Source: Candidatus Kuenenia stuttgartensis (GTDB taxonomy: Bacteria > Planctomycetota > Planctomycetia > Pirellulales > UBA1268). From it: a DNA stretch of 39,655 nt. Below are positions 1 through 39,655 of the stretch, one piece after another (within the stretch, counting starts at the first letter, position 1; every line of letters begins with the position of its first letter). Below the pieces are notes generated by a model. That model saw only the letters and a program-made list of their open reading frames with translations. It was not told where the DNA came from and did not search any database. The stretch lies in NCBI GenBank assembly GCA_945890755.1, contig CAMDDA010000007.1, positions 1-39,655 on the forward strand. The letters run 5' to 3'. Made by a program: the position numbers and the translations under genes.

Positions 1-28
1 GGGCCTACACGCTTCGCAACGGGCCTAC
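1..28. repeat. Family A palindromic repeat, cut by window edge
   Basis: GGGCCTAC occurs at 1-8 and again at 21-28 with CGCAAC between. This is the right-hand part of the dispersed palindrome seen at 3098, 4904, 27481, 30348, 31887 and 34301. The CTA at 25-27 is read on the minus strand as the TAG stop of the neighbouring gene. Confidence 0.75.
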
Positions 29-3000
29 TGACTTGGCGCCGCGCGGGCCCGCTTGAACGGGTCGATCGTGCCGCCGCCCGGCCCCGGTGGCGGCGCATTG
101 GACGATTGCCCAAACGGCAGCTGCGGCCAGTCGAGCGTCATCCCCGGCCAGCGCGGTGCGGCGGCGGCCGCAGCCGGCGGTGGCGGGACCGGCGCGCTCG
201 CCTGTGGCCCCGCAGCGGGCTTCACCATCGGCGGCACCGGCGCACTCACGAGCAGCTGCTGCGGCGACGGAAACGCCCCGCCCTCCGCCGGTGCATCTGC
301 CGGCGGCACCGCGACCACGCCAGCCGCACCCCGCTCGAGCGGCTTGATCGACACCTCGTCGATCTCCGCCGCACCGAGCCCTGTGAGGGCGAATGTGACT
401 GTCAGCGGTGCGTCGGCCGCGTCGGCCGGCACGATCCGATAGAGCACGAGCCGTCGCCAGGTCTTCGTCGGCCCCACCCGCTCCGCGAGCGCCGGCCCAC
501 CGAGCGAGTCGAATACCATCAGCCCATCGACACTGCCGATGATCGGCTTCTCGACCCGCACCATCGCCGAAATCTCCACGAGCTTCCCCGGCGGCGCCGC
601 GATCGGCGGCGTGGTCACCCACACCGGCGGCGTCTCCACCACTGCCGGCGCCGCATTCGAATCCTTCGGCCCCGCCACGAGCCGGAGGCTGCCCGACCCT
701 GCCGCCGGCGCCGCCTTCGAGATCTCCACGGCCGTGACGATCTCGGAGAGCGGCTGGGCGAAATGCCGCCACCCATTGCCGGCGAGATCCTCGATTGCGT
801 TCATGCCGCCGCCCCGGAGCAGCTCCGCCCCCGGCAGCGCCGTCCCGCGGGCCTCCACGAATCGCCAGTGCTCCGCGAGGGTCGCATCCGAAGAGACCAG
901 CGGGCTGGCCACCATCGAGCCGTCGGCATGCACGCCGTTTTCCCAGATTCGACGTTCGAACTGCCCCGCGATCGCCGCCGCCTTCCGCAACCGCGCGATC
1001 GCCTCGCCGGCATCGCGGCCCACGTACGACTCACCTTCCGCCGCCAGTTGATTCGCCGTCGAGAGCATCGGACCCGCGGCCACCGGTGGCGGACCACTGA
1101 AGGCCTGGGGCGGCAGCTTGCCCAACAGCGAGGCCGCATCGGCGAGCGCCACCGCCGCCAGCGACCGCGCCGACACCAGTTCCACCGGCGCCAGTTCCCG
1201 CAGCCGCTCCTGCACGTGGGCCGTCACCGCCGGCTCGCCACTGACGAGCACGAGTGCATGCGTCAGGAAATGATCGAGCGTGACGGCCACGCCACCGGTC
1301 ACCCGCTTCTGCCGCAACGGCTTCAGGCCGCCGGCCGCGATCTCCCAGGCCTGATGCGCCTCGGGAACGCCCGGCACGAGCAGCGTGAGCGGCACGTCGT
1401 CGCGGGGCATGTCGGCGCCTCCGTAGCGCCGGGCCACGATCTGCGACCCCTGCACGCACCGCCACGCCACCACCACCCGCGCCCGCGCCGCCTCCATCAC
1501 CACCGCCTGCACCTCGGGGTCGGAGGAATGAGCCTGGGCCGCAAACCGCCCCGCCGCACCGAAGGGCTCGAGCACCTTCAGGCGGAGGTTCATCTCGCGG
1601 ACCGCCGCCGCCCGCTTCCGCGCCTCGGCGTCGTCGCCGTCGATCCGCGCATTCGACGTGAAAAAGATTCCCCTGGCGCCGGCCGCCACCGCGGAAAGCG
1701 CCGCCAGCGACAGGCTCTCAGGATCGACCGCGAGCCCTTGCCCGCCCACGCCGGCGATCGCCGCGGCCTGCCGCGCCGCCCGCGGATCGATCTCCGTGGC
1801 GAGTTCGGCGAGCAGCGGCGTGCCGGGCCGTGCGAGTCGCGGCCGCTCGCGAAGCCAGCGCAGATAGTCGATGAGTTCGAGGCTCGTGCCGAGCACCGTG
1901 CGGCGGGCCACGAGCAGATCGACATGTCGCGACAGCGACCGCACGCTCGAATCCGGCGCGGCGATCAACGGCCGGCCCTCCCGCACGTCGCAGGCCCGCA
2001 CTCGGCGGGCCTTCTCGGCCAGCGATTCGAGATCACCCGCCGCGAGACCGCTGCCCATGTCCCACATCAGCACGCGATCCCAGTTGCGCAAGACGGGCAT
2101 CGATTCGAGATCACGGACATCGACGTCGGGGATCTCCGGCGGCGGGCAGATCACCCACAGCCCCGCCCGCCGTGCCTCGGCAAGCAGGTCGCTGCCGGCC
2201 GGCGTCGCCAGCCGCACGCAGTTGAAGCCCAGCGCCGCGATCGAGTCGAGCGGCTCGCCATTGTGGTCGAGCACCCGCGGAAAGAACGGCAGGCCATCCA
2301 CCTCGATCACGCCGCGGGTGACGCCGGCCGGCGGATCGTTCGAGGCTGCCGACGCCACTCCGCCTGCGATCTCCAGCGCGGCAACCGGCTGCACGAGCGG
2401 GTCTGAAAATACCACGGGAGGCGATGCCGGAGATCGTGCAGGAGCCGTGGCTGCTGACGATGCGGGAGATCGTGCAGGAGCCGTGGCCGACGCCGGCACC
2501 GCTCCTTCGACGAGCAGGTCGTCGATCGACACGTCGTAGCCGCCCGGCCCGGTGTAGACGTCGAGCACCACATGCGTGGCGACGGCGCCGGTGGCCTCGA
2601 CGCCCGCGCCGTGCTCCATCCGCAGTGCGGGGAGCTGGCTGGCGAGCCGCTGCGGGAGCGACGTCACTTCGAGCAATTCCCAGCGGTCGATGTCGGTAGA
2701 GAGCGTGCCGGGCAGGAGGGTCTCGACAGGCCGCCCCGTCTTTCGCGACACGGAGCCCGGCAGGAGCACCCGCACGGAAAGGCGAATATCGGGCCGGCTC
2801 GCCCGCACCCACAGGCTGCAGGCGAGTTCATCGATCACCGCGAGTCGGCCGATCGGCATCTGCAGGCGGAGCACCGTGCCTGTGCTGGCAGAAAACCGAA
2901 GCCGCTCGCACCGCTCGCCGCGATGCGGCGCGGCGGCGATCCGCTCGTGCGCGGCGAGCTTCGGCGCCGCATCGGATTCGGCGAGGGCCCAGGCCGGCTC

Positions 3001-3237
3001 CAGCCCCTCGAACCCCTCGTCGATCTCGGCCGCCGGGAGACCGCCCGCCGCCACGAGCCCGAGCAGGAGCGCGGCGACGAAGCGGTGCCGCCGCGCCGTA
3101 GGCCCGTCACTCCGTGACGGGGTTTTGCGGATAGCCCGTTGCGGAGCAACGGGCCTACGAGGGCGGGCAGCCGGTTGTGGATTCGTAAGCCCGTCACGGA
3201 GCAACGAGCCCACGGCTGTGTTGAGAGAAAAAGCCAT
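25..3237 (-). CDS. Large secreted protein with a glycosidase-like barrel, function unknown
   Basis: About 1070 residues from the ATG at 3237; a further in-frame extension to 3372 exists but looks less likely. A hydrophobic export segment (FVAALLLGLVAAGG) lies near residues 50-64, preceded by an unusually long, basic, low-complexity leader that is encoded by family A repeats. A beta-rich carbohydrate-binding-like region follows, then a Pro/Ala/Ser linker with a 12-residue duplication (36-bp direct repeat at about 2423-2494). From about residue 310 comes a region resembling the TIM barrel of glycoside hydrolases (GLPFFPRVLDHNGE, then GFNCVRL and alternating strands and helices). The C-terminal part looks like another beta-sandwich and ends in a Pro/Ala-rich tail. 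I cannot assign catalytic acids, so enzymatic activity is unproven. The stop codon lies in a repeat at 25-27. The gene is probably cell-surface or periplasmic. Confidence 0.75.
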   Translation of the reverse strand: MAFSLNTAVGSLLRDGLTNPQPAARPRRPVAPQRAIRKTPSRSDGPTARRHRFVAALLLGLVAAGGLPAAEIDEGFEGLEPAWALAESDAAPKLAAHERIAAAPHRGERCERLRFSASTGTVLRLQMPIGRLAVIDELACSLWVRASRPDIRLSVRVLLPGSVSRKTGRPVETLLPGTLSTDIDRWELLEVTSLPQRLASQLPALRMEHGAGVEATGAVATHVVLDVYTGPGGYDVSIDDLLVEGAVPASATAPARSPASSAATAPARSPASPPVVFSDPLVQPVAALEIAGGVASAASNDPPAGVTRGVIEVDGLPFFPRVLDHNGEPLDSIAALGFNCVRLATPAGSDLLAEARRAGLWVICPPPEIPDVDVRDLESMPVLRNWDRVLMWDMGSGLAAGDLESLAEKARRVRACDVREGRPLIAAPDSSVRSLSRHVDLLVARRTVLGTSLELIDYLRWLRERPRLARPGTPLLAELATEIDPRAARQAAAIAGVGGQGLAVDPESLSLAALSAVAAGARGIFFTSNARIDGDDAEARKRAAAVREMNLRLKVLEPFGAAGRFAAQAHSSDPEVQAVVMEAARARVVVAWRCVQGSQIVARRYGGADMPRDDVPLTLLVPGVPEAHQAWEIAAGGLKPLRQKRVTGGVAVTLDHFLTHALVLVSGEPAVTAHVQERLRELAPVELVSARSLAAVALADAASLLGKLPPQAFSGPPPVAAGPMLSTANQLAAEGESYVGRDAGEAIARLRKAAAIAGQFERRIWENGVHADGSMVASPLVSSDATLAEHWRFVEARGTALPGAELLRGGGMNAIEDLAGNGWRHFAQPLSEIVTAVEISKAAPAAGSGSLRLVAGPKDSNAAPAVVETPPVWVTTPPIAAPPGKLVEISAMVRVEKPIIGSVDGLMVFDSLGGPALAERVGPTKTWRRLVLYRIVPADAADAPLTVTFALTGLGAAEIDEVSIKPLERGAAGVVAVPPADAPAEGGAFPSPQQLLVSAPVPPMVKPAAGPQASAPVPPPPAAAAAAPRWPGMTLDWPQLPFGQSSNAPPPGPGGGTIDPFKRARAAPSQ
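3098..3213. repeat. Family A repeats inside the N-terminal coding region
   Basis: 3098-3158 holds both halves of the repeat: GTAGGCCCGTCAC with its partner GTGACGGG, then GCCCGTTGC with GCAACGGGCCTAC. A hybrid unit (GCCCGTCACGGAG joined to CAACGAGCCCAC) is at 3187-3213. All of it lies within the open frame of the secreted protein and would be translated on the minus strand, before the hydrophobic export segment. Confidence 0.85.
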
Positions 3238-3428
3238 CGGGCGGGCCGCTGCGATTCCGGGGAACACGAGCCAGGGCTTGTAGCAGCCGGCAGACCGCCG
3301 ACTCCAGACCATCTGCGACGGCGAGGCGCTCCTGGCAAGAGGGGAAGCCAAGGGGCTTGCAGCCGGCGGCAAACCTCGCGATAAGACACGGGCCGCGTCC
3401 TGCGGCGCCGGAGGCGAGCGACCCCAGC

Positions 3429-4892
3429 GTGAAGCCCGAGACCGCCGACAATCTGTGCCAGTTGGCGGTCGATCTCGACCTTGTGCCAGCGACGGCGGCC
3501 GAAGACGCGCTTCGCGAGGCTGGGGGCGGCTCGGGCGACGTCGCGGCCTTCGGTCAGACGCTCGTCCGCCGCGAACTCATCACCGGCTACCAGCTGGAGC
3601 GACTCCTCCGCGGCGAGACGACGGGCTACTTCTACGGTCGCGCCAAGATCCTCTACCAGATCGGGGCCGGTGCCTTCGCCCGCGTCTACAGGGCGGTGCA
3701 TCGCGACACCGGCGGCATGCTCGCCGTGAAGGTGCTCCGCAGCCGGTTCGCCGCCGACACCCTCAAGCAGGCGGCGTTCATTCGCGAGGGCGAAATGGGC
3801 CGCACGCTGCGGCACCCACACATCGTGGCGGTCGAAGACGTGGGACAGGAGGGAGGGGCCACCTACATCACGCTCGAGTTCGTGGAAGGGCAGACGCTCC
3901 GACAGCTCGTGAAGATCCGCGGTGCGCTCGACCTGCCGCGGGCGCTCGAACTGGTGCATCAGCTGCTCGCCGGGCTCGACTACGCCCACCGCCGCGGCGT
4001 GACCCACCGCGACCTGAAGTCGTCGAACGTGATCGTGTCGGCGACGGGAGTGGCGAAGCTCGCCGACTTCGGACTCGCGGGCGCGGGCGAGCCGGGAGAG
4101 CGGAACGCGGCGCGGCCGAACCTGATGCGCACGGTGGACTACGCTGCGCTCGAAAAGGCATGCGGCATTCGCGACGACGACGTGCGGAGCGACATCTACT
4201 TCCTCGGCACCGTGGCCTACGTCGCCCTCTGCGGCCAGCCAGCGCTCGAGGAATCGCGGGATCGGGCGGAGCGGTCGGATCCCCGGCGGTTCACCATGGT
4301 GGAGCCGCTCGGCAGCCGGGCGGCCCAGCTGCCCCGCGACGTGGTGGACTTCGTGGGCCGGATGATGCACCTCGATCCGCAGCAGCGGTTTCAGACGGCG
4401 GCGGAGGCCCTCCGGGGACTCGAACCGATCATGACGAAGCACGCCGCCGGCGGCGGCGACGGCCGAACGCCGAGCGGGCCGGCACAGGCCAGTGCGGCGG
4501 CTGCCGCCGCGGTCCGCGGAAGCCTGATGCTCGTAGAGTCGGACCGCGACGCACAGCAGAAGCTCCGCGACTTTTTCACGAAGCTCGGCTATCGCGTGCT
4601 GCTCACGGAGAACCCGCAGCGGGCGCTGGCGCGATTCTCCACCACCCCCCTGCCGGCCAACTGCCTCGTCATCAGCACGTTCACACTCGGCGACTGCGCC
4701 CTCGAGGCTTTCAATCAGCTCACGGCCGACCCCTTCCTCGGCCCGGTGCCGGCCGTGCTGCTCGTCAACTCGAACCAGCAGGTGATCGCCGACCAGGCCC
4801 GCACCGACGCGCTGCGGAAGGTGGCCTCGATGCCGATCGGCGGCGTCGACATGCTCAAGCTGATTCAGTCGGTCACGACGCTGCCGGGCTGA
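3429..4892 (+). CDS. Ser/Thr protein kinase fused to a degenerate receiver domain
   Basis: Hanks-type kinase of about 487 residues from GTG 3429, which has GGAGG 14 bases upstream; an in-frame TTG at 3357 is an alternative. A short helical region comes first. Kinase motifs follow: Gly-rich loop GAGAFARVY near residue 79, AVKVL lysine near 102, catalytic HRDLKSSN near 193 and DFGLAG near 213. No canonical APE motif is visible. After an Ala-rich linker, residues about 366-487 fold like a CheY receiver: LMLVESDRD gives the acidic pair, but the position of the phospho-accepting Asp reads CLVISTFT, and the usual KP pair is MPI. The receiver is therefore probably not phosphorylated and may serve as a protein-interaction module. 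No transmembrane segment is evident, so it is probably cytoplasmic. Substrates are unknown. Confidence 0.88.
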   Translation: MKPETADNLCQLAVDLDLVPATAAEDALREAGGGSGDVAAFGQTLVRRELITGYQLERLLRGETTGYFYGRAKILYQIGAGAFARVYRAVHRDTGGMLAVKVLRSRFAADTLKQAAFIREGEMGRTLRHPHIVAVEDVGQEGGATYITLEFVEGQTLRQLVKIRGALDLPRALELVHQLLAGLDYAHRRGVTHRDLKSSNVIVSATGVAKLADFGLAGAGEPGERNAARPNLMRTVDYAALEKACGIRDDDVRSDIYFLGTVAYVALCGQPALEESRDRAERSDPRRFTMVEPLGSRAAQLPRDVVDFVGRMMHLDPQQRFQTAAEALRGLEPIMTKHAAGGGDGRTPSGPAQASAAAAAAVRGSLMLVESDRDAQQKLRDFFTKLGYRVLLTENPQRALARFSTTPLPANCLVISTFTLGDCALEAFNQLTADPFLGPVPAVLLVNSNQQVIADQARTDALRKVASMPIGGVDMLKLIQSVTTLPG

Positions 4893-4903
4893 CAGGGCGC
4901 GAG

Positions 4904-5095
4904 CAGGCCCGTCACTCCGTCCGTAGGCCCGTCACTCCGTGACGGGCTGTCTGTGTTGCCCCCGTAGGCCCGTCACTCCGTGACGGGCTGTCTGTGTTGC
5001 CTCCGTAGGCCCGTCACTCCGTGACGGGCTGTCTGGAAAGCCCGTTGCGGAGCAACGAGCCTACGGCTACGCAACGGGCCTACGGCTCCGGACCG
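4904..5095. repeat. Family A repeat cluster with 41-bp tandem units
   Basis: GTAGGCCCGTCACTCCGTGA begins at 4923, 4964 and 5005, a period of 41 bases, with an incomplete unit at 4904-4920. The units are joined by CTGTCTGTGTTGCC. At 5040-5094 the second half-type (GCCCGTTGCGGAGCAAC) follows. Each unit can form a hairpin, so the array may terminate transcription from both the kinase gene and plsC, which converge here. The plsC stop codon is inside the array. Confidence 0.85.
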
Positions 5096-5771
5096 CGCGG
5101 GCCTTGGCATCGAGCTCGCGGAGGCGGCGGTCGCACTCGACCGTGAGTGCCCGCTCATCCATCGCCGCCACCTCCGCGACGCTGATCACCTTCCCAAACT
5201 CCAGCCGCACCCGCCCCGGCCGCGGGAACATCCGCGACCGCGGCCAGCACTCGAACGCCCCCACGATCGCCACCGGCACGATCGGCACCCCCGCCTTCTT
5301 CGCCAACAGCGCGAAGCCCGGCTTCACCTCGCCCATCTGGCCGTTCGGCGTGCGGGTGCCCTCCGGAAACACGATCACCGCCGCCCCCCGCTTCAGCCGC
5401 TCGATCACCAGCTTCATCGCCGTCACCGCCGATGCCTTGCGGTCGATCGGCACCGCATCGAGCGCCGTGATGATGAAGCCGAAGGGCTTGAACGTGTAGA
5501 GCGAACTGCGGGCCAGGCTCGACAGCCGACGGTCCGTGGCCAGACCCAAGAGGAGTGGGTCGAGATGGCTCTGGTGCGTGGAGAGCACGAGCAGGCCGCC
5601 GGTCTGCGGCAGCGGCTCCGCGAACCGCGTCCGCACCCCGAACAGCGACACGCCGAGCGTGCGACAGAGCACCCAGAGCGCCGAATAGAGCCAGCGGCCG
5701 AACGTGGTGTGGCCGCCGCCGGTGCGGGCCGGCACGGCCTCGGCCTCCCGCGCCGCATCGGGCCCGCTCAT
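5067..5771 (-). CDS. plsC: 1-acyl-sn-glycerol-3-phosphate acyltransferase (PlsC family)
   Basis: About 234 residues. It transfers an acyl chain to lysophosphatidic acid in phospholipid synthesis, at the inner face of the membrane. The acyltransferase motifs are clear: STHQSHLDPLLLG supplies the NHxxxxD-type site as HQSHLD, VPIDRK is the second block, and FPEGTRTPNG is the third, followed by VPIVPVAIVG. The start at MSGPDAA overlaps the cmk stop as ATGA. The last residues (about RSRRPVA) are encoded by a family A repeat, which also supplies the TAG stop at 5067-5069. It is the last gene of a three-gene operon with cmk and a GH38-like gene. Activity is inferred from family motifs; the exact acyl acceptor is not shown. 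Confidence 0.92.
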   Translation of the reverse strand: MSGPDAAREAEAVPARTGGGHTTFGRWLYSALWVLCRTLGVSLFGVRTRFAEPLPQTGGLLVLSTHQSHLDPLLLGLATDRRLSSLARSSLYTFKPFGFIITALDAVPIDRKASAVTAMKLVIERLKRGAAVIVFPEGTRTPNGQMGEVKPGFALLAKKAGVPIVPVAIVGAFECWPRSRMFPRPGRVRLEFGKVISVAEVAAMDERALTVECDRRLRELDAKARAVRSRRPVA

Positions 5772-6433
5772 GACGAACCCCGTTCCGCCAGCCGCGCCGC
5801 GATCAGGGCCGCGAGCCGATCGATCACCTCTTCCCGCGACATGCCGTCGGTCTCCAACAGCACCGCATCGGCGGCAGGCCGCATCGCCCCCACCGGCCGC
5901 GTGCGGTCGCCTTCGTCGCGCCGCGCCTGCGACTCCTGCACCTGCTCCAGCGACGACGCCCGCCCACGCTCCAGCTCCTCGGCGAGACGCCGCCGGGCCC
6001 GCTCCTCGGCCGATGCAGTGAGAAACACCTTCAGTTCGGCGTCGGGAAACACCTCCGAGCCCTGGTCGCGGCCCTCGGTCACCACGTCGAGCCCTTCGGC
6101 CATCCGCCGCTGCACCCGCTTCATCGCGGCGCGGACGTCGGCCGCATCGGCCACCGCCCGCGTGGCCTGCGTAATCCGGTCGGTACGGATCTCGGTCGAG
6201 ACGTCGCGGCCATCGGCCAGCACGCGGCCGTCGCGAAATTCGATCACCGTCCGCTCCACGAGGTCGGCCACCCGCGGCGCGTCGTCGAGCGGGATGCCCT
6301 GCTCGAGCGCCATCAGCGTGACCGAGCGATACATCGCACCGGTGTCGAGGTAGCACCAGCCGAGCCGTGCGGCCAGCGCGCGGGCCGCCGAACTCTTGCC
6401 CGCACCGGCCGGCCCGTCGAGCGTGACGATCAT
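5768..6433 (-). CDS. cmk: Cytidylate kinase
   Basis: About 221 residues, the usual length. It phosphorylates CMP and dCMP with ATP. The P-loop LDGPAGAGKSS is at residues about 4-14, followed by YLDTGAMYRSV, the standard NMP-binding signature. GRDQGSEVFPDAELKVFLTA replaces the more common GRDIGT-type sequence, and RRDEGDRTRP is the CMP-recognition region. The ATG at 6433 is chosen because the family begins at MIVTLDGP and because it overlaps the upstream gene's stop as ATGA (6430-6433). The downstream plsC start overlaps in the same way, so the three genes are likely to be translationally coupled. Confidence 0.95.
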   Translation of the reverse strand: MIVTLDGPAGAGKSSAARALAARLGWCYLDTGAMYRSVTLMALEQGIPLDDAPRVADLVERTVIEFRDGRVLADGRDVSTEIRTDRITQATRAVADAADVRAAMKRVQRRMAEGLDVVTEGRDQGSEVFPDAELKVFLTASAEERARRRLAEELERGRASSLEQVQESQARRDEGDRTRPVGAMRPAADAVLLETDGMSREEVIDRLAALIAARLAERGSS

Positions 6434-8961
6434 GTTCCGAATTCCAGCTCCAGCTGCAGCCACTCGTAGCGCCGCAGTGAAGCTACGACGGCCCGGCCCA
6501 CGATCGCAACCTCGACATCCTCGCGCGGCTCGCCACGGAGATCCACGGCCGTCGCCCGCGCCACGGGCACAGCCCACTCGATCCGCACCGGGCCCGAACG
6601 CCCCGCCGACTCGACCACGCCGACCCGCAGGCGGGCCGATTCGGCGACTCCGGCGGCAGCCGCACCCGGAAACAGCCGCACGCCTGGGGGCAGGCGCAGC
6701 GGCGCCGGACCGAGCGGCACACCCGCCAGGAAATCGACCGCCAGATCCCAGGGCCGCTCGAGGCCGAGCCCCACGGCCAGCCGCCGCGCGACCGGCACGC
6801 CTGCCGTCGCCCCAGCCGCCGCGAGGATCGAGTCGAGCACATGCGGGCTGGAAAGTATGTGCCAGGGCAGGCCGCCGGTGAGGATCGCCACGGCATCGCG
6901 ATCGTCGCTCGCCGCCGCCCGCATGCCACCGCCGCCGAGCAGCTCGATGAAGTGCGGCGACGTGAACCGCGACCGCTCGGTGACGATCGACTGGCCATGC
7001 AAACTGCGGCGGACTTCCACCGCCTCGTTCTCATTCCAGGCGAACCGGCAGCAGGCATGGGAATCGTAGAAGCCGCCCGTGAAACCGCTGGTAGGCACGA
7101 TCTCGATGTCGAGCACGGCCAGCGGCAGGCCCTCCACGAGCGTCATGCCCTGCCGGAACGTGCCCGCCTCGCGATCGCCGGCGGCGAGCAGCCGGCCCGT
7201 GGCCACGAGTCCATCGCCGCCACCCGCGGTGCGGCCGCGCACGATCGCGTCGGCCTGCATCCGTGTCGCGCCCTCGACGCCGCTGCGCAGCGCGAGCTGC
7301 TGCGAGAGCCGATTGCCGCGGTCGCAGGGCCGCCGCAGCGAGAGCATGCCCCCGGTGACCGCATGGGCCTCGAGCCGTACGAGCCCGTTGTCGAGCACCC
7401 GCTCGGCGGTCTCGCGCGGCGCGAGGCCGAACCAGCCGCCCGCCTTGGCCCACCAGCTGGCGTCGCCCAACGCGGCCGTTTCTGCGGCCGGCCGTGCCGG
7501 CACGGGCGGGACCGCCGCCACGAGCGGCATGAGCGGTGCGCGGGCAGCCACGACGGCCCCAGCCGACGCCTGCACCTCGGCGATCCTGCGATCGATCGCG
7601 GCAGCCGCGCCAGTCGCAGGCGGACGCTCCGGCGCGAAGGCGTCGGGCTCGAACGAGGCGGGCGTGCCCGAGCCGCCCGTGCGGGTGAACAACTCCGCGG
7701 GCGTGACGAACGAGCCGAGCGCCGTCGTCCACCGGCCGATCCGCCGCAGGAGTTGATGCCACGGGCCGGCCGTGCCGGCATGATGGGCGAATGCGATCAC
7801 CGCCACGTGGTCGTGATCGAGCGCGTCGCCGATCCGCTCGGGAAGTTCGAGCACGGCCCGGGCCGTGCGGGCATCGAGCGGCATGCGGGCCACCGCCTCC
7901 ACGCTCGCACCACCTGTGCCCTCCCAGCGGATTCGGCCGGTGCCGGGATCGGGCAGCGCCGAGCCGTCGAACAGACCCCAGATGGCGGAGTCGATGCCGA
8001 TTCCAGCGAGCAGCTGCGGCAGGATCGCCGACGAGCCGCCCGCATACCGGGCGAACGTGGCCGGCGCGGCTCCCGCGACCTCGCGGCAGGTGGCGATCCC
8101 CGCCGCGAGCCAGGCGTGCAACTCCTCCGGCAGCCGCGCGTCGAGCGGCCGATCATCCGGCGGACCGCCACAGAGCGACACCGTGCCGGCAGCCACCCTC
8201 TCCCGCAGCCGCTCACGCACCGCCGCATGACCAGTGGTGAGCATGGCCAGCAGATCGGACGACGCGACGATGCCCAGCGGCACGTCGGCCTCCAGCTCGG
8301 CAGCGAGCGGTGGCCCGAGCGTCGAGGACGCCAGCAGCACGAGATCGAGCAACCAGAAATCGACTGGGTAGTAGCGGGCCCGCCAGCTCTCCAGCCAGCC
8401 GAAGCATTCCTGGAGTCCGGCCCGCGCGTCATCCTCGCGGCCGGCAGCAGCGGCCTGGGAGGCGGCGACCACGGCCGCGGCGAAGCCCCCCGAGTCGAGG
8501 TCGGTGGCCGATCGCATCCGGCGGGCGAGGAGTTCCGACACGAGCACTCCGAGGCCCAGCGCGTGAAAGTCGTCGGCCCAGGCGGTGGCGGACGGGTCGC
8601 CCGCTGCCACGCCCGCAGCGGCCGCGACCGCCTCACCGATGGCCGCGCGGCCGGCCACGCCCCGCACCCAGCGGGAGTCGACCTGCGCGGCCGCGTCGAA
8701 CTGGGACGCGAAGCGGTCGTCACAGAACGCGGGCACGATGCCGAGCAGGGCTGCATCGGCGGGGGGCGGCAGGTCGACACTGGCCCAGACGGGCATCGAC
8801 CCGGCAGCCGCGATCACGGCGGGATGCCAAGCCGCCGTCCAGGCCGCGAGGAGCTCGTCGGCCTCCTGCTCGTCGAGCCAGAAGGGAAAGTCGTCGAGCG
8901 TGTGGCAGGGCAGGAAGACGGTGGGCCGCAGGAGAGGTGTGACGCAGCGTTCGGCTTCCAT
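6430..8961 (-). CDS. GH38/GH57-like sugar-active protein, specificity unknown
   Basis: About 843 residues from ATG 8961; a TTG six codons upstream is possible. No signal peptide, so cytoplasmic. The N-terminal half begins with TVFLPCHTLDDFPFWLDEQE and continues as an alpha/beta barrel-like region of the kind in GH38/GH57 enzymes. From about residue 500 the sequence resembles the C-terminal beta domain of alpha-mannosidases: DNGLVRLEAHAVTGGMLSL, then a region with GGFYDSHACCRFAWNENEA. I cannot point to the catalytic nucleophile with confidence, so a hydrolase, an inactive relative or another polysaccharide-processing role are all open. It opens the operon with cmk and plsC and is divergent from the pil-like cluster. 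Similar large proteins seem common in planctomycetes, but this is from memory. Confidence 0.8.
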   Translation of the reverse strand: MEAERCVTPLLRPTVFLPCHTLDDFPFWLDEQEADELLAAWTAAWHPAVIAAAGSMPVWASVDLPPPADAALLGIVPAFCDDRFASQFDAAAQVDSRWVRGVAGRAAIGEAVAAAAGVAAGDPSATAWADDFHALGLGVLVSELLARRMRSATDLDSGGFAAAVVAASQAAAAGREDDARAGLQECFGWLESWRARYYPVDFWLLDLVLLASSTLGPPLAAELEADVPLGIVASSDLLAMLTTGHAAVRERLRERVAAGTVSLCGGPPDDRPLDARLPEELHAWLAAGIATCREVAGAAPATFARYAGGSSAILPQLLAGIGIDSAIWGLFDGSALPDPGTGRIRWEGTGGASVEAVARMPLDARTARAVLELPERIGDALDHDHVAVIAFAHHAGTAGPWHQLLRRIGRWTTALGSFVTPAELFTRTGGSGTPASFEPDAFAPERPPATGAAAAIDRRIAEVQASAGAVVAARAPLMPLVAAVPPVPARPAAETAALGDASWWAKAGGWFGLAPRETAERVLDNGLVRLEAHAVTGGMLSLRRPCDRGNRLSQQLALRSGVEGATRMQADAIVRGRTAGGGDGLVATGRLLAAGDREAGTFRQGMTLVEGLPLAVLDIEIVPTSGFTGGFYDSHACCRFAWNENEAVEVRRSLHGQSIVTERSRFTSPHFIELLGGGGMRAAASDDRDAVAILTGGLPWHILSSPHVLDSILAAAGATAGVPVARRLAVGLGLERPWDLAVDFLAGVPLGPAPLRLPPGVRLFPGAAAAGVAESARLRVGVVESAGRSGPVRIEWAVPVARATAVDLRGEPREDVEVAIVGRAVVASLRRYEWLQLELEFGT

Positions 8962-9013
8962 GCCGACAGTGTAATTCAATGCAGTGATGCCGCGGCCAAG
9001 CCCGCTGGTTCGT

Positions 9014-9043
9014 TTGACACCCCTTCACCGGCATTCGTAAATT
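9014..9043 (+). promoter_or_regulatory. Putative sigma70-type promoter for the pil-like cluster
   Basis: A perfect TTGACA at 9014-9019 is followed, after 18 bases, by TAAATT at 9038-9043, which matches four of six positions of the -10 consensus. It lies about 75 bases before the pilM-like start in the 157-base divergent gap. The -10 match is only fair. Confidence 0.4.
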
Positions 9044-9118
9044 GCTTGGTGGAGGCGGGTTCCGCCCGTGCTCCCCTCCTCCTGCCGCAGTGTCGACCCT
9101 TCTGAAAGCCCACCCCGC

Positions 9119-11203
9119 ATGGCCCGCAGTCCGTTCACGTGGGGAATCGATATCGGCAAATGCGGCCTCAAGGCCCTCCGCGGCCGGCTCGCGCCGGGCG
9201 ACCCGCGGAAGTTCGTGGCCGAGGGCTTCGACTACATCGAATACCCGATGCTCCTCTCGCAGCCGGAGGCCGATGCCACGGAACTGGTGCGGGCGGCCCT
9301 CGAGGAGTTCACGAAGCGGAACGACCTCCGCGGCGACCGCGTCGCCCTGGCCGTGCCCGGGCAGCTGGGACTCTCGAAGTTCATCAAGCTGCCGCCGATC
9401 GAGGCCAAGAAGATCCCCGACATCGTGAAGTACGAAGCCCGGCAGCAGATTCCCTTCCCCATGGAGCAGGTGGTCTGGGATTGGCAGCGGCTGGCCGGAG
9501 GGGTGGAAGAGGGGGGCTTCGTGCTCGACGCCGAGGTGGCCCTGTTCGCGATGAAGCGGGAGCAGGTCTACAAGGCACTGGCGCCGCTCGATGCGGCCGG
9601 CGTGGCGATCGACGTGTTGCAGCTGGCGCCGATCGCGCTGGCCAACATGGTGCTCTTCGATCAGCCGCCGCCCCCACCGGCCGACGAACTGGGGCCGCCA
9701 CCGCCATCGACCGTGGTGGTGTCGATCGGCGTCGACGCCACCGACATCGTGATCACCAACGGCCTGCGGATCTGGCAGCGGAGCATGCCGATCGGCGGTA
9801 GTTCGTTCACGAAGGCGCTCGTCAAGGAACTCAAGCTCACGTTCTCCAAGGCCGAACACCTCAAGCGCAACGCCGTGCGGGCCGAGGATCCCAAGGCCGT
9901 CTTCAAGGCGATGCGGCCGGTCTTCAACGAGTTCACCGCCGAACTGCAGCGGTCGCTCAACTACTTCACCGGCTCCGACCGCTCGGCGACGATCGGGAAG
10001 GTGCTCCTCCTCGGCAATGCGGCTCGGCTCCGCGGCCTCTCCGATTTCGTGGCGCAACAGCTGAAGCTCGACGTGCAGCGGCCGGAGAAGTTCGACGCCC
10101 TGGAAGGGGACGGCGTGCTGACAGCCCCGGCGTTCAAGGAGAATCGCCTCGCCTTCGGCACCGCCTACGGCCTCGCCCTCCAGGCGGCCGGCGGCGGCCG
10201 GATGAACACCAACCTGATGCCGCGGGAGATCATCCGCGACCGCATCATCGAAGAGAAGCGGCCGTGGGCCGTGGGGGGCCTCGTGGGCCTTCTGGCAGCC
10301 GGGCTCGTGAGCTTCGTCGGCCTGTTTTTCGCCTGGAAGACGCATGCCGACCCCGGCTTCGCCGGCGCGTTCGCGGCTGCGGAGGCCGCCCAGAGGCGGT
10401 CGCAGACGGAAACGACTGCCGTCGAAGACGCCAAGTCCAAACGCCGGGCGGCCATCGACCAGCAGCGGAGTCTGCTCCAGGTGCACGAACGTCGGTTTCA
10501 GACGCTCGACATGCTCCGGGCCGTGGAATCACTCCTCCCGCAGGACGAACCGGGCAGCGTGCCCGAAAATCCAGCCGATCGCCGCGAACTGCATATCGAG
10601 AGCATCGACTGCCAATACTTCCCCGACGTGGCCGTGTGGTTCGCAGGCGTGAAGAAGCAGTGGAGCGACACCCATTCGTCGGTGGCGGCAGGCTCTCCGG
10701 ACTCACCGGCGACTCCACCGCCTCCTCCAGGTGGGGAACCGGCCCCCGAGCCCCCGCCCACTCCCGAAACCACCACCGCCGCCGACGGCCCCACGGGCGC
10801 CGGCTGGGTGATCCAGATCATCGGGCATCACTACCACAACGAGGATCGCCACAAGCCCGACGAGGGAGAGCAATTCGTCCGCTCGACGCTCGTGAAGAAC
10901 CTGCTGGGCGAGGGGAAGGATGTGCTCGTGTCGGCCGGGCCGCTGGCGGGCCAGCGGGTTCCGGTGGCCGAGTTGGGCATCGGATATCCGGTGATCATCG
11001 AATCGTCGCCCATCCGTCCGGAGCGGGTTCTGCGGAGCCAGCCCGTCGGCGGCGCCGGAGTGCCCACGGCTGACCAGTCCGGCACCGCGGCTGCTCCGGC
11101 GGTCGAACTCAATCGATACAACTTCGCGTTGCAGTTTGTCTGGCAGCCCGGCGGGCAGCCGGTGCCGACGCCATCCACCCCCCCGCCGCCACCGGGCGAA
11201 TGA
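9119..11203 (+). CDS. PilM/PilN-like fusion, type IV pilus-type assembly protein
   Basis: About 694 residues from ATG 9119; the frame extends to 9068 but the family starts at FTWGIDIGKCGLKALRG. Residues 1-360 are PilM-like with the actin fold: GIDIGKCGLKALRG phosphate loop, LSKFIKLPPIEAKKIPDIVK, and VVSIGVDATDIVI. The next part looks like PilN: NLMPREI, then a membrane helix at about 382-405, a charged helical region and a periplasmic domain interrupted by a Pro-rich linker near 527-557. In other bacteria PilM and PilN are separate proteins, where the N-terminus of PilN binds PilM; here they are covalently joined. It likely forms the cytoplasmic-to-periplasmic part of an assembly platform for a pilus or type II secretion-like machine. 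ATPase and PilC partners are not in the window. Confidence 0.85.
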   Translation: MARSPFTWGIDIGKCGLKALRGRLAPGDPRKFVAEGFDYIEYPMLLSQPEADATELVRAALEEFTKRNDLRGDRVALAVPGQLGLSKFIKLPPIEAKKIPDIVKYEARQQIPFPMEQVVWDWQRLAGGVEEGGFVLDAEVALFAMKREQVYKALAPLDAAGVAIDVLQLAPIALANMVLFDQPPPPPADELGPPPPSTVVVSIGVDATDIVITNGLRIWQRSMPIGGSSFTKALVKELKLTFSKAEHLKRNAVRAEDPKAVFKAMRPVFNEFTAELQRSLNYFTGSDRSATIGKVLLLGNAARLRGLSDFVAQQLKLDVQRPEKFDALEGDGVLTAPAFKENRLAFGTAYGLALQAAGGGRMNTNLMPREIIRDRIIEEKRPWAVGGLVGLLAAGLVSFVGLFFAWKTHADPGFAGAFAAAEAAQRRSQTETTAVEDAKSKRRAAIDQQRSLLQVHERRFQTLDMLRAVESLLPQDEPGSVPENPADRRELHIESIDCQYFPDVAVWFAGVKKQWSDTHSSVAAGSPDSPATPPPPPGGEPAPEPPPTPETTTAADGPTGAGWVIQIIGHHYHNEDRHKPDEGEQFVRSTLVKNLLGEGKDVLVSAGPLAGQRVPVAELGIGYPVIIESSPIRPERVLRSQPVGGAGVPTADQSGTAAAPAVELNRYNFALQFVWQPGGQPVPTPSTPPPPPGE

Positions 11204-11240
11204 CGGCCCGCAGTTTCCCCTCCGCCCTCCGAGCATCGGC

Positions 11241-12605
11241 ATGGAAATCCCCGACAACGTGCGACAGACGCTGGCCGCCGTCGCCAGGTATCACTTTTGG
11301 ATCCTGGCGGTGCTGGTGCCCGTGTGCATGATGCCCGTGCTCTCCATGGGGAGCGCGGCACTCACGGCGCGCATTGCGGAACAGCGGCAGAAAATCCGGT
11401 CTACGCTCGGACAGATCGACAGCGTGACGAACGTGCGTCCCCACCCCAACGCCGAATGGGCCACGGCCATTGACGAGGAGTCGACCCGCATCGCAGCCGA
11501 GACACAGGCCGAATGGCGGCGGCTCTGGGAAAGCCAGGCCACGCTGCGGACCTGGCCCGACGACCTCGGCGTTGACGACTTCCTGCCGGCCGTGGCCGGC
11601 CTCGCACCAGGGGGCAAGCTCGAACGGAAGTACCTGCAGCGGTATCAAAAGCTCGCGCCACGATTCGTCCGGGGGCTGCCTGCCCGACTGGGCGTGACGG
11701 AAGCCATGGTCGAGGCAGCGGCCCCGGAGGCAGCGGCCCCGGAGGTTGCAGCCCCGAGGGATGTGGATCGACCGGGGACCGTGCCGCCCCCCGCAGTCGT
11801 CGCGGCGACCTGGAACCCTGCCGATCAAAAGCGGCTCTACGAATCCTTCGTGTGGGACGTGCCGCCGACGACGACCCAGGTGCTCGTGGCCCAAGAGGAG
11901 CTGTGGGTTCTGGGGGCGTTCTGTGATCTCATCGGGCAGTTCAATGACCGCAACCGGGCGGCGGAGAGCCGCGAACTGCCCATCAGTCTGATCAACGAGC
12001 TTGCGGTCGGCTACCGCGCGGCGTTGGATCCACCCGGGGGTCTGGGGGAATCGCGACTGCGGAAACCCAAGATCTTTGATCCGGAGGAGGAGCCTGGGTT
12101 TGGCGAAGATCTCCCGCCTCCCCCCGATGCCGCCGAGTTGATGCCGCCGGGCGAGCTTCCGGCCGAGCCGCCGGAGCCGGTGGTCAACCCGCGGTTCACG
12201 CCGGGTTCAAAGTCCAGGAACGAGGACGACTATCGCAACCTGATCTACGTCGATTTTGCCTCCAAGCCGCTCACCGCGGCCGAACTGGCCGCCGCACCCG
12301 ATGCCAGGATGGTGCACCTCGTACCCTTCGTGTTCAAGGGTGTGATCGACCAGCGGAGGCTCGACGCCCTGCTTGTTTCCTTCGCCGCGTCGAGCCTTCC
12401 GATCGACGTGCGCGAGGTGCGGATCAATCCCGGGGCGGGGAGCGGCGCGGTCGCCGGCCTGCCGGGCCCGGGATCTGACGGCGGCACCGTTCGGTCGAGG
12501 CCGTACGATGTGGTGGTGGAACTGCGGGGCACGGTGGCGTTGGCCACCTCGCCCGAGACGCCGCCAGCGCCGCCAGTTGGGCCGCCGCCGGAGCAAGCGC
12601 CATGA
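11241..12605 (+). CDS. Membrane-anchored protein of the pil-like cluster (PilO-position, unknown)
   Basis: About 454 residues from ATG 11241, 37 bases after the fusion gene. One N-terminal membrane helix (about residues 19-42, FWILAVLVPVCMMPVLSMG) follows a short cytoplasmic start, then a coiled-coil-like helix (LTARIAEQRQKIRSTL). The remaining part is periplasmic, with an Ala/Pro repeat (EAAAPEAAAPEVAAP), several Pro-rich linkers and a late alpha/beta section. This layout matches PilO, and the gene sits where PilO would, but I see no sequence motif that proves it. Its stop overlaps the next start as ATGA at 12602-12605, so the two are probably coupled. Confidence 0.8.
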   Translation: MEIPDNVRQTLAAVARYHFWILAVLVPVCMMPVLSMGSAALTARIAEQRQKIRSTLGQIDSVTNVRPHPNAEWATAIDEESTRIAAETQAEWRRLWESQATLRTWPDDLGVDDFLPAVAGLAPGGKLERKYLQRYQKLAPRFVRGLPARLGVTEAMVEAAAPEAAAPEVAAPRDVDRPGTVPPPAVVAATWNPADQKRLYESFVWDVPPTTTQVLVAQEELWVLGAFCDLIGQFNDRNRAAESRELPISLINELAVGYRAALDPPGGLGESRLRKPKIFDPEEEPGFGEDLPPPPDAAELMPPGELPAEPPEPVVNPRFTPGSKSRNEDDYRNLIYVDFASKPLTAAELAAAPDARMVHLVPFVFKGVIDQRRLDALLVSFAASSLPIDVREVRINPGAGSGAVAGLPGPGSDGGTVRSRPYDVVVELRGTVALATSPETPPAPPVGPPPEQAP

Positions 12606-14419
12606 AGATGCCGTCGCTTTCGCTCAACGCGGATGCCGTGGTCGATTTCCTGTTGCGGCATGGGGAGAAGTTCGTCGTCACGGGCTTGGCCATCGTCGCC
12701 GGATGGCTGGCCTGGACCGGCTTCAACGCCGTGCGGCTCGAGACGGTGCCGTCGAATCAACGCCCGGCCGCGATCCAGTCGGCCGCCGCGCAGGCGGAGA
12801 GCCATATCGCGAGCGCGGCTGAAATGCCGGCCGACCTGTTGCCGCCCCATGCCTCGCTCACCGCGACGCTGGACGGCTGGCGGAACTCCCGACCGGAGGA
12901 GGTCCGTGATCTTGCCATCCTCGACAAGCCGCTGTTCGAAAACCTGGCCCGGCGATCGAAGCCACGGGCGCTGCCGCTGCAAGATCTCCGGGCGGTGGCC
13001 GGCATCGCAGTGCTGGAAGTGAAGCCGCAGGCCGCCGCAGGCCCCACTCCGGCTGCAAGCGGCTCCAGTCGCAGGCCGCGCGGAGGAGCGCCGCAATCGG
13101 CCGACCTGGATTCGGAACCTGAGCAGCGCGAGGAGCAGCTCGGGCAGCCGGGCCGTGTCGTGCCCTATGTGATGGTCACCGGACTCATCCCAGTCGCCGC
13201 GCAACAAGAGGAATTGAACCGCACGTTTGCCGACGTGAGCTTTCGGGATCTGAAACTCGACACGGCCGTCTGGACGGACTTCGAGGTCGAGCGGGCGACG
13301 GCTGTGGCCGGAAAGGAATCGTCGTGGCAGAAACTCGATCAGGCCTCCGTGCTCAAGCTCCGGATCGCCCAATGGGCGGCGGCCGACGCCAATCGTGTGC
13401 CACCCACGTTGCAGCTTGCCGCCGAGCAGGATGGCCGCGACCGGAAAGTCACGCCGTTCAGCTTCTGTGGCCCCATTCCCACGCGAATCGATGAACCGTG
13501 GGGTCTGGAGCAGTTTCATCCCCTCGTGATCGATGCCCTCAGGCAGGCAGCGCAGGCTCGCCAACAGGAGAATCAACCTGTCGCCGGGCAGCCGGCGGGT
13601 CTGCCGGCATTCGTCGATCGTGGCGACGGGCCGACCGGTTTCAATCCCGCGTCTCAGCCGGCGGCTGAGCCGATTGACGGCGTGATCGAACCGCAGAGCG
13701 AGCCGCAACGCATGTTTCGGTTCATCGATACGGCGGTCGAGCCGGGGAAGTCGTATCGTTACCGGGTGACGCTGAAGATAGCGAATCCCAACTTCGGCCT
13801 CGACTCGCAATACATCGCCGAGCCGGCACTGGCGAACGACCCCCAACTGTCAGCGCCGCCGAGCGATGCCACGACGGCGGTCGGCATTCCCGACCCTGTG
13901 ATGATGCTCGCCAGCCGTCTCGATGCCGACGACATGAGGCGACTCAAGCTCAAGCCCGGCATGTTCGAACTGCTCGTGATCGCACCGTCGGAAAAGACGG
14001 GCAATTATTCGCTGCGGAGCGTGGTCACCGAGATCGGCGGTGTCGCCAACGTGGACGAATCGCTCAACAGGCCCGGCGACGTGCGATTCAAGGGGGAGAA
14101 GACGACGACGAACAGGGTGCTCCTGGATGTGATCGGCCAGCAGGGTGATCCAGAGGCGGCGGCACCGCCGCGGGGCGGGCGGCAGACGAGGCAGCAACGC
14201 GAGGGCCCCGCCGAGCCGCTGGAAATGATCTTCCGCAAGCCGGACGGGAGCCTCGAGATTGCATCGGCTGCCGACTCTGAGCCGCGGATCTCGCGGTATC
14301 GTGACACGCTGTATCCCCCCGAGGCGGCGTCATCGGAGGGCGACCCCGGATTCGCACCAGGTGGCCCACCGCTCGATGGCGCGCCCTTCAATCCCTTTCA
14401 GACGCAGCCGCCGAGGTAG
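12602..14419 (+). CDS. Membrane-anchored periplasmic protein of the pil-like cluster, unknown
   Basis: About 605 residues. A single membrane helix lies near residues 24-39 (FVVTGLAIVAGWLAW). The large remainder is probably periplasmic: helical at first, then beta-rich, with a fibronectin-like stretch (FRFIDTAVEPGKSYRYRVTL) and disordered linkers rich in Pro, Gly and Arg, ending in a Pro-rich tail. I recognise no named family. Start overlap with the preceding gene and the 9-base gap to the next place it in the same operon. It may be a third component of the assembly platform or a link to the outer-membrane part. Confidence 0.8.
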   Translation: MKMPSLSLNADAVVDFLLRHGEKFVVTGLAIVAGWLAWTGFNAVRLETVPSNQRPAAIQSAAAQAESHIASAAEMPADLLPPHASLTATLDGWRNSRPEEVRDLAILDKPLFENLARRSKPRALPLQDLRAVAGIAVLEVKPQAAAGPTPAASGSSRRPRGGAPQSADLDSEPEQREEQLGQPGRVVPYVMVTGLIPVAAQQEELNRTFADVSFRDLKLDTAVWTDFEVERATAVAGKESSWQKLDQASVLKLRIAQWAAADANRVPPTLQLAAEQDGRDRKVTPFSFCGPIPTRIDEPWGLEQFHPLVIDALRQAAQARQQENQPVAGQPAGLPAFVDRGDGPTGFNPASQPAAEPIDGVIEPQSEPQRMFRFIDTAVEPGKSYRYRVTLKIANPNFGLDSQYIAEPALANDPQLSAPPSDATTAVGIPDPVMMLASRLDADDMRRLKLKPGMFELLVIAPSEKTGNYSLRSVVTEIGGVANVDESLNRPGDVRFKGEKTTTNRVLLDVIGQQGDPEAAAPPRGGRQTRQQREGPAEPLEMIFRKPDGSLEIASAADSEPRISRYRDTLYPPEAASSEGDPGFAPGGPPLDGAPFNPFQTQPPR

Positions 14420-14428
14420 CTCCGCATC

Positions 14429-15730
14429 ATGACGTCGCGAATCCCGATGGCCGGCCCGTCTCTGCGCATCGCGGTTGCCCGCGGATGGCTGGTCATAGCC
14501 CTGCTCTGCTCGGCCTCCGTCGCTCGCGCTCAACCCGCGGCTGCGGACTGGAGGCAGGTGGAAACGTCGCAGGAGCTCGTCGACTATCGGCTCGCACTCC
14601 GCGAAGGAGGGTTCGACGACAGTGCGAAGGCGTTCCTGACGGACATCGCCCTCCCGCAACTGGGGCTCCCGGTCAATCAGGCTTCGATCGAGCGCGTGCG
14701 GCGGCGGATGCGGGACTTGCTCTGTGGTGACGCGGCCTCCGAGCCGCGGGCGATGGACGCGGCGTTGCAGACGATCGTGGGCTTCATGACGGCGACCGCG
14801 CGGAACAACGCGGTCGCACCGATCGTGCGGATCAATGCGCTGCTCTTCGTGGGCGAGGTCAAGGGCAAGGATGGGAAGCCCTGGCCGGCCGCCGCGGCCC
14901 CGCTGGCGGCGGCCATGAGTGACCCGAAGCTGCCGGTGGACGTGCGGATCGTGGCGGCCCAGGGGCTCGCTCGGCACGTCGAGGCGGCAGGGCCGTCAGC
15001 CGGCGCGACCGTCGGCCCCATGCTCGTGAAACTGCTGCCGTCGCTCACGGGATTGAGTGACCGGGCTGCCGCCGATTGGCTCACCGCACGGGGACTGACG
15101 ATGGTGGCCGACCTGGGCTCCGCCGCGCCACCGGAGGCAACGGCCCCGGCGCTGGCCATTCTCGAAGACGCATCCCGGGCGACCACGCTCCGGGCGCGGG
15201 CAGCGGCGGCGGCAGCGGCGGCCGGACCGAAGGCCGCCGGGACCGACTGGGGCAAGGCCGTGGCGGCCTGCCGCGCGACGGCGTTGACGGCCCTCGAAAC
15301 GGCGAAGACGCGGGGCGAGCGGGCCCGCGAGCAGGGCCTCCTCGCAGCGGCCGCCGCGGCGCAGCCGGGGTCTGGCGGTGAGCCGGGATTCGGCAGTGGG
15401 CCGGCTGCGACGTCGGCAATACCCGAACTTGCCTGCCGCCGTGTGGCCTGGGAACTGATGACGCTCGCCGAGGCGCTCGTGGGGGCCGACGGCAGGGGGG
15501 GCATCGCAGCGATCCGCGGAGCTGACCCGCAGTCTGCCGGCAGTCTTGGCAGCACCCTCCGCGAGGCGGCCACGATGATCGACACGAATCCGGACGAGGC
15601 CGCGATCCTCGATGCCCTTGCGATGCTCACTGGCGGCCCGGCACCCGAAGCCCGCGAGCCGGTCGCCCCTGGGGCTGATTCCCAGCCCGCCGACACCGCC
15701 GAGCCGGTCGTGAACCCATTTGGTCAGTAG
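14429..15730 (+). CDS. Secreted alpha-helical protein of the pil-like cluster, unknown
   Basis: About 433 residues with a clear signal peptide (GWLVIALLCSASVARA, cleavage before QPAAADW, near residue 35). The mature part is almost wholly helical and Ala-rich, with repeated units such as PVDVRIVAAQGLARHVEAAG that resemble HEAT-type repeats. Gly/Pro-rich inserts occur near residues 310-325 and the end. It closes the four-gene cluster and could be a periplasmic scaffold, but the function is not known. The start is ATG 14429, with GAGG about 13 bases upstream. Confidence 0.8.
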   Translation: MTSRIPMAGPSLRIAVARGWLVIALLCSASVARAQPAAADWRQVETSQELVDYRLALREGGFDDSAKAFLTDIALPQLGLPVNQASIERVRRRMRDLLCGDAASEPRAMDAALQTIVGFMTATARNNAVAPIVRINALLFVGEVKGKDGKPWPAAAAPLAAAMSDPKLPVDVRIVAAQGLARHVEAAGPSAGATVGPMLVKLLPSLTGLSDRAAADWLTARGLTMVADLGSAAPPEATAPALAILEDASRATTLRARAAAAAAAAGPKAAGTDWGKAVAACRATALTALETAKTRGERAREQGLLAAAAAAQPGSGGEPGFGSGPAATSAIPELACRRVAWELMTLAEALVGADGRGGIAAIRGADPQSAGSLGSTLREAATMIDTNPDEAAILDALAMLTGGPAPEAREPVAPGADSQPADTAEPVVNPFGQ

Positions 15731-15740
15731 GACAAGGGAA

Positions 15741-15863
15741 CCCGTTCACCCGTTCGCACACAAGCCCCGAGCGCGAGCGAAGAGATCGTGCCAACCGACT
15801 TCTGACCCACCGCCAACACCATCCCCGGGCTTGCGCCTGGGGGCTTGGATGAACGGACGGGAT
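15741..15863. repeat. Family B inverted pair between convergent genes
   Basis: CAAGCCCCGAGCGCGAGCGA at 15761 faces CATCCCCGGGCTTGCGCC at 15820, which ends with TGGGGGCTTG. Outer arms CCCGTTCACCCGTTC (15741) and GAACGGACGGG (15851) are also inverted. The unit fills the gap between the pil-like cluster and ilvB and could fold into a long hairpin, as a terminator or a small non-coding mobile unit would. Confidence 0.8.
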
Positions 15864-15873
15864 CGCCGGCGTT

Positions 15874-17646
15874 CTATTTCTTGATCAGGTCCTTCACCGT
15901 CATGCCCGACGGAATCATCGGCAGCACGTGCGACTGATAGGGCACTTGCACGTCGAGCAACGCCGGACCCGGCGACTCGATCATCCGCTTCAGTGCCGGC
16001 ACGAGGTCCTGCTTCTCGGAGATCGTCTCCGCCTGCCAGCCAAAGCCCTTCGCGATCGCCACGAAGTCGGGGTAGCGATCGCACGGCGAGATGCCGTCGC
16101 CCTGTCCGCAGGCCTCGGGATGGTCGATCGGGCCGAGGTAGGTGTGGGCCCGGTTGCCCTTGAAGAAGCGGTCTTCCCACTGCACCACCATGCCGAGGTG
16201 CTGGTTGTTGAGCAGCAGCACCTTCACGGGGATGTTTTCCGTACGGCAGGTGGCGAACTCCTGGATGTTCATCAGGATGCTGCCGTCGCCGTCGATGTCG
16301 ACCACGAGTGAATTCGGGCAGGCCACCTTGGCCCCCATCGCCGCCGGCAGGCCGAAGCCCATCGTGCCGAGGCCGCTGGAGGAGAGCCACGTCCGCGGGC
16401 GGCGAAACGTGTAGAACTGCGCCGCCCACATCTGGTGCTGGCCCACGCCCACCGTGATCACGGTGTCCTGCTTCGCCGTGAGCTTCGAGAGTTCATGAAT
16501 CGCCTCCTGGGCGAGGATACCCGGATAGCTCGTGTCGAACGAGAACGGATCTTCCTTCTTCCAGGCGGCGATCTCGGCGTGCCACGGGGCGAGGTCGGCC
16601 GCGGGCGGCTCCACGATCGCGTTGAGCTGGCCGAGGGCAGTCTTCACGTCGGCCACGATCGGCACGTGTACGAGTTTGTTCTTGTTGATCTCGGAGGGAT
16701 CGATGTCGATGTGGACGATGAAGCCGTGCTCGGCGAAGGCTTCCACCTTGCCCGTCACGCGGTCGTCGAACCGCACGCCGATGGCGAGCAGGAGATCGGC
16801 CTCGTCCACGGCGTAGTTGGCATACACGCTGCCGTGCATGCCGAGCATGTCGAGCGAGAGCGGGTCGTCGCCCGGATAGGCACCCAGGCCCATGAGCGTC
16901 ATCGTGACCGGGATGCCGGTCTTCTTGGCGAGCGTCCGCAGTTCCTCGGCCGCGTCCGACGCGATCACGCCACCGCCGGCGTAAATCACCGGCTTCTTGG
17001 CCCGCTTGATCGCGGCCGCCACCTGGGCGATCTGCTCGGCCGGAGCCGGCTTTCGCTGCTCGGGCTTGTAGCCCGGAAGGTTCATCGGCACGTCGTAGTC
17101 GGGCTGGAGTTGCGCGAGCTGGATGTTCTTCGGCAGATCGACGAGCACCGGGCCGGGGCGGCCGGTGGTCGCGATGTAGAAGGCCTCCTTCATCACCCGG
17201 GCCAGGTCGTTGGCATCGGTGACGAGGTAGTGGTGCTTCGTGATCCCGCGGCAGACTTCCACCATCGGCGTTTCCTGGAACGCGTCGGTGCCGATGACGC
17301 TCGTGCCCACCTGACCCGAGAGCACCACCATCGGGATGCTGTCGAGCTTGGCGTCGGCGATCGCCGTGACGAGGTTCAAGGCGCCGGGGCCGCTCGTGCC
17401 CATGCAGACGCCGGGCCTGCCGGTGGTGCGGGCATAGCCCTGGGCGGCGAACGCGCCCCCCTGCTCGTGCCGCGGGAGGATCGTGCGGATCTGGTCCTTG
17501 TAGCGGGTGAGCGACTGATGGAGCGGCATGCTCGCCCCGCCGGGGTAGGCGAAGATCACGTCCACGCCGTGGCGGATGAGCGACTCGACGACCACGTCGG
17601 CTCCGGACACGAAGGCGGCGGCTTTCGGGCGGGAGGCGGTGGCCAT
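15874..17646 (-). CDS. ilvB: Acetolactate synthase, large (catalytic) subunit
   Basis: About 590 residues, the usual size. A thiamine-diphosphate enzyme of valine, leucine and isoleucine synthesis: it joins two pyruvates, or pyruvate and 2-oxobutyrate. Visible motifs: [19 protein letters not shown], the catalytic-Glu region [35 protein letters not shown], and the ThDP/metal motif [15 protein letters not shown] followed by [16 protein letters not shown], which favours acetolactate synthase over pyruvate oxidase. AGGAG lies about 10 bases before ATG 17646. The small regulatory subunit ilvH is not in the window, so its regulation by valine cannot be judged. It is divergent from mfd across 82 bases. 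Confidence 0.96.
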
Positions 17647-17728
17647 GGGAGAGCTCCTGGGAGGGGCAAACGGGTGGCGGACGTCCCTCAACCATACACG
17701 ATGAAAACGGCCGCCAAAACTGGGCGGC

Positions 17729-20700
17729 GTGTATAACGGCCACGTGGCCAAGAAAGCCCCACCGGATGGCGGGCGGCTGCATGGCCTGCCCGCCACGCTC
17801 GAGTCGCATCGCGGGTTCGCCGACGTGATCGCCAGCCTCCGCGCAGGGCATGGCGGGACGGTCGGCGGAACCTGGGGATCGGCGTCTGCGCTCACCGTGG
17901 CGGCGATCGCCCAGACCCTGGCCCAGACTCTCACGGAGCGCCCCGGCCCGCCCGCCCCGCTCGTCGTCGTGCTCCCACACGCCGCCGAAGCCGACGCCTT
18001 CGTCGACGACCTCGAACTCTTCACGGCCGCGCCGGCCGTGCTCCTGCCTGCGGTCGAAAGCTTCGGCGAGGAGGATGCCGCGGCCGATCCAGCCGAGTCG
18101 GTGCGGTTGGCCGTCGTGAAGCAGCTCGCGGCGATGGGATCGACGCCGTCCGAGGACAGATCCCCCGGCTTGCGCCTGGGGGCTTCCATGAAGAAGAAGC
18201 GGGGCGACGAGCGAAAGCAGGACGCCGAGCCGTCGCGTGTCATCGTCACGAGCATCCAGGCCCTGCTCGCGCCGCTCCCCGACCCACGCGACATCGCCGC
18301 CGGCACGCGGCGGCTCGCCGTCGACGGCCGGATCGACCCCGAGGAACTCGCCGACTGGCTCACGGCCCGCGGCTGGCTGCCGGCCGACGCGATCGACACG
18401 CCCGGCACGTTCGCCCGCCGCGGCGGGATCATCGATCTCTTTGCCGCCGACTGGGAGCGGCCGGTGCGGATGGAACTCTACGGCGACGAGATCGAGTCGC
18501 TCCGCACGTTCGACACCGTCTCGCAGCGAAGCGTGGCCACGCTCGAGGCGATCGACCTCACGGCGCTCGCCGCCACCGGCGGCTCGGGCCGCCGCGCCCA
18601 CTTGGCCGAGCTGTTGCCCGCAGGCTCGATCGTGGCCCTCATCGAGCCGGGTGAGCTCGCCGAAGAGGCGAAGCGGATGCACGATCGGCTGGGCGACGCC
18701 GGGCTCTTCGAGCCGGAGGACGTGTTTGCGCGGCTGCACCGGTTTGCGTCGGTGACGCTCTCCGCGATCGCTCCGTCGAGTCTCGAGGCCACCGCCGCCC
18801 TCGCCGTCGAGAGCGTAGAGCGGTTCACCGGGTCGCTCGACCGCGTGAAGGAGGAACTCGAGACCGTCGGCAAGGATCAGGAGGTGTGGGTGATTGCCCC
18901 GTCGGATGCGGAAGAGAAGCGGCTCCGCGAACTCCTCGCCGACTCGGCGCCGGCCCGCACGAAGCGGCTCCATTTCGCCCGCGGCCACCTCTCCGGCGGC
19001 TTCCGGCTCGTGCCCGAGAAGCTCGTGCTCGTGAGCAGCGCCGAACTCTTCCGTCGCGAGCACGCCCAGGCCGCACGCCCGGCGAGGCAGCGGCTCTCCC
19101 GCGCGATCGACACCTTCCTCGACCTCCATGAAGGCGACTACGTCGTGCACGTGGCCCACGGCATCGGCCGCTACAAGGGGCTCAAGCTCCTGGAGCAGCA
19201 CGGCCGCACCGAGGAGTTTCTGGAGGTCGAGTTTGCGGAGAGCACGCGGATCTACGTGCCTGCCTCGTGCATCGAGCTCGTCCAGAAATACGTGGGCGGC
19301 ACGAAGCTCGCCCCCAAGCTGGCGAAGATCGGCGGCACGCTCTGGGAGCGGCAGAAGCAGGCCGTGCAGAAGGCGGTCGCCGACATGGCCGCCGACATGA
19401 TCCGCCTCCAGGCCACGCGGGAGAGCCGACCGGGCATCGCGTTTCCGCCCGACACGCCCTGGCAGCGGGAGTTCGAGGAGTCGTTTCCGTTCGACGAGAC
19501 GCCCGACCAATTGACGGCGATCGAGGCGATCCGCGACGACATGCAGCAGCCGCGACCGATGGATCGCCTGCTCTGCGGCGACGTGGGTTTCGGCAAGACG
19601 GAGCTGGCGATGCGGGCCGCCTTCAAGGCCGTCGAGGCGGGAGCGCAGGTGGCCGTGCTCGTGCCCACCACCGTGCTCTGCGAGCAGCACCGCCGCACGT
19701 TCACGGCCCGATTCAAGGAGTTTCCGTTCGTGATTCGGTCACTCTCGCGGCTGGCGAGCACCGCGGAGGAGCGGGAGACGCTCGAGGGCCTGGCCCGGAA
19801 GAAGGTCGACATCGTCATCGGCACCCACCGGCTCGCCCAGGCCGACATCCACTTCGCCAACCTCGGGCTCGTGGTGGTCGACGAGGAACAGCGGTTCGGC
19901 GTTGACGTGAAGGAGCGGCTCAAGGCGCTGCGGTCGAGCGTGGATGTGCTCACGATGACGGCCACGCCGATCCCACGCACCCTCCACATGTCGATGCTCG
20001 GCATACGCGACATCTCCAGCCTCACCACGCCTCCGGTCAACCGGATCCCCGTCGAGACGAAGGTGGCCCGCTGGGACCAATCGCTCATCAAGAACGCCAT
20101 CGAGCGGGAGTTGGCCCGAGACGGGCAGGTGTTCTTCGTGCACAACCGGATTCACGACATCCAGAAGGTGGCGCAGAAGCTCCAAGGAATCGTTCCCGAA
20201 GCCACGATCGGGATCGCCCACGGTCGTCTCTCGGAGACGGAACTCGAGGAGGTGATGCTCTCGTTCGTGGCCGGCACCACCGACATCCTCCTCGCCACCA
20301 CCATCATCGAGAGCGGCCTCGACATCCCGCGGGCCAACACGATCTTCATCGACGAGGCCGACAACTACGGCCTCGCCGACCTGCATCAGCTCCGCGGCCG
20401 CGTGGGCCGGTCGCACCACAGGGCCTGGTGCTACCTCTTGGTGGACGAGGCGGCCCGCCTCACGAGCACCGCCGCCAAGCGGCTCCGCGCGATCCAGGAG
20501 TTTTCAAGCATGGGGGCGGGCTTCTCGCTGGCCATGCGGGATCTCGAGATCCGCGGCGCGGGCAACCTGCTCGGCACGCAGCAGAGCGGCCACATCGCCA
20601 CGGTGGGCTACGAGCTGTACTGCCGGCTCCTCGAGCAGGCGGTCCGCGGCATGAAGAAGATGCCACCTGCCGAGCCACCGGCGGTGAACGTGGACCTCCC

Positions 20701-21112
20701 CGGCGAGGCCTGGCTGCCCCGCGACTACATCCCCGACTTTCGCGCGAAGATCGACGTCTACCGCCGGCTCTCGCGGGCCTCGACGGAGAACCAGGTGGAC
20801 GATGTGGCCCGCGAGCTTGTCGATCGGTTCGGCCCACTTCCGGACGAGGCGCGGCGGCTGCTCGACTTCACGAAGCTCAAGGCGCTGGCCACGGCCCATG
20901 GCATCGACTCGATCACGCGGCATCCCGGCATGATCATGTTCGGCCACCACGACCGGGCCGCGATCGAGAAGCTCCGGCAAGCGGCGGCGAAGAAGGGCCG
21001 CGTCGTGCGGGTGGTCGATCAGAAGACCGCCGTCGTGCCCTTGCACGCCGACACCCTCGCCGATCCGAACAAGGTCTTCGCGAGCATCCGGTCGCTTCTG
21101 GAGTTGCACTGA
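17729..21112 (+). CDS. mfd: Transcription-repair coupling factor
   Basis: About 1127 residues, near the usual size. It removes RNA polymerase stalled at lesions and recruits UvrA. A UvrB-like N-terminal module ([11 protein letters not shown]) comes first. The RNA polymerase-interacting CarD-like domain is near residues 459-523 ([18 protein letters not shown]). The helicase motor follows: Walker [17 protein letters not shown] near 616, DEEQ box near 717, [30 protein letters not shown] and [11 protein letters not shown]-terminal TRCF domain ends it. Residues 144-153 ([10 protein letters not shown]) are encoded by a family B repeat, followed by a Lys-rich stretch, in a loop where Mfd proteins vary. 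GTG 17729 and GTG 17744 are both possible starts. Confidence 0.97.
18158..18187. repeat. Family B repeat inside mfd
   Basis: GATCCCCCGGCTTGCGCC followed by TGGGGGCTTCC matches intergenic copies at 15820, 25939 and 36312. Here it starts exactly on a codon boundary and keeps mfd open, encoding [10 protein letters not shown]. Confidence 0.88.
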
Positions 21113-21329
21113 TCCCTGGCCGGAGGAGAGGATAGCCCGGTCAATGGCACTTCGGCCACGGTCTTCCGGCTGATGAGCGACTCGTGAGCCTCGGGAGGAG
21201 CGGCCCGGGCGTCCAGAGTGGGTTTCTCGAAACGCCCCGCACCCGCTTCGGTGGCGTTTTTCTCGCGTCTACACAGACCGCGTCCCAGTTCGCAGTTCCC
21301 CGACATGCGTGGGTCGCGCCCGGCACCGC
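21113..21329. other. Gap downstream of mfd, no gene seen
   Basis: Short frames on both strands occur but none shows a recognisable family, a ribosome binding site or a membrane segment. It may be the decayed end of the insertion sequence remnant that follows. Confidence 0.5.
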
Positions 21330-21545
21330 TCAGAGCCTGTTGTGGATGTCGATCGCGGGCAGTTCGTCTATCCGTCGCTTGAAAGACGTCGCGATCGTCA
21401 TGGACCTGGATGAGCTCGTACCAGTCGGTCGGAGCGCCCCGAGCGGCTGCGATTGGTGGCGGCTCGAGCGGAAACTCCTCCCCGACACTCGCCATCAGCT
21501 TGGCCCAGGCAATCCGTGACGTGTCGTGGGAGCGGGGCTTTTGAT
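21330..21545 (-). pseudogene. Decayed C-terminus of an IS91-like transposase
   Basis: On the minus strand, DTSRIAWAKLMASVGEEF, then PPPIAAARGAPTDWYELIQ and VHDDRDVFQA follow one another. They match, from memory, the end of IS91-family transposases, which normally have a Cys-rich zinc-binding segment between EEFPLE and the PPP motif. That segment is missing here. The true ending DELPAIDIHNRL with its stop (21330-21332) is in a different frame, so a frameshift is also present. No N-terminal catalytic half is found. It is a dead remnant. Confidence 0.55.
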
Positions 21546-21616
21546 TCGGATTCGCGTCACAACAGCCTCCCGTGGCATGCTCGCCCGCCGTATGTCCACC
21601 GATCGCATACCCGCCA

Positions 21617-21687
21617 AGGAAATCGGGGGCGGGAGCGAATTTCTGCCTTCCGCTGCCGAAAATAGCTCCCGTCCCCGATTGTCCCCG
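21617..21687. repeat. Family C inverted repeat
   Basis: AAATCGGGGGCGGGAGCGAA (from 21620) and the right arm AATAGCTCCCGTCCCCGATT (from 21661) are nearly perfect inverted copies around a short loop. The second copy, at 24319-24386, keeps the right arm. Such hairpins resemble those mobilised by REP-associated Y1 transposases, though no such gene is in the window. Confidence 0.7.
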
Positions 21688-21710
21688 TGTCCTGGGGGGA
21701 CGGCGGCCGC

Positions 21711-22346
21711 TCACTCCGCCGGCACGGTGCCAAACTGCCGGTCACCGGCGTCACCCAGGCCCGGGACGATGGAACCGGCCTGGTTGAGCCCGTCGTCGAG
21801 CGCCGCCACATAAATCGCCACGTCGGGGATCGCCTGGGCGAGCGTCTCCACTCCCTGCGGCGAGGCGATCAGCGCCAGGAACAAAAGCCGGGGGATGCCG
21901 ACGGACCGGAGAATCTCGCAGGTCCGCACGGCCGAGCCACCGGTGGCGAGCATCGGGTCGACGACGATCGCCACGCTGGCGTCGAGCTTCTTAGGCAGCT
22001 TGTTGTAGTACTCCTTCGGCTGAAGTGTGGCCTCGTCGCGATACAGCCCCACGTGCCAGACCTCGGCGTCGGGGATCAACTCCAGGAGACCGTCGGCCAT
22101 CCCCAGCCCCGCCCGGAGGATCGGCACGATCGCGATCCGGTCGGCGAGCATGCGGCCGGCCGCTTCGCCCAACGGCGTCGGCGCCCGCACACGGTGGGTC
22201 GGCAGGCCGGCGGTCGCTTCCACGGCCACCAGCGCCGCCAACTGCCGCACGACCCGGCGAAACTCCGACGGCTGGGTGGCGGGATTGCGGAGAGTGCACA
22301 CATGGTGGGCGACGAGCGGATGTGTCGAGACGTGCACGGATTGCAT
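21711..22346 (-). CDS. upp: Uracil phosphoribosyltransferase
   Basis: 211 residues, matching the family. It converts uracil and PRPP to UMP in pyrimidine salvage. Visible are IAIVPILRAGLGMADGLL, the YRDEATLQPKEYYNKLP region, the PRPP-binding loop IVVDPMLATGGSA around D130, and the terminal GLGDAGDRQFGT, typical of Upp. ATG 22346 is the natural start. It lies in a region that otherwise looks accessory, yet its own sequence is intact. Confidence 0.96.
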   Translation of the reverse strand: MQSVHVSTHPLVAHHVCTLRNPATQPSEFRRVVRQLAALVAVEATAGLPTHRVRAPTPLGEAAGRMLADRIAIVPILRAGLGMADGLLELIPDAEVWHVGLYRDEATLQPKEYYNKLPKKLDASVAIVVDPMLATGGSAVRTCEILRSVGIPRLLFLALIASPQGVETLAQAIPDVAIYVAALDDGLNQAGSIVPGLGDAGDRQFGTVPAE

Positions 22347-22379
22347 GACAGATTCGGCCCGGGGACGGATCTGCCGGGC

Positions 22380-22500
22380 AGCATACGGGGCAGGTCAAGA
22401 CCTCCGGGCACCTTCTGCACCTCATCGAGGATGATCGGGCGATCCAGTTCGGCCGCCGGACGGCAGAAACGCTCAAACTCGCTGCTCAACCTCGCTGCTC
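22380..22500 (-). pseudogene. Fragment of an AAA_14/DUF4143-type ATPase
   Basis: The minus frame reads SSEFERFCRPAAELDRP, then IILDEVQKVPGGL. IILDEVQKVP is the Walker B-type motif of AAA_14 ATPases usually paired with DUF4143. Walker A and the remaining domain are absent and the frame runs on into unrelated sequence before upp. It is a small remnant, so the family call rests on one motif. Confidence 0.45.
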
Positions 22501-22527
22501 AAGGGCAGTCCGTCAGACGGGAGAGCG

Positions 22528-22965
22528 TCAGCCGGGCTCATCTTGCCGATCCGGGGCGATACCCGCGGAGACGTGGGTCGTCGCGCCGCGCGGCTCCAGC
22601 TGAAAAATCTGCACCACCGTGCCGCTCGTGAACGCGTGGACGATCGCCCCGGTGGCTGGCTCCACCACCACGGCAGCCTCCCGAACCTTACGGCCGGTCA
22701 GACGCTGAATCTCCTTTCGCAGTTCGTCGCACGACACCGCGAACAACGCCCGGTGATACTGCTCGACCTTCGCCGCCCCCGACTCGGTGCTCGCCAAAAT
22801 CTTCTCCGCGGGAGTCAATGCTTCGTGCAGCGTGAGCACGACCGTTTCATCGCTGGCCACGACGGTCACAGCTTTGGGCGTGTGTCCGGTGCGTTCCGCC
22901 TGCATCGCCATGGCGATTTGGGCGAGTTCTTTGGACAGTTGCGGTGACGACAACGGCGCGTTCAT
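22528..22965 (-). CDS. DUF2294 (MpsC-family) protein
   Basis: 145 residues. The sequence PKAVTVVASDETVVLTLHEA, then LTPAEKILASTESGAAKVEQ and LRKEIQRLTGRKV, matches the DUF2294 domain, which Pfam names after MpsC of a Na+-translocating membrane-potential system. The fold is a small alpha/beta domain; no membrane helix or signal is present, so it is soluble. The N-terminus is short and helical, and the tail (from about residue 115) departs from the family. No MpsA or MpsB partner is near, so the biochemical role here is unknown. Possible neighbours in function are the AraC-type gene upstream on the same strand, 74 bases away. Confidence 0.75.
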   Translation of the reverse strand: MNAPLSSPQLSKELAQIAMAMQAERTGHTPKAVTVVASDETVVLTLHEALTPAEKILASTESGAAKVEQYHRALFAVSCDELRKEIQRLTGRKVREAAVVVEPATGAIVHAFTSGTVVQIFQLEPRGATTHVSAGIAPDRQDEPG

Positions 22966-23039
22966 GGTTTGGCCTCGGGTTGTTCGACTCGGTCCACCGC
23001 TGCTCGCCGAGCGTCAACCCGACAGCACCGCATCATACG

Positions 23040-23900
23040 TCACCCGACCATCCGCCGGTGCAGAATGCGAAACTGCAGGGGCGACATTCCGGTCAGACCG
23101 CTGAACAGACGGGTGAAATGACTCTGGGAAGCGAAGCCGAGTTCCAGCGCGATGCCAGACAACCGATCTTCGTTCGTCTGGAGCAGAGCGAACGATGCTG
23201 CGATCCGCCGCGCGTTGAGGAACCGGTTCAAACTCAGGCCGGCGGAGTTGCGGAACTTTCGGGCGAAATGCCCCGGAGAAAGCTGGACACTCGCAGCCAT
23301 CGATGCGACGGACGGCGGCACCACGAGGTGCGCGTCGATCGTGGCGACGAGCTGCCGCATGATGGCCGGCGTGAAGACGCTCCCATCCTTCTCCCAGTCC
23401 GGGGCTTCCGCGCCGCTGATCGCACACAGCCGGAGCACGACCTGCCGGGCCGCGATGTCGTCGCCAAGATCCTCCCCCACCTGACGGCCGGCGTGTGTCA
23501 GCGACAACCGCAGCAGGCTTGCTTCCAGCAACGCGTCGCGAAAGTTGAGGACCGTGCGAAACTCACCCGCGAACTCCTTTCCTTCGGCGGCGCAGACGGC
23601 ACGGATTTGCCGGTCGGGGACGATGAGCTCGTAGGCCAGGAAGCCATTCGTCGACGTGATGGCCATGCTGTGCACGTGCTGATCGCAGGGAAAGAAGCCG
23701 ACGCATCCGGGCACCATGTGGCTCGTCGCCGTGGCCCCGCCACACTCCCAGCTGACGTCCGCATCGCCATTCGTCGTCAGCAAGACGTGGTGGGCGACGT
23801 GACGACGCTCGTGCAAATCGAACACACGAGGCGGACGCACATTGAGCCAATGAGCGAGCCAGGACAGGTGCGGATAAGGCGAACAGCACTCTTCGTCCAT
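23040..23900 (-). CDS. AraC-family transcriptional regulator
   Basis: About 286 residues from ATG 23900, which has AAGGGG 9 bases upstream; the frame is open further upstream. The N-terminal half is a beta-rich, cupin-like sensor (VLLTTNGDADVSWECGG, GCVGFFPCDQHVHSM). The C-terminal part has the two helix-turn-helix units: SVASMAASVQLSPGHFARKF and RLSGIALELGFASQSHFTRLF, followed by the family signature GMSPLQFR. It binds DNA and probably senses a small ligand. Candidate targets are the divergent 61-residue gene at 24096 and the DUF2294 gene. Local composition is slightly less GC-biased than neighbours, which could indicate transfer, but I did not measure it. Confidence 0.93.
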   Translation of the reverse strand: MDEECCSPYPHLSWLAHWLNVRPPRVFDLHERRHVAHHVLLTTNGDADVSWECGGATATSHMVPGCVGFFPCDQHVHSMAITSTNGFLAYELIVPDRQIRAVCAAEGKEFAGEFRTVLNFRDALLEASLLRLSLTHAGRQVGEDLGDDIAARQVVLRLCAISGAEAPDWEKDGSVFTPAIMRQLVATIDAHLVVPPSVASMAASVQLSPGHFARKFRNSAGLSLNRFLNARRIAASFALLQTNEDRLSGIALELGFASQSHFTRLFSGLTGMSPLQFRILHRRMVG

Positions 23901-24054
23901 CACGCATCCCCTTGGCCGAAGATGAAGAACCGCAAGCCGGTAGCATACGCCGGGCGGGAAGAGTTGATCCATCACAGACGACGGTGCGCATGCTGGTCGC
24001 GCAGGTCTGGTGAAAGACGCGGCAGGATCAGCTGGATACTCTGACACTCGTGCC

Positions 24055-24067
24055 ACACACGATGTGT
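24055..24067. promoter_or_regulatory. Short dyad in the AraC/small-gene divergent gap
   Basis: ACACA-CGA-TGTGT is a perfect 5-base inverted repeat 29 bases upstream of the 61-residue gene. Its location suits an operator, but an arm this short can arise by chance. Confidence 0.25.
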
Positions 24068-24095
24068 CGGCTGCCACGATCTCAAGGAGGCCGCC

Positions 24096-24281
24096 ATGAC
24101 CAACCATGAACACACCACGACCACAACCCTCGCCCTCTTCACGCTGGCGGAAATCAAGGCCGCAGCGAAAGCCTTCGACCAAGGCGACGTCAACGTGCTC
24201 GACACGCTGGATGTGATCCACGCCGAACTGGATGCATTCCGGGCAGCGGCTTTCGGTCGTGGCCGCCGCGAGGCAGCCTGA
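24096..24281 (+). CDS. Small protein of unknown function, divergent from AraC regulator
   Basis: 61 residues, MTNHEHTTTTTLALFTLAEI at the start. An excellent ribosome binding site (AAGGAGG, 5 bases before ATG) supports translation. After a Thr-rich start, the protein is two amphipathic helices: LAEIKAAAKAFDQGDVNVLDTLDVIHAELDAFR. It has no signal peptide or membrane segment. Similar LAEIKAA.KAFD.G..N proteins occur in other bacteria as far as I recall, but no function is known. The divergent arrangement with the AraC-type gene suggests shared control. Confidence 0.7.
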   Translation: MTNHEHTTTTTLALFTLAEIKAAAKAFDQGDVNVLDTLDVIHAELDAFRAAAFGRGRREAA

Positions 24282-24318
24282 CCTCGCAGGTCAGACAGCA
24301 CCCGGGAGCGGTCGAACG

Positions 24319-24386
24319 CGGATTTCTCCCTCAATAACGCTGCACTACCGAACGGCAGCGAAATCCGCTCCCGTCTCCGATTTCTC
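24319..24386. repeat. Family C repeat, second copy
   Basis: GCGGATTTC at 24319 pairs with GAAATCCGC at 24360, and the long arm GAAATCCGCTCCCGTCTCCG continues to 24386. It corresponds to the right arm of the copy at 21661-21680. The two copies bracket about 2.7 kb. Confidence 0.65.
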
Positions 24387-24445
24387 GGCATTGCGGCGGC
24401 GGGGATGGGCTCCTAGAGTCCCGCCCCTCCACTGCGGCCGCACAG

Positions 24446-25900
24446 ATGCACGCCTTGCTTCCACGCCCGCTCCCGCTCCCGCTCCGGCACCTCGCCGTCG
24501 CGATCGCCGTCGGCTGCGCGTTCGTCGGGGGCCTCGGCAGCGCTTCCGCCCAAGACGTCGATCCGCGGCAGGCGATCCGCCCGGGCCTCGCGCCCAATGT
24601 TCCCGAGGCCATATCGCGGCCAGCCGATTGGCCGACGGCGACGAAGCCGGCCGATTCCAATGCGACGACGGCTACCGAAAAGAAGGGGCTGGTAGCGACC
24701 GACCTCTTTCGCGATGCCGTGGACAAAGACAAGCACGTGCTCTCGAGCATCCGCGCCACGCCCGGGGCGCCGCTGACGCTGCCGGCAGCCGCCACCGCTC
24801 CGGCCGGCCCGGCCGCCGACGCCGGCGTGATCCAGACCGCCTTCGAGCAGGCCGCCTCCGAGCAGACGGCGGGGGGCGGTTCGCCGCCCCTCGCGCCACA
24901 GGCCGTGTCGCTGGAGACCGCGCTCGTGGTGGCCCGCGTGGGACCGGAAGTGGTGCTTGAAAGCGACCTGCTCACACCCAAGGCCCTCGACTGGCTCGAC
25001 ACCGTCTCGCCGAATCTCAAGCCGGAGCAGGTGCGGGAGCTGAAGCTCCAGATCTGCAAGCAGGTGATCGATCAGCACATCGAGACACTGCTCGTGTATG
25101 TCGACGCCTGCCGCGAGATCCCCGAAGACAAGCTGCCCGAGATCCGCAAGAACGTCGACAAGGCCTTCGACGAGCAATTCCTGCCGAAGCTCATGCAGGA
25201 GTCGAAGGCCGCCAACACGATCGAATACGAGCAGTCATTGCGGGCCAAAGGACAGTCGCTCGACCGGATGCGGAAGATGTTCTTCGAGCGGGGCATCGCC
25301 CAGGAGTGGATGCGGAAGAACGCCGGCGCCGACGGCGAGATCCCGCACGCCGACATGATCGCCTGGTATCAAAACCATCTCGCCGACTATGACTATCCCG
25401 CCAAGGCCCGCTTCGAGGCGCTCACCGTGAAGGACGGCCTCAAGCGGTCGCGACAGCAGGCCTGGCAGATGCTCGCCGAGATGGGCAACGAGGTGCTCGC
25501 CGGCCGTTCACTCGCCGAGGTGGCCAAGGCCAAGTCGGAAGGCCCGACCGCCGCCAGCGGGGGCGAGTTCGACTGGACGACGAAGGGCAGTCTCTCATCG
25601 CCGGTGCTCGACGAGGCCATCTTCTCGCTGCCCGTCGGCCAACTCAGCACGATCCTCGCCGACGAAAACGCCCTGCATATCGTCCGCGTGACCGAGCGGA
25701 AGGAGGCGGGCCGCATTTCGTTCGTCGAGGCGCAGGTGGACATCCGCAACAAGCTCCACGAGGAACGGCGGCAAAGGCAGGTCGACGACTACCTGGCGCG
25801 GCTTCGGGAGCGAACCCCCGTGTGGACGATCTTCGAGGGCCAGCCGGCGGACGCCGTAACCGCCGCCCGCCCGACGACCGACAACCCCGTCCGCCGCTAA
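24446..25900 (+). CDS. SurA/PpiC-like peptidyl-prolyl isomerase, periplasmic
   Basis: About 484 residues with a signal peptide ending near SASAQ (residue about 35). A long Pro/Ala-rich and helical N-terminal chaperone section follows, then from about residue 300 a parvulin-type PpiC domain: SLAEVAKAKSEGPTAASGGE, then LDEAIFSLPVGQLSTIL and ALHIVRVTERKEAG. The layout resembles SurA with one isomerase domain. It probably helps fold secreted and outer-membrane proteins. The gene is single; the spacer after it holds family B repeats. Confidence 0.9.
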   Translation: MHALLPRPLPLPLRHLAVAIAVGCAFVGGLGSASAQDVDPRQAIRPGLAPNVPEAISRPADWPTATKPADSNATTATEKKGLVATDLFRDAVDKDKHVLSSIRATPGAPLTLPAAATAPAGPAADAGVIQTAFEQAASEQTAGGGSPPLAPQAVSLETALVVARVGPEVVLESDLLTPKALDWLDTVSPNLKPEQVRELKLQICKQVIDQHIETLLVYVDACREIPEDKLPEIRKNVDKAFDEQFLPKLMQESKAANTIEYEQSLRAKGQSLDRMRKMFFERGIAQEWMRKNAGADGEIPHADMIAWYQNHLADYDYPAKARFEALTVKDGLKRSRQQAWQMLAEMGNEVLAGRSLAEVAKAKSEGPTAASGGEFDWTTKGSLSSPVLDEAIFSLPVGQLSTILADENALHIVRVTERKEAGRISFVEAQVDIRNKLHEERRQRQVDDYLARLRERTPVWTIFEGQPADAVTAARPTTDNPVRR

Positions 25901-25910
25901 AATCGCTCCG

Positions 25911-25967
25911 AGCCCTGAGCGAGGGATAACGACACACGATCCCCCGGCTCGCGCCTGGGGGCTTCTG
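25911..25967. repeat. Family B repeat between ppiC-like gene and gltA
   Basis: AGCCCTGAGCGAGGGAT at 25911 is a shortened forward unit; GATCCCCCGGCTCGCGCC at 25938 with TGGGGGCTTC is the inverted unit. The inverted unit can form a GC-rich hairpin and may terminate the upstream gene. Confidence 0.8.
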
Positions 25968-26121
25968 TGGGGGCGAGCCGGCGTCACTTTCAAACAGTTG
26001 CCGGCCTACGCCCTAGGCTGACGCATCCTCGTTGCCGGACCCAGCGGCGCGGGCTAAGCTTCGTCATTTATATCGACGGGCTGTTCTGGCGCCTGTCCTG
26101 CCCGCGTCCGGAGACTGCACC

Positions 26122-27477
<1,356 letters not shown>

Positions 27478-27480
27478 ACG

Positions 27481-27553
27481 GTAGGCCCGTTGCTCCGCCA
27501 ACGGGCTCGCCCGTCACGGAGTGACGGGCCTACGGGAGAGTGACGGGCCTACG
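27481..27553. repeat. Family A repeat between gltA and tadA
   Basis: GTAGGCCCGTTGCTCCGCC at 27481, then CCCGTCACGGAGTGACGGG and a partial copy GTGACGGGCCTACG at 27540-27553. The two genes converge here, so the hairpins could terminate both. Confidence 0.85.
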
Positions 27554-27555
27554 AG

Positions 27556-28068
27556 TCACCGTTTGCCGCGGAAGAACTCGGTGAGGATGCGGCCGCAGTC
27601 GTCCGCGAGCACTCGACCGACGTGCTCCACGCGGTGGTTGAGCCGTGCGTCATCGAACAGCCGGTAAAGCGATTCGACGGCACCCGCCTTCGGATCGGCC
27701 GCTCCCCAGACCACCCGGGGCACCCGGGCCTGGAGAATCGCGCCGGCGCACATCGGGCAGGGCTCGAGCGTGACGTAAAGCGTGCAGTTTTCCAGCCGCC
27801 AGGAGCCGAGCTGGGCCGCCGCCTGGGTGACCGCGATCATCTCCGCGTGGGCCGTCGGGTCGGAGAGCTGCTCCCGCTGATTGTGGGCGCTGGCGATCAC
27901 GCGACCGGCCGCCACCACGATCGCGCCCACGGGCACCTCGTCTTCGGCCGCGGCAGCCCGGGCCTCCTCCAGCGCCAGCCGCATCCAGCGCTCGTCGGGC
28001 CGAGCCCCGGGCAGGACGAGAGCGGTGTCGTCGAGCGGAAAGTCGGCGGGGTCGAAGGCGTCGGTCAT
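27556..28068 (-). CDS. tadA: tRNA-specific adenosine deaminase
   Basis: 170 residues. It deaminates the wobble adenosine of tRNA-Arg(ACG) to inosine. The zinc site is plain: TAHAEM (H74, catalytic E76) and [11 protein letters not shown] (C104, C107). VPVGAIVV and the C-terminal [17 protein letters not shown] and EFFRGKR fit TadA better than a general cytidine deaminase. About 25 residues precede the core. Its final codon is three bases from the family A repeat. Confidence 0.95.
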
Positions 28069-28258
28069 GAGAGTCTTCGATCGACTGGTTGGCGGACCGG
28101 TTGGCGCGTCGGATGCGAGAGAAAATTACTGTAGGCGGAGGGAGCGTTCGCTGCAAAAGGCGGCGCCGCGGGTGGCCGTTTGGGCAGGCTCTGGGCATCG
28201 GGTAGGCTCTGCCCCATCGGGAATAGACTTCCGCTCCCGCGTGATCAGCTCTATCCCG

Positions 28259-28312
28259 GCACCGCCCCGGGCACCACCTCCTTAGGCACCATCTCCTCCT
28301 CAGGCACCATCT
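28259..28312 (+). other. Imperfect repeats upstream of the membrane gene
   Basis: GGCACC recurs at 28259, 28270, 28285 and 28303, several followed by ATCT or ACCT, right up to the ATG at 28313. No Shine-Dalgarno site is visible there, so the start of the gene may be affected by this repeat. Confidence 0.35.
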
Positions 28313-28876
28313 ATGGATCCGACGCTGCTCCTCCTCCGCTGGGCCCACATTCTCGCCGCGATCATCGCCGTAGGGGGTCTCGCCTTCGCCCGCTTCGGGC
28401 TGTTGCCGGCGATGTCGGAATTCGATGCCGCCACCCGCGACCGGCTCCACGACGCGATCCGCCGCCGCTGGCTGCCGTGGGTGATCGGCGGCATCACCCT
28501 CCTGCTCGCCAGCGGCCTGGCCAACTTCCTGCTCTTCAACGCCCGGGTAAAGGCAGAGGGCTGGGGGGGAGGCCTGTGGATGCGGCAGACGAGCTACCAC
28601 GCGCTGTTCGGGGCGAAGTTCCTGCTGGCGCTGGTGATCTTCTACTTCGCCAGCGGCCTGGTGGGCCGCGGTCAGGGCACGCAATGGATCCGCAACGCGC
28701 GGGCCACCTGGCTTTCCGTCACGCTCGGCCTGGCCGTGGCCGTGGTGATGATCTCCGGCTGGATGCGGCAGCTGCATACCGGCCCCAATGAGATGATCGA
28801 CGGCGGGGTGCGGATGGCGGGCGACCTCGACGCCACGGGCGACGGTTCGCCGCCGGCGGCCGACCGCGAGGAGTAG
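28313..28876 (+). CDS. Small integral membrane protein, CopD/DUF2269-like
   Basis: 187 residues with about four hydrophobic helices: LLLRWAHILAAIIAVGGLAF, LPWVIGGITLLLASGLANF, FGAKFLLALVIFYFASGLV and WLSVTLGLAVAVVMISGW. WAHILAAIIAVGG has the conserved Trp-His pair that occurs at the first helix of CopD-type and related heme-membrane proteins, which could bind heme or metal. The C-terminal tail is hydrophilic. The specific substrate is not known. No partner cytochrome or copper gene is nearby. Confidence 0.75.
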   Translation: MDPTLLLLRWAHILAAIIAVGGLAFARFGLLPAMSEFDAATRDRLHDAIRRRWLPWVIGGITLLLASGLANFLLFNARVKAEGWGGGLWMRQTSYHALFGAKFLLALVIFYFASGLVGRGQGTQWIRNARATWLSVTLGLAVAVVMISGWMRQLHTGPNEMIDGGVRMAGDLDATGDGSPPAADREE

Positions 28877-28937
28877 CGTCGCCTGCGAGCCGCGTAGCCC
28901 CCCCGAGAAGTCGCGAGATCAGCGAGGAAACCCTGCC

Positions 28938-29108
28938 ATGGACAAGAAAGACAAGAAGCGGATGGAGGTGTTGCAGCAGAAGATTGCGAAGCTGCAGCAA
29001 CTCCTGGCCGGTGCCAAGAAGCAGCCCGACGACCCCGCCGAAGTGCCGCGGCTCGAGAAGGAACTCGCCACCGCCCACGCCGAACTCACCGTCCTGAAAA
29101 AGGGCTGA
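28938..29108 (+). CDS. Coiled-coil microprotein, unknown
   Basis: 56 residues: MDKKDKKRMEVLQQKIAKLQ at the start, then QLLAGAKKQPDDPAEVPRLE and a second helix to KKG. GAGGAAA lies 9 bases before the ATG. Two amphipathic heptad-type helices flank a Pro-containing break, so a helical hairpin or dimer is likely. It ends 28 bases before the kinase at 29136 in the same direction, which suggests co-transcription, but the role is not known. Confidence 0.65.
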   Translation: MDKKDKKRMEVLQQKIAKLQQLLAGAKKQPDDPAEVPRLEKELATAHAELTVLKKG

Positions 29109-29135
29109 GCGGACTCACGACGCGGGAATGATGAA

Positions 29136-29987
29136 GTGGGCAAGTTCTTCTCGAAACTCTTCGGTTCGGATCGAGTCGATCTCTGGCGGCGGTTCGAGCG
29201 ACTCCAAGAGAGCACGTCCGGCACGATGTCCACCTTTTACAAGGTGCGAGATACGCAGACCGGCGCAGTGGCCGGGCTCAAGCTGATCGACCGGCGAAAG
29301 CAGGATCCAGTCGAGGCCCGCTACAAGGGGCTCGGCAAGCCGTCGGAGGGGGAGATCGGCATGGCGATCTCGTCCGCGAACACCGTGCGGACACTCGAAT
29401 ACGGCGTCTCGACCGCAGACGAGCCCTTCATCCTCACGGAGTTCCTCGAGGGCAGGGTGCTCCACGGCCTCATCGCAGGGGGCAAACCCTTCGCACCAAA
29501 GCGACGCATCGAACTCGTCCGCCAGGCGGCGACGGCGATCAACGTCGTCCACACGTCCGGCTTCGTGCACCGCGACATCTGCCCGCGGAACTTCATGGTG
29601 ACGCCCGACAAGCGGCTCGTGCTTTTCGACTTCGGACTCGCCGTGCCGGACAAGCCGGTGTTCATGCAGCCTGGCAATCGCGTGGGAACCCCCAACTACA
29701 TGGCCCCCGAGGTGGTGCGGCGGAAACAGGCCGACAAGCGGCTCGACATGTTCTCCTTCGGTGTCACGGCATACGAGATCTGCACGCTCCATTCCCCGTG
29801 GCCCCGCGGCACGAGCGCCCAGGCCGCCCTTGCCCACGACTCGCCACCCGTCGACATCCGGTCGCACTGGCCGGAGATTCCCCCTGACCTCGCCGAGTCC
29901 ATCATGGCCTGTCTGGCCGCACAGCCAAGCAAGCGGCCGCTGACAATGGACGTCTTTCTCCGACTCGTGGCGGGCGTGAAGGCCTGA
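29136..29987 (+). CDS. Minimal Ser/Thr protein kinase with divergent P-loop
   Basis: 283 residues from GTG 29136; nearby ATG codons at 29128 and 29131 are out of frame. Catalytic HRDICPRNFMV (near residue 145), DFGLAV (near 165) and GTPNYMAPEVV (near 184) are intact, and the invariant Lys is in AGLKLID. The Gly-rich loop is degenerate (ESTSGTMSTFYKV), so ATP binding may be unusual. There is no transmembrane helix, PASTA domain or sensor. Phosphorylation targets are unknown; the coiled-coil protein upstream is a candidate partner by position. Confidence 0.9.
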   Translation: MGKFFSKLFGSDRVDLWRRFERLQESTSGTMSTFYKVRDTQTGAVAGLKLIDRRKQDPVEARYKGLGKPSEGEIGMAISSANTVRTLEYGVSTADEPFILTEFLEGRVLHGLIAGGKPFAPKRRIELVRQAATAINVVHTSGFVHRDICPRNFMVTPDKRLVLFDFGLAVPDKPVFMQPGNRVGTPNYMAPEVVRRKQADKRLDMFSFGVTAYEICTLHSPWPRGTSAQAALAHDSPPVDIRSHWPEIPPDLAESIMACLAAQPSKRPLTMDVFLRLVAGVKA

Positions 29988-30101
29988 AATGCCGCGGCGC
30001 CGCCCGGCCGCACTTGATCAGGCCGGGGGCGGGTCGTACCTTCCACGGCTCACGCGGCCGCCCCGGCCGTGGTTACTGGACAGCGACGAGGATCGACTCC
30101 G

Positions 30102-30338
30102 ATGACGATGGACAAAAGCCTGAAGGTCCGCAAGGGGGGCAACAGCGCCCGTGGCGTGCTCACCCGTGCCGAGCGGATTGCCAAGATGAAGGAGCAGGAC
30201 CTCTGGCAGGAAGGCCGCAGCCCAATCGGCCTGCCGAAGGTTCGCGTCCAGAAGATGGCGATGAAGAAAAAGAAGAAGGCCAAGGACGAAGCCGCCGAGG
30301 GTGCCGCTGCGAAGCCGGCCGCCGGTAAGAAGAAGTAA
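30102..30338 (+). CDS. Small basic protein of the PVC group
   Basis: 78 residues from ATG 30102, with GAGGATCG about 10 bases upstream. MDKSLKVRKGGNSARGVLTR, then AERIAKMKEQDLW and IGLPKVRVQK match the small basic protein family known from Planctomycetes, Verrucomicrobia and Chlamydiae, which is thought to bind nucleic acid or ribosomes. The tail is a Lys/Ala-rich sequence ending AAGKKK. It is a good lineage marker for the window. The repeat after the gene begins within 10 bases of the stop. Confidence 0.85.
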   Translation: MTMDKSLKVRKGGNSARGVLTRAERIAKMKEQDLWQEGRSPIGLPKVRVQKMAMKKKKKAKDEAAEGAAAKPAAGKKK

Positions 30339-30347
30339 CCGCAAACG

Positions 30348-30400
30348 GCAGGCCCGTTGCGCCGCAACGGGCTGCCCGTCACGGAGTGACGGGCCTACGA
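30348..30400. repeat. Family A repeat at the end of hemY
   Basis: CAGGCCCGTTGCGCCGCAAC from 30349 and GCCCGTCACGGAGTGACGGG from 30374, ending CCTACG. TCA at 30379-30381 inside the repeat is the hemY stop on the minus strand. Confidence 0.85.
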
Positions 30401-31818
30401 CACGCATGGCGGGCGGCAGCCTGGCCCGACGCGATAACCTGGGGGATGCCGACGCCGGTGTAGGCGGCGCCGGCGAGGCCAAGTCCGTGGATCGCCGCCG
30501 TGCGCTCCATGATCCGCGCGGCCCGCTCCACGTGCCCGACGTGATACTGCGGCATCGCGGCATGCCAGCGATCGATCTGCACGATCCGCGGCGTGCCGCG
30601 GGCTCCGAGCAGTTCCGCCACCTCCGCGCGGGCGACGGCCTCGATCGCGGCGTCGTCGAGCCGCACCACCTCGGGATCGACCGCGCCCCCCGCGAATACT
30701 CGCAAGAGCACGCAACCCTCCGGCGCGCGACCCGGGAACTTCGAACTCGAGAAACTCACGGCCAGGATGCGACGTTTCGCCCGCCGCGGGATCACCATGC
30801 CGGCGGCGTCGAGCGGATGCGCCACGTCGGTCCGGGCGAAGCCGAGTGAGATTACCGCTGAACCGGCGTAGTCGATGCCCTGCAAGTCGGCGGCCAAGGC
30901 CGGCTCGACGGATGCAAGCAACCGTCCGGCAACCGGGGCTGGCACAGCGAGCACGACCGCATCGGCGTCGATCGCAGCGTCGGCCCCGGCCGTGTCGGCG
31001 AGGGATATCTGCCAGCCGTCACCGGGCAGCCTTTCGACCCCGGCAGCCGCCGCGTCGATGAACCGCACGCCCTGGTCCCGCAGCCGCTCGGCCAGTCGCT
31101 CGGGGAGCGTGTGCATGCCCGACCGCAGCGTGAGGAACTGGCCATACCGTGCGCCGGCGGCCGACGGCGCGGTGCCGGCCCGAGCCCGCCGCCGCTCGCC
31201 CGCCCACAGACTCCCCTGCTCCCGCTCCATCGCGAGAAATTCGCCGCAGGCGGCGGCCATGCTCAGTCGCGCGGGGTCTGCCGTCCAGATGCCGGCAGCC
31301 AGCGGCTGAACAAGCCGCTCGAAGGCCTCGCGGCCGAGCCGCCGCACGACGAACGACTCGAGCGACTCATCGCCCTGCGCTGACCGCGGCGGCACGAACC
31401 GCTCTGCGATCAGCCGCAGCCGGCCGAGGGGCGAGAGGAGCGGAGTGGAGAGGATCGAGCCTATTCGCCCCGGCGCAAGCAGCCGAAATCCCTGCGGTGC
31501 CGGCACGGCGCGGCCGTCATGCCAGACCAGCGCCCGCCGCACTCGCGGATCGACACCCACGAGCTGATCCTGGAGACCGAGCCGCTCGACGAGCTGCACG
31601 GCCTCGGGCCGGGCGGCCAGAAAGTTGTCGGCCGACCGCTCGATGAGCCAGCCGTCGCGGCAGACCGTCGACAACACCCCGCCCACGCGGCCCGCGGCTT
31701 CGACCAGCGTGATTTCCGTGGGGGCTTGAGCGGCAGCGGCCAGCGCGATGATCTCCTCCGCCGCAGCCAGCCCTGCCATGCCGCCTCCGACGACAGCGAT
31801 ACGGCGGGGAAAAGACAT
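30379..31818 (-). CDS. hemY: Protoporphyrinogen oxidase, FAD-dependent
   Basis: About 479 residues from ATG 31818. It oxidises protoporphyrinogen to protoporphyrin IX, the penultimate step of heme synthesis. The FAD-binding Rossmann motif IAVVGGGMAGLAAAEEI and GRVGGVLSTVCRDGWLIERS are at the N-terminus, and RLGREAFERLVQPLAAGIWT and AAYTGVGIPQVIASGQAAA fit HemY. The last residues, about CRRPVTP, are encoded by a family A repeat and replace the normal end. The opening frame extends upstream by about 27 codons, of no family character. Other amine oxidases share the fold, but the AAGIWTADP region favours HemY. Confidence 0.9.
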   Translation of the reverse strand: MSFPRRIAVVGGGMAGLAAAEEIIALAAAAQAPTEITLVEAAGRVGGVLSTVCRDGWLIERSADNFLAARPEAVQLVERLGLQDQLVGVDPRVRRALVWHDGRAVPAPQGFRLLAPGRIGSILSTPLLSPLGRLRLIAERFVPPRSAQGDESLESFVVRRLGREAFERLVQPLAAGIWTADPARLSMAAACGEFLAMEREQGSLWAGERRRARAGTAPSAAGARYGQFLTLRSGMHTLPERLAERLRDQGVRFIDAAAAGVERLPGDGWQISLADTAGADAAIDADAVVLAVPAPVAGRLLASVEPALAADLQGIDYAGSAVISLGFARTDVAHPLDAAGMVIPRRAKRRILAVSFSSSKFPGRAPEGCVLLRVFAGGAVDPEVVRLDDAAIEAVARAEVAELLGARGTPRIVQIDRWHAAMPQYHVGHVERAARIMERTAAIHGLGLAGAAYTGVGIPQVIASGQAAARHACRRPVTP

Positions 31819-31886
31819 GGATGCGAAGCACGACGGGGTGTGGGCTGCCTGATGAAGTGTACCCACGCATGGACGTGTCACACCCC

Positions 31887-31940
31887 GTAGGCCCGTCACT
31901 CCGTGACGGGCACAGCCCCTTGCGGAGCAACGGGCCTACG
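31887..31940. repeat. Family A repeat between hemY and the TPR gene
   Basis: GTAGGCCCGTCACTCCGTGA from 31887 with GACGGGC, then a less exact second half CCCCTTGCGGAGCAACGGG to 31935, then CCTAC. The genes diverge here, so in this copy it lies upstream of both starts rather than at a terminus. Confidence 0.85.
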
Positions 31941-32092
31941 GCCGGCCGGCGCTCGTCACACTGGGCAGGCTGGGGCGGCGAATATCGGGCCGATAGGCTG
32001 GTCTGGACGCGGCTGGCCCCGACACCTACTGTCCCTCCGCCTTGGGGCGAGACCGTGTCGCGGCCGCCCCGTTCCGTTCCAGGAGAATCATC

Positions 32093-34303
32093 GTGGCCAT
32101 GCTGCGGTACAGGTCTTCATGCGTAAGAGGCGTGGGCATCGCGATCCCCCTCACACTCGCCAGCTTCGTGTGCTCCATGCCACAGGCCACGGCGGTCGAG
32201 CCGGCCGCTCCTCCGCGTCCGCTCATGCGGCTGCCGGCACGGATCGAAACGCTCAACGAAGCCTCCGCGCCACAGCCCGCCGTCGCGTCACCAGCGACGC
32301 TCCCTGACCTCATCCCGGTCGCCGGCACCGCCCCGGCCGCAGCAGCACAGACACCGAAGCCGACTGCCCCGGCGAACGCGGCCACGGGCACCCCGCTCAC
32401 CCGCTGGTTCTCCGAAAAGATGGCGGCGATCCCAAAGCCCAAGTCGCTGCTGCCGTCTGCGTCCACGCCGGCCGACGACGCGGCCTCCGCGCCGATCAGC
32501 GTGCCGGTGCCGCTCGGTGAGCAGTCGCCCGCCGAGGCGGTCGCAAAGCGCGTCGGCACGGGGACTCCCAGCCCCAGCGTGACGGCGCCCGTCGCCGCGA
32601 CGCCCGACGAGATGCCCACGCTCTCCATCGACCCCGCCAGCTTCAAGGGTGCGTTGCCCGGCAAGACGAGCCGCACGGAGATCGAATCCGGCTGGGGTGT
32701 GGGCGAGCCCTTCACCCGCGACGACGGCACCGCCGGCGTGGCCTGGAAGATCGAGCCCTTCGAACGCGTCGAGGTGATGTTCGAGGACGACGTCGTTTCC
32801 TCGATCCGCATCAAGCTCGTGGAGCCCGTCGCCGTGACCGACCTGGCCAAGCAACTCGAGATCAGTGACCTGCGAACCGTGTCGATCCTCGACGAGCAGG
32901 GCGTCTCGATCGGCGAAGTCTACCCGGAGCGCGGCGTGATTCTCAGCGTCAAGCCCGGTACGCCGTCAGCCACGGCGATCCTCATCGAGCCGCTCGATCC
33001 CGAGTCGTTCGTGCTTCGCGCCGAAGCCGAGCTGGAAACCTGCTCGGCCAACGCCGTGGCCGACCTGCTCTACGCGATCCAGCTCGATCCACGGCACGTG
33101 CGGGCCCACCGGCTCCTGCTCGCGATGACGAGCGAGCAGGGCAAGTGGACGCAGGCCCTGCAGCTGGCCGAGACGGCCAGCCGCCTCGATCCGGCCGACG
33201 TCTGGACACAGCTCAAGCATGCGGGCGTGCTCCTGGCGGTCGACCGCCCCGCCGAGGCGAAGGCCGTGCTCGAGGCCGTGAAGAACAATGACTCCGGCTC
33301 GCCGCTGGTGGCCGCGCAGGTGCAGCGGCTCCTCGGCCGCACGGCGCTCGCCGGCGACAAGCCCGATCATCAGGCCGCCGTCGAGCACTTCGCCGAGGCG
33401 ATTCGGAAGGCGTCGCCGCTGCTCGCGAAGCGGTCGCCCACGATGCAGGCGGCAGCCCGCGAAGTGCTGCTCGACGCCCACCTCGGCACCGCCCAGGCCA
33501 TCGCCAAGGGCACCTGGCAGCAAAAGAGCCGTGTGATCCCCAAATGGATCTCTCGCAGCGAGACGCTGGTGGAGGAGTTCAAGGGGGGCGACCGCGAGAA
33601 GCTGATCCTCGAACTGCAGCTCTGCCGCGGGGCCCTGGCCGCCTCGGCCGGCTCCACGGAGGCCATCGAGCCACTGCCCTGGGTGAAGCGTCTGCTCGAC
33701 GTCCGCGAACAGATGGGAGACGACATCAGTGACCCGTGGCGGCGGCGGCAGGTCGACTGGGAGACGGGCCAAGGGCTCGGCGACGCGCTCCTGGCCGCCC
33801 AGAAGCGGGGCGACGCCACCGACATGCTCGACAACGCCACGCTCACGGCAGCCTATCTCGAACGCGGCGCGGAACAGCGGGAGTTGACGGCGGCGGAACG
33901 GCGATCCTTCGGTGAACTGCTCTTCCGTATCGGCATCATGCACAGCCTCCAGCGCGGCGATCATGCCACGGCGGTGACCTGGTTCGACCGCGTGATTCCG
34001 CTCTGGGAAGAAGGCGATGCCGTCGCCACCGATCCCGACCCGGGCAAGGTGGGCGAGTCGTACGTGAGCATGGCGATCTCCTACTGGCAGGTGGAGCGGC
34101 GCGAGGACGCGCTGGCCCTGAGCCGGCGGGGCGTCGACCTGATGGTGGTGGCGGTGGATCGAGAGCAGCTCGAAGAACGCTCGCTCGCCGTCGCCTATGG
34201 CAACCTCTCCACGATGTACGCCGAGGCGGGCGACGAGCCCCAGGCACGGACGTATGCCGAAATGGCGAGCCGCGCCGAAGGCACTGGCACGGTCGTGAAG
34301 TAG
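32093..34303 (+). CDS. Secreted TPR-repeat protein, function unknown
   Basis: About 736 residues from GTG 32093, which has AGGAG 7 bases upstream; ATG 32099 and TTG 32042 are alternatives. A signal peptide is likely (VGIAIPLTLASFVCSMPQATA). A Pro/Ala-rich linker then leads to a beta domain near residues 180-280 that begins FKGALPGKTSRTEIESGWGVG, with the sequence SIRIKLVEPVAVTDLAKQLE. From about residue 300 several TPR-like helical pairs follow: LLYAIQLDPRHVRAHRLLLAM, LQLAETASRLDPADVWTQLK and others to the end. TPRs bind proteins, so an assembly or scaffolding role is plausible. No similar named gene is known to me. The stop codon (34301-34303) forms the first bases of a family A repeat. Confidence 0.85.
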   Translation: MAMLRYRSSCVRGVGIAIPLTLASFVCSMPQATAVEPAAPPRPLMRLPARIETLNEASAPQPAVASPATLPDLIPVAGTAPAAAAQTPKPTAPANAATGTPLTRWFSEKMAAIPKPKSLLPSASTPADDAASAPISVPVPLGEQSPAEAVAKRVGTGTPSPSVTAPVAATPDEMPTLSIDPASFKGALPGKTSRTEIESGWGVGEPFTRDDGTAGVAWKIEPFERVEVMFEDDVVSSIRIKLVEPVAVTDLAKQLEISDLRTVSILDEQGVSIGEVYPERGVILSVKPGTPSATAILIEPLDPESFVLRAEAELETCSANAVADLLYAIQLDPRHVRAHRLLLAMTSEQGKWTQALQLAETASRLDPADVWTQLKHAGVLLAVDRPAEAKAVLEAVKNNDSGSPLVAAQVQRLLGRTALAGDKPDHQAAVEHFAEAIRKASPLLAKRSPTMQAAAREVLLDAHLGTAQAIAKGTWQQKSRVIPKWISRSETLVEEFKGGDREKLILELQLCRGALAASAGSTEAIEPLPWVKRLLDVREQMGDDISDPWRRRQVDWETGQGLGDALLAAQKRGDATDMLDNATLTAAYLERGAEQRELTAAERRSFGELLFRIGIMHSLQRGDHATAVTWFDRVIPLWEEGDAVATDPDPGKVGESYVSMAISYWQVERREDALALSRRGVDLMVVAVDREQLEERSLAVAYGNLSTMYAEAGDEPQARTYAEMASRAEGTGTVVK

Positions 34304-34350
34304 GGCCGTTGATCTGGAACGGGCTGCCCGCCACGGAGTGACGGGACTAC
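34301..34350. repeat. Family A repeat shared by two convergent stop codons
   Basis: TAGGGCCGTTGATCTGGAAC from 34301, then CCCGCCACGGAGTGACGGG ending ACTAC. The repeat is diverged but its ends remain: the left TAG terminates the TPR gene and the right CTA terminates the gene at 34347 on the other strand. Confidence 0.8.
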
Positions 34351-35093
34351 AGCAGGCTTTCGAGCAGCAGCCGCATCTTGCGCAGCTCGGCGACCTGATC
34401 GACGCCCTCCAGCGGCGGCATGTGGGCGCACAGCGCCCGCTTGTAGCCCACCCGCTCGAGCTGGGCGACGAGTTTGCCGTATTCGACGTTGCCCTGGCCG
34501 ATCCGCACCTGAAAGGCATCGACCTTCGAGTCCCGCAGGTGCACGTGGCAGACGTACTTGAGGATCGACTCCCACGAGGCCGGCTTCTTGTGGGCGTAGA
34601 TGAAGTGGCTCGGATCGAGGGTGACGCCGAGACCGGGCACGTTGCGACACAGTGAAGCAGTCGTCTCCGCATCCTGCGTCATCCGGCCCGCCGCCGTGAT
34701 CACGCCGACGACGGACCCCAGCCCGGAGGCGATCGCCACGAGCTTGCGCAGCCGCTCGATCTCGCCATTGAACGGCGTGCCCAACTCCGACGACTCCACC
34801 ACCATCGTCACCACCCCGAGCGACTTGGCGAGCCGGCAGCAGGCGGTGAAGTGGTCGTACATCTCCGGTGTCTCGGGGGCCGCGAACGACACGGCCACCG
34901 GCCGGAGCCGTTGGAGATCACTGCAGGCGGCGATCGCCGCGTCGGGATCGGCGGCCACGGCCGCGGGATCGAGATGCCCACCGCCAGCCCGCACGTCGAG
35001 TTCCACGGCGGTGAACTCCAGTTCGGCGAGCCGCTCCATGGCGGTGGCGAGCGGCATGTCGGGAAGGCACTCAGTACTGACGCAGACAAACAC
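34347..35093 (-). CDS. Sugar phosphate isomerase/epimerase-like protein (AP endonuclease-2 fold)
   Basis: About 248 residues from GTG 35093, with AGGAG upstream. A xylose isomerase-like TIM barrel: VCVSTECLPDMPLATAMERL, then VELDVRAGGGHLDPAAVAAD, MVVESSELGTPFNGEIERL, LGVTLDPSHFIYAHKKPASW and VCHVHLRDSKVDAFQVRIG. The acidic and His residues on those strands (ESSE, DPSHF, HVHLRD) fit a metal site of the family. The specific sugar or cyclitol substrate cannot be told; such genes are abundant in planctomycetes. It is divergent from sppA across 118 bases. Confidence 0.85.
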   Translation of the reverse strand: MFVCVSTECLPDMPLATAMERLAELEFTAVELDVRAGGGHLDPAAVAADPDAAIAACSDLQRLRPVAVSFAAPETPEMYDHFTACCRLAKSLGVVTMVVESSELGTPFNGEIERLRKLVAIASGLGSVVGVITAAGRMTQDAETTASLCRNVPGLGVTLDPSHFIYAHKKPASWESILKYVCHVHLRDSKVDAFQVRIGQGNVEYGKLVAQLERVGYKRALCAHMPPLEGVDQVAELRKMRLLLESLL

Positions 35094-35211
35094 GCAGGCA
35101 GCTCCTGGACTGAAGGACCCGGGTGATCGTAGCGGCCCCCTGCAAAATCTGCCACCGCAGGCGCATGCGCCATAGAATGATCGTGCACATTCAGTCCAGG
35201 AGACTCGCCGC

Positions 35212-36258
35212 ATGACACTCATCGACCCCGACCCGCGACAGCCCACCCGCGTGATCCTCGAGCAGGGAAGCATATGGGGCCGCTGGGGCACGCGGATCGC
35301 GTGGACGGTGGCGGGCATCTCACTTCTGGCGGCGGTCGGCAGCGCAGGAGCCTTCGCCCAGTATTTCCAGCGGGATGACAAGGTGGTGGAGAAATACCAC
35401 TCGCTGTCGAAAGTGGCGCCGGCCAAGGTCGCGATCGTGAGCCTCACCGGTCCGATCATGGGTGGCGACGGGTTCATTCGGTCGCAACTCGATCACGTGG
35501 CCGAGGACGACGGCGTGAAGGCGATCGTGCTCCGCGTCGATTCCCCCGGCGGCACCGTGAGTGGCAGCGACGAGATCCACTACCGGCTCTCGAAGCTGGC
35601 GAAGGATCGCGAACTGCCCGTCGTCGTGAGCATGGGGGGCATCGCGGCCAGCGGCGGCTACTACGTGGCGATGGCCAACGGCGGCCGCGAGGACGTGATC
35701 TTCGCCGAGCCGGCCACGCTCACAGGCTCGATCGGAGTGATCATCCCGCACTTCGACGTCTCGCAGCTCCTGAAAAAGTTCGATGTTCGGGACGACTCGA
35801 TCACGAGCGGGCCGCTCAAGGAGATGCTCAGCCTCACGAAGGACCGCGACCCGGCCCTCGCCGAAAAGGAGCGAAAGATCCTGCAGTCGCTCGTGGACGA
35901 CATGTTCGCCCGGTTCAAGGAGATCGTGCAGGCGGGGCGGCCGAAACTCGACGCGGCCGGCGTGGAGAAGGCGGCGACGGGACAGGTCTTCACGGCACGG
36001 CAGGCCCAAGAGGCCGGGCTCGTCGATCGGATCGGATTCCTGGAAGACGCCGTGGCACGCGCGGTCGAACTCGCGGGTCTCACGGAGTCGACGGCACGGG
36101 CGGTGAAATACACGAAGCCGAAGGGGCTGCTCGACGAGGTGCTCGGCGGCGACCGGGTGCCGGGCTCACGGGCATCGCTCGAAGCGTTTGCCGAACTGAC
36201 GGCGCCGCGGGCCTGGTATCTCTGCAGCTGGTGGCCGACCGTCGTCGCGGCGAGGTGA
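35212..36258 (+). CDS. sppA: Signal peptide peptidase SppA (short form)
   Basis: 348 residues, 36-kDa type, from ATG 35212 with AGGAG about 9 bases upstream. One N-terminal membrane helix near residues 28-50. It cleaves cleaved signal peptides in the membrane with a Ser/Lys dyad. The nucleophile Ser is S147 in GGIAASGGYYV and the likely general base is K203 in TSGPLKEMLS, close to the S147/K199 positions of the Bacillus enzyme. VDSPGGTVSGSDEI and GSIGVIIPHFD are also family motifs. The C-terminal 40 residues are less conserved. A family B repeat array follows. Confidence 0.94.
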   Translation: MTLIDPDPRQPTRVILEQGSIWGRWGTRIAWTVAGISLLAAVGSAGAFAQYFQRDDKVVEKYHSLSKVAPAKVAIVSLTGPIMGGDGFIRSQLDHVAEDDGVKAIVLRVDSPGGTVSGSDEIHYRLSKLAKDRELPVVVSMGGIAASGGYYVAMANGGREDVIFAEPATLTGSIGVIIPHFDVSQLLKKFDVRDDSITSGPLKEMLSLTKDRDPALAEKERKILQSLVDDMFARFKEIVQAGRPKLDAAGVEKAATGQVFTARQAQEAGLVDRIGFLEDAVARAVELAGLTESTARAVKYTKPKGLLDEVLGGDRVPGSRASLEAFAELTAPRAWYLCSWWPTVVAAR

Positions 36259-36311
36259 GACTTCGCGGCTGCGTCGCGGTCGCATCGACGCTGCCGACGC
36301 TCCCGCGTCGG

Positions 36312-36468
36312 GATCCCCCGGCTCGCGCCTGGGGGCTTCTATCGTCCCATTCAAGCCCTGAGCGCAAGCGAGGGGATCGGTCCATCGTCCCATACAAGCC
36401 CTGAGCGCAAGCGAGGGGATCGGTCCATCGTCTCATACAAGCCCTGAGCGCAAGCGAGGGGATCGGTC
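36312..36468. repeat. Family B array, one inverted and three tandem 43-bp units
   Basis: GATCCCCCGGCTCGCGCC begins at 36312 (inverted unit). CAAGCCCTGAGCGCAAGCGA then begins at 36352, 36395 and 36438, a period of 43 bases, each followed by GGGGATCGGT. The rest of the unit is CCATCGTCCCATA with small changes. It fills the gap between sppA and the converging fusion gene. Confidence 0.85.
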
Positions 36469-36491
36469 GCGGGGATCCGGCCCGACACCGT

Positions 36492-39400
36492 TCACCACGG
36501 CGAGCGGCCGAGGGCGGCGATGGCGGCGTGATCGGCCGACGTGAGCCGGCGGCCGGCGGCGCGGGCGAGCGCGAGGCGACACCATGCATCGGCCGCGGCC
36601 GCCGCGGCATCGGTGCCGTGGACATCGGCGTGATGCGCCGTCGCCAGCGCGCTCACGAGTTCTCGCACCTCCGCCGCCAAAGCCCCGACCTCCAACTGGC
36701 GGTCGGCCAGCCCGCGGCCATGCCGGCGAATCGCCCGATCGATCCGCACGGCGGCATCAGCCAGACCGCGCCGCGCCCGACGGGCATGCCCGCGGAGCCG
36801 ACGGTCGAGGACGGCCGCGTCGGCTCGGGACCCCGCGGCGAACCGAGCCGCCCGCCAGGCCAGCCAATGGCCGGCCTGCGCCAGCCGCCCGGCGTCGCGG
36901 GCCTGCCGGGCGAGCGGATGCTGCTTCACGAGCCCCTTGAAGAGAGCCAGGCCGAGCAGGTCGCTCTCACCTTCGTAGACCGTGACGGCGAAGTGGTCGT
37001 GCAGCGAATCACCGAGCGGATGGCCGACGAGAAACGCCCGGCCGCCATGCACTCCAATCGCGTCGATCGCCGCCTCGCGGACACACGTGCTGGCCACCAC
37101 CTTCGCGGCGATGGCCTCCAACTCGCCCGACTGGCCGGCGTCGATCGCGGCCGCGGCCCAGGCGGTGACCGCATCGCAGGCGGCGATCGAGGCGGCGATC
37201 CGGCCCAGTCGACCCTGCACGAGTTCGCGGGTGGCGATTGGCTGCCCCCAGGTGGTCCGCCGTTCGGCATGCGAGCGGGCGTGGGCGAGCAACAGCCGAA
37301 GCGTGCCGGCCGCCTGCGCCGCCAACGTCACACGGCCGCGATTGAGGCCATGCCAGACGATCTGCATGCCGTCGCGGCCAGCCGGCGGCGGGAGCAGATC
37401 GGCCTCGTCGACCTCGAAGCCCGTGAACTCGAGCGCGGCGTTGGCCGCGTGCTTGAGCGGATGGAGCGCGTAATGCCGCAGCCGAAACGCGGGCGTGTCG
37501 CGATCGGGCAGCCGCACGAGCACGACGGCGGGCTTCCCGTCGAGCAGGGCGAGCAGCTTCACGAGACGGCCGTGCTCCGCGTTGGTGATGAACATCTTCG
37601 TGCCGGTGAGCAGGAGCCGCCCATCGCGACGTTCGAGCACTGTTTGCACGGCGCCGAGATCACAGCCCACCTCCGGCTCCGTACCACCGAAGATCGAGAG
37701 CGGCCGCCCCGCCGCGAGGTCGGGCAGATGGCGAGCCTGCTGAGTGGCTGAACCGAATGCTGCGATCGCGGAGACGGCACCGATCGACGAGTGCACCGCG
37801 AGCATGCCCGCGGCGGTCGGGCAGGCGGCGGCCACGCGGGTGATCCCGCGGGCGAGTTGGCCGAGCGTGGCTTCGGCGCCGCCATGCTGCTGCGGCACCG
37901 ATAGCCCCCACAAGCCTGCCTCGCCAAGCGCAGCCTCGGCCTGCGTGGTGAACCGACCGGTCGGCAGCGGCGGGGCATCGGCGAGCGGCGCGGGCGGCGC
38001 TCCGGTGGGGAGCTGTTCATAGATCCGGCCCGCGGCCCGTAAATCGGCGATCGTGCAGACCGCCCGCTCGAGCACCGCCTCGACTGCGTCCGACAGTGGG
38101 CTCGCCGCGATCTCGGCCGCCTCGGCGAACCCGCCGGCATCGCCATGCCAGGTCGTGCCCGTGAGCCATGACCGCCTCGCCGCCATGCCAGTCTCCTTGC
38201 CGCTGCCTGCAGCCCGCGGCCCCACCGGCACGATGCCCGCGCCGTGCGGCCGCTCGCTCACGGCCGCCTGAATCCGATCCTGAAAATGACTCGCAATCGC
38301 CCGGCGCTTGAGCTGGAACGACTCCGTCGCCTCGCCGTGCGCCGCATCGAAGGGGCGGCCCACGAGGATCACCCGCCGCACCTGCCAGGCCCGCGGCAGG
38401 GCGTGTTGCCGCCGCGCCAGCCGCCGGGAGATCCAGGCGAGCAGCCGCGGATGCGCGACCGCCTGTCGCCGGCTGAACACCCGCAGACCCAGCCGGCGGA
38501 TCGCCGCCCGGATCACGTCGGGCTCCGGCACGACCAGGGCCACGGGCCAAGCCAGGCCGTCCCCCACGACGCACACCTGCGCCACCGCGTCGTCCTCGGC
38601 GAGCGGCCGCTCGCTCTCCGCCGGCGAGAGCTTGACGCCGGTCGAGAGCACGATCGTGTCGGAGATTCGACCCGTAATCCGCAGGTGCCCCGCCTCGTCG
38701 ATCTCGGCCACGTCGCCGGTCGCGAGCCAGTCGGAATCGGCGGCCGCGGGCTCGTCGCGCACGTCTCGGGGATGGATCACACCGAGCGCGCGGCTCGGCG
38801 TGCGGACGAGCAGCTGGCCATGGGACGCGGGCCGGTCGTCGATCCGCACCTCCACGCCATCGAGTGGCGGCCCGACCGTGCCCGACCGCGCGATCCGCGG
38901 ATTCGCCACGGCCACCACGGGCCCCGCCTCGGCGAGGCCGTACCCCTGCACGAGCGGGACGCCGCGAGCCGCGAAGAACACGGCCGTCCGGTCGCGGAGC
39001 GGCGCACCGCCTGAGATGCAGACCCGCACTCGGCCGCCGAGCGCGGCGGCGAGGTCGGCGATCCGCCCCGTTCGCACCCCACGTTCGAGCCGCTCGAAGA
39101 ATGCCGGCACGCCGAGAATCACGGCCGGGGGCAACGCGGCGCAGGCATCGAGCAGTCGCATGCGGTCGCGGACCACGTTGAGGCAGCCGCCGCGGACGAG
39201 CGCCGTGTAGAGATCGCCGACGCGGGCGTAGGCATGGCTCAGCGGCAGCCACGACAGCCGCACGTCCCGCGGATCGTGCAGAAACATCTCGCTCGACGCC
39301 CGGGCATTCAGAGCGAGCGACCGCTGCGAGTGCAGCACGCCGTGGGGCAGGCCGGTGGTGCCCGACGAGAGTAGGATCGTGCAGCAGGCGTCGGGGTCGC

Positions 39401-39655
39401 AGGCGGCGGCACGGCGGGCGAGCGAGTCGGCGAGGCGGACGGGATCTGCGGCGAGCCCGTGCCAGCCCGAGGCGGCGAGCACGCCCACGCCGAGATCGAG
39501 CAGCGGGAGTTCGCGTGGTGGAGACTGTGGCGGCCGGCCGCTGCACACGACGGCCCGCGGGGCGAGCCAGTCGAGGAGCCGCTGCTGCTCGCGATTCGGC
39601 AGGTCGTCGTGCACTGCCACGTGGACGACGCCGGCGAGCAGGCAGGCGAGATCGA
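36492..39655 (-). CDS. Acyl-CoA synthetase / acyl-CoA dehydrogenase fusion, 5' end beyond window
   Basis: At least 1042 residues from an internal GTG at 39620, and the frame is open to the window edge, so the N-terminus is missing. The first part is an AMP-forming ligase: ILLSSGTTGLPHGVLHSQRS (ATP loop, near 83-100), YGLAEAGPVVAVANP, DWLATGDVAEIDEAGHLRIT and GRISDTIVLSTGVKLSPAE. From about 479 it reads as an acyl-CoA dehydrogenase: GLWGLSVPQQHGGAEA, GGTEPEVGCDLGAVQ, LTGTKMFITNAE and RGRVTLAAQAAGTLRLLL, with a catalytic Glu candidate in YEGESDLLGLALF near 880. A helical C-terminal region follows. It could activate a fatty acid and hand it straight to oxidation. No partner gene is visible. Confidence 0.9.
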   Translation of the reverse strand, partial: DLACLLAGVVHVAVHDDLPNREQQRLLDWLAPRAVVCSGRPPQSPPRELPLLDLGVGVLAASGWHGLAADPVRLADSLARRAAACDPDACCTILLSSGTTGLPHGVLHSQRSLALNARASSEMFLHDPRDVRLSWLPLSHAYARVGDLYTALVRGGCLNVVRDRMRLLDACAALPPAVILGVPAFFERLERGVRTGRIADLAAALGGRVRVCISGGAPLRDRTAVFFAARGVPLVQGYGLAEAGPVVAVANPRIARSGTVGPPLDGVEVRIDDRPASHGQLLVRTPSRALGVIHPRDVRDEPAAADSDWLATGDVAEIDEAGHLRITGRISDTIVLSTGVKLSPAESERPLAEDDAVAQVCVVGDGLAWPVALVVPEPDVIRAAIRRLGLRVFSRRQAVAHPRLLAWISRRLARRQHALPRAWQVRRVILVGRPFDAAHGEATESFQLKRRAIASHFQDRIQAAVSERPHGAGIVPVGPRAAGSGKETGMAARRSWLTGTTWHGDAGGFAEAAEIAASPLSDAVEAVLERAVCTIADLRAAGRIYEQLPTGAPPAPLADAPPLPTGRFTTQAEAALGEAGLWGLSVPQQHGGAEATLGQLARGITRVAAACPTAAGMLAVHSSIGAVSAIAAFGSATQQARHLPDLAAGRPLSIFGGTEPEVGCDLGAVQTVLERRDGRLLLTGTKMFITNAEHGRLVKLLALLDGKPAVVLVRLPDRDTPAFRLRHYALHPLKHAANAALEFTGFEVDEADLLPPPAGRDGMQIVWHGLNRGRVTLAAQAAGTLRLLLAHARSHAERRTTWGQPIATRELVQGRLGRIAASIAACDAVTAWAAAAIDAGQSGELEAIAAKVVASTCVREAAIDAIGVHGGRAFLVGHPLGDSLHDHFAVTVYEGESDLLGLALFKGLVKQHPLARQARDAGRLAQAGHWLAWRAARFAAGSRADAAVLDRRLRGHARRARRGLADAAVRIDRAIRRHGRGLADRQLEVGALAAEVRELVSALATAHHADVHGTDAAAAAADAWCRLALARAAGRRLTSADHAAIAALGRSPW

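Follow-up and report, generated by a model that had tools for sequence, protein, structure and literature searches.

Three consecutive genes of a planctomycete genome (genes 1–3; Table 1) very probably encode the inner-membrane PilMN–O–(P-like) alignment and assembly subcomplex of a type IV pilus-class machine. They lie in the window, i.e., the whole stretch of 39,655 nucleotides analyzed here, and are followed by a fourth gene on the same strand.

Table 1. Genes of the module, the parts of the gene 1 protein and the downstream neighbor.
Feature	Position	Strand	Length	Remarks
Gene 1, PilM–PilN fusion	9119..11203	+	694 aa	ATG at 9119, stop ends 11203; single open frame
Gene 1, PilM part	residues 9–355			
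Gene 1, NLMP motif	residues ~364–367			
Gene 1, membrane helix	residues ~370–400			
Gene 1, coiled coil	to residue ~472			
Gene 1, periplasmic alpha/beta part	residues ~484–675			
Gene 2, single-pass periplasmic protein, Amuc_1100-related	11241..12605	+	454 aa	putative PilO/GspM position
Gene 3, single-pass periplasmic protein with Fn3-like domain	12602..14419	+	605 aa	PilP/GspC position, by synteny
Gene 4, signal-peptide-like N-terminus, helical	14429..15730	+	433 aa	downstream neighbor

Gene 1 is a PilM joined to a PilN-type motif, membrane helix and coiled coil, which bears out an earlier, sequence-only reading of this DNA that described a PilM part followed in one protein by an NLMP motif, a membrane helix and a periplasmic part. 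Specifically, the PilM part matches Pfam PilM_2 (PF11104) at 111.3 bits (cut-off 27) and passes the curated pilM model TIGR01175 at 140.3 bits (cut-off 133), and the PilM half of the AlphaFold model (mean pLDDT 83.7) aligns with 2ych_A (VIA Z 34.0, 327 aligned, rmsd 2.9). In the same model, NLMP is followed by a membrane helix and then an extended coiled coil, and a profile built from just the C-terminal half (A9) matches Myxococcus xanthus PilN (3jc8_Na; E 6.7e-6) over profile positions 5–143—that is, the motif, helix and coiled coil, with the globular end outside the match. No PF05137 (PilN) match to this globular domain was found by sequence search, and its strand/helix order in the whole-fusion model is alpha/beta, not plainly the permuted ferredoxin order. 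As the hit list of the whole-fusion fold search was taken up by the PilM domain, its lack of PilN rows is uninformative. The strict pattern N-[LIVM]-[LIMV]-P occurs in 49 of 81 fusions, so the NLLP-type motif is not invariant.

A search of the phylum with gene 1 recovered relatives in 238 of 246 planctomycete genomes, with an open frame of fusion length in nearly all of the matches listed. Within the window's class, the gene 1 profile match runs over an unbroken frame in 48 of 49 genomes, the gene being broken in the 49th; this, together with the phylum-wide predominance of fusion-length frames, shows that the fusion is neither chance nor a frame error. It represents a known part in a form found throughout the lineage, not a peculiarity of the window's genome. 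Nor is such a fusion unusual in principle, as had been supposed: GspL of type II secretion systems (T2SS) is itself a known fusion of the PilM–PilN type. Since gene 1 is PilM, not GspL, by curated models, a separate fusion event in the planctomycete lineage, independent of GspL, is likely. Two further observations concern gene 1 relatives. One class genome has gene 1 split into three frames (G268:C1:5476092–5477070), with only weak remains of gene 3 nearby. Five genomes of the window's order carry a second PilM-like match in a frame of ~870 aa; the two of this type at L069:6647–9229 (−) and L070:3969–6584 (+) have an N-terminal double zinc ribbon and a C-terminal PilM, and genes 2 and 3 are not beside them.

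The order of gene 1, the gene 2 family and the gene 3 family is kept phylum-wide, as seen in the 80 stretches inspected around gene 1 relatives from other planctomycetes. When the profile of each gene was run in reverse on the 49 class genomes, gene 2 matches lay just downstream of gene 1 in all 45 genomes that have gene 2, and gene 3 matches did so in 47 of 48; in the remaining genome the match sits on a different contig. The association of genes 2 and 3 with the fusion thus holds, as does their earlier description as two further single-helix proteins (one N-terminal helix in 72 of 76 gene 2 and 60 of 65 gene 3 family members). Of 81 loci, 38, mostly from deeper lineages, have a secretin on the same strand within 6.5 kb downstream (e.g., Pfam Secretin, 5e-22, in L059), and some lineages without gene 3 have the secretin directly after gene 2. 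Within the inspected stretches from the window's class, no secretin follows genes 1–3; because one does in deeper planctomycetes, its absence beside these genes characterizes the window's lineage. Eight loci of deeper lineages (L052, L098, L119, L120, L122, L123, L126, and L128) carry a tandem pair of secretin-type frames downstream of gene 3.

Gene 2, whose ATG begins 38 bases past the final base of the stop codon of gene 1, is, on the strength of profile comparison, a remote homologue of Amuc_1100 of Akkermansia muciniphila. Comparison by hhalign of the gene 2 relatives with Amuc_1100 (the sequence identical to PDB 6kny) gave probability 95 and E 3.2e-8 over 272 columns, where off-diagonal controls reached E 1e-3 or worse, and a further run gave probability 93 and E 2.7e-7. 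These runs took in 69–72 gene 2 relatives; the match is strong only with this wider set, a smaller one giving a weak result (probability 38, E 3e-4). Gene 2 has no match in NCBIfam to the Amuc_1100 family model NF038287 (equivalog score 180), and its profile drew only low-complexity or chance matches from PDB sequences. A review likens the structure of Amuc_1100 to those of proteins from type IV pili and type II secretion systems (PMC13119276).

Gene 3, which overlaps gene 2 by 4 bases, is the sole truly uncharacterized protein among genes 1–3, so that of the “two new components” once proposed here only one is unfamiliar, gene 2 having a homologue in Amuc_1100. An Fn3 match is present in 6 of 62 gene 3 members (best E 2.5e-5), and the gene 3 model, itself of low confidence (mean pLDDT 64.8), aligns with FN5-6 of NEO1 (VIA Z 9.6, 97 aligned, rmsd 2.6). 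The fold search with this low-confidence model returned Fn3 rows only; PilP and GspC were unlisted, which rules out nothing. Profile and domain searches detected no homology to PilP. Amuc_1099 was rejected as a counterpart by sequence, as only the membrane helix aligns in profile comparison (E 0.04), and EF-hand-like motifs found in both L121, a relative of gene 3, and Amuc_1099 were not accepted as evidence of homology. The gene 3 profile, too, drew only low-complexity or chance matches from PDB sequences.

Gene 4 starts 10 bases past the final base of the gene 3 stop codon, a gap of 9 bases. The locus had been read as a four-gene cluster. Its same-strand position, narrow gap and signal-peptide-like start would suit a fourth functional subunit co-transcribed with genes 1–3 (e.g., a secretin-assembly factor), but we consider this very unlikely: no relatives of gene 4 occur in the 40 clusters searched, and weak ones in G205, G167, and G275 sit away from gene 1. 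A role as a conserved subunit is rejected on this synteny. Gene 4 is adjacent here but probably outside the conserved module, which comprises three genes, and of the three unknown genes whose co-occurrence with the fusion the earlier reading wanted checked, genes 2 and 3 bear it out. Gene 4 has no Pfam match. Elsewhere in the window, the divergent upstream neighbor (6430–8979, −; 849 aa) lacks a Pfam match, and its positional counterpart in class relatives (L031:897–3752) matches Glyco_hydro_38N (E 8.5e-10); a 1042-aa frame at 36492–39620 (−) combines an AMP-binding (acyl-CoA ligase type) domain with an acyl-CoA dehydrogenase.

The remaining machine genes are present in the window's genome, outside the window. 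The window holds no ATPase, PilC or secretin gene, in agreement with the sequence-only reading of the cluster, and every match lies on another contig. The one secretin detected (contig C97) belongs to the same family as the module-linked secretins (E 2.4e-84), C19 encodes PilB–PilC followed by several prepilin-like genes, and C105 encodes PilB–PilT. PilT scores above its curated cut-off; PilB and PilC, though clearly homologous, score below theirs for NCBIfam equivalogs. The secretin, PilB, PilC, and PilT expected of a type IVa pilus machine thus occur in one genome. Their scattering over contigs counts against the pilus-class reading, as do the unmatched globular domain of gene 1 and the lack of a PilP or Amuc_1099 match for gene 3. 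Completeness of the assembly is 88%. Pfam (PF05137, PF04350, PF04351) detects neither a separate PilN nor a PilO or PilP in this genome, a point in favor of that reading, although these models are insensitive—PF04351 (PilP) detected only 1 of 14 controls. The PilB–PilC operon also includes a 1388-aa prepilin-like, GspK-like protein (L130:1311–5474, −) with no NCBIfam match.

Three known systems resemble the module. In Akkermansia (L084), the order Amuc_1101–1100–1099–1098 corresponds to gene 1–gene 2–gene 3–secretin, within the Amuc_1098–1102 locus (MUL2). Amuc_1101 (612 aa) is a PilM–PilN-type fusion too, and the gene 1 family matches it at E 2.7e-43 and 1.4e-8, in an alignment that extends across motif, helix and coiled coil. 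By these scores gene 1 is homologous to Amuc_1101 but not an equivalog of its NCBIfam family, NF045709 (191 bits, E 3.5e-56; equivalog score 650 not reached). With the secretin (module-adjacent planctomycete secretin vs. Amuc_1098, E 5e-28), profile comparison thus gives homology for the first, second and fourth parts, whereas Amuc_1099 and gene 3 share only their place as third single-helix protein, with no profile homology. The planctomycete proteins fall below the equivalog cut-offs of the NCBIfam models that curate Amuc_1098–1102 (NF042912, NF042425, NF038287, NF045709, and NF042424), no counterpart of Amuc_1102 was found at the planctomycete locus, and the secretin adjoins the Akkermansia module while it is not next to genes 1–3 in the window's class. 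GspL/GspM/GspC have a like layout (a cytoplasmic actin-like domain, helix and periplasmic part, then two more single-pass proteins); yet gene 1, unlike GspL, is PilM by curated models, and gene 3 has an Fn3-like domain and no recognized GspC HR domain. With PilMNOPQ of type IVa pili the module shares the order M–N–O–(P)–Q and the PilN NLLP motif, retained in gene 1; it differs in that M and N are one protein and that the proteins in the O and P positions are larger than PilO and PilP and unrecognized by the Pfam models of these. The idea of a distinct planctomycete version of the platform therefore holds as far as a conserved planctomycete module goes, but Akkermansia has at least three of the four parts. 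Given the GspL precedent and the existing NCBIfam models for the Akkermansia system, the planctomycete module is a variation on an established type. A literature search, whose coverage excluded most subscription journals, found no publication on it.

From the named homologues, we infer how such a complex would work. The actin-like PilM part of gene 1 would be cytoplasmic and bind the motor side, and the PilM–NLLP contact, normally made between two proteins, would be made in cis by the fusion, which would fix PilM:PilN at one to one. Gene 2 would pair with the PilN part of gene 1 in the manner of PilO/GspM, with the PilN/PilO-type parts forming a periplasmic coiled-coil platform, and gene 3, placed so by position only, would be the periplasmic bridge from this platform to the secretin. 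Once assembled, the complex would link the PilB/PilT motors and membrane PilC with the outer-membrane secretin, with a pilus rather than secretion as the probable output.

That output is the point on which other readings differ. The module might instead serve a T2SS-like machine that exports protein through a short periplasmic pseudopilus, with gene 1 acting like GspL. The fusion architecture of GspL fits such a machine, as do the C19 operon of PilB–PilC and prepilin-like genes (the 1388-aa GspK-like one included) and weak Pfam matches to T2SSL in 9 of 36 gene 1 family members and to T2SSM in 5 of 69 gene 2 relatives (best E 0.009). We nevertheless judge it rather unlikely, given that the PilM half exceeds the curated pilM cut-off while the window's own protein has no T2SSL match at E ≤ 1, and that PilT, the retraction motor that T2SS have lost (PMC10191384), is present above its cut-off. 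Planctomycetes, moreover, bear pili-like surface fibers (PMC5394234).

These fibers bind dextran at crateriform pits (PMC5394234), an observation that also suits a module turned over to adhesion or polysaccharide uptake as a non-motor complex, without a retractile pilus. This has been proposed for Akkermansia MUL2, a mucin utilization locus (Amuc_1099–1102) likely to mediate attachment (PMC13174399), and no motor genes lie next to genes 1–3 within the window. Yet PilB, PilC and PilT are all kept in the genome, which makes such repurposing unlikely; the uptake fiber might itself be a pilus, so that this reading overlaps with the pilus-class subcomplex that we favor.

A broader proposal, which we advance only tentatively and regard as doubtful, is that of a PVC-wide pilus platform descended from a single ancestral PilM–PilN fusion, in which an Fn3-type gene 3 took over from PilP/GspC the role of bridging to the secretin. 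If true, the crateriform pits and pili-like fibers of planctomycetes would be built on this platform, and Amuc_1100 would be an inner-membrane-anchored PilO-type subunit. Amuc_1100 has been reported as an outer-membrane surface protein.

The interest of the locus lies in gene 3, in the link to Amuc_1100 and in the link to planctomycete surface fibers. Planctomycetes gain a defined, nearly universal pilus-platform module that is open to deletion and imaging and that bears on what builds the fibers at their crateriform pits. Gene 3 offers a specific candidate for a secretin bridge other than PilP, and the module is tied to the Akkermansia locus of the much-studied Amuc_1100, for which synteny predicts both a role and a membrane.
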